Positions 1 through 64,000 of a stretch of 64,000 nt of DNA are shown piece after piece. How positions within the stretch are numbered: the stretch's first letter is position 1; each line of letters starts with the position of its first letter. Both the position numbers and the translations under genes were made by a program. The notes beneath the pieces are model-generated. The model worked only from the letters and a program-made list of their open reading frames with translations. It made no database searches and was not told the DNA's origin. The DNA is taken from contig NZ_CP009528.1 of the NCBI RefSeq assembly GCF_000970025.1, positions 3,769,168 to 3,833,167 on the forward strand, in the 5' to 3' direction. The DNA is from Methanosarcina barkeri MS (GTDB lineage: Archaea; Halobacteriota; Methanosarcinia; Methanosarcinales; Methanosarcinaceae).

Positions 1-350
1 AATCTTCCTGTTAATTTTCGTCTGAAAAACTGAGTTTAGATCCCTTTTTTGAAGGAATTGTAAACCCTTCACAAAATTATTTTAAAAAATATAAAAGAGA
101 CAAAGTGCAAAAGAGCAGAAAGGAAAAAAGACGGATCAAAGGGATTACAGGGCAATTATAATATACAAGAGATAAGTACAGAGAATGAAATAAGCTTAAG
201 TATTTATAAATTTGGTCTCAATGTTAACCTGAGGAAAAGAATTTTTGCTCGGAGAAAAACGCTAAGTTAAAAAATAATAACCCTGATTTGAGAAAATAAT
301 TTTAGTTCAAAAAATAACAACTCTAAAAATCAAATTGCATGCGGCCACCC
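1..350. other. AT-rich spacer, no gene seen
   Basis: This stretch is AT-rich and I see no supported coding region or RNA gene in it. The spacer continues to the dacZ start at 934 and contains the two hairpin elements listed separately. Confidence 0.6.
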
Positions 351-520
<170 letters not shown>

Positions 521-689
521 TCGGGCCGCCCGCCAGGTTTCTGGGGAATAATTAAGTATCAATTTACAAGACTTTCTTGATACAGAGTTGCATTACCAAC
601 TTCAGTAACCGTGAAACAAAGAAACCTCACTTTACAAAGAAGCAACTGTACAGAGGTTTAAACGAAACCAAAAAGAGGCTAGGGGTTAC

Positions 690-872
690 ATTATTCCTAA
701 TCCAAACAGGCTGTCCGACAATTATTGGCAGTAATAAAAAAGTGCTAAAAAGAAAGTAAATAAGAACTTTAAATCTAAGAACTTTAAATCAAAAAAGAAG
801 GAATTTGCTTATTAACGAAAGTAATTGTCAGACAGCCTGTAAAGAATGGGGTATTCGTGGCCCTCTGCCTCC
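690..872. repeat. MITE-like hairpin element, copy B
   Basis: The left arm ACAGGCTGTCCGACAATTA (707-725) is answered by TAATTGTCAGACAGCCTGT (822-840), a near-perfect 19-bp inverted repeat with one mismatch. The interior matches copy A. Its right part extends the dacZ reading frame upstream, but this is repeat sequence and not part of the protein. Confidence 0.6.
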
Positions 873-933
873 CGATGCAATAAAAAGTGGAGCCTCAAAT
901 CGGTTGCTGCAAAAAGAAAAAGCGGTGGATCAT

Positions 934-1809
934 ATGGATAGAGCACGTATAATTGCAGAGACGGCAGCCCGGATTTCCAGAGAACTTGATGCTGCCGCAA
1001 TTATGGTTTCCGGAGAATTGAGTTTTGAAGGGATCGAAACTGGGGGAATTCCGGTCTACTACATCTCCATGCGCCCTAAAAGCATAATAGACCACCTGAT
1101 CTCCACTGGAAAGGATGGAAAAAATCCTATGAAGGAACTCGGCGACCAGATAAACCGTGAGGCTGCAGGCAACTCTGACCACCTTCAACAAGCTGCCGCC
1201 ATAGAATACGTGCTTGGAAGACTGGAAAATGGGATTATTGTAGGCGTAGTCGAAACCCGCGGCTCCAGTTCGATTATTGTACATAACCTCGACGAAAATC
1301 CCCTTATAAAAGCCATGAAGGAATGTCAGGAAAGGATAAAGCCGGAAGTGATGAGTGCAATCATGAAAATCTCTTTTGATATTGTCCTGACAGGTAGGGA
1401 AGGCAAAAAAATAGGAGCTGCCTTTATAATAGGCGATTCCGAAGAGGTTCTGAAACGCTCTCACCAGCTAATACTGAATCCTTACGCAGGTCACGATGAA
1501 ACGTATCGGAATATCCTTGACAAGAAAAACTGGGAATCCATAAAGGAATTTTCCCAGCTTGACGGAGTTTTTGTGGTAGACGAAAACGGAATAATCCAGG
1601 CTGCAGGCCGCTACCTTGACGTTGATGCAAAAAATGTGGATATTGAGAAAGGACTGGGAGGCAGACACGTTTCAGCAGCCGCAATCAGCAGAGATACGGT
1701 TGCGATTGCAGTTACGGTATCCGAGTCAGGCGGAATTATAAGGGTATATAAAGACGCGAAAGAAATAATCTGCATGGACTGCCTGAAACCTGCGGTAAGA
1801 TACATCTAA
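934..1809 (+). CDS. dacZ: Archaeal diadenylate cyclase (DisA_N / DacZ type)
   Basis: This 291-residue protein should condense two ATP into the second messenger cyclic di-AMP in the cytoplasm. The C-terminal half has the DisA_N signatures: DGVFVVDENG near residue 210 and GLGGRH followed by SAAAIS near 240-251, the archaeal form of the DGA and RHR motifs. The N-terminal half (RARIIAETAARISREL onward) resembles the pyruvate-kinase C-terminal-like domain of archaeal DacZ. The frame stays open back to 805, but that part is repeat sequence. ATG 934 follows a GGTGGAT ribosome-binding site and gives the family's usual length. The gene is monocistronic. Cyclic di-AMP commonly controls potassium and osmotic balance, which is of interest given the channel and CPA2 antiporter genes later in the window. 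Confidence 0.85.
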   Translation: MDRARIIAETAARISRELDAAAIMVSGELSFEGIETGGIPVYYISMRPKSIIDHLISTGKDGKNPMKELGDQINREAAGNSDHLQQAAAIEYVLGRLENGIIVGVVETRGSSSIIVHNLDENPLIKAMKECQERIKPEVMSAIMKISFDIVLTGREGKKIGAAFIIGDSEEVLKRSHQLILNPYAGHDETYRNILDKKNWESIKEFSQLDGVFVVDENGIIQAAGRYLDVDAKNVDIEKGLGGRHVSAAAISRDTVAIAVTVSESGGIIRVYKDAKEIICMDCLKPAVRYI

Positions 1810-1970
1810 TCCTGAAAATCAGAACTTTTTTACTCAGGATTAGAAATTTTTAGTTACATCCGAAGTATTGAGAGTTGCTAACTTTTTAAGAGCAAAGGCT
1901 TTCAGTAGAACGTGTAAGAAGAAGGGCAGAACATAAACTCATAAATAAAGAAAGTGTATCTATAAATATA

Positions 1971-2150
1971 TGGGAAATAAAAAGAGTATATGCCTAAATA
2001 GGTGAGGAAATAAAAAGAGTATATGCCTAAATAGGTGAGGAAATAAAAGAGTATATGCCTAAATAGGTGAGGAAATAAAGAGAGTATATGTCTAAATATA
2101 CGGGAAAATAAAGAGAGTATATGTTTAAATATTGGGGAAATAAAGAAAGT
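1971..2150. repeat. Tandem repeat, ~33-bp unit, about 6 copies
   Basis: The unit AAGAGTATATGCCTAAATAG plus flanking GGTGAGGAAATAAA recurs about six times, with the last copies diverged. It fills most of the 350-bp spacer between dacZ and the next gene and may contain that gene's promoter. No ORF is supported. Confidence 0.8.
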
Positions 2151-2161
2151 GGAGTATTTTC

Positions 2162-2881
2162 ATGAGAAGACAACTTTTTTACATTCCTTTTAGCCTTACA
2201 TTCCTTCTTCTTTTGATTATTATTATGATTTTTGGGCTTAGTTCTCTTTTTTTTGGAATAATTGTTTCCGCCTTTACGAAGATTGGCTTCTCTATAGAGG
2301 ACGCGCTCCTTATCATGTTACTGTCCCTCCTCGGAAGTGGTATCAATATCCCTCTGGCAACCCTCAGATCCGATGCTCCGGTAGTTAGAGATACATATGT
2401 CCGTGTTTTTGGCGTATCTTACCGAGTTCCATTTCGGCGTGTGATAAGAAATGAAACGACAATTGCTGTGAATGTAGGAGGAGCGGTTATTCCGATTCTA
2501 ATTTCAGCTTACCTTCTTATAAAATTCCCTTCGTCTCTCCTGCTTGCAGGAACCGGCATCTTAATAGTTACAATCATAACTCATTCCGTAGCAAAGCCGA
2601 TCCGCGGCATAGGTATTGCAACCCCGGCACTGGTTCCGCCCCTTGCAGCTGCCCTTGCTGCAATTTTGCTGACTTCGATAATTCATATCCCGAATTGTCC
2701 AATTGACCAGTGCCGCGTTGTCGTTGCTTATACAGGAGGAGTGCTCGGAACCCTTATTGGAGCCGATCTTCTTAACCTGGGAAAAATTAAGAATCTTGGA
2801 GCTCCGGTTGCAAGCATAGGAGGAGCAGGAACCTTTGATGGGATCTTTTTAAGCGGATTCATTGCTCTTCTCCTGATCTAA
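2162..2881 (+). CDS. DUF1614-type integral membrane protein
   Basis: This 239-residue protein is strongly hydrophobic, with about six or seven membrane segments beginning at residue 10. Conserved-looking features are the NIPL motif near residue 60, the polar loop with RVPFRR near 90, NVGGAVIP near 105 and GGAGTFDGIFLSG at the C-terminus. These match what I recall of the DUF1614 family, widespread in methanogens and without an established function. GTGGAG eight bases before ATG 2162 supports the start. It stands alone between two tandem-repeat spacers. The family call is from memory. Confidence 0.7.
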   Translation: MRRQLFYIPFSLTFLLLLIIIMIFGLSSLFFGIIVSAFTKIGFSIEDALLIMLLSLLGSGINIPLATLRSDAPVVRDTYVRVFGVSYRVPFRRVIRNETTIAVNVGGAVIPILISAYLLIKFPSSLLLAGTGILIVTIITHSVAKPIRGIGIATPALVPPLAAALAAILLTSIIHIPNCPIDQCRVVVAYTGGVLGTLIGADLLNLGKIKNLGAPVASIGGAGTFDGIFLSGFIALLLI

Positions 2882-2883
2882 CA

Positions 2884-3065
2884 AAAAATCAGGTAACAGG
2901 GATCAGTGAATAGGGATCAATTAACAGGAATCAGTTAATAGAGATCAGTTAATAGAGATCAGTTAATAGAGATCAGTTAATAGAGATCAGTTAATAGGAA
3001 TCAGTAAATAGGAATCAGTAAATAGGAATCAGTAAATAGGAATCAGTTAACAGGGATCAGAAAAT
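2884..3065. repeat. Tandem repeat, ~14-bp unit, about a dozen copies
   Basis: Units GATCAGTTAATAGA and the variant GAATCAGTAAATAG alternate in blocks. The rest of the spacer up to 3306 is A-rich and holds no gene I can support. Confidence 0.8.
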
Positions 3066-3306
3066 AGTCATAAGGCTAGAAATAATGGTTCTTCGCCATT
3101 TTCTATGGATAAGATGATTTTCAATTCGATCCTGCATTGGTTTTTATGAAGACATTACAAGGATATCCACACAAAGCAACAAAGAGCCAAAATAAGGCTA
3201 AATATGTAAAAGAAAAAGAACGGAAAAAAGGAAGAAAAAAGGAAGAGAAAAAAATGAGAACTTAAAAAACTACTCTTTTTTAATTACAAATCTAAAGATA
3301 GTTCTC

Positions 3307-4596
3307 TTAATCTCTCCTTTTTATAAAATACTGACAAAGAATTATTCCGAAAACTCCTGCGAGCAACTCGAAACCAGAAGCTTTTGCGGAAGTTACTATT
3401 CCGGTTTTTTCCTCAGGAAGACTACTATTATTGTTGACATCTTTTAAATCGTCAGCCTTACTCTCGAGAAGAGAAGCAGAGGATGTAGACGGTGAAGACT
3501 CATTCGAGAGAGATTCATTCAAGAGAGACTCAGAATTATTGACACCTGAAGAAGTATTATCCTCTACAGTAACGTCGGTTGCCGGATATATAACATACCC
3601 TTCAGGAGAAGTGCTTCCCTTTCCTTCATCCGAGGTCTGGAAATACCAGGAATCGGTAAAGTAGTTCTTTTTATCTTTGTCAAGGGTCAAAGTGATAGAA
3701 TTTGAATTTTTAAGGACAATTTCGTTTGCAGAAGCTTCTTTTACCTCAAAACCCTGATATTCATCCCCATTCTCAATGACCATCACTTTATCTTTGTCGA
3801 TGAGCCAGGTATACTTGAAGACTGCAAAGGAATCAGTAGCACTCGTGAATACGGAATCTACATAGGTTACAAAGTAGAGCTGGTCTTTCTTATCACCGAA
3901 ATCCGCAGTTGCAGTAAAGGTTTTATCAGCAACATTTCCACTTGTGTTTACAATTCCGGACTCAATTTCTTCCCCATTTTTATCTAGTGAAAACCATACC
4001 TTTTCGCCATCAACGTCAACCTGGTTAACTACCAGAGAGTAATTGCTCCCGAGATCCCAGGAATCTCCAGCCTTTAATGTTTTTTTATCGCTGGAAGGCT
4101 GAGAAATTACAAGTTTTGCAAGCCGGGTGGAGTCGTTTCCAACGGCAACATACGGTTTTCCAAACCAGGGAAGCTGATAATAGAACATACCACCAAGCTC
4201 CTTAGGAGTTGTACTGGCATCAAGTTCAAGGTCGGAAACAACTCCATATTTGGAAGAAAACGGACGGGTAGTATACACAAGTTCTCCTTCACCGATTACA
4301 TGATTTCCGGGGTGGCCCTTGCCAAGTTCATCCTGGCCGTCTTTTTCGACATATTGAAGGCGTTCACCCCACCAGTTTTCAGAAGCTACAAAACCTTTAT
4401 GCTTGTTTACAGGATAGGCAAAGCCGCCAAAAGTGGTAGCATTCCAGCAGAATCCATCGGATAAAGTTTCGTTTGTGTCGAGGGGCAAACCAGAGATAGC
4501 TGGAGCTGGAGCTGCAAAACCCGAAGGAACGATCAACGAACAAACTGTAAGCGAAGCAAACAGCAAAAGTAAAATTTTTTTAGCATAGGATGTCAT
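3307..4596 (-). CDS. Single-domain Methanosarcina S-layer-family surface protein
   Basis: This 429-residue exported protein has a signal peptide (KKILLLLFASLTVCSLIVPS) ending near Ala-Ala-Pro at residue 30. One S-layer homology domain runs from about 50 to 345, recognisable by FCWNATTFGGFAYPVN, LGGMFYYQLPWFGKPYVAV and YTWLIDKDKVMVIENGDEYQ. A Ser/Asn-rich linker (about 350-400) follows, then a C-terminal hydrophobic helix with SGF before it and KRRD after it. That tail resembles the PGF-CTERM anchor of archaeal surface proteins, with Ser in place of Pro. Major Methanosarcina S-layer proteins normally carry two copies of this domain, so this shorter version is more likely an accessory envelope protein. 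Several NxS/T sequons suggest glycosylation. Confidence 0.8.
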   Translation of the reverse strand: MTSYAKKILLLLFASLTVCSLIVPSGFAAPAPAISGLPLDTNETLSDGFCWNATTFGGFAYPVNKHKGFVASENWWGERLQYVEKDGQDELGKGHPGNHVIGEGELVYTTRPFSSKYGVVSDLELDASTTPKELGGMFYYQLPWFGKPYVAVGNDSTRLAKLVISQPSSDKKTLKAGDSWDLGSNYSLVVNQVDVDGEKVWFSLDKNGEEIESGIVNTSGNVADKTFTATADFGDKKDQLYFVTYVDSVFTSATDSFAVFKYTWLIDKDKVMVIENGDEYQGFEVKEASANEIVLKNSNSITLTLDKDKKNYFTDSWYFQTSDEGKGSTSPEGYVIYPATDVTVEDNTSSGVNNSESLLNESLSNESSPSTSSASLLESKADDLKDVNNNSSLPEEKTGIVTSAKASGFELLAGVFGIILCQYFIKRRD

Positions 4597-4599
4597 AAG

Positions 4600-5600
4600 A
4601 AATTATCACTCTTTTCATTTATGTTCATATATTTAAATACGATAGGCAAGATAATATCAGTAACAGTGTTATTTATTAAATGAAACGTAACAACAAATAA
4701 ATCTAAGTAGTTAATAAATTTTACTAAATTAATTCATTTCGAAACCCTAAATTGATTTTTTGGAGTCTCAAATGCAGCCTTCACTCGGCATTGAAGCCTG
4801 TAAACTATCAATAGAAGTTCTTGTCACGGGACGTAATTCTAAAACTTTTATTTGGGGTAAATGGAACTTTTATTTCTGGAAATACTTTCATAATCGTCAT
4901 CTCATATTTGATAGTTCATAGCGTAGAACTTGTAAATACACAAATTTAGTTGTGTTCAACTTTATTTTAGAATAAAACAAACTTAATTGTTTTAAAATAA
5001 TGACCAAACGCATAGGAAATAGTTTGTATTCAAAATATTGTAATTCAGGACAATTTGTTTAAAACAACTTTATTTTAATGATTTCCACTATACTGTGATG
5101 AAAAGTTATATTTTAAATAGTTCAAAATAAAAAATATTTTACTTTATTCTTAAGAAAAAAATCTGGTTTTGGAATGAACTCTGAGATTGGCTTCGTATGA
5201 ATACTCTTTGAATTTTCCTCAAATTTTCCTCAAATTTTCCTCAAATTTTCCTCAAATTTTGTTAGAAATTAAAAGATGAAACTCTCAAACAAAAACCCGT
5301 GCAAAATTTGTTTTGAAAGCTTTATCTCTGCCGTTCTATTCATCAATTGATTTTCCTCTACTCTGGACTGATTTAATTATCAGTAAAGGAAAACGGAATC
5401 CTGTTTCCTATAATAGATATAAATAATTATGTATTTAAAGTTTTATTAAGCCTATGAAAGCTAGATATTTTGTGGGTTCAACCATAGTTGGAAAAATTTT
5501 GTCGCCCTCATCGGATTGATAGAACCAATAAGAGCACTGAGTAAGAAATAATGTAATAATGAAAATTAGATAATTCGTCTGTAGTTCGTCTGATTAGATC
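4600..5600. other. 1-kb AT-rich spacer, no gene seen
   Basis: I find no supported ORF or RNA. It contains repeated TTTAAAACAA/TTGTTTTAAA-like words around 4940-5060 and a short tandem array of CCTCAAATTTT (about four units, 5217-5260). Divergent promoters are not needed, because the S-layer gene starts here and pelota ends here. Confidence 0.6.
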
Positions 5601-5661
5601 AGCTTCTCACCTTAAAACAGAGCAGGGCGGCAACCCAGTTAAAAAAAAGATTGGCCGAAAA

Positions 5662-6714
5662 TCAGCCTCTAACCTTAAAACGGAGCAAAGCTGCGATTCC
5701 TCCCAATTTATGAAGCTTTTCTCCGGGCTCAAAGGCCGTGCTGAAAACAACAACCTTCCCCTGAGCTTGTTCGACTTCCCTGAGGAGTTTATCGATATCC
5801 GCTCCTCTTTCCCGTCCTTCCCGGAGGGTTTCATCGGCAACAAGCAAGGTTTCGACAGCCCCGAAATTTAGAGCATTCTTAACATCGGCAAGGCCATAGG
5901 CAGCTTTGCCGTTCATTGAGATCTCACGGATCAGGTCTTCCATAAGGGCGGATTCGCGAGCTATACGGGATTCCTGCATAATGCGGTCAACTGCACCTCT
6001 GCGTAGAACTTCCTGAAAGCCGGACATTCCTATCATGGAGGTATCTTCGATAAGGGCTTTTGAAGCCATAGCCGGTTCGGTTTCCTGGAAATATTTAATG
6101 AAATCCTCTTTAGTAAACCCGGGTCCGGCAATAACTATGGACGCTTCCTCAGGAACGGCATGCCTGAGCTGTTCTACAACCTCCCTGAAAAACTCATTTC
6201 TCAAGCCAGTCTCTCGCTTTCCCGAAGACTGCCGGATATGAGAATAGATCTCTATCCCGTAGTGATGCACAAAGCCAATATCGGCATCGCCTTCTTCTAT
6301 TGCTACCATAACAACTTTCGGGCGCTTTGAGGCTTCTTCAGCATCCTTGATCCGCTGGAGCTGGTCGTTCTTCCAGCGTTCCTTGACAATCGAAAGATTG
6401 GTTCCGATCTCGATATTGAGAGTATGATAAGAGCCCGCATCCATCCCATGCTCTATCATTCCATGTAACCGCAGTCGATTAGCAAATTTGTGAAACTCGA
6501 TATCGTCAATCCTGATTCCAAGCCTGACCTTTACCTTCTCAACCTTTTCAGGGCGGATTTTGTCACTTGCCGAATCGGCTTTCCTTTTGGTAACCGAAAA
6601 AACCAGGTCCCCTTTTTCGATTATATATTTGAGGTGCCAGAGGTCATCAAGGGTTTCGGCTGTTACTGAAATTTCGCCTTCCCGTCCCTTAAGAGAGCGA
6701 TTTGTAACTCTCAT
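5662..6714 (-). CDS. pelA: Pelota (aPelota/Dom34) ribosome rescue factor
   Basis: This 350-residue protein is the archaeal homologue of Dom34/pelota, an eRF1-like factor that binds the empty A site of stalled ribosomes and, with an EF1-alpha-type GTPase and ABCE1, splits them. The N-terminal Sm-like domain begins MRVTNRSLKGREGEISVTAE. The central domain (VVMVAIEEGDADIGFVHHYG, about 133-152) and the C-terminal domain (LLVADETLREGRERG, about 291-305) are in the usual order, and the length matches archaeal pelotas. As expected for pelota, there is no GGQ motif. Its start overlaps the stop of the upstream RqcH gene in ATGA, so the two are translationally coupled. Confidence 0.95.
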   Translation of the reverse strand: MRVTNRSLKGREGEISVTAETLDDLWHLKYIIEKGDLVFSVTKRKADSASDKIRPEKVEKVKVRLGIRIDDIEFHKFANRLRLHGMIEHGMDAGSYHTLNIEIGTNLSIVKERWKNDQLQRIKDAEEASKRPKVVMVAIEEGDADIGFVHHYGIEIYSHIRQSSGKRETGLRNEFFREVVEQLRHAVPEEASIVIAGPGFTKEDFIKYFQETEPAMASKALIEDTSMIGMSGFQEVLRRGAVDRIMQESRIARESALMEDLIREISMNGKAAYGLADVKNALNFGAVETLLVADETLREGRERGADIDKLLREVEQAQGKVVVFSTAFEPGEKLHKLGGIAALLRFKVRG

Positions 6715-9104
6715 GCATTTTTCCCTCCATGCATTTCAATTTCCTCTTCAGTTCCGTTCCTGGCATTCATTTCTGAGATTTCTCCAGCGAGTTTTTCCTT
6801 GAATTCTTCTTCAGTTCCCTTTTCGAAGTTTTGTCCGAATTCCTTATCAATTTCTTCTTCGTTATCTTCAGGTTCGTTCTCGACTTCCGGATCCTCATGT
6901 TCCTCGCCCTCACCCTCAATCCTTTCTCCCTTCCTTTTCGGCTTCTGGCTCTTTAAGTCCGATTCTCCGGGTGGGACCATCATAGCGATCTGGTCAGGAG
7001 AGGCAATCTGCTTTACAAAGCGGGGATCATTGAGTTCGTCGGCATAAATCCTGTAGATCTTTTTAGAGATGTCATTCTGATTAAAAGCCCCGGGGACGAC
7101 TTCGAGGATATAATCCCCATGTTTCCGGACAGCAGAAACAGGCCCGCCTATAACTCTCGTCTCGCCTTTGAGCTCAAGCCCGACTGCAATGCCGAGAGGA
7201 ATATCCTTAAAGTAATTGCGTTCCCCGCGGATGATAAAAGCTCCTTTTTTCACATATTCTCCTGATTCTGGAGTTTTGCTGACCTGCTCGGCTTTGACCC
7301 AGTAGCAGTCCCCACTGAAATGCCCTGCCTTCCAGAGGCTGGAATAAGAAACAGCAAACTGTGCCGCTTCCTGCAAGGTAGATTCTGGAACCTCTTCTCC
7401 GCCAGTCTTGATAACTGTGAGAGGAGCTCCCGGAGTTTGGGTATGGAAAACAAGGTCTCTCTTTTCCAGGTATTTCTTAAAAATATCTTCGTTGGTGTCT
7501 GCATCCCTGCCTCCCACAACAAAGAAGCCATCCGAGGATACAAACCACCTGAACCTGTCATACCAGTGTTTTTTCCGGGACGCATGAAGCTTTCTTCCTG
7601 CCTTTGCAGCCTTTGCCACGGATTTTTTCTCCATAGCCTTCCTGGTATCTTCGATAGCTTTGAGAGCTCCATCTCTTTTTTTGCTAAATTTCTTGACCTT
7701 TTCATAATACTCCTGAGCATTCTGCGGCACTGTCTTACGGATGTCAATGTTAATACTCTTCCCGTCCAGGTTTACAGTTACAGTTCCTGCCCGGGGGTCA
7801 ATATTTGTAATCTTTTGCGCAGCAGGCACGGTCTTTTTAGCCTGCTTCAGAATTGAGCGGATCTCGTCCCAGGAATACCCCTTTGACCTTGCGCTGTTGA
7901 GCACGGAAAGAAGCTCTTCGATACCCTGGTAGTTTGCATAGACTGTCTCAGCAAGAGTATTATTTTTCTCGATTTCTTTTTCGAACTTTTTAATGCTCCC
8001 TTCCTGTTGAAGAAGCCGCCGTTCATAAACGCCAAGTGCTTTTTCCTTTTTCTGAGCTGCTTTTACCTCTTCGATCTGTTCAAGTGCCTTTTTCCCAAAA
8101 AATTCATCAAGTGCCGTGTTAAAAGAATCAAAATACTCTTTTTCAAATCCTGAATAGCGAATAAGGTCAAAAGGAAGTACGTCGAAAGTTTCCAGCTTTC
8201 CGTTGATTTCCTTTTTCACATGCTGAGGCCTGAGCTTAGGAGCCTCACCTTCAACCCCGGCTTCGAGTTTAAGTTCGGTTTCGGGTTTAAGTTCGGTTTT
8301 GGGTTTAAGTTCGGTTTCTGGCTTAGACTCGATATCGGATTTAAGTTCAGTTTCAGTTTCAGCTTCTGTGTGGCCTTTATCTCCGGCTCCTATCCTCAAA
8401 AGCGGAGAAAAGAGATCGTGCATTGCATTACAGATCATGGAGGCGTCTTCTTCAGTTGCCTCCTTTGAAGGCTTTGATTTATCAATTCCTGCCCTGGCAC
8501 AGACTTCTTCTGCCAGAACTCCTCCCAGATTGAACCTTGTGGCAACCGTCCTGACGATATCAGACGTAGATCTGGAAAACTCCTTTAGAAGGTCAGAATC
8601 CTTTACCTTGAGAGGACTTATCTGTGCCTCAGGCAGTTCGTAAATTTCTCCACTCCGAAGCCGCCTATCCTTCATTGTTACAGGATTCATAGGCAGAATA
8701 ATCCTGTTTTCCGAATCGACAATAAGTATATTCCCAGGGGCGAAAAGCTCCACAATAAGATTACTGTGGACTCCAGCTCTCTCAACCCCAATTTTCACGA
8801 TCCTGTCAAAGTCGTGCTGCTCCACATATACAATCCTGCCTCCCATCAGGTATTTTCTAAGCAGCATTGGAAAAGCCTGGGGAAGCGTCGGGCTTGCCCT
8901 GAGGTATTTGCTTAGATGAATACGCTTCCCGGCCTCAATAACCAGGTTGTCCCTGCCCTGGTGAAAAACGTAAAGGTTGATGCGAATCTCCTCGTTCGTG
9001 GGCTGATAGATCTTCCCGATCTTCGCATCAATAATGGATTTTGGACCTGCTGACAGCTCGGCAACAACTGCAGCAACGTCGGCACTTGACATATCCTGCT
9101 TCAT
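6711..9104 (-). CDS. rqcH: RqcH/NFACT-family ribosome quality-control factor
   Basis: This 797-residue protein belongs to the NFACT family (bacterial RqcH, eukaryotic Rqc2/NEMF), which binds obstructed large subunits and recruits tRNA to add C-terminal tails. The NFACT-N domain covers about 1-230 and includes the Asp-Arg pair in HDFDRIVKIGV. Helix-hairpin-helix and coiled-coil regions cover about 320-490, and the NFACT-R domain (DUF814) about 505-640, with HWYDRFRWFVSSDGFFVVGG. A low-complexity linker near 245-280 repeats ETELKP, and the C-terminus is very acidic (about 705-790). The start is not certain: ATG 9092, four codons downstream, is an alternative. Coupling to pelota makes a two-gene ribosome-rescue operon. 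Confidence 0.9.
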   Translation of the reverse strand: MKQDMSSADVAAVVAELSAGPKSIIDAKIGKIYQPTNEEIRINLYVFHQGRDNLVIEAGKRIHLSKYLRASPTLPQAFPMLLRKYLMGGRIVYVEQHDFDRIVKIGVERAGVHSNLIVELFAPGNILIVDSENRIILPMNPVTMKDRRLRSGEIYELPEAQISPLKVKDSDLLKEFSRSTSDIVRTVATRFNLGGVLAEEVCARAGIDKSKPSKEATEEDASMICNAMHDLFSPLLRIGAGDKGHTEAETETELKSDIESKPETELKPKTELKPETELKLEAGVEGEAPKLRPQHVKKEINGKLETFDVLPFDLIRYSGFEKEYFDSFNTALDEFFGKKALEQIEEVKAAQKKEKALGVYERRLLQQEGSIKKFEKEIEKNNTLAETVYANYQGIEELLSVLNSARSKGYSWDEIRSILKQAKKTVPAAQKITNIDPRAGTVTVNLDGKSINIDIRKTVPQNAQEYYEKVKKFSKKRDGALKAIEDTRKAMEKKSVAKAAKAGRKLHASRKKHWYDRFRWFVSSDGFFVVGGRDADTNEDIFKKYLEKRDLVFHTQTPGAPLTVIKTGGEEVPESTLQEAAQFAVSYSSLWKAGHFSGDCYWVKAEQVSKTPESGEYVKKGAFIIRGERNYFKDIPLGIAVGLELKGETRVIGGPVSAVRKHGDYILEVVPGAFNQNDISKKIYRIYADELNDPRFVKQIASPDQIAMMVPPGESDLKSQKPKRKGERIEGEGEEHEDPEVENEPEDNEEEIDKEFGQNFEKGTEEEFKEKLAGEISEMNARNGTEEEIEMHGGKNA

Positions 9105-9188
9105 GAAGTGGATATAATAGAGGCTTTTGGTATAAGCATTACTGAAGAATTTAGTGAAATTAGATAAAAGTGAAGCGGCTCAGCACTC

Positions 9189-9218
9189 AGGCTCGGCGGC
9201 TTCGCACACTTCGAGCCT
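9189..9218. other. GC-rich hairpin
   Basis: AGGCTCG (9189-9195) and CGAGCCT (9212-9218) form a 7-bp stem around a 16-base GC-rich loop in an otherwise AT-rich spacer. It may be an RNA structure at the end of the caspase remnant transcript or a repeat fragment. Confidence 0.35.
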
Positions 9219-9290
9219 TCGATGATCCACCTTACGAATCAAATGGTAATAGTTTGGACATAAGTTGTAAAGGAGTAAAAGGAAAGAAGA

Positions 9291-9563
9291 TTACAATTTT
9301 CTCAAAAGGCGAAAATCCAAACCGAAGTTACCACCCCCAGGGTAGTATCCGTCAAGGTTTGCATTTTTCAGTATTTTTTCAATTTTAATCCTTGCGTCTA
9401 CAAAGGTATCATCTATTGATTCTTCAACTTCATCAAACCCACAAATATCTTTATTCAGAAGAACCTCCTTCATTGCGAGAACATCAGCTACTGCAAATCT
9501 CAATTCTTTATTGGAATTTGGATAATTGTTTCCAATAACAAACCCGACTCTTTTGCCAGTCAT
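9291..9563 (-). pseudogene. Caspase-domain remnant joined to an FGE-domain tail
   Basis: The 90-residue product starts like a C14 caspase (KRVGFVIGNNYPNSNKELRF, then AVADVLAMKEVLL), but stops before the catalytic His and Cys. Near residue 70 it changes abruptly to GGGNFGLDFRLLRKL, which is the C-terminal end of a formylglycine-generating-enzyme (SUMF1) domain; compare LANLGFRLLREL at the end of the neighbouring gene. The simplest reading is a caspase-FGE fusion gene that lost its middle by deletion. It lies 16 bases after the EACC1-like remnant on the same strand. Enzymatic activity is not expected. Confidence 0.7.
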
Positions 9564-9579
9564 GACGCTAACGCATAAT

Positions 9580-10023
9580 TTATTTATTGGAGTTCATGAA
9601 ACAACTCAGACCTTCAAAGACTGATAGCTGCGGGTTTTCTTCAAAAAATTGGGATAATTTTGTGAGGGGCAATTTTGAAATCTTAATCGCGCTTCCATCA
9701 GGGCATTTTAGTTCAATTTCGGCAGTTGGCCTGTACTCTAGCCAGGTTTTCATTGCTTCAAGGATTATCTCTGCAAAGACCTTACCAGTTATGCCGAAAA
9801 CTGCAAGTGTACTGAAAATGGTTGTCAGATCAGCTTTATCCCCTTCAGAACAATCGGCTTTTAAAGGTTCTATCCAGCCATCAGGTATATTCGTGCAAAT
9901 TGAACTATATAGCTGACAGCACTGCTCCTGCCAATACTCAGAAAAAGTTTCAACGTCTTCAGACGTGAGTACGATAGAGAAATTAGACGTATCAAGAACT
10001 TGCTGTATTCTACCACCAGCTAT
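9580..10023 (-). pseudogene. EACC1-like effector-associated protein, 5' end eroded
   Basis: On the minus strand a 147-codon frame runs from just after a TGA (10024-10026) to TAA at 9580. It reads FSIVLTSEDVETFSEYWQEQ, then ADLTTIFSTLAVFGITGKVF, then TWLEYRPTAEIELKCPDGSA. This arrangement (a hydrophobic helix followed by a short beta-rich CPDG segment) resembles EACC1, the effector-associated constant component found beside caspase and trypsin effectors in conflict systems. There is no ATG, GTG or TTG near the 5' end, so the gene looks truncated. The family match is from memory and should be tested. Confidence 0.55.
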
Positions 10024-10219
10024 TCAACAATCTAAAACTGATATTTCCTTTAAGGAATATATGATTTAAGATTTTTGTTCAGTAAGAAATACAAGCTTGA
10101 AAAAAGTGAGATTTCTTTGAAAATTTTTTAGATAATTTGAAGTTTAAGTACTAATTGTAAAAAAGAAGAAAATTATAGTTCCCTTGAAAAGAAAGTCATA
10201 GTTTCCTTGAAAAAGAAAG

Positions 10220-11023
10220 TTATAGTTCCCTCAACAGACGGAACCCGAGATTGGCAAGCCGACTCTCAGTTTTGCGTTTGAAGCGGCCAGCTGAACGGCA
10301 GAGACCTGTCTCGCAGAGCCAGCTGCACCCACGAGAAACCCGATCAGGGCTACTGTCATCTTCCCACGCGCTCCCATCCGAAGGAGCACCATTATAATTA
10401 TCGTGCCAATTATCCTGTACCCATTCCCAGACATTCCCGTTAATATCATAAAGTCCCCAGGGATTTGGTTTCTTGCAGCCAATAACATGAGTCTTATCGC
10501 CTGAATTTCCAGCATGCCAGACGTATTCATCAAGTATTGACTCGTCTTCACCAAAGAAACACCTTGTTTGTGTGTCGGCGCGGCAGGCGTATTCCCATTC
10601 GGCTTCTGAAGGTAAGCGGTATTTGTCAGTTCCTTCCATTTCATTCAGCTTTATGATAAACTCCTGAGCTTCGTTCCAGGAAATCATCTCAACAGGATGG
10701 TCTTCACCCTTGCAGTATGAATGATTGTTGCCCATTATCTTTTTCCACTGTTTTTGCGTGACAGCGGATTTACCCAGATAAAAAGAGTTATTAATTTTTA
10801 CTTTATGAACCGGAGACTCGAAATCTGATCTGTCTTTCTCTTCTAAAGGTGAACCCATCTCGAATTCACCGGCCGGGATCAGTGCAAATTGTATACCTGT
10901 AAAAGGACTGATAAAGGTTTCAGTATCATCCGGATTATCAGCCAGTACAAGAATAGACGACTCTTCAGTTTCCTCAGTTTTCAGGTAGTATCGAATTGTA
11001 TTAATGTAAGTCTTAATATTCAT
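10220..11023 (-). CDS. FGE/SUMF1-domain protein
   Basis: This 267-residue protein has a short N-terminal region (about 1-40) and then a complete formylglycine-generating-enzyme-type domain: PAGEFEMGS near 52, HPVEMISWNEAQEF near 115, YRLPSEAEWEYACRA near 135, NPWGLYDINGNVWEWV near 185 and a C-terminal LGFRLL. Such domains occur in true sulfatase activators and, often, as ligand- or effector-linked modules in bacterial and archaeal conflict operons. Two cysteines (CETGLC) lie near the usual catalytic region, but counted from the conserved Arg and GFR end they are offset from the FGE catalytic pair. ATG 11023 is preferred to TTG 11032. It lies upstream of the EACC1-like and caspase remnants on the same strand. 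Confidence 0.8.
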   Translation of the reverse strand: MNIKTYINTIRYYLKTEETEESSILVLADNPDDTETFISPFTGIQFALIPAGEFEMGSPLEEKDRSDFESPVHKVKINNSFYLGKSAVTQKQWKKIMGNNHSYCKGEDHPVEMISWNEAQEFIIKLNEMEGTDKYRLPSEAEWEYACRADTQTRCFFGEDESILDEYVWHAGNSGDKTHVIGCKKPNPWGLYDINGNVWEWVQDNWHDNYNGAPSDGSAWEDDSSPDRVSRGCSWLCETGLCRSAGRFKRKTESRLANLGFRLLREL

Positions 11024-11319
11024 AATTCCCAAAACCCCACTCCATAAGAATACCTATTGAGTTGTCAATTTTTAACTTAGAAGTTCCTATTTTCGAATAT
11101 TGTTTGTCTATTTTCACTTTTAATTCTTATTTCTTTTCGTTTTTAAATTTTTATTTGTCAATTTTCATTTTTCGTTACAATTTTCCAGAATATAATTCAA
11201 TTCATATTTGTCAATTTAGAATTTTAATTTATACATATCGATTTTTATATTCAGCTTATCAAGTTCATTATTGGTTTTAGCTCTAATTTGTTAGATTTTA
11301 GTACTGCAAGTCCATATAT

Positions 11320-11420
11320 CCTCAATAAATCATGGATAAACACAAATAAACACAGATAAACAGATGGTTTCAATTCGCGTGGTTTCAATTCGTGTTTATC
11401 CATGTCCATCCATGGTTTTT
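11320..11420. repeat. Dispersed hairpin repeat (related copy near 49.8 kb)
   Basis: The left arm contains CATGGATAAACACAAATAAA and the right arm GTGTTTATCCATG, with GTTTCAATTCG between them. A related inverted-repeat copy with GATAAACACGGATAAA and GAATTGAAAC occurs at about 49780-49850. The rest of the 11033-12026 spacer is AT-rich, and I see no gene in it apart from the MITE below. Confidence 0.55.
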
Positions 11421-11715
11421 TATGAGAAACTCATTACAGTGTTGATTTCAAAGTCCAGTTTTATTTTTTATAATTTGGAATCGATGCACTAGAACTCGTT
11501 ATAATATCGTTGCATATTGTTGTTCTAGGAGATTAAACATTACTGCCACAAAATACATGGATCAAGAGTCTTTATGTATCTGCCATAATAAAGAGAATTA
11601 TCTAAACTTAAATTGACTGCTAAACGTTTTTAAAAAAACTCATATAACCAAAAGTAAAATATGAGATTGATCTATCATAGAAAAAACCAGCCAGATCCTC
11701 TTAACTAAATCAGTT

Positions 11716-11833
11716 TAGGACTTATGCAGTGGAGGAGTAAAATCAAGTGCGTTAAAGACTGTGCATATAAGTTAAGTTTAAGACAGTTAGCGATCCGATA
11801 CTGTTGATTTTTCAATTCAACTGCTAAGTCCTA
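11716..11833. mobile_element. 118-bp MITE with IS-like terminal repeats
   Basis: TAGGACTTATGCAGT at the left end and ACTGCTAAGTCCTA at the right end are inverted repeats. They match the 16-bp ends of the insertion sequence at 36022-37160 (TAGGACTTACGCAGTT) with few changes. There is no coding capacity, so this is probably a non-autonomous derivative mobilised by that transposase. Confidence 0.7.
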
Positions 11834-12026
11834 TATCCATCCAAGTTAAAAACCCCAAACCAAGAATTTAATAAAAATCCCTGATCGAAATCACTGAACA
11901 AAACCCGATTAAAATAGTAAACCATACCTGATCAGAATCCATAAACTATACCCTGATCGGAATTTCTAAACCGCAATCCTGATCAGAACTCCTAAATTAA
12001 GATCCAAAACCAGAAGCCCTGAAATT

Positions 12027-13271
12027 ATGGATAATCGAACCGCCCGCTTTTTGAAAACTCGCTTCCAGAACTATTACAAAAATGCCAAAATAGGCCTTCC
12101 TGACCACCTGCCTAACAGAGAATGGGCTTTCATCTTCTTTGACAATATGCCTGAAAAGATGATGCACAGACACAAGGCCTTCGGCTCACCCGGAGAAGTT
12201 CTTGACTATCTTTACGGCATGGCTCCTGCACATGTTTACAATTCAACTGCGTATTACGAATATCCTGATGCGCGGAAAATGAATGAGAAGAACTGGCTAG
12301 GGGCAGAATTGATTTTCGACCTTGATGCAGACCACCTTCCAGATGCCCCGAGAAACTACGCAGATATGCTGGAGCTTGTAAAGAAGGAAACTTTCAAGCT
12401 CATGGATTTCCTTTTAGATGATTTCGGGTTTTCGGAGAAGGAAATTGAGCTGGTATTCTCCGGAGGAAGAGGGTATCATTTCCATGTCAGAAGCCCAAAA
12501 GTCCTGAAGCTTGGAAGTGCTGAAAGAAGGGAAATCGTAAATTATCTCAGCGGAAGAGACCTTGATTTCAAATATTTTTTCAAGGAAGTTCCCATGGATG
12601 GGGAATTCGGAACCGGCTCAAAGACATTTAAAGGAATGAAAAACGTGCCTATGAAATGCACACTTGTGGGACATGATTCAGGCTGGGGAAGAAGGATTGC
12701 GCTTTATCTTACGGATTATATGAAAAACGAATGCGAAAAGAGGTACAAAAAAGATATGTTTTCCGAACTTCGCAGGTATGAGAAAGTCGGGGATACTACA
12801 GTAAAAAAACTGATTAGTCTTACAAATAGTGAAAATGGTTTAAAGGATATCCTTGAGAAAGGAAGGCTTGACTTTGACGTCAGAAACTTTAAAGATATTG
12901 CTGCCTATTTTATGAGAGAGTCTGTTGAAGATTTCCTGCACAGATTTGGAGCCAGTGTTGACGAACCCGTGACTGCAGACATCAAACGTTTGATCCGGGT
13001 GCCTGGCTCATTGCATGGTGGGTCAGGTATGCTGGTAAAGAAACTTTCCTTGTCCGAGTTAGAGAAGTTCGACCCACTTACCGATGCTGTTGTCTTTGGC
13101 GAAAGGCCGGTAAAAATAACAGTTTTAAAACCTTTTTCGGTGCAGTTAAAGGGTAAGGACTTAAAAGTAGAAGAGGGCATACAGGAAGTTCCTGAGTATG
13201 CGGCAGTGTACTTAATTTGTAGAGGTGTTGCTGAGTATGGACATAGAAGAAATCAGCCAGGTCCTGTATAA
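12027..13271 (+). CDS. priS: DNA primase catalytic small subunit PriS
   Basis: This 414-residue protein is the archaeal/eukaryotic-type primase catalytic subunit, which synthesises primers with PriL. The catalytic acidic motif is ELIFDLDADHL (about 93-103, with the DxD pair), followed by SGGRGYHFHVRSPK (about 149-162). The conserved primase end LIRVPGSLHGGSG is near 321-333. The length matches euryarchaeal PriS. The gene overlaps the start of the GINS gene by 35 bases, so replication initiation proteins are co-expressed. Confidence 0.96.
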   Translation: MDNRTARFLKTRFQNYYKNAKIGLPDHLPNREWAFIFFDNMPEKMMHRHKAFGSPGEVLDYLYGMAPAHVYNSTAYYEYPDARKMNEKNWLGAELIFDLDADHLPDAPRNYADMLELVKKETFKLMDFLLDDFGFSEKEIELVFSGGRGYHFHVRSPKVLKLGSAERREIVNYLSGRDLDFKYFFKEVPMDGEFGTGSKTFKGMKNVPMKCTLVGHDSGWGRRIALYLTDYMKNECEKRYKKDMFSELRRYEKVGDTTVKKLISLTNSENGLKDILEKGRLDFDVRNFKDIAAYFMRESVEDFLHRFGASVDEPVTADIKRLIRVPGSLHGGSGMLVKKLSLSELEKFDPLTDAVVFGERPVKITVLKPFSVQLKGKDLKVEEGIQEVPEYAAVYLICRGVAEYGHRRNQPGPV

Positions 13272-13941
13272 GGAAGAAAAACAGACAATAAAGACAATTC
13301 CAGCTGATTTTTACCTGGAGGCTGAGAAATATGTCCGGAAACTCGAAGAAGAGATTGAAAAAATCGGCAATTCCCGTTCTCCGGAGTTCAAAATGCTTCA
13401 AGATGAGCATGAAAGAGCACTTTCGGACCTTGAAACTATCTTCATGAAAAGGATAGGAAAAGTTATAATCAGGGCAACAACCCAGTCTAATGCGAATAAA
13501 CCGATTTCAAAAGACATCGAAAAATTACTTCCTGTAGAAAAGAGGCTTTATGATCTCGTACTGCAAGGAATTAAAGCCGCAAAAATCGAACTTTTAGGTC
13601 CTATTCTGTACCCTGGTTCCGAGAATACTGCAGTCTGGCCTGAAATCATGGAAAGACAATTCTCTGCCGGTTTCAAGGGGGGAACAGAAGCAAAAATGAG
13701 GACTCCTGTTATTGCAGCCAGAGGGGAAACAGGGGCAATTCCAGACAAAAACAATATAAATGAGGAATACGTTGTTGTCCGAATACTGAAGGATCTGCCT
13801 ACCTTTACAGGCGCAGATGGCCGAAATTATACTGTCAGTGCCGAAGAAGTCGTTGTTTTGCCGCAGCTCAATGCCACAGGGCTGATAAAGCGCAATGCAG
13901 CTAAACTGATTGTTGGACAGGAAGACTCGGGAAAAGACTGA
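13237..13941 (+). CDS. gins51: GINS complex subunit Gins51
   Basis: This 234-residue protein is the archaeal Sld5/Psf1-like GINS subunit, which links MCM helicase to primase and polymerase. The helical A domain comes first (IEEISQVLYKEEKQTIKTIP, coiled region about 25-70) and the small beta B domain follows at the C-terminus (VVVRILKDLPTFTGADGRNY, then LPQLNATGLIKRNAAKLI). The frame opens at GTG 13225, but ATG 13237 sits nine bases after GAGGTG and is the better start. Overlap with priS is a common archaeal arrangement and supports the assignment. Confidence 0.88.
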   Translation: MDIEEISQVLYKEEKQTIKTIPADFYLEAEKYVRKLEEEIEKIGNSRSPEFKMLQDEHERALSDLETIFMKRIGKVIIRATTQSNANKPISKDIEKLLPVEKRLYDLVLQGIKAAKIELLGPILYPGSENTAVWPEIMERQFSAGFKGGTEAKMRTPVIAARGETGAIPDKNNINEEYVVVRILKDLPTFTGADGRNYTVSAEEVVVLPQLNATGLIKRNAAKLIVGQEDSGKD

Positions 13942-14118
13942 TTTCCTGGAAAAAATTAATTTCCTGAGATTTACAGCTTGTTTTAGCTTGAGAAAAGAGG
14001 CGGCAGGCAGTTTGAAGTGTTGGAGATTCGGAGTTAAGCCATGAAGGCCGGAAAGCCTATCAGGTAATAGTATGAGTATTTATATGTGTAGCTATATTTG
14101 TGTACCTTAACCTTGTTA

Positions 14119-14212
14119 GCACCAAGCTTTTTAAAAAAGCTTGAGCAAAAACTAATAATAGCTTAACCTTATAGCACCAGGCTTTTTAAGAAAAAGCTTG
14201 AGCAAAAACTAG
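14119..14212. repeat. Two diverged copies of a hairpin repeat
   Basis: CAAGCTTTTTAAAAAAGCTTG and AGGCTTTTTAAGAAAAAGCTT, each followed by AGCAAAAACTA, are small self-complementary repeats. They resemble the CCTTTTGAAAAAAGGCTTGA elements at 32, 45 and 61.6 kb. They lie in the 540-bp spacer before rpl44e, which otherwise holds no gene. A 17-bp direct repeat containing CCATATGTATTACT (about 14383-14415) lies just before the operon. Confidence 0.5.
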
Positions 14213-14481
14213 TAGTACCTTAACCTTGTAAATGCTTTTGACCTCGCCTTGATAGAAGGTTTCTAATCGTGATATCGAGACCGAAAGAGGTTTGAAAAAT
14301 ATCAAGTTCATCTAATCAAAGGCTTCCCAAATAAGATCTTCCCAGGATCTAAATGCCGTACGTAAACGCCATACGTATAATTTCCATATGTATTACTTTC
14401 CATATGTATTACTATAGTGTCTTTCCGCGAAAGCCGGAGAAGACAAGCTGCATACCAATAATCATTAAAAAGGTGTAGAGA

Positions 14482-14760
14482 ATGAAAATTCCAAAGAAGT
14501 TCAGGAGTTACTGCCCTTACTGTAAAACCCATCAGGAAATGACGGTTGAAAGGGTCAGAAAGGGTCAGGCTTCATCTATGACTCGCATTGCAAGACAGAA
14601 GAATAGACAGCAGGGCATAGGAAACAGTGGGAAATTCTCCAAGGTGCCCGGTGGCGACAAGCCCACAAAACGCATCTGGCTTAGATACCGCTGCACAGTA
14701 TGTAAGAAAGCCTACCAGAAACCATGTTTCAGGGCAAAGAAGTTTGAGTTCAAGGAGTAA
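14482..14760 (+). CDS. rpl44e: 50S ribosomal protein L44e
   Basis: This 92-residue zinc-ribbon ribosomal protein is recognised by its start [20 protein letters not shown], the basic centre with [15 protein letters not shown], and the second Cys pair CTVCKKAY. It is a large-subunit component near the E site. It opens an operon with rps27e, aIF2-alpha, nop10 and a PAC2 chaperone, a gene order widely conserved in Euryarchaeota. RBS AAGGTG lies upstream of ATG 14482. Confidence 0.97.
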
Positions 14761-14955
<195 letters not shown>

Positions 14956-15027
14956 GCGAACAGGTAAAAGCACTTTATAGCATTGAGTAACAGGTAATAA
15001 AAAGATAAAACTTGAGAAGTGGTGCGA

Positions 15028-15834
15028 ATGGGAAACGATAACTGGCCCGAAGTCGGAGAATTTGTTGTTTGTACTGTAAAGAATGTGACGGATTTCGGAG
15101 CCTATGTCGAGCTTGAGGAGTTCGGAGGGAGAGAAGGTTTTATCCATATCTCCGAAATAAAAGCAGGCTGGGTCAAGTACGTCAGGGACTACGTAAGGGA
15201 AGGGCAGAAGATAGTCTGCAAGGTTCTTAACGTGGACCCTTCCCGCGGCCACATCGACCTTTCATTGAAAGATGTAAACGAGCACCAAAGGCGCGCTAAA
15301 ATCCAGGAATGGAAAAATGAGCAAAAAGCCGCCAAGTGGCTCCAGTTCGTGGCTGAAGAGACAAATACCGATGAGGATACCCTGCAAGCTTTGCACGAAA
15401 AACTCGTAGAAGAGTTCGGAAGTGCATATTTAGCCTTTGAAGAAGCTGCCATCGAAGGAGAGAAAGCCTTCAAAGGAGTCAAAGTTAATAAGAAATATTT
15501 AAAGAGTATAATCAAGATAGCAGGGGAAAACATCAAACTGCCTTTTGTAGACATTGCAGGCTATGTGGATCTGACCTGTACCCTTCCAAACGGTGTAGAA
15601 GTTATAAAGCAAGCCCTGAGTGCTGCAAATTCTGTCGATGACGTTGATGGAAAAGACATAAGGCTCGAAATAAGTTACACAGGGGCTCCAAGATATCGAA
15701 TCAAGGTAATTGCCCCGGATTACAAGAAAGCTGAATCAGTCCTTAAAAAATCTGCCCAGATAGCAGTCGATACCATTGCCAAACTTGGCGGACATGGGAC
15801 TTTCAAGCGGCATATCGAATCGGCAAAGGCGTGA
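15028..15834 (+). CDS. eif2a: Translation initiation factor aIF2 subunit alpha
   Basis: About 268 residues form the alpha subunit of the archaeal initiator-tRNA-binding aIF2 heterotrimer. An N-terminal S1 domain (VGEFVVCTVKNVTDFGAYVE, HISEIKAGWVKYVRDYVREG) is followed by a helical domain and a C-terminal alpha-beta domain (YTGAPRYRIKVIAPDYKKAE). Start choice is uncertain. ATG 15028 has only a close GGTG, while in-frame GTG codons at 15019 and 15022 would add two or three residues. The gene follows rps27e after about 70 bases, and its TGA overlaps the ribosome-binding site of nop10. Confidence 0.95.
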   Translation: MGNDNWPEVGEFVVCTVKNVTDFGAYVELEEFGGREGFIHISEIKAGWVKYVRDYVREGQKIVCKVLNVDPSRGHIDLSLKDVNEHQRRAKIQEWKNEQKAAKWLQFVAEETNTDEDTLQALHEKLVEEFGSAYLAFEEAAIEGEKAFKGVKVNKKYLKSIIKIAGENIKLPFVDIAGYVDLTCTLPNGVEVIKQALSAANSVDDVDGKDIRLEISYTGAPRYRIKVIAPDYKKAESVLKKSAQIAVDTIAKLGGHGTFKRHIESAKA

Positions 15835-15840
15835 TACCCT

Positions 15841-15996
15841 TTGGGACAAAAGATCCGCAAATGCAAAAATTGCGGCAGGTACACTTTAAGGGAAATTTGT
15901 CCGGTCTGTGGGGAAAAAGCTTTCTCCCCAAATCCGGCTCGCTTTTCTCCTCAGGACCCTTATGGCAGGTACCGTAGAATGGCAAAGAAAGGATAA
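15841..15996 (+). CDS. nop10: H/ACA RNP protein Nop10 (TTG start)
   Basis: This short gene encodes 51 residues starting MGQKIRKCKNCGRYTLREI and containing CPVCG, FSPNPARFSPQDPYG and RYRRMAKKG. It is the Nop10 subunit of the box H/ACA pseudouridylation complex, which supports Cbf5. The start codon is TTG at 15841, preceded by CGTGAT at the end of the aIF2-alpha gene. It is easy to miss because of its size and TTG start. The order aIF2-alpha, nop10, PAC2 protein is conserved in Euryarchaeota, which strengthens the call. Confidence 0.93.
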   Translation: MGQKIRKCKNCGRYTLREICPVCGEKAFSPNPARFSPQDPYGRYRRMAKKG

Positions 15997-16005
15997 GGAA
16001 TTGTT

Positions 16006-16776
16006 ATGCAACAAAGTACACTTGTCCGCCTGAAAGGAAACCTTGAACTTAAAAACCCAATCCTTGTAGTGGGACTTCCAGGAGTAGGACTCGTAGGTAA
16101 GCTAGTGGCAGAGCATCTGGTAGACGAACTTGGGGCTGAAAAAGTAATAGAAGTTTATTCTCCGCATTTTCCACCTCAGGTACTGGTCAATAAAGACTGT
16201 ACAGTCCGTCCGGTAAGCAACACTATATACTACGCAAAAGCAAAAGAAAATGACATCCTTTTCCTTGTAGGAGATCATCAGAGTACAACTTCACAGGGAC
16301 ATTATGAACTCTGTTCGCTTTATCTTGACATTGCAGAAGAGTTTGGAGTGAAGAGGATTTACACTCTCGGAGGGTATCCCACAGGCAAACTGACCTATGA
16401 AGATACAGTCCTTGGGGTCGCAAATGACACGAAACTGATCGAAGAAATCAAAGAGTATGGGGTAGAGTTCAGAGAATCCGAACCCAGCGGCGGTATAGTT
16501 GGAGCTTCTGGCCTGCTTGTAGCTTTCAGTAAGATGCGAGGCATTGATGCTGCCTGCCTTATGGGTATGACCCCAGGATATTTAATGGACCCTAAAAGCG
16601 CCCAGTCTCTTCTAAAAGTGCTCTGTAAAATGTTCGGAATTGAAGTAAACATGGAGTCTCTTGAGAAAAAGGCCGAGGAAATGGAAAGCATTCTTGAGAA
16701 GCTAAAGGAAAAAGAAGAACAACAGACAATCCAGGAAGCCAAACCTACCGAAGAAGACCTGCGCTATATAGGATGA
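16006..16776 (+). CDS. PAC2-family proteasome assembly chaperone
   Basis: This 256-residue protein belongs to the PAC2 family, whose archaeal members (PbaA/PbaB) help assemble 20S proteasome alpha rings. The core begins PILVVGLPGVGLVGKLVAEH and includes YTLGGYPTGKLT and SGGIVGASGLLVAFS. A C-terminal coiled coil (about 215-245, rich in Glu and Lys) ends in a YIG tail. C-terminal tails with a hydrophobic-Tyr-X motif dock on proteasome rings, and LRYIG fits this pattern. It is the last gene of the ribosomal operon; RBS AAGGA overlaps the nop10 stop. Confidence 0.85.
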   Translation: MQQSTLVRLKGNLELKNPILVVGLPGVGLVGKLVAEHLVDELGAEKVIEVYSPHFPPQVLVNKDCTVRPVSNTIYYAKAKENDILFLVGDHQSTTSQGHYELCSLYLDIAEEFGVKRIYTLGGYPTGKLTYEDTVLGVANDTKLIEEIKEYGVEFRESEPSGGIVGASGLLVAFSKMRGIDAACLMGMTPGYLMDPKSAQSLLKVLCKMFGIEVNMESLEKKAEEMESILEKLKEKEEQQTIQEAKPTEEDLRYIG

Positions 16777-16876
16777 TGTGGTCTTAGAAATGACCAGAGA
16801 ATTAAGTATGAATTTAGCTAAGGCTATCTAATTAAAGTGAACACCAAAAGTTGGATTTTCCGGTAAAGGGAAGGAA

Positions 16877-18250
16877 ATGAAAGTCAATACAGACCTCCAT
16901 CTCCATTCAAAGTACTCCATGGCATCTTCCAGAAGAATGGAACTGCCGACAATTGCCAGGGAGGCTTCAAAAAAAGGGATGGAATTAATCGGTACTGCAG
17001 ACTGTACTCATCCGAAGTGGCTAGAAGAGATCAAAAGAGTATCTGTTTCAGATGAAGAAATCCGCATAGATGAGATTTATTTTATCCCAACTACCGAGAT
17101 AGAAGACCGAAACCGTGTACACCATCTTCTGATTTTACCTTCGGTTTCAAAGGCTGAAGAATTGGCCGAGCGCATTGCTCCTTTCGGCAACCTTGAAGCC
17201 GACGGCCGTCCCAGTGTCAGGTTGAATGGCACTGAACTTGCAGAAATTGCAAAAGACGTTGGAGCCCTTATTGGCCCCTGCCATGCATTTACCCCCTGGA
17301 CTGCACTTTATGGCTACCATGACAGCCTGAAAAGTTGCTACGGGGATATGACAGATTATATTTCTTTTCTGGAGCTTGGTCTGAGTGCAGACAGTGACTA
17401 TGCAGACCGGATCCAGGACCTTCACCGCCTTACTTTTCTTTCGAACTCCGATGCCCACTCCCCTTATACCAATAAACTGGCAAGGGAGTTTACGCAGTTT
17501 GATGTGCCTGAGCTGACCTTTGATGGCTTGAAAAAAGCCATACTCAGGGAACAGGGGTATAAAGCTACCCTGAATGTAGGGTTCTTTCCCGAAGAGGGAA
17601 AATACAATCGGTCAGCCTGCATTAAGTGTTTTACTCAGTATCCGCTGTCTGAAGCCGTTGAGAATAAATGGCGCTGCCCGGTCTGCGGAGGCGTCATAAA
17701 GAAAGGGGTTTTCGACCGCGTGAATGAACTCGCAGACTTTAAAGAGCCGAAACATCCTGAATACCGCCCTCCTTACCTTCATCTCATTCCCCTTGCGGAA
17801 ATTATCCAGATGGCTCTCGGCCATGCAAGCGTTCAGACAAAAGGTGTACAAACGGCCTGGAACAAACTTATAGAACGCTTCGGAAACGAAGTCAAAGCTC
17901 TTATTTACTCCGAGCCTGAAGACCTGAAGGTCGTGGGTGATGACAGGATAGTAAATGCGATCCTGGCTTTCAGGAAAGGCAATGTCATAATCCATCCCGG
18001 TGGAGGAGGCCAGTATGGCTGGCTTGAGCTGCCTGAAAACCTGAAAAATGAAGAAATCCGGCAAACAGGACAGCTTTCATTTGCAGATCTTGAGGAGATA
18101 AATCCCACGAAAGCAAGCAAACCCGAAAAAAATAGGGCGAAAAATCTCCGGAAAAAACCCGGCGAAACCGAAAAAGAAAAGCCAGGTAATCAAGAACCGA
18201 ATAATACGGAACCGGATGATGCAGGCCAGAGTTCACTTTTCGATTTTTAA
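16877..18250 (+). CDS. Endonuclease Q (EndoQ), PHP-domain DNA repair nuclease
   Basis: This 457-residue protein matches EndoQ, which nicks DNA 5' of deaminated bases (uracil, hypoxanthine, xanthine) and abasic sites. The PHP domain begins NTDLHLHSKYSMASSRRMEL and continues with TEIEDRNRVHHLLILP, GPCHAFTPWTALYG and LSNSDAHSPYTNKLAREF, which supply metal-binding His and Asp residues. A zinc finger (CIKCFTQYPL, then CPVCGGVIKKGV) lies near 245-275, and a C-terminal helical region follows. The tail after about 400 is Lys/Glu/Pro-rich and ends QSSLFDF, which resembles a PCNA-interacting peptide. A good RBS (GGGAAGGA) precedes ATG 16877. Confidence 0.88.
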   Translation: MKVNTDLHLHSKYSMASSRRMELPTIAREASKKGMELIGTADCTHPKWLEEIKRVSVSDEEIRIDEIYFIPTTEIEDRNRVHHLLILPSVSKAEELAERIAPFGNLEADGRPSVRLNGTELAEIAKDVGALIGPCHAFTPWTALYGYHDSLKSCYGDMTDYISFLELGLSADSDYADRIQDLHRLTFLSNSDAHSPYTNKLAREFTQFDVPELTFDGLKKAILREQGYKATLNVGFFPEEGKYNRSACIKCFTQYPLSEAVENKWRCPVCGGVIKKGVFDRVNELADFKEPKHPEYRPPYLHLIPLAEIIQMALGHASVQTKGVQTAWNKLIERFGNEVKALIYSEPEDLKVVGDDRIVNAILAFRKGNVIIHPGGGGQYGWLELPENLKNEEIRQTGQLSFADLEEINPTKASKPEKNRAKNLRKKPGETEKEKPGNQEPNNTEPDDAGQSSLFDF

Positions 18251-18375
18251 GAAACAGGTTCGAGAATAATAAGATATATAAGAAAGAAAGTATATTCACT
18301 ATCCCTGCATCTGAAACACGTTGCATTAAAAACGTAGGGTAGCGCCCGGAAATTGTTCTCACTTTAAAACAAAAT

Positions 18376-18459
18376 GCCCAGGTAGTCTAGTGGTAAGGCG
18401 ACGGTCTCGAAAACCGTTTCTTCTTTGGGAGAGCGCAGGTTCAAATCCTGCCCTGGGCG
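18376..18459 (+). tRNA. tRNA-Ser(CGA)
   Basis: The acceptor stem GCCCAGG pairs with CCTGGGC, and the discriminator is G. Anticodon stem ACGGT/ACCGT encloses loop CTCGAAA, giving anticodon CGA, which reads UCG serine codons. The long variable arm and T arm GCAGG-TTCAAAT-CCTGC are typical of tRNA-Ser. No intron is present, and CCA is not encoded. Confidence 0.95.
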
Positions 18460-18593
18460 CTAATCTTTGAGTTAAAAGCTCAAAAAAAGATTACTTGAGC
18501 TTAAACAATGACTTTTCTCTTTTCCTATGGCCCACCACCAATCAGTTGATATTTTTCAATATTTAACTCACTCTTATTTCTACTTTATGTGCC

Positions 18594-19799
18594 TCAATTT
18601 TTTTTACAACCTGATTTTTTCCTGCTTTCTTTCTGACGGAAAATTTCCAATGGTGAGATATTCGGGACGGAGAGGTCCTGCCCTGCCTGATAGCCGTAGA
18701 GTTCCTGAAATTCCACAGCAAAGGAATGCATAAAAAGGGCATTTGGGATATCCATTGGACAGAGTTCTTCGCATTGTCCGCAGTTGATACAGGAATCTGC
18801 AACAAGAGAATAGCGTAGTGCATGAAAGGCAAAGGATGGAGGAACCTTTCCAGGGGTGATAGTAAAGTCTGATACTTTTGTTCCGGACAGGGCAGGACAT
18901 ACTTCAATGCAGGTATAGCACTTGATGCAACGTGAAGTCTCATCCACAAGCTGTTTCAGGCGGGTTTTTCCTTCCCCTAACGACTGAAAATCTTTTTCTC
19001 TCCAGCCCTCGGCCAGCTTCAGCATCGACTTTTCGATTTTCCCCCGAATCTCCACACCTTTTGGGACAGGGGGAAAAGTTTCAACCACGCCTGCAGTTTT
19101 TGCCTGTTTAAGTAGTTCTGCGCCTTTTGCGCTGCATACCTCAACAAAGGTTGCTTCCATACCCATAACGCCCCATTCTCCACAGGCAAGATCAGCCTGC
19201 CTTGGAATTTTCAGTTTGCAGCGCCTGCAGTTACTTCTTCTTCCAAAGTTTGCCTCTTCCAATTTGTCTATGGGTATAGAAAACTCCTCTTCAGGAGTTT
19301 CAACGATAAACTTCCCCTTAGCAATCCTTTCCTTTTTAACCAAGTCAGGGTTAACTGCAAACGTTTCTACAATCATCTTCCTTGCCATTTCCGGACTTAT
19401 TGAGCCTCCGCAGTTTAGCCCAAGCATGAGGACATTTTCCAGCCTGACTTCTCCCCGCTTTGCAAGCTCATAAAGACCCATGACATCGCATCCTTTCAGG
19501 GCGACTGCAATTTTCAGGTTCTCTGCCTTTTCCAGGTACTTGCTGAAAAGCCTGGACAGAAGAAGGGTCCCGAAATGCAGGGAACCCGAAATTTCCGAAA
19601 TTTCTGCCGGGTCCGTAATCAGCACAGGTACAGCATCATAGATGTCGGCTCCTTTCCTGACCCCGAGCACCGCATCCACACTTCCGCTTTCCAGTGCAAA
19701 TTTCAATAGAGCTGAAACCGCACCGCCTGACTCACCTTTTTCCAGTAATTTCTGGTCACAAGCCTGGACATAAAACATGTCTCCTTCTGACGGTTTCAA
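18594..19799 (-). CDS. fdhB: F420-dependent formate dehydrogenase beta subunit
   Basis: This 401-residue iron-sulfur flavoprotein of the FrhB/FdhB family passes electrons between FdhA and coenzyme F420. The FrhB N-terminal region includes GESGGAVSALLKFALESG and the C-terminal region includes CRRCKLKIPRQADLACGEWG. Two ferredoxin-type clusters follow at CIKCYTCIEVCP (about 293-304) and CINCGQCEELCP (about 337-348). Its ATG overlaps the fdhA stop by four bases, so the subunits are coupled. It could also serve another F420 oxidoreductase, but the partner gene makes formate dehydrogenase most likely. Confidence 0.88.
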   Translation of the reverse strand: MKPSEGDMFYVQACDQKLLEKGESGGAVSALLKFALESGSVDAVLGVRKGADIYDAVPVLITDPAEISEISGSLHFGTLLLSRLFSKYLEKAENLKIAVALKGCDVMGLYELAKRGEVRLENVLMLGLNCGGSISPEMARKMIVETFAVNPDLVKKERIAKGKFIVETPEEEFSIPIDKLEEANFGRRSNCRRCKLKIPRQADLACGEWGVMGMEATFVEVCSAKGAELLKQAKTAGVVETFPPVPKGVEIRGKIEKSMLKLAEGWREKDFQSLGEGKTRLKQLVDETSRCIKCYTCIEVCPALSGTKVSDFTITPGKVPPSFAFHALRYSLVADSCINCGQCEELCPMDIPNALFMHSFAVEFQELYGYQAGQDLSVPNISPLEIFRQKESRKKSGCKKN

Positions 19800-21883
19800 A
19801 GCTGTCCCTCCAAAAGTTTACTTTCTTGAGGTTCTATTTTCTCAATTTTTACCGCACACGCCTTGTACTCCGGAATCTTTGCCACGGGGTCGAGAGCCCC
19901 GTTAGTCAGCAGGTTGGCTGCACATTCCTTAAAATGAAAAGGTATGAAGACAACCCCGGGTTTTATGTCTTCTGTGACCATTGAAGGGATTTCGATCTTC
20001 CCTCTCCGGGAAAGTACGCGGACTTTTTCTCGGTTGCGGATTCCCAACTTTTTTGCATCTTTAGGATTAAGCTCCACCCAGCCAGTTCTGACTTCGGAAG
20101 CAAGGGTTTTCGACCTGCGAGTCATAGTCCCTGTATGCCAGTGCCAGATGTTTCTTCCTGTAGTAAGAATGAAAGGATATTCCACATCCGGGACTTCGGC
20201 TGGGGGCTTCCATTCAATACCAGAAAACTCCGCCAGCCCATCAGAGGTGGAAAATTTTTCGGTATGCAGGATTGGAGTTCCTGGATGAGTTTTATCCGGG
20301 CAGGGCCACTGAAGAGAGTCAGGTTTTTCAAGGCGCTCATAGCTCATGCCTCCATACTGAGGGGTAACCTTTGAGATTTCCTCAAAAATCTCTGCTTCGT
20401 TCATGTAGGAAAATTGAGGCCCGTACCCCATACACCCGGCAAGTTCGCAAATGATGCGCCAGTCTGCCTTAGCATCTCCCGGAGGGTCTACAGCTTTCCT
20501 GATCCGCTGCACTCGACGTTCAGTATTGGTCTGGGTCCCGTTCTTTTCTGCATAACAAGCCGCAGGCAAGACAACATCAGCAAGATTTGCAGTCTCGCTC
20601 AGGAAAATATCCTGCACGACCAGAAAGTCCAGTTGCTTCATGGCTTTTCTCACCTTGTTTAGATCCGGGTCCGAGAGCATGAAATTTTCTCCCATAACAT
20701 ACATGCACTTCACAGTCGATGTTCCTTCTGCAAGCTGTTCCATCAGCTCCGTAACCGTAAGCCCAGGGGCTTTCGGAAGTCCGCTCACCCCCCAGATAGA
20801 TTCCATTTTCCTGTGGTTTTTCGGATCTGCAACCTTCTGGTAGCCAGGATATACATCCGGCAAGCAGCCCATGTCACATGCTCCCTGTACATTATTTTGC
20901 CCTCGCAGTGGGTTGACACCTCCACCTGGAACTCCGAGGTTTCCGGTTAGAAGCATCAAGTTTGCCGTGGACCTCACGTTGTCAACTCCCACCGTATGTT
21001 GGGTGATACCCATTGAATAAATGAGAGCCGATGGTTTTGATTGGGCAATCCACTCGGCTGCGGTTTTTAAGTCATCCTCTGGCACCCCTGTGATTTTTGA
21101 GACGTTGGGCAGGGAATAGATCTCCTGCATAACCACGGATTTCATTTCCTCATAATTTTTAGTCCTTTTTGAGATAAATGCCGAATCTTCCCAGCCATTT
21201 TCTATAATATGGTGCATGAGTCCATTTAGGAGGGCAACGTCCGTGCCTGAATACATAGAAAGATGTAGATCTGCCTGTTTTGCCGTGGGCGTGCAACGAG
21301 GGTCTGCACAGACTATTTTAGCCCCCTTCTTTTTTGCAAGCATTACTCTTCTTCCAATGAGTGGGTGCTGCTCGAGGGTATTGCTGCCAATAATGAAAAT
21401 GCATTTAGACTCTTCAATGTCCAAGATGGAATTCGTCATGGCTCCCGAGCCGAAAACTGCGGCAAGGCCAGCGACTGTAGAGGAATGACAGAGCCTTGCG
21501 CAGTGGTCAACGTTAGAAGTCTTAAGGACAACACGGGCGAATTTCTGCATAAGGTAGTTTTCTTCGTTCGAGGTTCTTGCTGAAGAGAGGCAAACAATTT
21601 CTTCAGGGAGAAAAGTCATGAATCTCCCTGCTATAAGGGCCAGGGCTTCTTCCCAACTTGTCTCTACAAGCTGCCCGTTTTCCCTCACCAGCGGCTTTAC
21701 AAGTCTGTCCTTGCTATGGATGAACTCATAAGCGTATCTGCCCTTTTGACAGAGCTTTCCTGCATTAACTGGAGCCCGGTGCCAGGGCTCAATGCCTACA
21801 GCTCTCCCATCTTTTACCACAATGTTAAACCCACATCCTGTCCCACAGTAAGGACAAGTCGTGTGCACATATTTCAATTCCAT
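19796..21883 (-). CDS. fdhA: Formate dehydrogenase alpha subunit (molybdopterin, Cys type)
   Basis: This 695-residue catalytic subunit should oxidise formate to CO2 at a bis-MGD molybdenum or tungsten site. The N-terminal 4Fe-4S motif is CPYCGTGCGFNIVVKDG with the fourth Cys in GKLCQKG. The active site reads CARLCHSSTVAGL near residue 137, with Cys in the place of selenocysteine followed by the catalytic His. TGNLGVPGGGVNPLRGQNN is the usual substrate/cofactor segment. The frame extends upstream to 21970, but ATG 21883 follows AGGAGAAAA and begins directly with MELKYVHTTCPYC, as in the family. FmdB-like, fdhA and fdhB form one minus-strand operon. Confidence 0.9.
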   Translation of the reverse strand: MELKYVHTTCPYCGTGCGFNIVVKDGRAVGIEPWHRAPVNAGKLCQKGRYAYEFIHSKDRLVKPLVRENGQLVETSWEEALALIAGRFMTFLPEEIVCLSSARTSNEENYLMQKFARVVLKTSNVDHCARLCHSSTVAGLAAVFGSGAMTNSILDIEESKCIFIIGSNTLEQHPLIGRRVMLAKKKGAKIVCADPRCTPTAKQADLHLSMYSGTDVALLNGLMHHIIENGWEDSAFISKRTKNYEEMKSVVMQEIYSLPNVSKITGVPEDDLKTAAEWIAQSKPSALIYSMGITQHTVGVDNVRSTANLMLLTGNLGVPGGGVNPLRGQNNVQGACDMGCLPDVYPGYQKVADPKNHRKMESIWGVSGLPKAPGLTVTELMEQLAEGTSTVKCMYVMGENFMLSDPDLNKVRKAMKQLDFLVVQDIFLSETANLADVVLPAACYAEKNGTQTNTERRVQRIRKAVDPPGDAKADWRIICELAGCMGYGPQFSYMNEAEIFEEISKVTPQYGGMSYERLEKPDSLQWPCPDKTHPGTPILHTEKFSTSDGLAEFSGIEWKPPAEVPDVEYPFILTTGRNIWHWHTGTMTRRSKTLASEVRTGWVELNPKDAKKLGIRNREKVRVLSRRGKIEIPSMVTEDIKPGVVFIPFHFKECAANLLTNGALDPVAKIPEYKACAVKIEKIEPQESKLLEGQL

Positions 21884-21997
21884 GTTTCCGTTTTCTCCTG
21901 AATACATTGGTATGTTCTGGTAAAATGATGGTTCATTAATGATAAGCTGATATTTTTCTAAACAATTCACATACCCGTATCTGCTTTCTTGCGGACT

Positions 21998-23362
21998 TCA
22001 TAGTACTCCAGGCAAAATTGCAGGCATTGATTCCTCTTGCTTAAATGCAGATTGGAGAAAACCAGTCTGAGTTTTTCCTTCTTTTATTTTTTCAAAAAGC
22101 TGTTTTAAGGTATCTTCATTACTCTGAGTGAATTTAAATGGGGAATCAAGGAACGGTTCAAAGTAAATAGGCACATCATCAAGCCTGTAGAAAGTCCCTT
22201 CACACTCTATGGAGTCAACTACTCCCGGAAGCACAATATCTGAGATAGACGTAGTTGGACAGGGAATTGTATCCAGGCAAATCAAAGGAATTTCTGAAAG
22301 GTAAGCTGCACAGTCAGGGGGAATCTGACTCAAAAGATCAGAACACATTACAAAAGCTGCATCCACGTCTTTTTCTCGAAGCAAATCTACGGTTGTGAAT
22401 TCTCCAGGGTTGTAACGTGGATATCCACGCATGAAGTCAAGCCCAAAGGGATACCCATACATGTAAGAAGCAACCTGGCTAAAACCTGCCGCGTTGCAGC
22501 GACTGCGGATAACTCCAATGGTAAATTTGGAATAATTGTTCAGCTCTTTCACAAAGTTCATGGCAATTTCAATATTCCTGTACTTCCCAGGAGATGAAGA
22601 CAGTCCAACTCCTACTGAGATAGTCCCAAAATTGCAGTTCTTCATTATACCGAGCATCTCTTCCATAACAGAAATCGGAACTCCTGTAATCTCCTCTACG
22701 GAATGATGAGGAGTTTTTCCATGTAAAAGCGTCAAGAGCGCGCTTATTAGCTCATAGTCGGAGTCCGGTTTAAGCTGCACATGCAGGTCAGAAGCTTTAG
22801 CAGTTAGAGTTTTTCTTGGGTCTACAGTAATGATTGTCCTGTCAAAACGCCCGCGTTTGGTCCAGTAACCTCTTGGGAAAACCCCATATCTGGACATCTG
22901 CCTGGGCATGGATTCAAGTGGATTTGTTCCCCAGTAAACCAAAAGGTCGGCCCTGTTTTTCTTCTGCCCTTCAGTTGCACCGACTTTTCCGGCTTCCTGA
23001 GTTCCCATTACTGTGGCCCCATTGCCAGTTGTATCTACAATTGCACCCAGATATTCCCCTATCATAAGCCCCACTTCATGTGCTTCACAGGAAGTTTCGC
23101 TGCCTATGGAAATCAGTGGACGCTTAGCCGAAGACAGGATGTCTGCAGCTATTTGAAGGGCTCCGTCCCAGGAAACCGGCCTTAATTTTCCTCCGAACTT
23201 TAGAAGAGGCTGTTTAAACCTTTGGGGACTTGTAACCTCATTAAATCTGGAAATTCCCATCTTGCATACATTTTTAGCTTCAATCTTTCCACCCTTGATT
23301 TCAACCTGGATATCGTCGCAGGCAGCCCCACAGACAGGACAGACTATATTTTTGTGGATCAT
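21998..23362 (-). CDS. FmdB/FwdB-like molybdopterin protein lacking the Cys-His active-site pair
   Basis: This 454-residue protein is clearly related to the catalytic B subunit of formylmethanofuran dehydrogenase. It has CPVCGAACDDIQVEI at the N-terminus, KKNRADLLVYWGTNP near 120-134, DFMRGYPRYNPGEFTTVDLL near 310, and CEGTFYRLDDVPI near the end. Where FmdB/FwdB proteins carry Cys/Sec-His-Gly-Pro about 22 residues before KNRAD, this protein has Gly-Asn-Gly-Ala. The metal-ligating Cys and catalytic His are therefore missing. No other fmd/fwd subunit is beside it; instead fdhA and fdhB follow after 114 bases. It may be a structural or electron-transfer partner of Fdh. ATG 23362 after CGGAG is preferred to GTG 23368. 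Confidence 0.8.
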   Translation of the reverse strand: MIHKNIVCPVCGAACDDIQVEIKGGKIEAKNVCKMGISRFNEVTSPQRFKQPLLKFGGKLRPVSWDGALQIAADILSSAKRPLISIGSETSCEAHEVGLMIGEYLGAIVDTTGNGATVMGTQEAGKVGATEGQKKNRADLLVYWGTNPLESMPRQMSRYGVFPRGYWTKRGRFDRTIITVDPRKTLTAKASDLHVQLKPDSDYELISALLTLLHGKTPHHSVEEITGVPISVMEEMLGIMKNCNFGTISVGVGLSSSPGKYRNIEIAMNFVKELNNYSKFTIGVIRSRCNAAGFSQVASYMYGYPFGLDFMRGYPRYNPGEFTTVDLLREKDVDAAFVMCSDLLSQIPPDCAAYLSEIPLICLDTIPCPTTSISDIVLPGVVDSIECEGTFYRLDDVPIYFEPFLDSPFKFTQSNEDTLKQLFEKIKEGKTQTGFLQSAFKQEESMPAILPGVL

Positions 23363-23368
23363 ACTCAC

Positions 23369-23970
23369 TGTTCTCCGACATAAAATTTTGATATTGTATA
23401 TTCAGTACACTTTTCAGAAAAAATCGACAGCAACATCTCGTCTTTCATTTAACTTACCTCTCAACATTGTTCTGTACACTGCACAGCAGTTCGTTTTCAT
23501 GCTAATGAACAGTGAACAATAATTTCACAGCACTGTACCATTTTTATGAACTAGTACTTCAATGTCAACAGGTTTTCAGGAATATGCCTTTTCCCTGCAT
23601 TCTGGAAGACGGGTGGGGGAATTCAGGAGAGAACATACCTTTCCAGATCCCAATAGAAAAAAACCATGTTCAGATTTTTTGCTGTTATTTACCAGTTAGT
23701 AGATTTCCAGACCTACATTTGTTACCAGTAAACTACATTCTATTTCAAATTCATACGATTAATATAAAGAATTTGTATTGAGAAATAAATTTGTAACTCA
23801 GATATAAATATATCGGCGCTTCACTGTTTTGAGCGGAAATTTTATGTTCCCATTCAGAAGTTGACAATAGATAAAAAACTGACCTTATTAAGTTCATAAG
23901 GTTCATATGTAGATATGGTTATATAGTAGTTAATAGGAATATAACTTCCGTCTTAAATAGAGGATCAAAT
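23369..23970. promoter_or_regulatory. Divergent spacer between fmdB-like/fdh and mop/mod
   Basis: This 600-bp AT-rich region must hold the promoters of the divergent fmdB-like-fdhAB and mop transcripts. ATTGTTCTGTACACTG near 23466 faces CAGTGAACAAT near 23509 as a partial inverted repeat, and CATTGTTCT recurs before modA. No gene is supported. Confidence 0.4.
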
Positions 23971-24181
23971 ATGAAACTAAGCGCACGCAACGTCTTAGAA
24001 GGTAAGGTCAAAAGCATTATCCCCGAAATGGTAAACTCTGAAATCGTAATAGAATTACCAGGAGGAACAGAAAATCACTTTCATTATCACAAAAACATCA
24101 GCTGAAAGTCTGAACTTAAAAGTAGGAAGTGAGGTCTACGCAGCATTCAAGGCCTCAGGTGTGACGATAGCCACAGACTAA
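23971..24181 (+). pseudogene. mop: Molbindin (Mop), frameshifted
   Basis: The gene starts MKLSARNVLEGKVKSI and continues VIELPGGTE, a typical molybdate-binding Mop domain. After GGAACAGAA one extra A (within 24070-24075) shifts the frame and gives a stop after 44 codons. In the +1 frame the missing half follows intact: ITKTSAESLNLKVGSEVYAA, then FKASGVTIATD and a stop at 24181. A single-base deletion would restore a normal protein of about 69 residues. GAGGATC is a good RBS before ATG 23971. This could be a true pseudogene, a recent polymorphism or a sequencing error. It stands between the fdh operon and modABC. Confidence 0.88.
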
Positions 24182-24193
24182 CTGCTTATTTTT

Positions 24194-24211
24194 CATCATC
24201 AATTGATGATG
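24194..24211. other. 18-bp perfect palindrome
   Basis: CATCATCAATTGATGATG directly follows the mop stop. It could be a hairpin at the transcript end or a protein-binding site; the sequence alone does not decide. Confidence 0.5.
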
Positions 24212-24329
24212 AGAAAGTATAGTCAAAAACAATTAATTTCGCATTCCGCAGAAGTGCAAAAAAGCTACCTGGTAACATCAACACTCGTTTAAAAAGAGAT
24301 AAAAAAGTATTATAGTTATACATACCTGT

Positions 24330-24405
24330 GCATGTCTGTGCATGTCTGGAATGTCTGGAATGTCTGGAATGTCTATGCATGTCTGGAATGTCTGTGCACA
24401 CCTAC
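24330..24405. repeat. Short tandem repeat (TGTCTGGAA units)
   Basis: About six units of the ten-base TGTCTGGAAT type, interspersed with TGTGCATG and TATGCATG, lie in the 680-bp spacer between mop and modA. No gene is supported in that spacer. Confidence 0.7.
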
Positions 24406-24862
24406 GTACGTCTACATACATCTGCGTAACCTGGATCTGGCTCAATATATTTAAAAAAAGTTTTACATGTATCATCATGTTCTGGATACTTAACTTCATA
24501 ATGCAGAATATCACGCGAAAAATTTGATTATTGAGCATCAGTATAAATAAACTCCTAAAAATAATAGATTGATTCATATGCATTTATTTTATATATGACT
24601 TAAGTGATTGAAGCTTTTTTATAAAAATAAATCATAACTTATCTTCATGCAATAAGAGAAATTAGCCAAAAAATTGTTAAGTTGAAATAAATAAACCTAT
24701 AATAAATAGAGTAAATTTTATTACATCAACTTTACCGGTTTTGAATAAATGAATATGGAGAAAAACAAAAAAGTGATTATACTACCGAGAGTTCATTGTT
24801 CTCGATTCTGAGTTCAACCGCGTAAGTACTTAATTATAATAATATTTTGAGTAGGTGTAATC

Positions 24863-25720
24863 GTGAGAAAAGAACTGATAGTTCTGCTAGTAGTATTAGG
24901 CGTATTCCTTGCAATAGGATGTACTGGTAATGGAAATGAAGCTACAAACGAAACGAGCACTCCAGTCGCAAATGAAACGGGTGCCCCAGTCGCAAATGAA
25001 ACTTCGGTTTCTGGGCAGAACCCTGACGCTATAACAGTATCTGCAGCTGCCAGCCTTACCGAAGCCTTTACGGATATGGAATCCCAGTTTGAAACCGAAA
25101 ACCCTGGCACAGATGTGAATTTAAATTTTGCAGGGTCAGGGAGTCTACGTCAGCAGATTGAAGGAGGAGCTCCAGTTGATGTTTTTGCTTCGGCTAACCA
25201 GAACCACATGGACATACTTGCCAATGAGACCCTTATCGACAACAGTACAAGGGAAGACTTTGCTGAGAATTCCCTTGTGCTCATAGTCCCTGCAAACAGC
25301 AACCTCAATATAACTGGAATAAAAGACCTGACAGCCTCAGATGTGGGAAAAATCAGCATTGGAAATCCAGAAACTGCCCCTGTAGGCAAATATACAACTC
25401 AGGCATTGACCGAAGCAGGCCTCTGGGACCAGTTAAAAGATAAGACTATACTTGCCGAAGATGTCAAACAAGTACTTACATATGTGGAAAGAGGAGAAGT
25501 AGATGCAGGCTTTGTGTATATGACCGATGCAAAGACCGCAGACCCCGGAACTATAAATATCGTTGCTACTGTCCCTGTAAATACTTCTATCAGTTATCCT
25601 ATAGCTGTGGTTTCTGATTCCGATAACAAAGAAGAGGCACAGGAATTCGTGGATTTCGTAACTGGAGAAGAAGGACAGAAAATACTGGAAAAATACGGAT
25701 TTACTCCAGAATCCGAATAA
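24863..25720 (+). CDS. modA: Molybdate/tungstate ABC transporter substrate-binding lipoprotein
   Basis: This 285-residue exported protein captures oxyanions outside the membrane. The N-terminal hydrophobic segment ends in a lipobox-like LAIGC at residue 21, followed by an Asn/Thr-rich linker with a repeated PVANET. The ModA fold begins ITVSAAASLTEAFTDMESQF. The anion-site segments are SAAASL, NFAGSGSLRQQIEGGAPVDV and the hinge region with GEVDAGFVYMTDA. The start is GTG 24863 after GTAGGTG. It leads the modABC operon and probably serves the molybdopterin enzymes encoded just upstream. Selectivity for molybdate or tungstate cannot be read with confidence. Confidence 0.92.
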   Translation: MRKELIVLLVVLGVFLAIGCTGNGNEATNETSTPVANETGAPVANETSVSGQNPDAITVSAAASLTEAFTDMESQFETENPGTDVNLNFAGSGSLRQQIEGGAPVDVFASANQNHMDILANETLIDNSTREDFAENSLVLIVPANSNLNITGIKDLTASDVGKISIGNPETAPVGKYTTQALTEAGLWDQLKDKTILAEDVKQVLTYVERGEVDAGFVYMTDAKTADPGTINIVATVPVNTSISYPIAVVSDSDNKEEAQEFVDFVTGEEGQKILEKYGFTPESE

Positions 25721-25741
25721 AAAATAAGTTAAAAACAAAAA

Positions 25742-26419
25742 ATGATCTACATGATGGACAAGATATGGTTTCCTTTATCCCTTACGCTCTGGGTAGCCGC
25801 CATATCGTCTATTCTTGTACTTTGCAGTGGCGTAACCATAGCTTACGTGTTTGCAAGGCGTGATTTTAGGGGAAAATGGCTTGCGGAACTATTCGTGACC
25901 CTTCCCCTTGTCCTCCCTCCCACTGTAATTGGTTACCTTCTTGTGATCCTGGTGGGAAGAAATGGGGTTCTTGGGCAGACGATTTTCAATGTTCTGGGAA
26001 CCGGGGTCATGTTTACCTGGCAGGCAGCAGTTATTGCGGCGTATACTGTTTCCCTTCCCCTCATGGTACATACCGCGAAAGCTGCCATTGAAGGAGTAGA
26101 CAGGGAAATAGAGTACGCTGCCTATATCCTTGGAAAAAGTGAATTTGAGACTGTTCTGCAAATAACACTTCCTCTTGCAAAAAAGGGAATACTGGCAGGA
26201 CTGATACTCAGTTTTGCCAGGGCTATTGGAGAATTCGGGGCAACCCTCATGCTGGCAGGAAATATCCCGGGAAAAACGAACACAATGTCGATTTCAATAT
26301 ACAGCGCATTTCAGGCAGGCAATAACGAACTTGCCAATCTGCTTGTGTTGATCCTGGTCTTTATGTCCTTGCTGACCATTGCACTGACCGGCAGATTCGT
26401 AGAAAAACTTGAGGTATGA
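25742..26419 (+). CDS. modB: Molybdate ABC transporter permease
   Basis: This 225-residue membrane protein has five or six transmembrane segments and the permease coupling signature ARAIGEFGATLMLAG near residue 160, followed by IPGKTNTMSISIYSAF. VTLPLVLPPTVIGYLLVI is typical of ModB/CysW permeases. It starts 21 bases after modA with only a weak RBS, and its stop overlaps the modC start in ATGA. Confidence 0.93.
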   Translation: MIYMMDKIWFPLSLTLWVAAISSILVLCSGVTIAYVFARRDFRGKWLAELFVTLPLVLPPTVIGYLLVILVGRNGVLGQTIFNVLGTGVMFTWQAAVIAAYTVSLPLMVHTAKAAIEGVDREIEYAAYILGKSEFETVLQITLPLAKKGILAGLILSFARAIGEFGATLMLAGNIPGKTNTMSISIYSAFQAGNNELANLLVLILVFMSLLTIALTGRFVEKLEV

Positions 26420-27573
26420 GATTGGGCATAAAAGTTGACCTTAAAAAACAGTATAAAGAAGCTGAAATCAATGGAAAAAAAAGTACTAAGAAAGCTTTTA
26501 CAAGTACTAAGAAAGCTTTTACGTTAGATATCAGCTTTGAGATGGGAAACGAACTTGTCGTACTTTTTGGGCCTTCAGGATCAGGAAAGACCACGTTGTT
26601 CAAATGTATTTCAGGTATCACGGAACCTGATGATGGAAAAATAACTGTGGGAAGTAAAGTTTACTACGACAAAAACCAGAAAATTAACCTGCCCATCCAG
26701 AAACGCAATCTTGGCTATGTTTTTCAGAACTATACCCTCTTTCCTCACATGAATGTTAGAAAAAACATAGAATGCGGCCTCAAAGGCTGGGAAAAAGAGG
26801 ACAAGGAAGTGAGGGTTGCAGAAATGCTGAATCTTATCCATATTGAGGAACTGGAAAACCGTTACCCTTCGCAGTTATCAGGTGGGCAGAAGCAGAGAGT
26901 TGCTCTGGCAAGGGCTCTTGCCCCCAAACCAGGGATTCTGCTTCTGGATGAACCCTTTTCCGCACTTGATATGGGAATAAGAACCAAACTTGCCGAAAGA
27001 ATAAAAAATCTGCAAAACAAGATCGGAATACCATTGCTATTCATTACCCACAACTTTGAAGAAGCTTTCCTGCTGGCTGATAGAATTCTTATCTTATATG
27101 AGGGGAATGCACAGCAGTTCGGAACCCCGGAAGAAATCTTATATCACCCTGAAAACCGGCATGTAGCAGACCTCACAGGTTTATCAAACATTTTTGATGA
27201 AGCTAAAGTAGAAAGGTATGATGAAGAATCAAAAAATATAATATTAAAAAGTGGGGATATGAGAATAAAAGTAAAATCTCAAAACCTCAAACCTGGAGAT
27301 AAAGTTTCCTGGGGAATATATCCCGAGAACATAACTCTTCTTTCACCGGATTCTGGTCCTGAAAATCAGAGTGAAAACATCTATTCTGCGCATGTCAATA
27401 GTATCATCAATAAAGGACCAAAAAAACGAATCACATTTAAGCTTGTCAGACAAAACAAAACTCTGATTGCAGAAGTTCCTGCACAGTTTGTTGATTCCAT
27501 GAAGCTTTATGCAGGTGGTTTATGCCTAGTTAAACTGGAAACGAGTAAAGTGGTGGCATTCCGTAGCTTATAA
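26416..27573 (+). CDS. modC: Molybdate ABC transporter ATP-binding protein
   Basis: This 385-residue ATPase has Walker A GPSGSGKTTLFK (about 53-64), the Q-loop in YVFQNYTLF, signature LSGGQKQRVALARAL (about 154-168), Walker B ILLLDEPFSALD and the switch His in FITHNFEEAF. A C-terminal domain (about 280-385) of the MOP/TOBE type may sense intracellular molybdate. Near the N-terminus a 21-bp unit is duplicated (26482-26522), giving STKKAFT twice; this expands the segment before the first beta strand and is absent from typical ModC proteins. It is translationally coupled to modB. Confidence 0.92.
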   Translation: MRLGIKVDLKKQYKEAEINGKKSTKKAFTSTKKAFTLDISFEMGNELVVLFGPSGSGKTTLFKCISGITEPDDGKITVGSKVYYDKNQKINLPIQKRNLGYVFQNYTLFPHMNVRKNIECGLKGWEKEDKEVRVAEMLNLIHIEELENRYPSQLSGGQKQRVALARALAPKPGILLLDEPFSALDMGIRTKLAERIKNLQNKIGIPLLFITHNFEEAFLLADRILILYEGNAQQFGTPEEILYHPENRHVADLTGLSNIFDEAKVERYDEESKNIILKSGDMRIKVKSQNLKPGDKVSWGIYPENITLLSPDSGPENQSENIYSAHVNSIINKGPKKRITFKLVRQNKTLIAEVPAQFVDSMKLYAGGLCLVKLETSKVVAFRSL

Positions 27574-27748
27574 CTCGAAATTAACACGTAGATTAAAACT
27601 GGAAAATAACACATCTATTCTAACATATTCTATTTTGAGCAAGACATTTACATTCAATTTCTTAAAATTAAACTCTTATTTCCAGAAAAACATGATTTCT
27701 TGCCGTTAAGTATTTAATAGAGGAAAGATATTTGGGTATCCTTGTAAA

Positions 27749-27940
27749 GGGGCTGTGGCCTAGCCCGGCATGGCGATGGGCTCCAGCGGATAAATGATGA
27801 ACAACGGGTATACTGAGTCTTTCCCGACGGGGTAAGATAATGAGGAACCGTTGGAGCACTGATAGATGCTCACCAGAAAACTGTATAAGCAGTTGTTCGG
27901 AGATACCCGTCGATCGTGAGTTCGAATCTCACCAGCCCCA
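27749..27940 (+). tRNA. tRNA-Trp(CCA) with 118-nt intron
   Basis: Acceptor GGGGCTG pairs with CAGCCCC, and the discriminator is A. Anticodon stem ATGGG/CCCGT and loop CTCCAGA (after splicing) give anticodon CCA. The intron is 27787-27904, between positions 37 and 38. The bulge-helix-bulge is visible: CTCC (27781-27784) pairs with GGAG (27899-27902), with three-base bulges AGC and ATA cut as AG|C and AT|A. The T arm GTGAG-TTCGAAT-CTCAC is intact. Confidence 0.94.
27787..27904 (+). ncRNA. Box C/D guide within the tRNA-Trp intron
   Basis: The intron has C box ATGATGA (27794-27800), D' CTGA (27813-27816), C'-like ATAATGA (27837-27843) and D CTGA (27859-27862). Bases just before D (TGGAGC) pair with GCTCCA of the anticodon loop, and the fifth base before D faces C34. 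Bases before D' (ACGGGTAT) pair with ATACCCGT of the 3' exon, and the fifth base faces C39. This is the arrangement known from haloarchaeal pre-tRNA-Trp, which guides 2'-O-methylation at 34 and 39. Confidence 0.88.
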
Positions 27941-28024
27941 CGTTTTTTCTTTAATTTTACTTCTTTATACATATTCTTTTAAAATTCTTCTCCATACACA
28001 TTTTTTAGTGTTTCCTTTTACGCT

Positions 28025-28185
28025 TATTCATTTTAGTGTTCATGTTTGTGCTGATTTATTACTGTTCCTCTTGTACTAATTATTTTAGCACTCCATTTTG
28101 TACTAATTATTTTAGCACTCCATTTTGTACTGATTCACTTAACACTCATTTTTGTACTGATTCACTTAACACTTAAATGCTAATA
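28025..28185. repeat. Tandem repeat, ~27-bp units
   Basis: Units of the form TTTTAGCACTCCATTTTGTA and CTTAACACTCATTTTTGTA with intervening CTGATTCA recur about five times. The 410-bp spacer after tRNA-Trp holds no gene I can support. Confidence 0.7.
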
Positions 28186-28354
28186 AACACTAATTCGGCG
28201 CTCAAGGATCTAACATTTTTATACTTCAAGAAGAGGAGAGTTTTAAGAAGTAATACTTTACATAGCTCCCCAAAAATTAATACTCTGCAAGTCAATCTTC
28301 TTCTACCTGCTCAAACTTACAAAAACCTGCTCAACAGCAAGTGAGGTTCTTATT

Positions 28355-29119
28355 TTGAGACGCGAAAAAGAAGAAATAGCTGTCCTTGTCAGAGCCACTC
28401 CTGAAAAAAGTAAAAAAGATGGGGACGGACATGCCGTTGGAGTTATCGGCATCAATAAACATGGAGAACTGCTCAGGCTCTACCCCCTGGGATTCAGATA
28501 CGGGGAAGGATTGGTTGATTTTCGAAAGAATGACCTGCTTGAGGTCACGGTTACTAAACCTGAGCACGATGTCAGGTGGGAAAGCAGGAAAGTCCTCAGT
28601 CATATAAACCTGGAAAAGCCCCTTAAAGAAAGAGAAATAAAAGAGCTTGTCCTGCCGCTCGTAACATCTATTGAAAAGCTGAATCTCGAAGGAGCAAGCC
28701 TTGGAGTAGTAAAGCCTGAAATCCTGGATTTAGAGATAAAGGTTAACAGCACTGAAGTTTATGACCGGCAGCAGTATTTTAACCTCATAGGAGATTTTCT
28801 GGAAAAAGGGGAAAAATCCGCCCGAGTGCCTGTCGAGATAAAGTTTTTCTTCATGTGTAAGGTAGAAGAGGCCTGCAGGGGGCATAAAATAATCCTGCTC
28901 GACTGGGAATTCAATGAAACCGTACGGAACATTATAAGAGAGGAACAGGAACCGGCAGCCATAGAAAGAAAAATAGAAGAGTATTTCTCGAACCTCATGA
29001 AAGAAAAGGAACTTTACTTCATCATGGGAACGCATTTCACGTATGGGACCTGGATGATAACAGGGCTTTTCTGCCCGGAAAAAAACGGTAAGCTTCAAAG
29101 CAGTCTTTCCGGATTTTAA
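28355..29119 (+). CDS. Conserved protein of unknown function (RLYPLGFR family)
   Basis: This 254-residue soluble protein starts at TTG 28355, supported by GTGAGGT eight bases upstream. An N-terminal segment GVIGINKHGELLRLYPLGFR is followed by the C-terminal CRGHKIILLDWEFNETVRNI and YFIMGTHFTYGTWMITGLFC. I recognise this pattern from uncharacterised proteins scattered through archaea and bacteria, where a Cys-Arg-Gly-His/Asp-Trp-Glu segment and a GTH segment are the most constant parts. I know no proven function and assign none. It is monocistronic, flanked by repeat-rich spacers. Confidence 0.75.
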   Translation: MRREKEEIAVLVRATPEKSKKDGDGHAVGVIGINKHGELLRLYPLGFRYGEGLVDFRKNDLLEVTVTKPEHDVRWESRKVLSHINLEKPLKEREIKELVLPLVTSIEKLNLEGASLGVVKPEILDLEIKVNSTEVYDRQQYFNLIGDFLEKGEKSARVPVEIKFFFMCKVEEACRGHKIILLDWEFNETVRNIIREEQEPAAIERKIEEYFSNLMKEKELYFIMGTHFTYGTWMITGLFCPEKNGKLQSSLSGF

Positions 29120-29189
29120 AAACAACATGAGAAAAGAAAAATTGGTTAGAAAGTTAGAAAAAATGAAGAGAAGATTGATCTAAGATACG

Positions 29190-29335
29190 CTCTAAACTTA
29201 ATCATTAACCTAACCAAATAATGAACCTAATTAAATAATTGACTTAGGTAAGTAATTAACTTAGGTAAATAACTAACTTAAATAAATAATCAACCTGGTT
29301 AAATAATTAACACATTTAAATAACTAACCGAACTC
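29190..29335. repeat. Degenerate tandem repeat, ~16-bp unit
   Basis: Variants of AATAATTAACTTAGGTA recur about eight times between two converging genes. No ORF is supported. Confidence 0.65.
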
Positions 29336-29337
29336 AG

Positions 29338-30534
29338 TTATAGAATTTCTAATCCTTCAAGCTCTTTTTCCAAAAAAGCTTCCAACCTATCCATACCTTC
29401 CTTTATATTATCGATGCTGTTGGCATAGGAGAACCGCAGATAACCTTCTGCCCCGTTTCCGAAATCGATTCCGGGTGTAACTGCAACGCCTGCTTCGTTA
29501 AGAATACGGCGGCTCAGTTCCAGAGAGTCGCTACCGTACCTGCGAGCGTCGGCAAGGACATAAAAGGCTCCCATCGGCTCTTTGCGGACTTCAAGACCCA
29601 TTCCGATAAGCCTTTTCAACATGTACTGGCGACGTTTGTTGTAAGTACAAACCATCTCGTCGACGTGATCCTGCGGACCTTTAAGGGCTGCGATTCCTGC
29701 CTCCTGGACAAAGGAATTGGCGCAGATGAAAAAGTTCTGGTGAATTTTCTGAATTGCACGGACGCATTCAGGAGGACAGATAATATAGCCGAGCCTCCAG
29801 CCGGTCATAGCATATAATTTGGAAAAGCCATTAAGGACAAAGGCGTTCTTTGTGTATTCCAGAATAGTATGATCGTCACCGCCATAAATCAAACCCTGGT
29901 ATATCTCGTCCGAAACAATAGGAATTCTTTTTTCATCCGCGATCTTGGCAAGACCCTGTAAGTTTTCCGGAGACATGACATGCCCTCCAGGATTTGAAGG
30001 ACTATTAATCAGGATGGCTTTAGTATTCGGGCTCAGGCACTGCCTTACGGTTTTCGGTTCCAGGGCAAACCCGTTTGCCTCGCTTGTGTAAACAAAAACA
30101 GGAGTTCCACCCAGGTATTTCACGAAGTTAGGATAGCAGGCATAATGGGGGTTTGACATTATAACTTCGTCCCTTTTCTCAAGCAGAGCCATAAACACAA
30201 TCAAAAGAGCCGGACTTGTGCCGGATGTTACAATAATCTGGTCCGGACTCAGTTTGACTCCGAACTTCTGCTGGTAGGATTCGACGATTGCCTCTCTGAG
30301 CGAAGGAAGTCCCTGACTGTGAGTGTATTTTGTGGCGCCCCGGCGAATGGCAGCACAGGCAGCTTCACAGATATGGGGAGCTGTAGGGAAATCAGGCTCT
30401 CCTACCTCAAGGTGGATTATGTGTCTTCCCTCAGCTTCCAGAGCCTGGGCACTTTCCAGCACTTCCATCACATAGAAAGGAGGGATATCTTCAGATTTTT
30501 TTGATAAGATGCATTCGGAATTTATTGAAAACAT
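29338..30534 (-). CDS. PLP-dependent aminotransferase, class I/II (aspartate aminotransferase-like)
   Basis: This 398-residue enzyme should transfer amino groups with pyridoxal phosphate. The fold-type I signatures are SGTSPALLIVFMAL near 103, INSPSNPGGHVMSP near 180 (substrate and cofactor Asn/Pro), SDEIYQGLIYGG near 205, and the Schiff-base Lys in NGFSKLYAMTGWRLGYI near 236. The C-terminal Arg for the substrate carboxylate is in EGYLRFSYANS. Typical archaeal relatives act on aspartate, alanine or aromatic amino acids; the substrate cannot be decided. ATG 30534, seven bases after AGAAGG, is preferred to the TTG at 30555. Confidence 0.88.
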   Translation of the reverse strand: MFSINSECILSKKSEDIPPFYVMEVLESAQALEAEGRHIIHLEVGEPDFPTAPHICEAACAAIRRGATKYTHSQGLPSLREAIVESYQQKFGVKLSPDQIIVTSGTSPALLIVFMALLEKRDEVIMSNPHYACYPNFVKYLGGTPVFVYTSEANGFALEPKTVRQCLSPNTKAILINSPSNPGGHVMSPENLQGLAKIADEKRIPIVSDEIYQGLIYGGDDHTILEYTKNAFVLNGFSKLYAMTGWRLGYIICPPECVRAIQKIHQNFFICANSFVQEAGIAALKGPQDHVDEMVCTYNKRRQYMLKRLIGMGLEVRKEPMGAFYVLADARRYGSDSLELSRRILNEAGVAVTPGIDFGNGAEGYLRFSYANSIDNIKEGMDRLEAFLEKELEGLEIL

Positions 30535-30800
30535 AGAAGACCTTCTGAAAATCAATTATTGTGAGAGGAGCTGAAATAAAAGCAAGTAACACTGTTGATG
30601 TTATATCTGAAACTGCGTATGCTTTCAAGATTTAAATATTCTATGGGAAAAAACAAAATCAGAACTGAGAAAATATAAATAAAAAAGTCGAATCCTGAGA
30701 AGCCTGAAATGGAAAAAGATAACACTGGAGAAAACAGAGAAAAAAATTAGTTCCTGGTATGAAATCAGTTTATAAGACCGAAAACAGTTTATAAAATAGC

Positions 30801-31442
30801 TTAATTTCTTGGCATGATTTTTTCGAGAACTTTTACATCCAGATCACTCCAGCCCTGGCTTTCAAGTATTTTCGCAAAATCTCGCTGGAAAACCTGGAAC
30901 TTTTCAAGATTTTCAGGAATAATATTAAGGAAGTCATAGTCTCCATATGCCCCTGCAAAAAAGGAAGAAACCGTTTCCTCAAGCTTTTCCTCTATTCTCT
31001 GGGGATACCAGAACCCATCCCGTGAGAGCAAGACAAGGTTTGGATCTGGAACCGGTACATCTTCAGAGTAAATAAAAAACCCTATGGAAACCTCTTCCCC
31101 GTATTTTGCAAGAACCAGTTTATTCTCAAACCCGGATTTCTGAAGCTTAAGGAACCATTCGCCCTTCAAAAGATCAGAAACTTCATTGATAACACCATGG
31201 ACCTTGAGTATTTTTTCTGCCATCTGCTGTATCTCCAGGATGAAGTTTTTACGTTGCTCTTCAGGCATCTCAAGACAGGACATACAGCCTTCACCGGCCG
31301 GAACCCCAGCATACTGAACCTCTTCTTTACCGAGTTTTTTCGATTCTTTGGAATTTCCTTCAGATTCTTTTTCTGCTTCCCGCTGAACATCGGGAACAGT
31401 ATGCCATATCTTATTTTCAGGATCTTCTACCGTAACTCGCAC
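30801..31442 (-). CDS. Hypothetical soluble protein
   Basis: I do not recognise this protein of up to 213 residues. The first 45 residues are Glu/Lys/Ser-rich and low complexity, and a Cys pair follows in GEGCMSCLEMPEEQ. The rest is a compact alpha-beta domain with GEEVSIGFFIYSEDVP, LSRDGFWYPQRIEEKL and FFAGAYGDYDFL. No signal peptide or membrane segment is visible. The start (GTG 31442) is uncertain, as there is no clear RBS, and a later start before GCMSC is possible. Confidence 0.6.
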   Translation of the reverse strand: MRVTVEDPENKIWHTVPDVQREAEKESEGNSKESKKLGKEEVQYAGVPAGEGCMSCLEMPEEQRKNFILEIQQMAEKILKVHGVINEVSDLLKGEWFLKLQKSGFENKLVLAKYGEEVSIGFFIYSEDVPVPDPNLVLLSRDGFWYPQRIEEKLEETVSSFFAGAYGDYDFLNIIPENLEKFQVFQRDFAKILESQGWSDLDVKVLEKIMPRN

Positions 31443-31482
31443 CCCATATAGTATATAGTGACTACTCGTGAACTACCTTTCC

Positions 31483-31794
31483 CTATCTGATCCGGCTTCG
31501 CCAGATCATCTGAGTGAGAAGCTTCCCGAAGGTCATTAGGCCCAAAAAGAAATACCTAATGTTCCTTTCCTTCATTCCCCTCTCTACCGAGAGCGAGTCC
31601 AGAGGCTCTACCCCGCGTTCCGCAGGTGAAGAAATGTCAAAGTGAGATATGAGCATGATATACTTGAGATGCGTATAGCTTCTACCTTTCCGTAGCTTGA
31701 ATTTCCCAATCCCTTTGGGTATTTTCAAAATAGCTACCATGTTCTCCAACTCCTCATCTTGGTTTTCGCATTTTGGTAGTGGTGTCAGTAGCAT
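31483..31794 (-). CDS. Dubious small ORF, possible remnant
   Basis: The frame is open for 103 codons and has an internal ATG (near 31737) after GAGTTGGAG. The product from there is basic, starting MVAILKIPKGIGKFKLRKGR. I recognise no family, the amino-acid composition is odd, and the surrounding DNA (31443-32130) is full of repeats. It may be a fragment of a mobile element. Confidence 0.25.
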   Translation of the reverse strand: MLLTPLPKCENQDEELENMVAILKIPKGIGKFKLRKGRSYTHLKYIMLISHFDISSPAERGVEPLDSLSVERGMKERNIRYFFLGLMTFGKLLTQMIWRSRIR

Positions 31795-31954
31795 ATATAA
31801 TTAGACGGTAAAGTAGAAATAGCCATGCAGAATCAATAACAAAAGAAGGCAAGGAACTTGACGGCTCCCATCCCTCCCTGTCCGATCCGGAAAAACGGAT
31901 CTACCGAGGAAGGGTTTTCTCGCCTTCAGAAGATATATATTAGGTACTACAACC

Positions 31955-32125
31955 CTTTTCACAAGCCGTTAAACAAATTGCTTGCAAGCCTTTTGAAAAA
32001 AGGCTTGAGCGAAAAAACCTAGCAACGTTTAAGTTTGATAACTTTATCCCCAAACCCTATAGGCGTGATCAACCGGCGCAACGGTTGCGGTTCAACGGTT
32101 GCGGTTCAACAGTTGCGGCTCAAGT
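31955..32125. repeat. Dispersed hairpin repeat cluster
   Basis: CAAGCCTTTTGAAAAAAGGC followed by TTGAGCG is the same element as at 45.2 and 61.6 kb. It is followed by GGCGTGATCAACCGGCGCAA and repeats of GGTTGCGGTTCAAC, also similar to 45414-45446. Confidence 0.7.
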
Positions 32126-32133
32126 CGAAATAG

Positions 32134-32961
32134 TTACTTTAAGCGTTCAGCTCTTCTGAAAAGGTTTTCAGGAGAGCGGTCCACTTCGTCACAGATGATC
32201 CTGTGGGGAATTGAGCCCGGAAGAATAGAGCAGGTCTGATTGTCCGTGCCCCGAAGCCCCCAGGTTTCGTCCGTGAGCAGGAAGTAGGAGTTTTCAAGCC
32301 TAACACCTTTTGCTTCCAGCGAAGAGAGAAAACGCGGGTCAGACAAGTCTTTCCTTATTTCTTCTGCGACTTTTACCTGCGTGCCCGGACCTCCTTTTTT
32401 AATTAGATAAAACCGGTCATTCGAGAGGATTTTATCCATTGTACGGATAATCAACCTGTAGCAGGTCTTTTTATTCGTGGATTTCTCGTTGACTTTCTCC
32501 AGATAAAAGATATTACGCCCATTTTGAGCAATATCGGAAAGAATGTCTTCTCTCCGGGAAAAAGACACCACTTCACAGGTGGGGATATTCAGGAAAAATA
32601 CCGGAAATTTTTTAGATAAACTGTCTGCAATTGCCTGATTTACCTTTTCGCGTGGAATATATTCAAAATTAATGCTGAGATCCGGAAATTTCTTTTCGAT
32701 TTCCGGCTTTTCCTTCTGGAAAACTTTTACGGCCTCAGTAGAATCATTATAAATGGTAATGTCCCTATCGCTTTCTGAAAAAATTTTAGAAAGAGTTACA
32801 GCGAAAGAAAGGGCCTTAAGTTCACAGTCAAGATTATTTTTAGGGGCACCGGGGACCTTTGTTGTAGACTGGTGGATCTGCTTGCCGTCCCGGAGCACAG
32901 TACAACCAATATAAGAGTCTTCGCCTTCATTAAAGGAAGAATCACAGTAAACCTCAAACAT
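32134..32961 (-). CDS. RNase H-like domain protein with unknown C-terminal domain
   Basis: This 275-residue protein has an N-terminal RNase H fold (about 1-130) with four acidic positions in the usual order: Asp in EVYCDSS, Glu in DCELKALSFAV, Asp in IYNDSTEAV and Asp in AIADSLSKK. It could hydrolyse RNA in RNA-DNA hybrids or only bind nucleic acid. The C-terminal half, with NKKTCYRLIIRTMDKIL and YFLLTDETWGLRGTDNQ, matches nothing I know. The frame opens at 33021, but ATG 32961 follows GGTGA at eight bases and starts right at MFEVYCD. Confidence 0.7.
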   Translation of the reverse strand: MFEVYCDSSFNEGEDSYIGCTVLRDGKQIHQSTTKVPGAPKNNLDCELKALSFAVTLSKIFSESDRDITIYNDSTEAVKVFQKEKPEIEKKFPDLSINFEYIPREKVNQAIADSLSKKFPVFFLNIPTCEVVSFSRREDILSDIAQNGRNIFYLEKVNEKSTNKKTCYRLIIRTMDKILSNDRFYLIKKGGPGTQVKVAEEIRKDLSDPRFLSSLEAKGVRLENSYFLLTDETWGLRGTDNQTCSILPGSIPHRIICDEVDRSPENLFRRAERLK

Positions 32962-33265
32962 ACTTATTTTCACCTGTTCAGTAGAAGATTTCATTGCAAA
33001 CTGGATTAAAACGTAGGCCAAATGTATAAACAGTAATCTTACAAGATGGGCTACAAGATGGCAAATTAATAATTATGGCTATTGATAAAATATGATATTA
33101 GAAATATATAACTTATAAGTAAAATAAAAAATCAGGGTAAATGGAAGATAAGCTGGAAGAAAAACCAGGAAAGTAGAAAGAAACGTATCCTCTTCAAATT
33201 TAATGGAGTTTCAACTACCAAACAAATAGAATAGTTGTTCCATTTTCCCTTATCATATTTTAAAG

Positions 33266-34032
33266 TGAAAAAAACAGAATGAAGAGGTTGAATTCCTCAA
33301 GACAAAGACCCAGAAGCTTCGAGATGAAATCAACTTACTCAAAGGTGAAAAAGCCAAACCTAAGATTCTTAGTTCTAAAAAGAATGAAAATATTTCTTCT
33401 GAAAAAAAAGACAAAATCGAAAACATCATAGAGAAAAGAACCTAAATTTAAACTGGACAAAATAGAGATTCATCAAGTTGAGATATGTAAAGTTGATAGA
33501 TCCATTTTACCCGGAGATGCGTATCCTAAAGGTTATAGGGATGTAATAGTTCAAGATATATTCATAAAGCCTTTGAACACAAACTACAGGATAGAGATTT
33601 TATTCTATTTCAGAACATAAAACGTATCCAGGTGAACTTCCAGGTAGTATAAAGGGTAAATTTGGTCATGGAATCAAATTTCTGATAATCACTCTTAACC
33701 ATGTTGCTAATGTTTTAGAGCCAAAATTAATGCTGAAGCATTTGATCTGATGAAAACGTTTAATGTTTCCAAAATCTGGATGGAAAAGCTTTCTTCTTGT
33801 AAAAACAACATATTCAACGACGAGGGAATACATCGAAAGATGTGTCGAAAAATGCGTCGAAAAATGGATTGTATTTTTTTGCGTAGTGGATATAAAACTA
33901 CTAGGAAGAAGGTTCCTTGAAGCCTGTGCAATTGCAACTATCATGACAGCAAAGAAACTGGGGATAAGTGCATATCAGTACATATGTGATAGAGTCGACA
34001 GTACATTTGAGATGCATCTCTGGCTCAACTAA
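33266..34032 (+). pseudogene. IS66-like transposase remnant, several frameshifts
   Basis: Fragments in different frames read LKTKTQKLRDEINLLKGEKA, then KGYRDVIVQDIFIKPLNTNY, then KTYPGELPGSIKGKFGHGIK, then RRFLEACAIATIMTAKKLGI and SAYQYICDRV. The order matches an IS66-type transposase with its N-terminal coiled coil. At least three frameshifts and a diverged middle make it inactive. The remaining parts of the 32962-34434 spacer are AT-rich and hold no other gene. Confidence 0.7.
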
Positions 34033-34434
34033 TCAGAAAAAAAGCTCATAGAATGGAAATTAAGGAATTTCCACTCAAATATGAAGAGGATACACATTTA
34101 TTAATTTATCACTATTTTTTATTTTTAATATAATACCTAATTTTTACTAATTTTTTCTTTTACTATTTTTTTATATTTGTTCTCTTTAAACTTCTTTTCA
34201 ATACTACATCTTGTTAATTTTTTATCATTAATTACTCTTGGTATATATTTTGCAGATTATATTCAACGTTAACAAAATTCGAAAGTTTTATGTATTATTT
34301 TTAGTATTATAAGTAACACTAAAAAATACTATACATATATTTTGTATTACCCATTAAATAATATTTTCTGTCAAGTGCTATTTTTATGGCCAGATTATGA
34401 AGACATTAATTTAATAAATTTGGAGAAAAAAAGC

Positions 34435-35556
34435 ATGATAAAATCAGGTATAACAAATCTAAGGAGAATAAGCCCAAAATTCATTTATCTTGTTTTCCTG
34501 ACAGCCCTTGTTTTGTCCCTTGGATCTGTTCCAGGAATGGCAGCTGAAGGTTGTCACTGTAACTCGAATTTAATGGGTCAGGTCTTTGCTGCAGCCGAAA
34601 CAGATCTCGGAGCTGTTGGACCACAAAACACACTTATTATTACGGATATAGGCTCTCCTGCAGAGTCTTATGTTTTCCTGGATGATTTCTACTCAGAGTT
34701 TAATAACAGGAATCTTCTGTACACAAAAAATCTCCTCACTGTCGAGAACTCAAGAAATAGTCCCCTATGGTTTGCATTTTTCAATAAATGCAGCGGGAAA
34801 TGTACTTATATCGAGGTCTCTTACGGAAACGAAAGTAATATTAGTTACAAGGTAACTGAAAACATAAACTTTGATAAGCTTTCGAAAACCAATGAATCGA
34901 GAGATGCATGGAGTGAAAAGGTAAACAATTCGGTATTTAACGGACACGAGTTTGCTGTTCTTACAATAGCTAATGCTTGGGCTACCGGAAAGCTCGACTA
35001 TGAGCTTATGCAGTGCCTAGAACTGCACAATCATTTCTGTCCAGGAGTTTCCAGCGGTTACGTGCTTGCAAACTGGATGGAAGAAAACTATCCGCTTAAA
35101 GAAGGCGTGAGTTACACGGTTTTCTCCTGCCCTAACTGGTGCAAAGACGATGTTTTCGTAAAGCGCTGGGATGTGACTCCGGGAACAGGAGGTATCTGGG
35201 TCTCAGCATTAACGGATGACGAAACAGAAGCTCTTGGAGGTTCTCCTGCAGGCATCTTCGTGGTAAAGGATAAAAATGCCGGAACTATGAAAGCAGTAGT
35301 CCTCGGATTTGACTTTGACGTTGTCAATGCGAACTGTGGTGCAAAAGACACTGATCCGGGATGGGTCTCGAAATATTTAGCTGATCTCTGGCTTATGGAT
35401 AAGGAAAATTGGGACACAGAAGGACTTGTTTCAGTAATTTCAGTAATGGATATCGATGCCGATACCCTGAGCGAAATGAAGCTGGCAGATAATAATCCTT
35501 ATGTGGTTCTTGGGCTTCTTAATTCCACAGAGAGTACTCAGCCCTCGGAAAACTAA
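34435..35556 (+). CDS. Secreted FmdE-like protein
   Basis: This 373-residue exported protein has a basic start and signal peptide (YLVFLTALVLSLGSVPGMAA) cleaved near residue 38. The C-terminal two thirds resemble the FmdE domain, with CLELHNHFCPGVSSGYVLAN near 198, FSCPNWCKDD, and GFDFDVVNANCGAKD. The His/Cys cluster suggests metal binding. FmdE domains accompany formylmethanofuran dehydrogenase in some methanogens, but this copy is extracytoplasmic, so its role differs. The frame opens at 34342; ATG 34435 after TGGAG gives a proper signal peptide. It is monocistronic, with a long AT-rich upstream region. Confidence 0.75.
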   Translation: MIKSGITNLRRISPKFIYLVFLTALVLSLGSVPGMAAEGCHCNSNLMGQVFAAAETDLGAVGPQNTLIITDIGSPAESYVFLDDFYSEFNNRNLLYTKNLLTVENSRNSPLWFAFFNKCSGKCTYIEVSYGNESNISYKVTENINFDKLSKTNESRDAWSEKVNNSVFNGHEFAVLTIANAWATGKLDYELMQCLELHNHFCPGVSSGYVLANWMEENYPLKEGVSYTVFSCPNWCKDDVFVKRWDVTPGTGGIWVSALTDDETEALGGSPAGIFVVKDKNAGTMKAVVLGFDFDVVNANCGAKDTDPGWVSKYLADLWLMDKENWDTEGLVSVISVMDIDADTLSEMKLADNNPYVVLGLLNSTESTQPSEN

Positions 35557-35879
35557 GCTAGTGAAATAGGCAATAAACTAAATGATTTAAACCCACAAAA
35601 AGTTTAATCAGGTATGTTTGAGGATTCCAGTAATCCTCATACCTTCCTCTTTCTCTTCCTTTTTTATTTTTTGTTGTTCGGACATTTTTCCTGAAATCCG
35701 TTTACTATCTTTCTGGCATGTTCCAATCTTCGAGTTTTTGACTGTTATGCATTTAGGTTATAGGGTAGAGTTATAGAATTATTTATTACCTAAACGCACA
35801 TGAAATTCTTCTAATACAGGCACAAAGAAATGAAAGTACTTGAAAGAACTTTCATACCAAACGGAATTCTGATTAATAA

Positions 35880-36000
35880 CACAGAATTCTTCATTATCAG
35901 AATAGGATTCCTTATATCAGGATAGGATTCCTTATTATCAGGATAGGATTCTTTATTATCAGGATAGGATTCTTTATTATCAGGATAGGATTCCTTATTA
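35880..36000. repeat. Tandem repeat, ~21-bp unit
   Basis: About five or six units of TTATCAGGATAGGATTCCT lie just before the left end of the insertion sequence. The rest of the 35557-36021 spacer holds no gene. Confidence 0.75.
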
Positions 36001-36021
36001 ATAACTAATTATTTACTTATA

Positions 36022-37160
36022 TAGGAGTTACGCAGTTGGCTCCTAGCATATTGTTTTTTCCAAACTTTCAAATATTTGAATTAATTTAACGTGTATTGGG
36101 GATTCCTTAAGTATTCTGTCACTGCCACTCTTCTAATTTTCATAGCACTTTCAAACCAGGATATTCCACTTTTGATTCTTTGTAATTCCAGTCTAAGAAA
36201 AGCTCTTAATGAGAACATTATATGTGCTCTTTGTGATTCTTCCTTTCTTGCCTGACATTTTTCGACACCACAGAACTGTTTTATTCCCCTATGATATTCC
36301 TCAATTTTCCATGACTTCTTTGCCAAATCTTCACGTTTTGCTTCATCCATCTCTTGCACATCTGTAACCCAGTGTTGCGTGTCTCCATTTTTTGAAACTA
36401 TCCTAAACACCTTTACAAATCCATATGCTTTGAGGTGAACCACACGTCCTTTTGGAGGAATATCTACTGTTTCAAGTGGCACATTTCCCTTGTTGTCAGG
36501 ATTTACCAAACGATTATTTTTCAATCTTGTAAGGAAATGCCACTCTTTCTGTCTAATGGCTTTAAGGTTTTTCACACTTGCATACCATGTATCAAATAAA
36601 ACGAATTTGGGATTAAAACCACGTTCTTCGGCCTTGTCAAGCATATCACGGAAATGGTCATTCTTTGTTTTGTCGTCTACATCGATGTTATAAATTCGAA
36701 AATCGATAGGTATAACGGTTGTACCGTCAGTCCAAACTAAGGTAACCAGGCCTATTCCCTTTACAGTACGATGATGTTTTCCACTCCACATACGACGAAC
36801 AAAAGCAATTTCTTCTGCGTATGGTTTATCTAATGTTGAATCATCAACAATTAGGTATCCTCCCTTAAGCTTGACATAACTTTTTACTTCCTCCCATAGT
36901 GCTTCCGTGTCTGGAGGTTGCCTTTGAAGGCAACGAGTAAAAGCATCATGAGAAGGAGCATTAGCTATGTCTGGATAACATCTAGCAGCTTCAGTACAGC
37001 TAAAAACGTTAGAAGCCGCAATGAGAAAATTAATGTAGTCAATGTCGGTACACTTAGGTGGATTTATGTCCATAACTCCGTACGTTTTTAGAGAAACACT
37101 AAGCCATAAGTATATTTATAAAGATATCAAGTTTTCGGCATTTTAACTGCGTAAGTCCTA
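36022..37160 (-). mobile_element. Insertion sequence (about 1.14 kb) with 16-bp terminal repeats
   Basis: TAGGAGTTACGCAGTT (36022-36037) and AACTGCGTAAGTCCTA (37145-37160) are inverted repeats with one mismatch. They enclose one intact transposase gene. A TA at each edge may be the target duplication. The right end is only 40 bases from the hpt start codon, so the insertion may have altered that promoter. Confidence 0.88.
36081..37073 (-). CDS. DDE transposase (IS4/IS701-like)
   Basis: This 330-residue transposase has an RNase H-type catalytic core: the first Asp in YLIVDDSTLDKPYAEEI (about 74-90), the second in PKFVLFDTWYASVKNL (about 155-170), and a likely catalytic Glu in WKIEEYHRGIKQFCGVEKCQ (about 256-275). 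HRTVKGIGLVTLVWTDG is typical of a group often labelled IS4 or IS701. The frame is intact and ends close to the left terminal repeat, so the element may still be active. The exact IS family needs a database check. Confidence 0.85.
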   Translation of the reverse strand: MDINPPKCTDIDYINFLIAASNVFSCTEAARCYPDIANAPSHDAFTRCLQRQPPDTEALWEEVKSYVKLKGGYLIVDDSTLDKPYAEEIAFVRRMWSGKHHRTVKGIGLVTLVWTDGTTVIPIDFRIYNIDVDDKTKNDHFRDMLDKAEERGFNPKFVLFDTWYASVKNLKAIRQKEWHFLTRLKNNRLVNPDNKGNVPLETVDIPPKGRVVHLKAYGFVKVFRIVSKNGDTQHWVTDVQEMDEAKREDLAKKSWKIEEYHRGIKQFCGVEKCQARKEESQRAHIMFSLRAFLRLELQRIKSGISWFESAMKIRRVAVTEYLRNPQYTLN

Positions 37161-37199
37161 TTATAGATATATCCCAACAGCCAAAAAAGAGTTAATACC

Positions 37200-37772
37200 A
37201 TGCTTGAAAAACTGAAAACCTCACTCATTAATTCTCCTATGATCAAGCGAGGAGAATACAACTACTTTATCCATCCGATATCTGATGGTGTACCGTCCAT
37301 AGACCCCCATATGGTTGAAGAGATCGCCGAATATATTCTTCAGATTACCGACATTAAAAAAGTCGATACTATTCTTACAATAGAAGCCATGGGTATTCCT
37401 GTGGCAAATGCCCTTTCTATGAAAACAGGAATTCCTTTGACCATTGTTCGAAAGCGGCCTTATTTTCTTGAAGGAGAAGTGGAACTTTCTCAGAGAACAG
37501 GGTACTCGAAAGGAGCTCTTTATATAAATGGACTCAAAAAAGGGGACAGAGTAATTATTGTAGACGACGTCATCAGTACCGGCGGAACGCTGATGGCACT
37601 CGTAAAAGCCCTGAAGACTATGGGTGTAGAGATTCTGGACGTAATTTCCGTTATCGGACGAGGGAACGGTTATTTGCAATTAAAGGAGCTCGGGGTTGAA
37701 CCCAAGATTCTCGTTACGATCGACGTGAGCGAGAAAGGTGTGGAGATTAAGAATGTCTTTGGGAACGAGTGA
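37200..37772 (+). CDS. hpt: Hypoxanthine/guanine phosphoribosyltransferase
   Basis: This 190-residue purine salvage enzyme transfers ribose phosphate from PRPP to a purine base. The PRPP motif [14 protein letters not shown] lies near 118-131. [16 protein letters not shown] near 59 and [15 protein letters not shown] near 83 match archaeal Hpt rather than adenine transferases. The ATG follows the IS right end by 40 bases, so its native promoter may be lost or replaced by one from the IS. The last 20 bases overlap dph2. Confidence 0.9.
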
Positions 37773-38760
37773 CGCTTTTGACTTAAGGCCTGACTATATT
37801 ATCAGTGTGATAAATAAGCTTGGTGCAAAAATCGTAGGTTTCCAGTTTCCTGAAGGGCTCAAAAGAAAAGGTCCGGAGCTCGCAAAAAAAGTTGAAGAAG
37901 CCACCGGGGCTGAGATTATCATATCTGGAGACCCATGTTTTGGGGCATGCGACCTGGATAAAACTTTACTTGAGCAGGTTGATATTCTTTTCCACTTCGG
38001 GCATGCCGAGCTGGAGGATACGAAATTTTCCGAAAGGGTCTATTTCATAGAAACGCGTTCTGCAGTTGACATCCGGCCGGTTGTTGAAAAGGCTGTCTCT
38101 GAACTTAAGGGGCAGGTTATAGGACTGATTACTACTGTCCAGCATGTACACAAGCTCCCTGAAGCCTGTGATGTCCTGGAGGCAAATGGAAAGACCTGCG
38201 TAATCGGGAAAGGAGACTCCAGGCTAGCATATCCGGGCCAGGTACTTGGCTGCAATTTTTCTACAGCAAGGAACGAAGTATGTGATGAATATTTATATAT
38301 TGGAAGTGGAGATTTCCATCCTTTAGGTGTAGCTCTTTCCACAAAAAAAAGGGTCCTTGCAGCCGATCCATTTTCCGGAGAAGTTCGCGAGGTGGACCCT
38401 TCAAGAATCCTCCGCCAGCGGAGCGCGGTAATTGCAAAATCACTGGATGCCAAGGTTTTCGGGATAATTATATCGAGCAAAAACGGGCAGGAAAGAATGG
38501 AGCTGGCTTTCTCGTTGAAAGCGCTTGCCAGAAAGCACGGAAAAGCGGCACACCTTATCCTGATTGATCTTGTCACTCCGGATCAACTTCTTCAATTCAA
38601 AGTAGACGCTTTCGTGAATACTGCCTGCCCAAGGCTTGCAATCGATGAAGTTGGGCGTTTTCCTTCCCCAATGCTTACGCCTCAGGAATTTGAGATAGTG
38701 CTTGGAGAGAGGGAATGGGAAAAACTTGTACTTGATGAGATTACCGAGGAGCCAATATAA
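37753..38760 (+). CDS. dph2: Diphthamide biosynthesis radical enzyme Dph2
   Basis: This 335-residue 4Fe-4S enzyme makes the 3-amino-3-carboxypropyl radical from SAM that starts diphthamide synthesis on elongation factor 2. The three cluster cysteines are visible in [17 protein letters not shown] and [10 protein letters not shown], one per domain. The family start [17 protein letters not shown] is near residue 27. A GTG at 37738 is also in frame, but ATG 37753 lies eight bases after GGAG. Overlap with hpt suggests co-transcription. Confidence 0.92.
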
Positions 38761-38869
38761 CTTTTTAAATGTTGGTTATGTCTAGGTAATAAATTCAGGT
38801 CTAAATATTAAGCTAAAATATATAAATAAAGGATTGAAATTATGCAAATCGAAAATTTAAGTAGATGAA

Positions 38870-39463
38870 ATGAAACAGAGAAAACTTGAGATACTCCTGG
38901 AAGAGTTGGAAGACTTTTCCAGTCCTGAACTTGAGCTGGAGCAGTACCAGACACCTCCTCTTTTAGCTGCGGAAATTCTTCACTTTGCTTACATGCAGGG
39001 AGATCTTGATGATTCGGTACAGGATCTGGGCTGTGGTACTGGAATCCTTGCAATCGGAGCAAAGCTTCTGGGAGCCAAAAAAGTTATAGGTTATGATACG
39101 GATCCAAAAGCACTTGAGACCGCAAGAAAAAATGCTCGAAAACTTGGAGTAGGAATCGAGTTCGTATTATCAGATGTTGCCGACATAAAAGAATGCGTAA
39201 AAACCACGGTTATGAACCCTCCTTTCGGAGCAAGAGTGAAAGGCAGAGACCGGCCTTTTCTTTCGTCAGCATTAAGAACAAGTGAAGTGATATATTCAAT
39301 TCACAACCGCGGAAGCCTTGCTTTTATCCAAAAGTTCATTAAGCCTGCAGTCATTACACACTCCTACGTTGCGAAATTCCCTATAAAACGCACCTTTGAT
39401 TTTCATAAAAAAGAACGAGAGGTTATTGAGGTCGAAATCTATAGGATTAAGGTCTCAGGATAA
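38870..39463 (+). CDS. METTL5-like SAM-dependent RNA methyltransferase
   Basis: This 197-residue Rossmann methyltransferase has SAM motif I VQDLGCGTGILAIGAKLLGA (about 49-68), the acidic motif II VIGYDTDPKALE, and the catalytic NPPFG (about 117-121), typical of N6-adenine methylation. The start with YQTPPLLAAEILHFA matches the archaeal group related to METTL5, whose eukaryotic member modifies 18S rRNA. The likely target is therefore rRNA, but this is inference. RBS is weak; ATG 38870 gives the usual N-terminus. Confidence 0.88.
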   Translation: MKQRKLEILLEELEDFSSPELELEQYQTPPLLAAEILHFAYMQGDLDDSVQDLGCGTGILAIGAKLLGAKKVIGYDTDPKALETARKNARKLGVGIEFVLSDVADIKECVKTTVMNPPFGARVKGRDRPFLSSALRTSEVIYSIHNRGSLAFIQKFIKPAVITHSYVAKFPIKRTFDFHKKEREVIEVEIYRIKVSG

Positions 39464-39768
39464 TACAGACGCAAGCACCGTTTAAGGCATCAGATTTTAT
39501 AGCATCGGTGCAGGACTTCACCTCAAAAAGCGAGCTATTACACTGCTTATAATAAGTATGCCTGTGTATTACAAGCTATATGGTGCGTCAATAAGGGCAT
39601 AAGTGGCAGATAATAGGAATATGATAACATATCTACTCTATTGAGATTGATTATCTGTCAATTAAATGTGCCAGTATCCAATTGAATGGTTGCCAGCACT
39701 CCATGTTATTGATAGTTACTGTGATTACGATTTATATCGACTACTAACGCTAGTCCAAATGAGGGATC

Positions 39769-40722
39769 ATGATTAGAATTAGAAAAAGTAAAACTACGAG
39801 AAAAAAATTGACTGGCCCGAGTGAAGGAAAGCCGGTTGCTGAAAATGTAACTCAAATTGCTTCCGAAAGCAGAGACCAGTTCAAAGGCCGATCGAGAGAT
39901 CAGTTTAAAACCCCAAGGGAACAGGTTAAAAATCAACCAAGAGAGCAGCCCAGAGAATATAAGAGCCAATCAAGAGATCACTTCAGGGGACGCCCCAGAG
40001 ATCAGTTTAAAGGTAAGTCCAGGGCTCAGTCAAAGGACCAGTTCAGAGGAGACCAGGGCAAGAAAAGAAGATTCCCTTACCAGAAAAAAGGCTCCAGGGA
40101 AAGATCGAATATGCCTGAACCCGGAGCTCCCCACGAAACCGAGACTCCTGAAGAAGAGCTTGAAAAAGGAGGTTTTGTGCTTCCTGGAGAGCTTGTGGGA
40201 ACGACTGAAGAGTTCAAGCCTGGGGAAGGAACAAACGTGTCTGCTGGAGATATTTACTCTACAGCTACTGGCACCGTAATTATTGACAGGAAAGCAAGAG
40301 TAATCTCAGTCAGGCCACGCACGCTCACTCCGAATATTCTTAAAGTAGGGGATATTGTCTATGGAAAGATAACTGATGTGCGCGAATCCGGGGCAATAGT
40401 GGAAGTTGCAGGAATTGAAGGCAAAGAAAACAGGGAAATTGTCAATGTGCGTTTGGGAGACATCCATGTATCGAACGTGCGGGACTCTTACGTTAAGAGA
40501 CTTTCAGACGAGTTCAGACACTTTGATATAGTCAAGGCCAGAGTTCTCGACACTGAAAGAATTCGCCTTACAACAGCTGAAGATTCCCTAGGAGTTGTAA
40601 AAGCCTACTGTTCAAACTGCAAAGGAGAACTTGTGCTTGAAGGGAAAAAGCTTAAATGCCCCGTCTGCAATATGACCGAAACTCGCAAAATCTCAACCGA
40701 GTACGGGAAAGGGGTAAAATAA
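39769..40722 (+). CDS. csl4: Archaeal exosome subunit Csl4 with long Arg/Gln/Asp-rich N-terminal tail
   Basis: This 317-residue protein is the S1-domain cap subunit of the RNA exosome. The canonical part starts near residue 130 (GGFVLPGELVGTTEEFKPGE), followed by an S1 domain (ILKVGDIVYGKITDVRESGA) and a C-terminal zinc ribbon (YCSNCKGELVLEGKKLKCPV). Preceding it are about 125 residues of low-complexity repeats based on SRDQFKG/PREQ, highly charged and probably disordered. Typical archaeal Csl4 proteins are under 200 residues, so the tail is an added feature. Its repeats suggest RNA binding or condensation. Confidence 0.9.
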   Translation: MIRIRKSKTTRKKLTGPSEGKPVAENVTQIASESRDQFKGRSRDQFKTPREQVKNQPREQPREYKSQSRDHFRGRPRDQFKGKSRAQSKDQFRGDQGKKRRFPYQKKGSRERSNMPEPGAPHETETPEEELEKGGFVLPGELVGTTEEFKPGEGTNVSAGDIYSTATGTVIIDRKARVISVRPRTLTPNILKVGDIVYGKITDVRESGAIVEVAGIEGKENREIVNVRLGDIHVSNVRDSYVKRLSDEFRHFDIVKARVLDTERIRLTTAEDSLGVVKAYCSNCKGELVLEGKKLKCPVCNMTETRKISTEYGKGVK

Positions 40723-40801
40723 TTTCTTTCTCCTGCAGGTATGGTTTCTGCACAATAAATTACCAGTAAATCATATTACTCACACTTACAGGTGGTCACC
40801 A

Positions 40802-41080
40802 ATGGAACTGAACATTATCTCCAAAACAGACAATGAGCTTGAAGTCAAGCTCAAAGGCGAAACACATACCCTTCTCAATATACTTAAGGATCTTCTGATT
40901 AAAGACCAGAGGGTTGAGATTGCCTTCTATGATATGAAATACGTAAGTATCAGTGACCCGATCCTTTACATCAAAACCGATGGTACAGACCCTATTGAGG
41001 TCTTAAAGGACGCTGCTTCGAAAATAATAGATCAGTGCGACGAATTTACTGATGTCTTTGGCAAGGCAGTAAACGCCTGA
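40802..41080 (+). CDS. rpoL: RNA polymerase subunit RpoL
   Basis: This 92-residue subunit of archaeal RNA polymerase (Rpb11-like) pairs with RpoD in the assembly platform. ELEVKLKGETHTLLNILKDL is the family's conserved region, followed by VEIAFYDMKYVSISDPIL. The position after csl4 is common in Methanosarcinales. GGTGG upstream of ATG 40802 is a suitable RBS. Confidence 0.95.
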   Translation: MELNIISKTDNELEVKLKGETHTLLNILKDLLIKDQRVEIAFYDMKYVSISDPILYIKTDGTDPIEVLKDAASKIIDQCDEFTDVFGKAVNA

Positions 41081-42623
<1,543 letters not shown>

Positions 42624-42798
42624 GGCTGTTTAAGCCTGTTGATATTTTATGTCCGGGAGGACTAAACCAGGTGCACGATCCTGGTTATGACTTTCCCCTT
42701 TTTTGAAGCAGATAAATTCAAAGATTCAAGATTCCGAAGAAATTATGTGAAAAGTGCGCAAAAATGTATATTTTTGGAATATCTGCCAAATTTATCTG

Positions 42799-42944
42799 CT
42801 GAGTCCAGGTACTTTTACTGAGTCCAGGTACTTTTACTGAGTCCAGTACGTTTACTGAGTCCAGTACGTTTACTGAGTCCAGTACGTTTACTGAGTCCAG
42901 TACGTTTACTGAGTCCAGTACGTTTACTGAGTCCAGTACGTTTA
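42799..42944. repeat. Tandem repeat, 18-bp unit, 8 copies
   Basis: CTGAGTCCAGTACGTTTA repeats six times after two 19-bp variants (CTGAGTCCAGGTACTTTTA). There are no spacers between units, so this is a minisatellite. The remaining parts of the 42624-43082 spacer hold no gene. Confidence 0.92.
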
Positions 42945-43082
42945 CTTTTTCAACTCAGGTTTTCCATATAATACCCTTCTTGTGTAGAATTAAATACCCA
43001 GGCAGTTTACGCCCCATGATGAATTAAATAGCATGAGTCCTCTAAATTATTATGAGAATTTAATCATTATGGAGGAGTATGT

Positions 43083-43448
43083 TTGGAAGACAATGGTGGA
43101 GATGCTTTTAAGTATAAACTTGGTAAGTGGGTTCTAAGCATAGATGAATGCGCTTTTATGGATCTTATGGAGATTGGAAAGAACAAGTCTATGCGTCAAT
43201 ATCTAATCGAGTCAATTGATCATTGGGTAAACAGAGAAGAACCACTTATAACAGATGAATTTATTTCGGAAATGTGCGACTTTATTAAAAACGAAAATGA
43301 AATCCTTTACGACCGTTTGATGAAGAAATGTGCTCTAAAAGGAATAAGTGTAGGTGAAGGTATATTTGAATCCCTGAGTCTTTTAAACTGTGGAATGATA
43401 AGTGCGCAGGAGTGCAGACAGTATGAAGGTGACTTTTCTGATGTGTGA
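43083..43448 (+). CDS. Small hypothetical protein (TTG start)
   Basis: I do not recognise this 121-residue acidic, mainly helical protein. It reads EDNGGDAFKYKLGKWVLSID at the start and has four Cys, one in EMCDFIKNENEILYDRLMKK. A strong RBS (GGAGGAG, 43071-43077) sits five bases before TTG 43083, which argues that it is a real gene. There is no signal peptide or membrane segment. Confidence 0.65.
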   Translation: MEDNGGDAFKYKLGKWVLSIDECAFMDLMEIGKNKSMRQYLIESIDHWVNREEPLITDEFISEMCDFIKNENEILYDRLMKKCALKGISVGEGIFESLSLLNCGMISAQECRQYEGDFSDV

Positions 43449-43655
43449 TCTCTGTCTTATATTCTCACTCTCTTAAGTAAACTTAATTTTGTACTTCAAG
43501 CACATAAATCCTGAATATATTTCGCGGAAAAGAAAAGGTAATTTAGGTGCAGCAGTAAGATCTCGCAATGAAATTTCTCTGCTATTCACCTGTCTTTAGT
43601 TTTTCAGCAAATTTTCTTTTTGGATATTTTTGCAGTTTTTGCTGAAGAGTTTTTT

Positions 43656-44918
43656 TTACTTGAAATCTTTCAGGGCTTCGAAATCCAGTGTTGCAAAGTA
43701 ATCCTCAATAGTCTCGGCTCTCCTGATCTGCACAACGCTTCCGTCTTTTCTGAGAAGGAGTTCGGCAGAACGGAGTTTTCCGTTGTAATTGAAACCCATA
43801 GAGTGGCCATGAGCACCTGTGTCGTGGATTGCAAGGATATCTCCTATTTCAATTTCTGGAAGAAGCCTGTCAATTGCGAATTTATCATTATTTTCGCAGA
43901 GGGAGCCGGTTACGTCATACTTATGGACAGGAGCCTCATTTTCCTTTCCGAGCACGGTTATATGGTGATAGGCTCCGTAAATACCCGGCCGCATCAGGTT
44001 GGCCATACAGGAGTCCATCCCGACATAGTCCTTGTAGGTGTGTTTGAGATGCCGAACCTGGGTAATCAGGTAACCATAGGGGCCTGTAATTACACGGCCG
44101 CATTCCAGGAAAACTTTGAGCGGATAAAGCCCGCTAGCTGTGATTGTGGCTTCGTAAGCTTCTTTGACACCTTTTGCCACGGCTTCGAAGGAAACAGGTT
44201 CTTCTTCAGGCCTGTAGGGGATGCCTATGCCTCCTCCGAGGTTCACAAATTCGAACTTTATGTTGAGTTCCTTTGAGATTTCAACTATAAGTTCGAAGAG
44301 AATTCTTGCGGTTTCCACAAAGTAATCAGCTTTTAGTTCATTCGAGGCCACCATTGTGTGCATTCCAAAACGCTTTACTCCTCTGTCCCTGAGTATGCGG
44401 TAGCCTTCAAAAAGCTGGTCTCTCGTAAAGCCGTACTTTGCCTCTTCCGGCTTTCCTATAATGGCATTTCCCTCTTTAAGAGGGCCAGGATTGTACCTGA
44501 AACAGACAATATCAGGAAGTCCGGCATACTTTTCAAGGTAGTCAATATGGCTTATGTCATCAAGATTTATGTATGCTCCAAGCTCTTTTGCCTTCAGGAA
44601 CTCTTCAGCAGGAGTATCGTTTGAGCTAAACATTATGTTTTTTCCGGTAATTCCGGCTTTTTCAGCAAGAATTAACTCCGGCAAAGAACTGCAATCCGCA
44701 CCAAAGCCTTCTTCTCTCAGAATTTTAAGAATATAGGGGTTTGGGAGGGCTTTTACAGCAAAAAACTCTTTAAAACCCGGAACCTCCCTGAAAGCTGCTT
44801 TCATTTTCTCCGCATTTTCCAGAATGGCTTTCTCATCGTAGATATGAAACGGGGTGGGATACTTTTTTATTATTTCCTGAATTTTCTCTTTGGTGAAGGG
44901 AAGGTCCTTTGAAACCAT
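43656..44918 (-). CDS. lysA: Diaminopimelate decarboxylase
   Basis: This 420-residue fold-type III PLP enzyme makes lysine from meso-diaminopimelate. The PLP Lys is in EFFAVKALPNPYIL near residue 54, the phosphate-binding region is VNLGGGIGIPYRPEEEP near 208, and the substrate-binding region is GSLCENNDKFAIDR near 330 followed by HDTGAHGHSMGFNYNG. The frame opens at 44963, but MVSKDLPFTKEKI at 44918 is a natural start. Related decarboxylases act on arginine or carboxyspermidine; CENND supports the lysA call. Confidence 0.88.
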   Translation of the reverse strand: MVSKDLPFTKEKIQEIIKKYPTPFHIYDEKAILENAEKMKAAFREVPGFKEFFAVKALPNPYILKILREEGFGADCSSLPELILAEKAGITGKNIMFSSNDTPAEEFLKAKELGAYINLDDISHIDYLEKYAGLPDIVCFRYNPGPLKEGNAIIGKPEEAKYGFTRDQLFEGYRILRDRGVKRFGMHTMVASNELKADYFVETARILFELIVEISKELNIKFEFVNLGGGIGIPYRPEEEPVSFEAVAKGVKEAYEATITASGLYPLKVFLECGRVITGPYGYLITQVRHLKHTYKDYVGMDSCMANLMRPGIYGAYHHITVLGKENEAPVHKYDVTGSLCENNDKFAIDRLLPEIEIGDILAIHDTGAHGHSMGFNYNGKLRSAELLLRKDGSVVQIRRAETIEDYFATLDFEALKDFK

Positions 44919-45164
44919 ATTATTACCTTTTATCGATTTTTGTTTAATGGGGTTTTGTATCAATTTGAACTTTTACTCCTTTATTAGTCTTTCTACCCCG
45001 AGTTCCGTCACCCGAGTTCCGTCACCCGAGTCCCGTCTCGGGAGGATGGTGCCCTTTTCGCTCACTTCGTTCGCTCAAGAGGGCTGAACTAAGGCAAGAA
45101 AAGCTGTTTTCTAAATGCGCTCAGGAGGGATCATTTATTCAAATTTTGTTTTGGATTAGGCGGC

Positions 45165-45475
45165 GTTGTAGTTATGACTTTTTTAATAAAAGGCTTAACT
45201 GCAAACTTTTTTGAAAAAGAGTTGATTGAAAAATCCAGCAAAACTACGTGGTCAGCGTTATCACAACCATTTTCAAAAAACTGCTTGCCTGCAACCCTTT
45301 TGAAAAAAGGCTTGACCGAGAATTTTAGCAACGAAAGGATCAAACATCATAATGGTTGCAGCACAACCCTTTTGAAAAAAGGCTTGACCGAAAACAACAG
45401 CAAGAACGTGATCGGCGTGATCAAACGGCGCAACGGTTGCGGCACATACGATCATGCATTGAGTTTTTTGAAAAC
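45165..45475. repeat. Dispersed hairpin repeat cluster, includes the 80-bp element
   Basis: Several copies of CCTTTTGAAAAAAGGCTTGA occur here. The stretch 45289-45370 (GCAACCC...GCTTGACCGA...CAGCAACGAAAGGATCAA...GGTTGCAG) is nearly identical, in inverted orientation, to 61565-61651. The cluster fills the spacer between lysA and polX and overlaps the last codons of polX. Confidence 0.8.
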
Positions 45476-47206
45476 TTGTTTAAGCCTGGAGTAGGAGTAG
45501 GTGTTTACAACGTCTTCTTTTTCCAACCAGCCTCGACGCGCCTGTCCGAGGCCGTACCGCATGGAAGTCAGGTCGGAAACGGCATGGCTGTCTGAAGATA
45601 TACAGAACTTTAGGCCAAAGGTCTTTGCACGCAGGATAAGCTCGTCATTAAGGTCAAGCCTTGAAGGCTGGCTGTTGATCTCCATTACTCTTCCATTTGC
45701 AGCGGCAGCTTCAAAGACTTTTTCAAAATTAACGGCATAAGCCTCTCTTTTTCCAAGCAGCCTGCCTGAGGGATGTGCAAGGATATCGAGGTATTTGTTC
45801 TCCAGAGCCGTGACAATCCTTTCAGTCATTCTCCTTTCAAGGAATGCAAAACCGGAATGTACAGCTCCTACCACAATATCGAGTTCTTTGAGAATCTCAT
45901 CAGGATAGTCAAGGCTTCCATCTTTCAGGATATCGACCTCAGATCCTTTGAGGATTTTTATCCGGAATATTTTTGAGAGTTTGTCGATTTCTTTCCATTG
46001 GGCTTTTAATTTCTCAACATCCAGGCCGTTTGCAACCTTCTGGGAACGGGAATGATCGGTTACTGCGATATACTCATAACCAAAAGCTTCTGCTTTTTCA
46101 ATCATTGTTTTTAGGCTGTCTTTTCCTTCACTGTATTCGGTGTGCATGTGGAGATCTCCCCTGAGATTGCCTGCTTCTACCAGTTTGGGCAGGGCATTTC
46201 TTGCAGCGGCTTTAATTTCTCCCCGGTTTTCACGAAGTTCGGGTGGGATATAGGCAAGGCCAAGTTTTTCATAAATCTCTGCTTCGCTGTTGCCTGCAAT
46301 CTGTTTACCGGATTCTTTTAAATACAGCCCGTATTCAGAAAGTTTGTAACCGTTTTTGATGGCAACGTTTCTAAGTTCTATATTGTGCTCCTTTGAGCCC
46401 GTAAAATACTGAAGAGCTGCTCCGTAACTTTCAGGTGGGACTACTCTAAGGTCAATAGCTGTCCCTTCTCTCAAAATTACGCTGCTTTTTGTGCTACCTT
46501 TTAAGATCACTTGTTCAACGTCCGGAAGGGAGACAAAACAATCCATTACTTTCAAGGCCTCTTCTTTTTCAGCTTCTGCCAGGATATCGATATCCCCAAT
46601 TGTCTCTTTCAACCTGCGGAGTGAACCTGTGCATATTATTTTCGAGAGATCGATTTTAGAGGTTCTGCTTTCACACTGGGCTTTTAAAGCAGATATGACT
46701 TCGTCTGCTAGTGGAAGTGCTTTTCCGAGAGCTAGCCGGGCATGGCTTTTCTCATACTGCTCAATTGCCCTTGCCAGATTCTTTTCACTTTTTTCTCCAA
46801 ATCCTTCGAGCCTCTTTAGCCTGTGGGCAATGATTGCGTTTTTAAGATCTGAAAGTGTCCTTACACCAAGGGCATCGGAGAGATTTTTGATTTTCTTTGC
46901 CCCAAGCCCTCGAATTTCCATTAGTTCTGTAGCACCTGAAGGGGCTTTTTCTTTAAGCTTTTCAAATTTTTCCACTTCGCCTGTTTCCAGATATTCGGCA
47001 ATGTGATTAGCAATTGACTCCCCTATGCCCGGAATTTTAGTTAGTCCAGATTTTCCGTCTTTGGTATAGATTTTTTCTATGTCTTCCCCAAGGTTTTCTA
47101 TCATCTGAGCAGCTTTCCTATAAGCCCGTGGTTTCCATTCAACCTGCTGGTATTCAAGAATGTCAGCAACCTCATAAAATAACTCGGCAATCTCTCGATT
47201 TCTCAA
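45452..47206 (-). CDS. polX: Family X DNA polymerase with PHP domain
   Basis: This 584-residue repair polymerase has N-terminal helix-hairpin-helix motifs (LTKIPGIGESIANHIAEYL near 55; IRGLGAKKIKNLSDALG near 97). The Pol X palm contains GSLRRLKETIGDIDILAEA near 194 with the catalytic DxD, and a third Asp in GTAIDLRVVPPES. The PHP domain starts GDLHMHTEYSEGKDS near 348 and contains AVTDHSR, ILAHPSGRLL and SSDSHAVSDL; in bacterial PolX it gives 3'-5' exonuclease and AP-endonuclease activity. Typical length is 570-590. Its last codons overlap a dispersed repeat. Confidence 0.93.
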   Translation of the reverse strand: MRNREIAELFYEVADILEYQQVEWKPRAYRKAAQMIENLGEDIEKIYTKDGKSGLTKIPGIGESIANHIAEYLETGEVEKFEKLKEKAPSGATELMEIRGLGAKKIKNLSDALGVRTLSDLKNAIIAHRLKRLEGFGEKSEKNLARAIEQYEKSHARLALGKALPLADEVISALKAQCESRTSKIDLSKIICTGSLRRLKETIGDIDILAEAEKEEALKVMDCFVSLPDVEQVILKGSTKSSVILREGTAIDLRVVPPESYGAALQYFTGSKEHNIELRNVAIKNGYKLSEYGLYLKESGKQIAGNSEAEIYEKLGLAYIPPELRENRGEIKAAARNALPKLVEAGNLRGDLHMHTEYSEGKDSLKTMIEKAEAFGYEYIAVTDHSRSQKVANGLDVEKLKAQWKEIDKLSKIFRIKILKGSEVDILKDGSLDYPDEILKELDIVVGAVHSGFAFLERRMTERIVTALENKYLDILAHPSGRLLGKREAYAVNFEKVFEAAAANGRVMEINSQPSRLDLNDELILRAKTFGLKFCISSDSHAVSDLTSMRYGLGQARRGWLEKEDVVNTYSYSRLKQVFKKLNA

Positions 47207-47423
47207 TTGTTACCCCCTGCCCCTTTTATTTTCTGTTCCAGTTTCTTCTTTTACTATCTTCTCCTTTCTTTCCTTTCTGCATAAATAGTCTTCAAATACC
47301 TGTGCCTTTCCTCAATAGATCTCCAATCAATAGATCTCCAAATATCTTTTCTTCATTCAATAAGTCTTCAAATACCGTTCATTCAATAAATCTTTAAATG
47401 TATGTTATTTCTTCAATAAATCT

Positions 47424-49172
47424 TCAAATGCCTCTGCCTTCCTTTAAATTCCGGACTTCTGTAAGTGTAGTAATATCATAAAGTCCTTTATCATGTCTTA
47501 TGCGTAAAAAGCGAGGAAAACGCAGAGCAAGCCCGGTATTTCCTTTTCCCTGCCCGGCAGTGTGACTCGGGCTTTCAGTAATTTCCGAACCAAGGACTTC
47601 AATAACCAGAGACGGTTCTACAAAGATATCCGGAAGCATTCTACTTTTTATGAGTACATTTTTAGGGACTTCAGAAATAATATGCTCTGAAAGTAAGCTG
47701 TCGATTTCTTTCGCGTCCTCTTCTGTGAACCCGGTTCCAACTTTTGTAAAAGTTTCAAAACGCTGTTCCTCTTCATTAAGAATTGCACAGAGGAGAGACC
47801 CAAATGAACCTTTCCTTTTTCCTCGTCCGTAATATTTCCCTACAATTGCAAGGTCAAAGGTCTCTCTCATCCCGCTGGCATATTCTTCTTTCCATTTGAG
47901 CCAGAGCCAGCTCCTTTTTCCGGCTTCGTAAATAGAATTCCGATCCATAGATTTGATTATAATTCCTTCAAGCTTCTTTTCCAGAGCCTCGTTGAAAAAG
48001 TCCTCTATTTCTTCAAGATTATCCGTAACAATTCTTCTAGCAAGGCGAAGAATTTCTGATTCCTTTACATATTTCTCAAGGATAGCTCGTCTTTCCGGGT
48101 AAGATTTTTTCAGAAGCGAATTTCCTTCCAAGTACAGGATATCGAAAAAGAATACGGCAACAGGGCAAATTTCAGCATATTTTTGGACCTCATACTTTCT
48201 GCGCCTCTTCATTAGTCTCTGGAATGAATAAAATTCTCCAGTTGAATCGTCTGCTTTCCTGCCTTCAACGTATGCAACGATTTCCCCATCAAGCACGATT
48301 TTCTCTGCAAGAATGCCTTTCCTGACTGCTTCCACAACATCGGGATACTGGGCAGTTATATCTTCAAGCCTTCGAGAAAAAGCTTTAACCTCTTCTCCGT
48401 TTTTATGGATCTGCACTCTCTCCCCATCATATTTTTCTTCGGCTGCTTTTTTTCCGGGAATTCGTTCTTCAAGCTCTTCAAAGGTTTCCACGCGCTGCGC
48501 AAGCATTGACCTTACAGGCCGGCCAAGTTTTATGGAGAAGCGCCCAAGAGCTTTCGGACCGTGTTCTGCAAGGGATTCTGCAAGCTCTCCGATGTCAGTA
48601 CAAACGCTATAGCTTTCTTTGATCTTGACGACATATTTTTCGTCCCCTGTAAAAGCGATAGAAAATGCCTCAAGCAAAAATTGGTCCCCAAAACCAAGCC
48701 TTAGTTTCCCAAGTACAATCCTGACTATGTATTTTCCTTCTTTGGGACTGGCTCGCTACAGGATACTGGAAAGCAGCCCGGTTTTTTCCTCCTGACTTCC
48801 TTTTCCTGAGGCTTCTTTTATCTCTTTTAATCTTCCAAACACTTCATCAATTGCCAGAGACTTTTCTTCTCTACGATTTAACTCAAAAGCTACATTCCCA
48901 AGGTCCCCTGTCCTTGAATATCTTTTTTTAACCTCTTCTTCGGAAACTTCGTATGCTCCGGCAATAGCTTTTAAAGCGAGCTTATCTCCTATTCCCAGTG
49001 CTGTATTCTCAAAAGCAGGTCCTATGCTCCCGAGAAAAAGGTATGCACTGTCATTTACTTCCTTTCCTTCCAGCCCCTAAAAAAAATTAGCAATTTTCCT
49101 GACGATTTCCTTATGGGATGTTATGTTTTCAAGTTCCTCAAAAAGCTCCGCAAGCTCTATGAATCGAGCCAT
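47424..49172 (-). CDS. lig: ATP-dependent DNA ligase with two in-frame UAG (putative pyrrolysine) codons
   Basis: This 583-codon frame encodes the replicative DNA ligase that seals nicks. It is open from ATG 49172 (after GAGAGGGT) to TGA at 47424 except for TAG at codon 32 (49077-49079) and codon 139 (48756-48758). Both sides of each TAG read as ligase in the same frame: VRKIANFF then GLEGKEVND; GLLSSIL then RASPKEGKYIVRIVLG. Conserved parts include LFLGSIGPAFENTALGIG, the catalytic Lys in EEKYDGERVQIHKNG (about residue 247), LDGEIVAY and EGIIIKS. The frame is undamaged otherwise, so pyrrolysine insertion is the simplest reading in Methanosarcina. A start inside the gene (TTG 48677) would remove the DNA-binding domain. 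Confidence 0.88.
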
Positions 49173-49385
49173 TACCCTCTCCCCGAAAAAACGCTTTGAA
49201 ATTTTTCTCTATACTAGAATTCAATTTGCAGGTCTTTATCGCTTTGCACCCTCAAATTTCAGAAATAGAGTTTTTCCTCTTTTCCCCATGAAACAACTAT
49301 CTCTGCCGTTCTCTCTTCATTACCGAAACCTTTAATATCTAAAAGATGCATGAGGAGAATACACATCACCTCTATATATCTTCAT

Positions 49386-49457
49386 GCGGCTGTGGTTTAG
49401 CGGCTATGACCTGAGCTTCCCAAGCTTAGAACCCGGGTTCGAATCCCGGCAGTCGCA
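49386..49457 (+). tRNA. tRNA-Gly(CCC)
   Basis: Acceptor GCGGCTG pairs with CAGTCGC (one G-U), with discriminator A. Anticodon stem TGAGC/GCTTA encloses loop TTCCCAA, giving CCC, which reads GGG. The T arm CCGGG-TTCGAAT-CCCGG is perfect. No intron is present. Confidence 0.94.
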
Positions 49458-49871
49458 TTGAAAATAATTAAAAATAAGTCTTTTTTGAATTATATTTCTT
49501 TTATACGAAGTCTATTTTAAACTGTATTTCTTTTAAACTAAGTCTTTTTGAAACTGTATTTCTTAAAAACTAAGTAACTATTCAGCCTACCAAAAAAAGT
49601 TGATTGATATCGATTTGAATGAAAAATAGTTACTGTTATATTACAATTTATTTTTAATAATATTTAGAAATATCTTTACTGGCTTCGATCCCCAAAAAAT
49701 TCAGAATAAAGTTAGACTTTAAAATCCACATTAATAAATGAACTTTTTAATAAATGCGCCTATAAAAAAATTAAAGATAAACACGGATAAAAACGAATTG
49801 AAACTATCTATGTTCATATGTGTTTATCTGTGTTTTATTGAGAAGATACTATGAATCGATGTATCAGGTGT
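49458..49871. other. Spacer with dispersed hairpin repeat, no gene
   Basis: About 49780-49850 holds GATAAACACGGATAAA, GAATTGAAAC and GTGTTTATCTGTG, related to 11320-11420. Otherwise the region is AT-rich with no supported gene. Confidence 0.55.
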
Positions 49872-50771
49872 TTATTTGTGCTCTACAAGAGGTAGATAAT
49901 CCGAATAGGTGCTGTGTGTTATGTTTTTATACGCGGAGTCAGCAATGCCATCCCCGTCTTTATCTACTGCGGTTTGGGAAAATCCAGTGCCGTCAGGTTT
50001 TCCCCAGAAATTACCCGCTATATACGATCCGCCTACAATGTTAGTGCCTGAAGTTTTCGTAATGTTATAGGAATTTCCTTCTCCGTTTTTAATGGTCATA
50101 TTGGTATTGTTGAAGTAGTTGTTGTAAATAAGGTTCCTATCGCTTCTAGGGCAGATATAAAAACCGTAAACACTATTATTTTGAACAGTGTTATCTGAGA
50201 ATGTATTGCCGTCAGAGTTGCCAAAATGGATTCCTCTGCTACTATCAGAAGCCGTATTTCCTGAGAGGAGATTGTCTTTGGAACTTTGAATAGCAATCCC
50301 GTACTCTTCATTATTTGTAACTGTATTGTTTGAGATTATATTTCCACTGGAATACAGGGTATAGATCCCAAGCCCGTTATTCAAAAGTTTGTTGTTATCA
50401 ATTGTACAGTTCCTGCATGAAGACAAATAGATTCCTGAGTGAATGGGGTCTGTAGCTCCAAGAATCTTAAACCCACTAATTGTTATATTATCTGCTTTCA
50501 GAAGGAGCACGTTAGCATTTGGAGTTCCGGCTTGAATTATTGTATCATCAGGGTTTCCGGATTCTGACCTGATTGTGAGATTATCTTTAGTTATTTTGAT
50601 GTTTTCTGTATAGGTTCCGGGACTTACGGTAATTACATCGCCAGAAGTTGAATTGTTAATAGCACTTTGAATCGAACTTCCTGGCTGGACTGAAATCTCA
50701 GCCGCAGCTCCGATACCTGATATTAGTGTTAAAATAAGAACAAATGCTAATAAAGCGGTTAATTTGCTTAT
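49872..50771 (-). CDS. Secreted right-handed beta-helix (NosD-like) protein, no canonical start codon
   Basis: About 300 residues form a signal peptide (TALLAFVLILTLISGIGAAA) followed by a parallel beta-helix with NosD/CASH-type repeats: GTYTENIKITKDNLTIRS, NCTIDNNKLLNNGLGIY, GNIISNNTVTNNEEYGI and NTFSDNTVQNNSVYGFY. The C-terminus has DKDGDGIADSAY, a calcium-binding-like loop, and YSDYLPLVEH. Such proteins are surface or secreted carbohydrate-binding or processing factors. The frame is open upstream, but ATG is absent. After CGGAGG the possible starts are ATT 50777 or ATA 50771. The longest frame with a standard start begins at GTG 50510 and would lack the signal peptide. Confidence 0.75.
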   Translation of the reverse strand: MSKLTALLAFVLILTLISGIGAAAEISVQPGSSIQSAINNSTSGDVITVSPGTYTENIKITKDNLTIRSESGNPDDTIIQAGTPNANVLLLKADNITISGFKILGATDPIHSGIYLSSCRNCTIDNNKLLNNGLGIYTLYSSGNIISNNTVTNNEEYGIAIQSSKDNLLSGNTASDSSRGIHFGNSDGNTFSDNTVQNNSVYGFYICPRSDRNLIYNNYFNNTNMTIKNGEGNSYNITKTSGTNIVGGSYIAGNFWGKPDGTGFSQTAVDKDGDGIADSAYKNITHSTYSDYLPLVEHK

Positions 50772-50819
50772 TTTAATGCCTCCGTTTATTTAGAAAAGTT
50801 CTGGTGGAACTTTATTTAA

Positions 50820-51390
50820 CGAATAAATATTTACGCCCCAACACCATGCCAATTCTCGTATGTAAACGTGTTGACTTGACCAAAAAAAATGTTTTTTAAT
50901 ATAAATTCTTTAATCTAGTTTTTTCAAAACAAGAAGTCTAATATAAAAATTAAAAAATGACTGGATTTTAACCATAACCCCTTCCCTTCTTCATTTAATA
51001 ACAGTTACAAAAGTTGCTTATTTAAGAACGAATGCGGGAGAATTTTAAAAAGATCGGGCTTCGCCAGAGAAGCACAAAATAGATTTACGGGCTAACGTAC
51101 CCGTATTTAGACTAAAACGAAATATTCTAACGAGCCTACTCCATAACTCAAAATTGCTTCTTTGAATATTGAAATCAAGAATAATCAAGAGTATATGATC
51201 AAGGAAACTAGTTCTAAAACTCTTATCAATTTTGAGTATAAAACTGGTTTTGGGATGAGCTCAACTCTTCTCAGGTTAATTATGCTATCCATATGTGTTT
51301 GAGCCCAAAGATATCCCAAAATAATTATCTTCTAAACTATACGTCTACTTTGGATCGTGTTATTATTATCCTACTGATTTATTGAGATCA
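50820..51390. other. AT-rich spacer, no gene seen
   Basis: I find no ORF or RNA that I can support. GGGCTTCGCCAGAGAAGC near 51057 is a small inverted-repeat motif that resembles one near 31490. Confidence 0.5.
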
Positions 51391-51504
51391 GGACTTACGC
51401 GGCTGAACTGGGAAATCAATCGCATCAAACCTTTAACTGTATAAACCACTAAAAAAGTCACAACGCCTAATGTGCTTGATTTTGTACTTCAAGTGCGTAA
51501 GTCC
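51391..51504. mobile_element. 114-bp MITE with IS-like terminal repeats
   Basis: GGACTTACGCGGCTGAA at the left and TTCAAGTGCGTAAGTCC at the right are inverted repeats matching the outer bases of the IS at 36022-37160. The element has no coding capacity. It is similar in size to the MITE at 11716-11833. Confidence 0.7.
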
Positions 51505-51524
51505 TAGACATGAATTCTTCTGAC

Positions 51525-51935
51525 TTAAATGCGGGAAAGCTCATCAAGTGAAACCTTTTTCCTGTAGCCCATACCCTGGAATATTGCTACAAGATCTCCT
51601 TTATCATCAGTTATATTTACAGTATATGTTGAAATTTTGGGATTTATTGAGGTTTCTTTTGCCTCCGCTGTGAGAGTCTTGCCTGTTGCGGCTTTTACAA
51701 AAGAAATATTTGCATTGATAGCGACAGCAACATTACCGTACGCATTTGACGCTGCAGCAAAAGTAAGATCTGCAAGGGTAAATATTGCACCTCCCTGGAC
51801 GGTTTTCAGGGCATTAAGGTGCTTTTCCTCTATATTCATGATAGCTTTCGCATATCCAGGAGAAACTTCTAAAAGTTCAATTCCTGAAACTGCAGCGAAT
51901 TTATCGTTCTTAAAAAAGTTTTTAATATTCTCCAT
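51525..51935 (-). CDS. Hotdog-fold thioesterase (PaaI/YdiI type)
   Basis: This 136-residue protein has the hotdog signature LNALKTVQGGAIFTLADLTF near 42-61, with Gly-Gly at the turn and the catalytic acidic residue (Asp) in TLADLTFAAASN. INANISFVKAATGKTLTAEA is the second conserved strand pair. Members hydrolyse acyl-CoA thioesters; the substrate cannot be read from sequence. It is monocistronic and follows a MITE. Confidence 0.85.
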   Translation of the reverse strand: MENIKNFFKNDKFAAVSGIELLEVSPGYAKAIMNIEEKHLNALKTVQGGAIFTLADLTFAAASNAYGNVAVAINANISFVKAATGKTLTAEAKETSINPKISTYTVNITDDKGDLVAIFQGMGYRKKVSLDELSRI

Positions 51936-52121
51936 GTAATAACTCCAGTTATTGTATAAGTAAAATCGTGCTCTATTCTTCTTATTTTTAATTAAAGTTA
52001 TTCTTCTGAATGTAAACTTAATCCTGAATCTGCCATTTTCAGAGGTAAAATTCCTGCCGAGCCCCTAATATAACTATCAAAATCTTTTTGAACACCAAAG
52101 ATAATTTCTCCTAGGATTGAA

Positions 52122-52826
52122 GTGGTGGAAAAAAATACATTATTCTGGAAGGCAGTTATCAAAAGGACTACACAGGTTATTGCAGGCCTATTCTTTTTTA
52201 TGGTGGCGTTTTTTCTTTCTGCCGGTATGATTGATCTGCCCAGAGCATGGTTTTTCTTTAGCCTTTATTTCATCTCGGTGCTCTTTAACATGGTTATTTT
52301 CCTCAAGTTCAATCCTGAGGTCATAAGAGCACGGAGTGAAATGAAATGGGGAGAAATGAAGTGGTGGGATAAATTGTTTGCCGTGCTCTATATCATATTT
52401 CTTTTCATAATGTTTATTGTGTGCGGGCTTGATGTGGGAAGATTCCAGCTTTCAAGCCCTGGGACGGAGTTTCTAGCTATCGGCGTTGTAATTTTCATCG
52501 TGGGATGGGTTTTTGTAACGTGGGCAATGGTCGAAAACAAATTTTTTGAAACTACAGTCCGCATCCAAAAAGAAAAGAGACATAGAGTTGTTATCACAGG
52601 ACCTTATGCTATCGTCCGGCATCCGGGATATGCCGGCATGATACTGTTTTACGGCTGCGCTCCGTTCGTCATTGGCTCTCTTTATGGACTGATACCTGCA
52701 CTGTTACTTGCTGTTACTTTTGTTTTCCGCACATACTTCGAAGACAGGATGCTCTACAAAGAGCTTCCAGGATATAGAGAATACACAAAGAAGGTAAGGT
52801 ATCGGCTTGTGCCGTTTATTTGGTGA
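52122..52826 (+). CDS. ICMT/PEMT-family membrane methyltransferase
   Basis: This 234-residue protein has about five membrane helices and the isoprenylcysteine carboxyl methyltransferase C-terminal signature: HRVVITGPYAIVRHPGYAGM near 162-181, then YFEDRMLYKELPGYREYTKK near 205-224. The family methylates lipid-like or prenylated substrates using SAM within the membrane; the archaeal substrate is unknown. Start is GTG 52122 or GTG 52125. Confidence 0.85.
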   Translation: MVEKNTLFWKAVIKRTTQVIAGLFFFMVAFFLSAGMIDLPRAWFFFSLYFISVLFNMVIFLKFNPEVIRARSEMKWGEMKWWDKLFAVLYIIFLFIMFIVCGLDVGRFQLSSPGTEFLAIGVVIFIVGWVFVTWAMVENKFFETTVRIQKEKRHRVVITGPYAIVRHPGYAGMILFYGCAPFVIGSLYGLIPALLLAVTFVFRTYFEDRMLYKELPGYREYTKKVRYRLVPFIW

Positions 52827-53120
52827 GAAATAAAAGAATCACTTTTATTCTCGACTTTATTCTCGACTTTATTCTCAACTAGAATAGTTTCATAACTATT
52901 TTCATGATCAGATTACCAGATAATTATTCAGAACATAAAATTCAGAGATACAGTTTTGATTTTTGAGATGAGCTCTATGGATACGTGATAGAAAATTACT
53001 TTTAAAACGCCATCTGACCCTTAAAACCAGACTAATCTGTATAGTTGATAGAGATTAATTATTTATAAACGGATCGTTTATTATTTATTTGATTTATATT
53101 AAATTATATTTTATTTAATT

Positions 53121-53134
53121 TAAATATATATAAT
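53121..53134 (+). promoter_or_regulatory. TATA-box-like sequence
   Basis: TAAATATATATAAT lies about 40 bases before the start of the methionine-rich protein gene, at a fitting distance for an archaeal promoter with a short leader. It stands in an AT-rich tract, so it is only suggestive. Confidence 0.35.
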
Positions 53135-53170
53135 CGGCCTGTTGGTCGAGCTCGTATACGGGGGTTAAGA

Positions 53171-54373
53171 ATGAAAATGAAATTAATCGTTTCTCTGCTA
53201 GCGTTATGCATGACATTGTCTATTGTGTCTGTGCAAGCGCAGACTGACACGGACATGGTCGGAAATATGAAAAATATGAGTGCGATCCTGGCCGGAAATA
53301 TAAATGAAACCATTACCTGCAACATGACCGGAAACGCGGCTATTGTCGGCACGGATAATATAAGCGGAAAAATGGGGAACATGACAAAAATGGGGAACAT
53401 GACAAAAATGGGGAACATGACAAAAATGGGGAACATGACAAAAATGGGGAACATGACAAAAATGGGGAACATGACAAAACCCGTGACATTTAATATAGTC
53501 GGAAAGGTGGTCATAGTCAATGACATTGGAAATATGACCGAAAAAGCGCTTATAATTGGCAAAATGGAGAATATGCCCGGAAAAGTGATTATTTTCGGAA
53601 AAATGGATAAAATGGGTGTAATGGCCACAAGAATGGAGACTAGGTCAGCCGGAAATATGTCTGCCAGAATGGCCACAAGAATGGAGAACATGTCCGGAAT
53701 GGCAGAAAACCTGCAGAACATGACCATAGTCAAGGTCGGAACCATGACTGGAACTGTGACATGCAATATGACCAAAGACATGGAAAACATACCCAAAATG
53801 GCCGCAAAAATGGAGAACAAGACCGGAAGAATGGAAAACCTGACTGTGCTCGCGGCTGGAGATATGAGTGGGACCATAACATGTGATCTGACTGGAAAAA
53901 TGATTATAATCAGAAACATGGGTAGTATGGAAGAGGTAGCCGGAAAACTATCTAATATGCCCGGAATGGCCGCAAGAATAGAGAACATAACCGGAAAAAT
54001 GGGGAACATGACCAGACCCATGATGTGTAACATGACCGGAGGCATGATTATATTTAAAGATATGGATAATATGGCCTCAATGGTCGAACAAATGGATAAT
54101 ATGCCTGGAATGGACGAAAAAATGAATTATTTGAGCGGAATGGACGCAAGTACGGTTATACTAGAGGATATGGGCATGACTGGAATGGCCGGAGAAATGG
54201 AAGACGTGACCAAAATGCCCGGAAAAATGGGTGTAACCGGAAAAAAGATTATGATCCGAAATATGGATGATATGACTCAAATAATAACCAGAACCGTTAC
54301 ATGCAACATTACTGGAAACACGACTACTATTAAGAACATGGGGAACATGACCGAAAAATTAGGTATGAAGTAA
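53171..54373 (+). CDS. Secreted methionine-rich repeat protein with many NxT/S sequons
   Basis: This 400-residue exported protein has a signal peptide (KLIVSLLALCMTLSIVSVQA). By my count about 70 residues are Met. Six exact copies of KMGNMT (18-bp DNA repeat, 53376-53480) lie near residues 67-102. A longer, diverged unit of about 50 residues recurs around TITCNMTGNAAIV, TVTCNMTKDMENI, TITCDLTGKMIII, MMCNMTGGMIIF and TVTCNITGNTTTI. More than 20 Asn-X-Thr/Ser sequons suggest heavy N-glycosylation. Paired Met residues could bind Cu(I) or absorb oxidants. It has no membrane anchor and no domain I recognise. Confidence 0.8.
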   Translation: MKMKLIVSLLALCMTLSIVSVQAQTDTDMVGNMKNMSAILAGNINETITCNMTGNAAIVGTDNISGKMGNMTKMGNMTKMGNMTKMGNMTKMGNMTKMGNMTKPVTFNIVGKVVIVNDIGNMTEKALIIGKMENMPGKVIIFGKMDKMGVMATRMETRSAGNMSARMATRMENMSGMAENLQNMTIVKVGTMTGTVTCNMTKDMENIPKMAAKMENKTGRMENLTVLAAGDMSGTITCDLTGKMIIIRNMGSMEEVAGKLSNMPGMAARIENITGKMGNMTRPMMCNMTGGMIIFKDMDNMASMVEQMDNMPGMDEKMNYLSGMDASTVILEDMGMTGMAGEMEDVTKMPGKMGVTGKKIMIRNMDDMTQIITRTVTCNITGNTTTIKNMGNMTEKLGMK

Positions 54374-54795
54374 CTATTGATCGGTAAAATGTTCGTGTAA
54401 CAAAGTATGAATAAGGAAAGGATTACCTGTCAGTTTGATTGAAAATCCGCCTCAGGAAGTAGAAGCTGCAAATATATAGTATTTACAGTTCCTTACTTCT
54501 TTATTTTTCCAGTTTTTTATCGTGCATTATCTACTCGACATGCATTATCTACTCGGCATGTTTACCTGATATCCAAAATCAGCCTTTCGATCTATTTCTG
54601 CTCTTACCGGATATTCGAGCGTCAAACAAACTTCCGGACTAAAATAGATTTATCAATAAGTCTATAAATGCCCTAAGAATACTTATTATATATATCAGTT
54701 ATTTCTTTTAACAATGCAAGTGCACTAATTTGCATGTGATCATATACTTGATGAGAGTAAAACACATGGATAAATAGCAATTAAAAGAAGAAAGA
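54374..54795. other. Spacer, no gene seen
   Basis: The 420-bp spacer has a short repeat (GCATTATCTACTCGACAT and GCATTATCTACTCGGCAT, 54523-54560) and no gene that I can support. Confidence 0.5.
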
Positions 54796-55524
54796 ATGGA
54801 ATTACTTTCCCAGATTGATTCTCTTTTTGATTTCCTTCTCACGTCACTGTCAATTTTATGGTTGATTCTTATTATTATAGACTTAGTGTCTGGTCTTTCA
54901 CCTACATTGCAGACATTAAGTTTTTTTATCTGGGGAATATTTATAATTGATTTTTTTATCGAACTGGAAGTTTCCCCGAAAAAGAAGGATTATTTAAAGG
55001 AAAACTGGCTTGTCGCTCTTTCCCTGTTTTTGCCTGCATTGAGAATCCTGAGGCTATTTAGCGGATTCAAGCTGGTTGGTTTTGCAAGCCATGTCAGATC
55101 TCTTCATCTGGCCAGTGTTCTCTCTTCTTTTTATCGGAGCTTAAGAACAGTCCGACAGATAATGGAGCAGCGAGGCTTGATATATATTCTGCTGCTTACG
55201 ACTTTGATAACTCTACTTGGAGCCGCGGGGATATATGATTTTGAGCGGCAAGGTTTTACTTCTTATTTGGATGCTCTCCGGTGGACAGCAATGATTATGA
55301 TTACAGTAGGAAGTAATTACTGGCCAAAAACCGCTGAAGGAAGGATACTGGCCTTCTTATTATCTGCTTATGCTTTATACATTCTCGTATATGTAACTGC
55401 GGCCCTTGCACACCTTCTTGTCAGAAGTGAAAAGTCGTTCTCAAAAGAGATTGAAGAACTGCGCAGCAAAGTACAGTGTCTTTCCAGTGAAATTAACAGG
55501 TTTTCAGAAAGGGAAAAAAAGTAG
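54796..55524 (+). CDS. Voltage-gated-type ion channel with a non-canonical selectivity filter
   Basis: This 242-residue protein has the layout of a six-helix tetrameric channel: S1-S3 about 10-90, an Arg-bearing S4-like segment LPALRILRLFSGFK near 80-93, and a pore module S5-P-S6 near 130-210. The pore region reads ALRWTAMIMITVGSNYWPKT, where a potassium channel would have TVGYGD. A cytoplasmic coiled-coil tail (about 213-242, IEELRSKVQCLSSEIN) may aid tetramer formation. Ion selectivity is therefore uncertain. It ends in TAG, unlike the other genes whose stops I read; reading through would add 37 residues. Confidence 0.82.
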   Translation: MELLSQIDSLFDFLLTSLSILWLILIIIDLVSGLSPTLQTLSFFIWGIFIIDFFIELEVSPKKKDYLKENWLVALSLFLPALRILRLFSGFKLVGFASHVRSLHLASVLSSFYRSLRTVRQIMEQRGLIYILLLTTLITLLGAAGIYDFERQGFTSYLDALRWTAMIMITVGSNYWPKTAEGRILAFLLSAYALYILVYVTAALAHLLVRSEKSFSKEIEELRSKVQCLSSEINRFSEREKK

Positions 55525-56132
55525 ATTTGCAAAATTTTTCAATCTTTTTTGCTACTGGTTCTTCTCTGTTTTCCTAATTACGACCTACCATTTATCAGGC
55601 AAACACCGATAAAATTTGCAGATTATTGCATAGCTTAAAATTCGTTTTTTAATTTAATTCCTTGAATTGACAAGGCAATTTCAAATTACTGAGCGAGCAT
55701 GAACGCTCTTTGAATTAAGTATAAATTAGGTTTTGAAATAAGTCTATTAACAAAAAAAGTCTATTAACAAAAAACGTTTCGGCTAAAGATAATAAACTAT
55801 AAAAATAAAATTATATAAAATAGGCTGTAAATAGTATATTATTTGATATATTCTTTTAATTAACAATGGTTTCTTATTTATATTTCTATATCTATTATAT
55901 TCTTTGAGTATAATCTCCTGTTGGTACGTACTATTTGTTGGGGCAACTTGGGATCATTTTAATCGGTACATTTTTTCGGCACATAAAATGAGAGCAAAAT
56001 CTGTCGGTAATATGCCTTCCAGAATACCGTCAATAACTAAGTGATAAAATAACGCTTAAGTGCTGTATATACCGATAAAAATGGTTGAAACACCGACAGC
56101 TTAGTCGTATCAAACAATAGGAGTGTGTACAA
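55525..56132. other. AT-rich spacer, no gene seen
   Basis: No supported ORF. Around 56040-56110 the sequence has CTGTATATACC, which could be the TATA region of the next gene, and GAAACACCGACAGC, which partly inverts AATCTGTCGGTAA near 56000. Confidence 0.45.
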
Positions 56133-56444
56133 ATGAGAATACTTAAGAAGACAATAAGCGTGCTAGTGCTGGTCTTTTTTGTAGCATCTCTGACAGTTGG
56201 GTCAGCCAGTGCAGGTTACTGTAAAAATAAATGCGACTGCAATAAGGATAAATGCTGTGACTGGGGATGCAAAGATAAATGCAATCACAAAGATAAATGC
56301 GGCTGCGGCTGCGGCTGCGACTATGACTTTGACTTCGACGCCTTCTTTGGAGGTAGCTTCTTCGGATACGATTGCTTCCTAGGAAATGGTTGCTTCTTTG
56401 GAACAGGCGACTCCTGGATTGACGGCTGGAATGACTGTTGTTAA
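56133..56444 (+). CDS. Small secreted cysteine-rich protein
   Basis: This 103-residue precursor has a clear signal peptide (TISVLVLVFFVASLTVGSAS, cleavage after Ser-Ala near 27). The mature part is very Cys-rich: YCKNKCDCNKDKCCDWGCKD, then KCNHKDKCGCGCGCDYDFDF, and it ends WNDCC. A central Phe/Gly/Asp-rich stretch (DAFFGGSFFGYDCF) follows. The Cys-Xaa-Cys spacing and Asp residues suggest metal binding or a disulfide-rich envelope peptide. I recognise no family. RBS is AGGAGTG before ATG 56133, and the gene stands alone between two long spacers. Confidence 0.72.
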   Translation: MRILKKTISVLVLVFFVASLTVGSASAGYCKNKCDCNKDKCCDWGCKDKCNHKDKCGCGCGCDYDFDFDAFFGGSFFGYDCFLGNGCFFGTGDSWIDGWNDCC

Positions 56445-57205
56445 CTAGACTGTCATAATATAAGTTAAAGCATGATTACTCATTCGTAACGTCTTACATC
56501 AGGCTGCAAGGACCATTAAGTCCTCAATAGTTCAAGTTTAGAGTTTCTATGGGGGAGTACTCTTAACAGAAATTACGCGTTTAAGTAGTAAAAGAAGTAT
56601 GAGCACGTACCTCTATCACATATATAAATTAGACATTTAAAGTCTTATGCGACTGGTTCTTTAGTTTAACTGTGTAGTTTCTTTCTCTATACTGGATAGC
56701 AGTCATCGAAGTGAATTTACGAATGAGCCTCATTTTATTTTTCTTAGAGATCATAATCTGACAAATCTGCCGAATTTTTAAGAAAGTTTCTGATTTCTGA
56801 CTCTTAGGTATAGCTTGATTAAGGAAAAACTCCTGAGGCTCAAATTACTAACTTCTACTTTGTACCCGATGATTAGCGTTACATTTTTCCTGTTACTGAT
56901 TTAATTTATACAGGATTTTCTCTTAACCTACTTTCTGCAGGTCGACATTTATTTTTTGGCAATTTTTAATGATATCGATTTTGGAAAAATCAGATTTCAG
57001 GTGTAAAATCGATATCCTTCAGCAAGAAAATTCCTTAACCGATGATCATATAATTGGCTTAGTTTATTTAAGGAAATATAGTTGTATCTGGAAAGTAATT
57101 TTTACATAAATAAAGAATTCATAGAAACCGTGTGTATTCTGCAAAGAAATAAATGTATCTATTAACTTTTAATGATCTCAAATTTATAGCACTGGAGGAG
57201 TTTGA
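56445..57205. other. 760-bp spacer, no gene seen
   Basis: I see no ORF or RNA that I can support. The region is AT-rich without strong tandem repeats, which is unusual in this window, so an unrecognised small RNA cannot be excluded. Confidence 0.45.
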
Positions 57206-57676
57206 TTGAATAAAGGAAATTTGACGTATTTTGTTGCTCTTATTTTCCTACTTCTTGTAGCCTTTTTAATCTTTTCGGAACAGAGAAAGGAAAAAAACTC
57301 AGGGATTGAGAACGTAAGTGTACAGGAAGCAAAAGAGATGATTGAAACAGGCGATGTATTCGTACTTGATGTTCGTACGCCTGATGAGTTTAACTCATCT
57401 CATATCAAAGGAGCGACCTTAATTCCCCTAAGCAATGCCTTTGGATCAAATTTGAGTTCGGATAGTCTGCTTAAAGCTCGTATAGACGAAGTACCCAAAG
57501 AGAAAATACTGGTTTACTGTAGAACAGGACGCAGAAGTGATACGGCAGGTAAAATGCTTGTAAACGCAGGATATTCCCAGGTTTATAATATGGTAGGAGG
57601 TATCATTGCCTGGACAGATGCAGGATATCAGGTTGTCAGCTCTGAAGATACAGAGTCTGAAGGCTCACATAATTGA
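57206..57676 (+). CDS. Membrane-anchored rhodanese-domain protein (TTG start)
   Basis: This 156-residue protein has an N-terminal signal anchor (YFVALIFLLLVAFLIFSE) and an extracytoplasmic rhodanese domain: VFVLDVRTPDEFNSSHIKGA near 50-69 and active-site loop YCRTGRRSDTAG near 110. The Cys should carry a persulfide, and the CRTGRRS loop is typical of single-domain thiosulfate sulfurtransferases. Start TTG 57206 follows GGAGGAG by five bases. Confidence 0.88.
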   Translation: MNKGNLTYFVALIFLLLVAFLIFSEQRKEKNSGIENVSVQEAKEMIETGDVFVLDVRTPDEFNSSHIKGATLIPLSNAFGSNLSSDSLLKARIDEVPKEKILVYCRTGRRSDTAGKMLVNAGYSQVYNMVGGIIAWTDAGYQVVSSEDTESEGSHN

Positions 57677-58117
57677 AATTACATAGTCTGCACTTCTAAT
57701 CGGCATCACATCACCTTATATAAGGAGCCGATTTTATCGGCCACAACTTTTGTATTTTTATTGTTCCGCATCTCAGTGAGCCAATAATTCTAATCATTTT
57801 CCTTTTTTTCAATATATTTCAATTGAAACCTGTTTTTTTCCAAGTGCAGTAACTTCAAACGAAGTAATTTTAAACGAAATAACCTCAAAAATAACTTAAA
57901 AAGAAATAACTCAAAAGAAATAACCTTAAATGCAGTAGCCTCTTAAGATCACTACTACATATTCTCTCTATGATTACTCTATACTTGTTCTGTAACTGAA
58001 AAGACTTTTATTCTCTAGAAATCTAAATTTACAATGAACTAAAAATTATAAAACTGGTTTTATATTATCACATTGGTGATAAAAATCAATTGAGTATTAA
58101 GTTTGGGGGTATAGAAT
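57677..58117. repeat. Spacer with degenerate AAATAACCTCAAA-type tandem repeats
   Basis: Between about 57845 and 57945, variants of AAACGAAATAACCTCAAA recur roughly seven times. No gene is supported in the spacer. Confidence 0.6.
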
Positions 58118-58507
58118 ATGGGAAGAGATGCACCAACCGAAGAGAAAAGCTCGATAACACCTAGAGATCGAAATGTAACTTTTGAAAGAGGCACTGAGTT
58201 TGTGGTTCCTTATGTAGAAAAAAATATTAGCAGGTGTAGATGTTCACAGTGTCCAGTTCAGGCTAAGAGTCGATGTGCACAGAGTGAGGTCAAGAGTGCA
58301 AAACAGGCATTGAAGAATGCTCATGCAGGTGAAGTTCCAGACCCAGAAAATGTTCCGGGTGTTTATTGCTCGGAAGGTCCGGCCCCATGTCAGGACCTTG
58401 ACTTTGACAGACAATGCATCTGCAGTTCATGTGAAGTCTGGAAGGAATATGATCTCAAAAATGCAAATCCAAACAACCATTTCTGTCAACATGGCAGAGC
58501 GACCTGA
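58118..58507 (+). CDS. Cysteine-rich protein, probably DUF2769
   Basis: This 129-residue cytoplasmic protein has paired Cys clusters: SRCRCSQCPVQAKSRC near 38-53, GVYCSEGPAPC near 81, RQCICSSCEVWKEYDL near 97 and HFCQHG near the end. This layout matches what I recall of DUF2769, a family frequent in Methanosarcina and without a known role; zinc or iron-sulfur binding is likely. There is no signal peptide. The start has GGGGGT upstream. Confidence 0.7.
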   Translation: MGRDAPTEEKSSITPRDRNVTFERGTEFVVPYVEKNISRCRCSQCPVQAKSRCAQSEVKSAKQALKNAHAGEVPDPENVPGVYCSEGPAPCQDLDFDRQCICSSCEVWKEYDLKNANPNNHFCQHGRAT

Positions 58508-58862
58508 TCTATCACTTCTGTCAGATGCTCAACATAATTAATTTATTTATTAATTTTTATTGGATCTTTGATTTAATATTTAGATAGTGTGTTTAAATTT
58601 CACTTGTTTTTCACTTGTTTTTCACTTGTTTTTCACTTTTTCTTAGAATTAGATTGCAATGGAAGCAGTTTTCTGGATTTATGAAAATTTAGTCTCTCAC
58701 CGAAAATACTATATCTTTTGATAAATATTGTTATTGATCAGTCAAAATATTTTGGGGTTGGCAAGTATAATTCTAATGTTTAATCCTAGGGCCTATCTTA
58801 GGTTTTTCAAGATTTCTAAAGGCTCAAATAGCCCTATTTCAACTTATGGAGGAGAAAAATAA
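58508..58862. other. Spacer with CACTTGTTTTT repeats
   Basis: TTTCACTTGTTTTTCACTTG repeats about four times near 58597-58640. Otherwise nothing is seen up to the RBS TGGAGGAG before 58863. Confidence 0.6.
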
Positions 58863-60878
58863 ATGGTATCCTCTTTACTGGCAAACGTTGACGTACTTCT
58901 TGGCTTTGCTATCTTAATTCTTACTATTTTCTACAGATTTCAAGTTCCTCCTGTACTTGGTTTTCTTGTAACCGGAATGCTGATTGGCCCATATGGGCTT
59001 GGTATTCTCAATGGAGGACAGAATGAACTGAATGCCGATCTCGGTGTAATCTTTTTACTCTTTACAATTGGAGTTGACCTCTCCTTAAAAGAACTATGGA
59101 AGATGAAGAAGGCTTTATTCTTGGGTGGAACTCTCCAGATCCTCTTAACTATATTTCTTACCCTCATTATTTGTTCATCTCTAGGTTTTAACTCCACTAC
59201 CTCTGTTTTTTTCGGTTTTTTGATATCACTTAGCAGTACTGCAATAGTACTCAAAGTCCTCCAGGACAGAAACGAAGTTTATACACAACATGGGAAAACC
59301 TCACTTGCAATTTTGATATTTCAGGATCTCGCTATCGTTCCCCTAATTCTTATTACCCCATTATTGGCTGGAGATTCTCTAAGCTTTGAAGGTTCACTTT
59401 CAACCGTTTTTCTCAAAGGTTCACTGGTCATTCTGGTTTTTATCCTGAGTGCCAAATTCCTGATTCCCTACATATTCTACCATGTGGGCAGGACGGGCAA
59501 TAAAGAGTTATTCCTTGTCAGTGTTGTTTTCATTTGCCTTTCTACCGCTCTCTTTACCTCAAGTATCGGGCTGTCTCTTGCCCTTGGCGCGTTTTTAGCT
59601 GGGATTGTCATATCAGGCTCCCAGTACAGCCAGCAAGCAATGGGCAATATTATACCTTTGAGAGATATGTTCATGAGCTTCTTTTTTGTGTCTGTAGGGA
59701 TGCTCTTGAACACTGAATATTTGCTTGATCATCTCATGATCCTTATTATTGCTTCAATTGCCTTAATAATTATAAAATCAATAGCAGGAGTAGCTAGTAC
59801 TTTTCTTCTCGGCTGCCCTCTTCGTGCAGCTATATTGACAGGGTTTGCATTGTCTCAGGTAGGAGAATTTTCTTTTGTTCTATCCAGATTGGGGGTGGAG
59901 TATTCTCTCATGACTGAAGAGGCTTACCAGGCGTTTCTTGCAGTTTCTATAATTACCATGGGAGTTACGCCTTTTTTGATTAATGCTTCCTACAAGCCCA
60001 TCGATTTCCTTGTCACAAGAGTTTCAGGAACAACCAACGGCCTGAAGCTAATACATGGCTTATATTCGGAACCTATTAAAGAAGAAGAACAGGCTGAGCC
60101 TGAAATGAAAGACCATTTAATCATCGTAGGTTTTGGTTTTTCCGGAAGAACAGTCTCGAAGGCTGCAAAAGCCGCAGGCATCCCTTATATTATTGTAGAA
60201 GCAAACCCTGAAATTGTTATCCAAGAAAAACAGAAGGGGGAAAACATCCACTATGGAGATGCAACTTTTGAGGTTGTACTGGAACATGCAGGCGTTAAGA
60301 GTGCAAGAGTTCTTATTATCGGGATCTCAGATTCAACCGCCACAGGTAAGATCGTAGAAATTGTGAAAAAATTGAATCCGAACATCTGTATCATCGCAAA
60401 AGTAAGGGATCTGCAGGAAATGAAACGCCTCAATTCCCTGGGAGCGGATGAAATCATCCCCGAGGAATATGAAACCTCAGTAGAAATCTTTGTCCGCGTG
60501 CTGGAAAAGTATCTGGTTCCGAGAGAGAACATTGAAAAACTTGTAAATGATGTGCGGGCTAATGGCTACCGGATGCTGCGAAAATTGTCAGGGAATACAT
60601 GTGATGATAGCGAGTTCAGCATAAAAGACGGGCTTCCTGGAGTTGATATTCAGGTTCTGAAAGTGGAAGATGGTTCAAGTTTCGATGGAAAAGCCCTTGA
60701 AGACCTGAACTTCAGAAAAAAACACGGAGTTACAGTACTTTCGGTTCGCAGAGGCTCAGATCTGATTTACACTCCAGAAGGAAATTTCATCCTTCATGCA
60801 AAAGATGCCTGTATCCTTCTTGGAAAACCTGAGGATCTTTGCAATATAAGAAGGTTCTTTGAAAGTATTCACGGATAA
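58863..60878 (+). CDS. CPA2-family monovalent cation/proton antiporter with RCK domains
   Basis: This 671-residue protein has a membrane domain of about 12-13 helices (1-390), with FLVTGMLIGPYGLGILNGG near 34 and SLALGAFLAGIVISGSQYS near 238, typical of KefB/C and NapA antiporters. A TrkA-N (RCK-N) Rossmann domain starts HLIIVGFGFSGRTVSKAAK near 420, and a TrkA-C (RCK-C) domain fills the last 75 residues. It should exchange potassium or sodium for protons under nucleotide control. RCK-C domains bind cyclic di-AMP in some bacteria, so a link with DacZ is possible. RBS GGAGGAG precedes ATG 58863. Confidence 0.9.
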   Translation: MVSSLLANVDVLLGFAILILTIFYRFQVPPVLGFLVTGMLIGPYGLGILNGGQNELNADLGVIFLLFTIGVDLSLKELWKMKKALFLGGTLQILLTIFLTLIICSSLGFNSTTSVFFGFLISLSSTAIVLKVLQDRNEVYTQHGKTSLAILIFQDLAIVPLILITPLLAGDSLSFEGSLSTVFLKGSLVILVFILSAKFLIPYIFYHVGRTGNKELFLVSVVFICLSTALFTSSIGLSLALGAFLAGIVISGSQYSQQAMGNIIPLRDMFMSFFFVSVGMLLNTEYLLDHLMILIIASIALIIIKSIAGVASTFLLGCPLRAAILTGFALSQVGEFSFVLSRLGVEYSLMTEEAYQAFLAVSIITMGVTPFLINASYKPIDFLVTRVSGTTNGLKLIHGLYSEPIKEEEQAEPEMKDHLIIVGFGFSGRTVSKAAKAAGIPYIIVEANPEIVIQEKQKGENIHYGDATFEVVLEHAGVKSARVLIIGISDSTATGKIVEIVKKLNPNICIIAKVRDLQEMKRLNSLGADEIIPEEYETSVEIFVRVLEKYLVPRENIEKLVNDVRANGYRMLRKLSGNTCDDSEFSIKDGLPGVDIQVLKVEDGSSFDGKALEDLNFRKKHGVTVLSVRRGSDLIYTPEGNFILHAKDACILLGKPEDLCNIRRFFESIHG

Positions 60879-60972
60879 TCAACAATTTCGCTAATTAAAA
60901 TTTCACGAATTAATTTTCATGTTTTCTCGATCTGCAATACAACATATATCCCATGCTTCCTGAGTTTTTACC

Positions 60973-61566
60973 ATGCGTCAGATCATTCTCGCGTCTGCAT
61001 CTCCAAGGCGAAAAGAATTGATTAAACAACTTATAGGAGATGACTTCCTGGTCTATGCCAGTTCCTATGAAGAATCTCCTTGCCCTGGCATACACCCTGA
61101 AGAACTTCTTTTAAAGCATTCTGTCGAAAAAGCCAGAGACGTAGCCAAACATCTTAATTCCGGGCTTGTAATTTCTGCTGATACCTCGGTGCTTTTTAAT
61201 GGAAAACTCATGGGAAAGCCAAAATCTTCCGAAGAAGCAGAGAAAATACTGAAACTCTTAAGTGGACAGCAATTCCTGGTTATAACCGGGCTTACAGTCC
61301 TTGACCTGGACAGAAGGACAGAAATCAGTGAACTGGAATCCACAACGGTCTGGATGGACAAAATAAGCAATGAACAGATTTCAGCCTATGTCAGAACAGG
61401 AGAACCCCTTGATAAAGCAGGAGCTTTTGCTGTTCAGGGAAAAGGGGCAACCTTTGTGGAAAAAATAGAGGGTGATTTCTTTAACGTCATAGGTCTCCCT
61501 CTTTTCCGTCTTGGAAAGATCCTGCAGAAAGCTGGAGTATCTATATTTAGTGAAGATCTATCCTGA
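60973..61566 (+). CDS. maf: Maf-family nucleotide pyrophosphatase
   Basis: This 197-residue protein starts [20 protein letters not shown], the Maf signature, and has [17 protein letters not shown] near 68 with the catalytic Asp and Lys. [20 protein letters not shown] near 156 and [11 protein letters not shown] complete the fold. Such enzymes hydrolyse non-standard or excess nucleoside triphosphates such as dTTP, UTP and modified pyrimidines. It follows the antiporter gene by about 95 bases. Confidence 0.92.
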
Positions 61567-61790
61567 AAACCATTGTACTGCAACCGCTATGATGGTTGAT
61601 CCTTTCGTTGCTGAGTTTTTCGGTCAAGCCTTTTTTCAAAAGGGTTGCAGGCAAGCAATTTTTTCAAAAGGGTTGCGGGCAAGCAGTTTTTTAAAAGGGG
61701 TTGTGCTACAACCGTTATGATGACTGATCTCGTCGTTGCTGAGATTTTCGGTAAGCCTTTTCAAAAAAGGCTTGCGGTAAAAGTAATAAA
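61565..61790. repeat. Dispersed hairpin repeat cluster, inverted 80-bp element
   Basis: 61565-61651 read on the minus strand is close to 45289-45370, with roughly nine in ten bases the same by eye. A second, more diverged copy runs to about 61775. It fills most of the maf-cysS spacer (61567-61917). Confidence 0.8.
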
Positions 61791-61917
61791 GTATATCTGA
61801 CCAATTAGGTAATAAGAGATGATTAAAATAACTCTAAATCGAATTTGGATACATTAAAAAAGTTTTGTTTCATTTTTATAATTACTTCAGGCACTTAAAA
61901 ATCCAGAGGCGTTCCGG

Positions 61918-63339
61918 ATGCTCCAGGTTTACAATACTCTTACACGAAAGAAAGAGGTTTTCAAACCTTTAAAGGAAGGCGAAGTTTCGATTTACGCCTG
62001 CGGACCTACAGTTTACAACATGCCGCATATAGGCAACTATCGTACTTTTCTGATGGCAGATAATATTGTGAGAAGTCTTGAGTACCTTGGATATAAAGTA
62101 AAACTTGTAATGAACATTACTGATATAGATGACAAAACTATCAGGGATTCGAAAGTAGCCGGAATGTCACTTAAGGATTTTACGGATAAATATACGGCAG
62201 AGTTTTTTAAAGGCCTTAGTATGCTGAACATAAAAAGGGCTTCAGCTTACCCTAGGGCTACGGAAAATATTGACAGCATGATTGAACTTGCGCAAAAGCT
62301 AATAGACAAAGGGATGGCTTATGAAAAAGGCGGGTCGGTCTATTACAGAATTTCGTCATTTCCGGATTATGGCAAACTTTCAAAGCTTGATTTTGATAAC
62401 ATTATAATTGGCGCATCGGTGGACGTGGACGAATATGATAAAGATAATCCCCGCGATTTCGCCCTCCTGAAAGCTTCAACCCCCGAGGAAATTGAAAGGG
62501 GGATTTATTATGAGAGCCCATGGGGGAAAATCCGTCCTGGATGGCATATCGAATGCTCAGTGATGGCCATGAACCGCTTTGGGCCCACTCTGGATATGCA
62601 TTTAGGAGGAGTGGACCTTATTTTCCCTCACCACGAAAATGAGATTGCACAATCGGAAGGGGCAACAGGAAAACCTTTTGCATGCTACTGGATTCACGGA
62701 GAACATCTCATAGTCGAAGGAGAGAAAATGAGCAAATCCAAAGGAAACGTCTTCACCCTGCCGGAGATTGTTGAAAAGTACGGTGGGGAAGTTGTGCGTT
62801 TCATGTTTCTCTCAGTCCACTATCGTAAAAAACTGGACTATTCCGATGCCTTTGCCGAAAATGCAAAGAATAATTATTTACGGCTTAAAGAAACGCTTGA
62901 GAACCTTGAATTTAGCCTGGAAAGCGCAGAGAATACAGATTATCCTGGGGACGAAGAAGTTCTTAAAACCCTCCCTAAACTGGAGAAACAGTTTAGAGAA
63001 GCTCTTGAGGACGATTTCAACACCCCAAAAGCCTTAACGATTTTTAAGGAGCTTTCCCGTACAGCTAACAAGTACCTTGAATCCGAAAAAAATCGACAGG
63101 TCCTTGAGAAGCTTTATTCCCTTTACAGGCAGTTTTCAGATACCCTGGGCCTCTTTTCTGAATCAGGAAAAAAGAAAATCCCCACAGAAGTAATGAAACT
63201 GGTTGAAGAACGTGAAGCTGCCAGAAAAAAGAAAGATTGGGCAGTTTCAGACGCTATCAGAGAAAAAATAAAATCCATGGGATATATTGTTCAAGATACA
63301 AAAGAAGGGCCAAATGTAAAAGAAAACGAAGAAAGTTAA
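61918..63339 (+). CDS. cysS: Cysteinyl-tRNA synthetase
   Basis: This 473-residue class I synthetase charges tRNA(Cys) directly with cysteine. It has [19 protein letters not shown] near 28-46 (HIGN form of HIGH), zinc ligands including Cys in the ACGPT motif, [13 protein letters not shown] near 206 and [10 protein letters not shown] near 237, and [15 protein letters not shown] (KMSKS loop) near 268. The length is standard. The genome also has SepCysS at 41.5 kb, so both routes to Cys-tRNA exist. Confidence 0.96.
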
Positions 63340-63462
63340 GAAGGTATTTAAGGTCTGAACTTTAACTTAAATTAAAACGTCAATAATTATTTATTTATAT
63401 ATACAAGTTTACTTACGTTAATCTATTCTTACTCAGGGTCACAGTCTCTTTTTCTATGAGAC

Positions 63463-63942
63463 ATGACCATATTACCTAATGGGGGGCAGTTTCTGGATAA
63501 AATCACTGTTGATGAAAAAGTTACTGTTGATGAAAAAGTTACTGTTGATGAAAAAGTTACTGTTGATGAGAAAGTTATTGAAAATTCAGGTAGGGAGGCC
63601 TTAAAAGCAGGGGGTATTTTAGCCGAACTGGGGCATGCTCCAGGTACAGTAAAAAAATTTGCGCTTGTATCTCCGAAAGCCCTGGAAGAAAAATCCACAG
63701 AATCGGTTGATAATGCGATGCTTATGATTAAGGAGATTTCTAAAAAAGTTGTAGACAATCTAGAGGAAACTCCTCCTGAGTTCAGGCCATGTCAGGTGGA
63801 ACTGACTTTTAACTTACTTCTGACTATGAATGGAAAAGCAGTTATCACCAAATCGGAAAATGAGAAAAACCTGAAAGTAATGTTAATGTGGAAGAATAAA
63901 GGAGAGGAGACTGAGAAGGAAATCCCTGAAAAAGAAGGTTGA
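63463..63942 (+). CDS. Trypco1-like (CU044_2847 family) protein with an N-terminal repeat
   Basis: This 159-residue protein carries four copies of TVDEKV (18-bp DNA repeat, about 63504-63575) near residues 15-38. GGILAELGHAPGTVKKFALV precedes a domain ending ELTFNLLLTMNGKAVITKSE and KNLKVMLMWKNK. The latter resembles the trypsin-co-occurring domain 1, found beside protease effectors in prokaryotic conflict systems. No effector is visible before the window ends 58 bases later. The family call is from memory, and the weak RBS leaves the start uncertain. Confidence 0.6.
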   Translation: MTILPNGGQFLDKITVDEKVTVDEKVTVDEKVTVDEKVIENSGREALKAGGILAELGHAPGTVKKFALVSPKALEEKSTESVDNAMLMIKEISKKVVDNLEETPPEFRPCQVELTFNLLLTMNGKAVITKSENEKNLKVMLMWKNKGEETEKEIPEKEG

Positions 63943-64000
63943 AACTCGGTCTATACAGTTATATAAATTTTTAATGTAAGCATATGGGTTAGGATCGAAG

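Follow-up and report, generated by a model that had tools for sequence, protein, structure and literature searches.

fmdB3 of Methanosarcina encodes an FmdB paralogue without the metal-site cysteine and histidine and appears to be the remnant of a collapsed fmd operon

In FmdB and FwdB, the Mo/W-ligating Cys, His119 and His290 have the roles assigned to them in the accessible text of PMC11656701. Two kinds of ligand-less relative are described without cofactor, as far as the available portions of PMC10100899 and PMC12054007 go: FhcB, regarded in both as a scaffold, and a Cys-less 'Molybdop' clade occurring with HdrA and FdhB in ANME, Methanolobus and Methanosarcina, for which PMC12054007 proposes a structural role. 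The gene considered here matches in name and species pattern the fmdB3 of a 2010 paper (PMC2838876), whose Table 1 assigns it to M. acetivorans and M. barkeri and marks it as missing from M. mazei; the accessible part of that paper lists fmdB3, with nothing on a dead site, its origin, a leader or its linkage. Beyond this listing the gene is apparently uncharacterised in the literature searched, and the fmdB values in the available text of an M. barkeri RNA-seq paper (PMC8196204) are given without locus tags, hence unusable for fmdB3.

We analysed a window of 64,000 nucleotides from Methanosarcina barkeri MS (genome G000), which has five FmdB-type genes including fmdB3 (21998..23362, minus strand). 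The longest reading frame (21998-23368) opens with GTG and encodes 456 aa; we prefer the ATG at 23362 (454 aa), the start given by the initial annotation, because the stop codon of a small upstream reading frame sits 2 nt ahead of it. The product is 74-77% identical to FmdB of the same genome, and its score against NCBIfam TIGR03129 (FmdB) is 597.7 bits in a profile search (cut-off 327.8). The closest solved chains are all FmdB or FwdB. A structure model of the protein alone, a check proposed by the initial annotation, likewise returned FwdB (5t5m/5t5i) as the first fold match, with mean pLDDT 70 and a TM score of about 0.5; pLDDT falls below 50 at residues 115-118 and 121-136, leaving the active-site loop too uncertain for judging pterin binding.

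The loss that distinguishes FmdB3 is confined largely to the metal site. Its segment VDTTG---NGATVMG aligns to VDSNATICHGPTLMG of FmdB/FwdB, such that a three-residue deletion plus substitutions remove both the metal-ligand Cys and the next His, about 21 residues before KNRAD (Cys115 here corresponds to Cys118 of M. wolfei, and His116 to His119). The initial annotation had described an FmdB-like protein lacking this pair, and alignment with FwdB/FmdB, together with the family score, upholds that description: a Cys or Sec ligand followed by His is absent from all 14 fmdB3 rows, and no other Cys takes the ligand position in any of the 14. Sequencing error was ruled out as the cause of the deletion, which recurs in nine genomes of different species. 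The remaining four FmdB paralogues of M. barkeri MS retain the ligand Cys, three as CHG and one as CLG.

Nearly all fmdB3 copies share the changes Cys to Gly, His119 to Asn, Gly289 to Ser, His348 to Gln and Ala34 to Val or Ile; Ala34 adjoins an FeS Cys and Gly289 adjoins Arg288. His290 is altered in two of 14 rows and is Arg in the copy in the window. Arg288 is retained in 13 of 14 rows, and the four-Cys [4Fe-4S] motif is intact in 13, the fourteenth being a fragment missing that end. Among 73 canonical FmdB, 196 columns are near-invariant, and FmdB3 keeps 153 of them; 85 of these columns are invariant in three tungsten FwdB as well, and of this pan-family set FmdB3 keeps 72. Its losses cluster around the metal site. 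The alignments show that the metal ligand, the gating His and second-shell residues have been lost while FeS ligands and scaffold stay, and the retained scaffold could still accommodate bis-MGD.

The gene was found in 14 of 30 Methanosarcina genomes and is absent from the other 16. Nine genomes carry the deletion (89-100% identical), and five carry an undeleted form with Gly-Asn for Cys-His, which looks like the intermediate. Four short tblastn rows and duplicates were dropped when the sequence set was assembled. In a tree inferred without active-site columns, the 14 fmdB3 rows form one clade inside Methanosarcina FmdB (support 94/85), as they did in an earlier quick tree with only the Cys/His loop removed (SH-aLRT 96). 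One fmdB3 row, UBA293 (L012), comes from outside the 30-genome panel. This topology shows what is evidently a single origin of fmdB3, within Methanosarcina.

Excluding the fragment L036, dN/dS has a median of 0.151 for deletion-type fmdB3 (36 pairs, range 0.070-0.229), 0.098 for the Gly-Asn type (6 pairs) and 0.040 for the canonical FmdB of Methanosarcina (206 pairs used out of 210). The gene is under purifying selection, looser than that on canonical FmdB. An N-terminal frame break occurs in G002, and the other 13 genomes have no stop within the match. Genome G006 has a 95-aa fmdB3 remnant, an FmdB N-terminal scrap lying 345 nt from modA. Separately, G001 contains, 18 kb from its fmdB3, a second, decayed copy of the leader, an fmdF scrap and the start of fmdB (L185 about 1500-1800, plus strand; G001:C1:1492167). 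We regard fmdB3 as dispensable because of its absence from 16 of the 30 genomes, the decay of this second copy and the G006 remnant.

The sequence preceding fmdB3 records its origin. A region of about 420 nt (23368..23790, minus strand) is 77-89% identical across all 14 fmdB3 genomes, and over 405 nt its similarity exceeds that of four-fold degenerate sites in all 78 pairs (medians 0.81 versus 0.62). Its 190 nt nearest the gene share 70-74% identity with the junction between fmdE and fmdF in canonical fmd operons, with a decayed fmdE 3' end now serving as leader sequence (23449..23600, minus strand). This is followed by a mini-ORF of 27 codons (23365..23448, minus strand; MKDEMLLSIF...) that is homologous to the beginning of fmdF in canonical operons. 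The mini-ORF is open in 14 of 15 loci examined, with 27-32 codons (the fifteenth, L137, has no upstream sequence), and across loci its stop lies 2 nt ahead of the fmdB3 start or overlaps it. These features suggest that a second copy of the operon lost fmdE and most of fmdF-A-C-D and that the fmdB left behind is translated by coupling; the homology shows fmdB3 to be, by all appearances, what survives of a duplicated fmd operon that has collapsed to leader, fmdF scrap and fmdB. The earlier statement that no other fmd subunits are adjacent is correct for intact genes, with no fmdA, fmdC or fmdD beside fmdB3, and misses the short fmdE/fmdF remnants directly upstream.

Within the conserved region we propose a candidate leader RNA of 116 nt (23457..23572, minus strand), in which the 5' arm CCTGTTGACATTG pairs with CAATGTTGAGAGG, the latter arm containing the ribosome-binding site of the mini-ORF. 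The stem was located by a pattern fixing both arms, which matched all 15 leaders (a first, too narrow pattern found five), and the 116-117-nt piece is predicted to fold in 15 of 15. Its z has a median of -3.5 and runs from -2.4 to -6.3, and when about 346 nt of context are included the stem is still expected to have 11-12 pairs. Seventeen canonical homologues used as a control gave z of about +0.2 to -2.0; the stem is absent from 16 of them, and one, L087 (fmd2 of G000), makes a partial stem of 7.3 pairs. The entire 353-nt leader folds no better than shuffles (z -0.28), and the 116-nt part alone exceeds them. Substitutions within the stem all preserve pairing (99.1% of cells paired), with no pair changed on both sides. 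Searched against 111 family genomes, a covariance model of the leader matched strongly (128-150 bits) in the 14 fmdB3 genomes and in no others; weaker matches (31-54 bits) apparently are mostly fmdE/fmdF junctions, one of them falling at the decayed copy in G001. Rfam returned three chance-level matches to the leader, none above gathering score, and no NrpR-type operator was found in the 450 nt upstream of fmdB3. As modelled, the leader RNA can mask the ribosome site of the mini-ORF.

The conserved surroundings of fmdB3 concern molybdenum. A divergent molbindin-like gene, frameshifted in M. barkeri MS (23971..24178, plus strand), is one that we take to be mop from its Mop/TOBE-like sequence and its modABC linkage, rather than from a family search. 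It lies about 600 nt from fmdB3 (1.8 kb in G002) in nine of 15 loci, of which one lacks upstream sequence altogether; the gene is split in G027 and gives a full-length match in G004, G029, G012, G024, G023, G002 and G001. Beyond it in the window are modA for the molybdate-binding protein (24863..25720, plus strand; TIGR01256, 222.7 bits, cut-off 62.5), modB for the permease (25742..26419, plus strand; TIGR02141, 232.9 bits, cut-off 182.6) and a modC-like ABC ATPase gene (26416..27573, plus strand), whose ModC score of 258.5 bits is below the cut-off of 285 and whose top matches stay under their own cut-offs. The modABC genes are found on the mop side in seven of 15 loci (G000, G004, G029, G001, G024, G023 and, as a fragment, G020). 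A second modA, 99% identical to that of the window, lies elsewhere in M. barkeri MS (G000:C2:2838817-2839671). Fe-only nitrogenase genes occur near fmdB3 in G003, G004 and G027 (family search in G003). On the other side, a gamma-carbonic anhydrase gene follows fmdB3 on the same strand in five of 14 loci (G029, G003, G027, G025 and, with stops, G020), for example directly behind it, in the place of fdhAB, at L128 10551-11072 (plus strand). As a true partner of FmdB3 this enzyme is a weak candidate, with a relative in 26 of 30 genomes, mostly away from fmdB3.

A dead site also occurs in an intact operon. In two bog/fen Methanosarcina MAGs, the FmdB of an fmd operon (L029/G016 7998-9305 and L034/G015 3109-4380, both plus strand) carries Tyr at the position of the ligand Cys, encoded by TAC in both; the L029 operon is complete (F, A, C, D, B). 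This FmdB also lacks Arg288, Gly289 and His348, and it probably originated independently of fmdB3. The FmdA of the operon shares 494 of 584 positions (85%) with canonical FmdA in the one pair compared, L029 versus L086, and retains the residues taken to be the metal ligands. No other FmdB above the TIGR03129 cut-off was found in G015 or G016 except an fwdB2-like one, in MAGs that are 92% and 73% complete. A sister relationship between the Tyr type and fmdB3 had SH-aLRT 87 in the quick tree and was lost once all active-site columns were removed; with those columns removed, a single clade of the two was not rejected (p-AU 0.205). A further paralogue, the FwdB2 type of the fwdGBD cluster, keeps the Cys, whereas its residues at the His119 and Arg288 positions are Leu and Val (L088 7745-9010, minus strand; G000:C2:1952750-1953976), with a 31-35% identical relative in most genomes of the genus.

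We propose, tentatively and with close to an even chance of being right, that FmdB3 is a conserved, CO2-inactive structural or regulatory FmdB, most likely joining FmdACD in trans in the manner of bacterial FhcB; the suggestion in the initial annotation of a repurposed subunit survives in this form. FmdB3 would replace FmdB beside FmdA, FmdC and FmdD supplied by the intact operon or operons. The resulting complex would keep the formyl-methanofuran hydrolase/formate ligase activity of FmdA without CO2 reduction or oxidation, and could release or take up free formate, or just keep a store of FmdACD and pterin. Molybdenum supply, acting through the mop/modABC neighbourhood and the leader RNA able to hide a ribosome site, would probably set its output. 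A bolder version is quite unlikely: that a dead FmdB controls Methanosarcina Fmd, with its synthesis under a new archaeal leader RNA that responds to molybdenum or pterin status, and that its swap-in makes Fmd a formyl-methanofuran hydrolase/formate ligase. Such a complex would be the counterpart of Fhc in archaea, arisen at least twice (fmdB3 and the Tyr-type bog operon).

Several other roles would fit parts of this evidence. FmdB3 could be a cofactor reserve or chaperone whose pocket binds bis-MGD, with or without Mo/W, and buffers it or passes it on when molybdenum is short. We consider this unlikely, though a serious contender: the FeS Cys and most pan-family invariant residues are in place, and the divergent mop, modABC and nearby Fe-only nitrogenase genes are consistent with it, but the mod linkage is missing in about half of the loci, and the available text of PMC10100899 and PMC12054007 describes two relatives that lack the ligand, FhcB and the HdrA-linked clade, as cofactor-free. 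The same FmdB scaffold around a dead site would also suit a decoy that ties up FmdD or FmdA and so reduces Fmd activity while doing no chemistry itself, its synthesis perhaps gated by the strongly conserved leader; sequence hardly separates such a dominant-negative protein from a structural subunit, and we think it quite unlikely. In arsenite oxidase, Mo is held by dithiolenes only, with no protein ligand. Were FmdB3 to hold Mo/W in this way and act on a different substrate, the retention of Arg288 and the scaffold and the consistent replacement of the same residues would be understandable, but the gating His and His348 are gone too and the loci share no substrate genes, making new catalysis improbable.

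The initial annotation paired fmdB3 with formate dehydrogenase, and here the comparison went against it: a lack of conserved fdhAB linkage, which it had named as a refutation, is what the genomes show. Downstream in the window are fdhA for the F420-dependent alpha subunit (19796..21883, minus strand, from ATG 21883, in a reading frame open from GTG 21970; TIGR01591, 906.4 bits, cut-off 666.25) and fdhB for the F420-reducing beta subunit (18594..19799, minus strand; PF04432 and PF04422 above cut-off). The fdhA start is about 115 nt from fmdB3, at a junction nearly identical in G000 and G004, and a Fdh-Hdr-Fmd complex is known from Methanospirillum (structure 7bkb). That FmdB3 is part of a complex with FdhAB is nevertheless very improbable. 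The linkage exists in only these two of 14 genomes, and the other 12 fmdB3 genomes have no FdhA match at E<=1e-100. Close FdhA (75-87% identity) in G010, G021 and G037 share a different neighbourhood without FmdB, and therefore fdhAB behind fmdB3 is a derived arrangement, to which fmdB3 is prior. In FdhA of the window the CxxCxxxC cluster motif and the LCHS active site are both in place, which, with its score as a complete FdhA, implies that formate dehydrogenase needs no FmdB. We judge the adjacency to be a recent, incidental coincidence of place. If FmdB3 does serve as a CO2-inactive subunit beside FmdACD, FdhAB could, speculatively and in G000 and G004 only, oxidise the formate of that complex with F420. 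We give equally little credence to fmdB3 being a functionless duplicate in slow decay. Its dN/dS is about four times that of FmdB, and the G006 remnant, the lost second copy in G001 and the frame break in G002 point the same way, but all 36 deletion-type pairs fall at 0.07-0.23, 13 genomes have no stop inside the match, and the upstream region exceeds four-fold sites in every one of the 78 pairs.

Methanosarcina appear to carry a selected, non-CO2-reducing FmdB, so that counts or transcripts of "fmdB" genes would not be readable as CO2-reducing capacity. If FmdB3 joins FmdACD, this would explain how formate and formyl-methanofuran could be exchanged without CO2 chemistry, and the enzyme's two half reactions would be found separated in nature. 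Genetic manipulation is practicable in both M. acetivorans and M. barkeri.

Compared with FmdB/FwdB, FmdB3 shares the full-length TIGR03129 match, the FeS ligands, Arg288 and high identity within a genome, but it lacks Cys118 and His119, is changed at Gly289, His348 and Ala34, and has no operon partners. The HdrA-linked 'Molybdop' clade is likewise an archaeal molybdopterin-type protein without Cys118; unlike FmdB3, which falls within the FmdB clade, it stands apart from FmdB and sits with hdrA, as far as the accessible description goes, and no hdr genes were recognised beside fmdB3 in the reading frames of 18 regions read by eye. Bacterial FhcB (6s6y) has the FmdB-type fold and has lost the ligand Cys, and FmdB3 would resemble it as a scaffold beside an FmdA-type hydrolase. 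However, the two are 14-15% identical in the fold match, FhcB is a cofactor-free subunit of the Fhc complex, and FmdB3 arises inside Methanosarcina FmdB in a tree without an FhcB row. With these comparisons, fmdB3 falls among the non-catalytic members of the DMSO-reductase family.

Follow-up and report, generated by a model that had tools for sequence, protein, structure and literature searches.

Whether a DNA ligase gene interrupted by two in-frame TAG codons is a working gene or a decaying one was the question raised at positions 47424–49172 (minus strand) of the window, the 64,000-nucleotide stretch of the Methanosarcina barkeri MS genome analysed here. An earlier note on this DNA had described a continuous frame with TAG at codons 32 and 139 only. 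Translation bore this out, the only internal stops being TAG32 (49077–49079) and TAG139 (48756–48758), and the frame comprises 582 codons plus TGA. The read-through product matched the Pfam models DNA_ligase_A_N (residues 4–171), A_M (223–428) and A_C (453–562), and scored 483 bits with TIGR00574, whose cut-off is 217.8. With three domains in order and the motif-I KxDG lysine, the frame is by these matches a complete ATP-dependent DNA ligase; the expected adenylation site is Lys247 (EKYDGER, 48432–48434), which is invariant in the ligase alignment. Homology continues in frame through both TAGs and the codon-32 TAG lies in the same frame in nine other species, in agreement with the note's description of ligase sequence on both sides of each TAG. 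Judged from these alignments, the TAG pattern is not due to chance.

In the AlphaFold model (mean pLDDT 78), residue 32 forms the end of helix 20–32 and residue 139 lies near the end of helix 126–140. Both positions are distant from the catalytic lysine, consistent with the earlier suggestion that neither TAG is catalytic. Among solved structures, the Sulfolobus solfataricus ligase 2hiv came closest in both sequence and Foldseek E-value (416 bits versus 288–327 for the listed euryarchaeal structures). The three domains and the motif-I lysine are shared with this and other archaeal ATP-dependent ligases (Thermococcus, Pyrococcus, Archaeoglobus), which, unlike the present gene, are not UAG-encoded. 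Just 5' of the ATG is a purine-rich, ribosome-binding-like GGGGAG (49179–49184, minus strand), and further upstream is an element, TGCAAAGCGATAAAGACC (49231–49248, minus strand), that occurs once in the genome, is largely kept in TAG-bearing and TAG-free orthologs alike and had no match in Rfam. An in-frame TGA in four ligases of the g10 genus (L051–L054) was considered as an internal stop and rejected, as it falls at or beyond query position 578, the natural end of the gene.

The machinery for decoding UAG as pyrrolysine (Pyl), which the note had assumed, was found in the source genome. A tRNA-Pyl(CUA) is located at C2:160000–174000, together with a PylS of 419 residues and ORFs arranged as PylB, PylC, PylD; PylS and PylB were confirmed with family models, and PylC and PylD were assigned by position and sequence alone. 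Two copies of mtmB are present, each with one TAG. UAG also appeared to be avoided as a stop, as had been proposed: of the window's 40 ORFs with 150 aa or more, one (at 54796) ends in UAG, as do 10 of the 267 ORFs (3.7%) in the 464 kb genome sample from which genome-wide stop usage was estimated. UAG in this genome is therefore rare yet still in use as a stop, and Pyl-decoding archaea are known to use UAG both as a stop and as a sense codon (PMC2933860). A blind scan of the 464 kb for TAG-split coding frames picked up a single gene (L082:7213–8616, minus strand, one TAG at codon 356), which we take to be the dimethylamine methyltransferase gene mtbB and which served as a positive control. The scan missed the UAG ligase, probably because another in-frame TAG lies 39 bases 5' of its ATG, and it therefore says little about the frequency of TAG-split genes.

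The two TAG codons have different histories. TAG32 was found in 11 Methanosarcina species (G000, the source genome, G003, G004, G005, G012, G018, G021, G026, G028 and G029, plus G002), comprising nine full-length frames, one with a late frameshift (G005) and one in a frameshifted assembly (G002), in which the second ligase is also frameshifted. Decayed ligase copies in G013, G014, G015 and G030 likewise show TAG32. In the gene tree the 11 species formed one group, sister to G019 and G017, with pairwise dS among the TAG32 ligases of up to about 0.8. A PylS was found in 10 of these species; the eleventh is represented by a metagenome-assembled genome (MAG) of 75% completeness. The alignment that the note had called for showed six different residues at site 32 in TAG-free Methanosarcina (G, S, E, R, K, L); Gly, Ser, Glu, Arg and Lys are those of the acetivorans-type group, and other genera carry Arg, Thr or Lys.

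Both sister genomes lack working Pyl genes. In G019, an MAG, PylS contains two stops, PylB and MtmB were not found, and the ligase is intact with TTA (Leu) at site 32. In G017, also an MAG, PylS, PylB and MtmB were all not found, and the ligase is frameshifted with TAT (Tyr) at site 32. These sense codons fit a loss of TAG32 upon loss of decoding, with the ancestral codon uncertain. The PylS pseudogene of G019 (L115 on contig C148, two stops) was noted separately; G019 has likely lost the pyrrolysine system recently, with the same outcome in G016 and G017.

Under a codon model, omega for the TAG-bearing ligases was 0.34 for codons 1–31, 0.18 for codons 33–138 and 0.17 from codon 140 to the end, which lies near the corresponding values in the TAG-free clade (0.12, 0.16 and 0.10). 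For codons 1–31, omega = 1 was rejected (best log-likelihood −329.2 versus −323.0, 2ΔlnL about 12.5, kappa optimised). That both flanks of TAG32 have been under selection across pairwise dS values reaching about 0.8 implies that the two parts would be made as one protein. It is extremely improbable that translation instead restarts after UAG32 to give a shortened ligase, with codons 1–31 as a leader peptide. A TTG at codon 34 occurs in 6 of 10 TAG-bearing copies and could serve such a restart, but it is missing in L004 (the source genome), L006, L011 and L014, where the next start codons lie at 94–111. Start codons 3' of UAG32 are not conserved, and several TAG-bearing genes have no ATG, GTG or TTG for at least 60 codons, so that a restart could not rescue the domain. 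The product would also lose conserved N-terminal helices, and codons 1–31 match the starts of TAG-free orthologs and are under selection.

An RNA element (PYLIS-like) after UAG32 was sought in 10 species, and folding was no stabler than in shuffled sequences; such an element is not essential in known Pyl cases (PMC2933860). Between 44 and 52 kb of the window, the sole real Rfam match was a tRNA-Gly. As TAG32 is common to 11 species, lies between segments under purifying selection and has neither a conserved restart site nor an RNA element after it, it is almost certainly translated, and the inserted residue would most simply be pyrrolysine. Near-cognate readthrough with an ordinary amino acid such as Gln, Tyr or Trp, for which pyrrolysine would be unneeded, is very unlikely: residue 32 varies so freely that any residue would serve, but a dedicated UAG-reading tRNA is present, and site 32 is a sense codon in both relatives that lack a functional Pyl system. 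As a separate observation, dS across codons 1–31 (49080–49172, minus strand) was 0–0.09 in four barkeri/vacuolata-type species, compared with about 0.2–0.7 in the rest of the gene; nonsynonymous changes do occur there in the same four species.

At site 139, every other Methanosarcina copy compared has CAG or CAA (Gln), with TAG in the source genome alone. On this comparison, TAG139 is a recent change private to the source genome, as against the old and common TAG32. Conservation of the UAG across species, one mark of a Pyl protein, was seen at codon 32 and was absent at codon 139. The earlier proposal of two pyrrolysines or UAG readthrough found good support at codon 32, with its clade-wide TAG, purifying selection on both sides and Pyl genes; at codon 139 pyrrolysine is plausible. 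It is highly improbable that TAG139 stems from a C-to-T error in base calling. The codon is private, one base from CAG and known from the one assembly of the species compared, but that assembly is a near-complete genome in two contigs, and C-to-T is the commonest natural change.

The note had regarded the ligase as an essential replication enzyme, a claim that does not stand. A second intact ligase is encoded at C2:1344438–1346105 (573 aa, about 37% identical to the UAG ligase), and ligases of this second type were found throughout the family. Among the 31 Methanosarcina genomes, 30 have one; G027, where none was found, is 60% complete. The UAG ligase family has a patchy distribution and is missing or decayed in many species through repeated loss. 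The next gene downstream, at 45452–47206 (minus strand), encodes PolX (DNA polymerase/3'–5' exonuclease), and the same order, with PolX directly after the ligase, is seen in Methanosarcina as well as in four species belonging to other genera of the family. PolX often remains in species without the UAG ligase. From this context, the UAG ligase looks like an accessory repair ligase paired with PolX rather than a replication ligase.

The whole-genome search for another ligase also bears on the note's alternative that the gene is degrading. In its sharpest form, the gene would be dying in the source genome, with the other ligase sufficing and TAG139 an early knockout after TAG32 had made the gene inefficient. 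The intact second ligase, the ligase remnants in eight genomes (G030, G011, G013, G014, G015, G016, G023 and G024) and the private nature of TAG139 agree with this, and we nonetheless consider it unlikely. The 582 codons contain no other lesion, and the terminal branch of the source-genome ligase (25 synonymous and 19 nonsynonymous changes) is no worse than that of its TAG139-free sister (28 and 24). Relaxed selection was not seen at the clade level, and a dying gene leaves TAG32 under purifying selection in 10 other species unexplained.

The explanation we regard as probable is a working, accessory repair-type ligase acting with PolX, in which UAG32 is read as pyrrolysine and UAG139 is recent; the inserted residue, the yield and the repair role are the parts of it that we infer. 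At UAG32, pyrrolysine insertion by the ribosome through tRNA-Pyl(CUA) would compete with termination, and each mRNA would yield part full-length ligase and part 31-residue peptide. UAG32 would have a single origin, no later than the common ancestor of the barkeri–thermophila–vacuolata group, and would have been kept since, at a surface-like helix end tolerant of many residues. UAG139 would have arisen recently from a CAG codon for Gln, and is probably decoded likewise at a further cost in yield. Against this explanation, omega for codons 1–31 was higher with TAG (0.34 versus 0.12), the ligase has decayed in the Pyl-positive relatives G030, G013, G014 and G015, and both Pyl-less relatives are MAGs with an uncertain ancestral codon at site 32. 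A UAG introduced into uidA was read as Pyl with an apparent efficiency of 20–30% in M. acetivorans (PMC2933860), a precedent in favour of the explanation; two UAGs at this generic efficiency would, as a further point against it, give only about 4–9% full-length ligase.

TAG32 may have been retained by drift or by selection, with drift favoured. Site 32 is the most variable ligase column in TAG-free species and shows no change in the TAG clade. Tree length was 0.87 for the TAG clade, compared with 0.575 for the acetivorans group, which has at least four changes at this site. From these lengths, the probability of no change in the TAG clade was 0.002 (plug-in) to 0.016 (gamma), in a test chosen after the site had been seen. 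Of 34 other columns, used as a control, in which the TAG-free group shows three or four residues, 9 were invariant in the TAG clade, so drift could still account for TAG32. We doubt that UAG32 is a selected gate by which the level or behaviour of a repair ligase linked to PolX is tied to pyrrolysine supply, and hence to methylamine metabolism.

Besides the methylamine methyltransferases, Thg1 (tRNA-His guanylyltransferase) of M. acetivorans was the only other protein in which Pyl had been observed according to a 2010 review (Heinemann 2009, as reviewed in PMC2933860). Thg1 and the ligase are both enzymes other than methyltransferases, both come from Pyl-decoding Methanosarcina, and each has its in-frame UAG at a dispensable site. 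In Thg1, however, the UAG was reported in one species and Pyl was physically observed, whereas the ligase UAG occurs in 11 species and its Pyl is predicted. The ligase would extend this known phenomenon to a clade-wide conserved site. It resembles MtmB, MtbB and MttB, whose UAG is decoded by PylT/PylS, in that its in-frame UAG keeps the same codon position from species to species. It differs in that their Pyl is taken as catalytic and their UAG is nearly universal, while the ligase site is remote from catalysis and its TAG-free orthologs have many residues there. Two surveys of candidate Pyl genes do not name DNA ligase in their main text; this applies to the open-access literature, and an earlier report is possible. 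The clade-conserved UAG comes with natural controls, namely TAG-free and Pyl-less relatives, and so allows a direct test of whether UAG can become a lasting sense codon in ordinary genes. A further implication is a warning that annotation may label such UAG-containing genes as pseudogenes.

Elsewhere in the window, 18594–23368 (minus strand) contains a run of molybdopterin oxidoreductase genes, of which the middle one is formate-dehydrogenase-like, and after them an iron-sulfur protein gene. A long in-frame extension past the TGA at 21998 was considered as readthrough and proved to be just two adjoining molybdopterin oxidoreductase genes.
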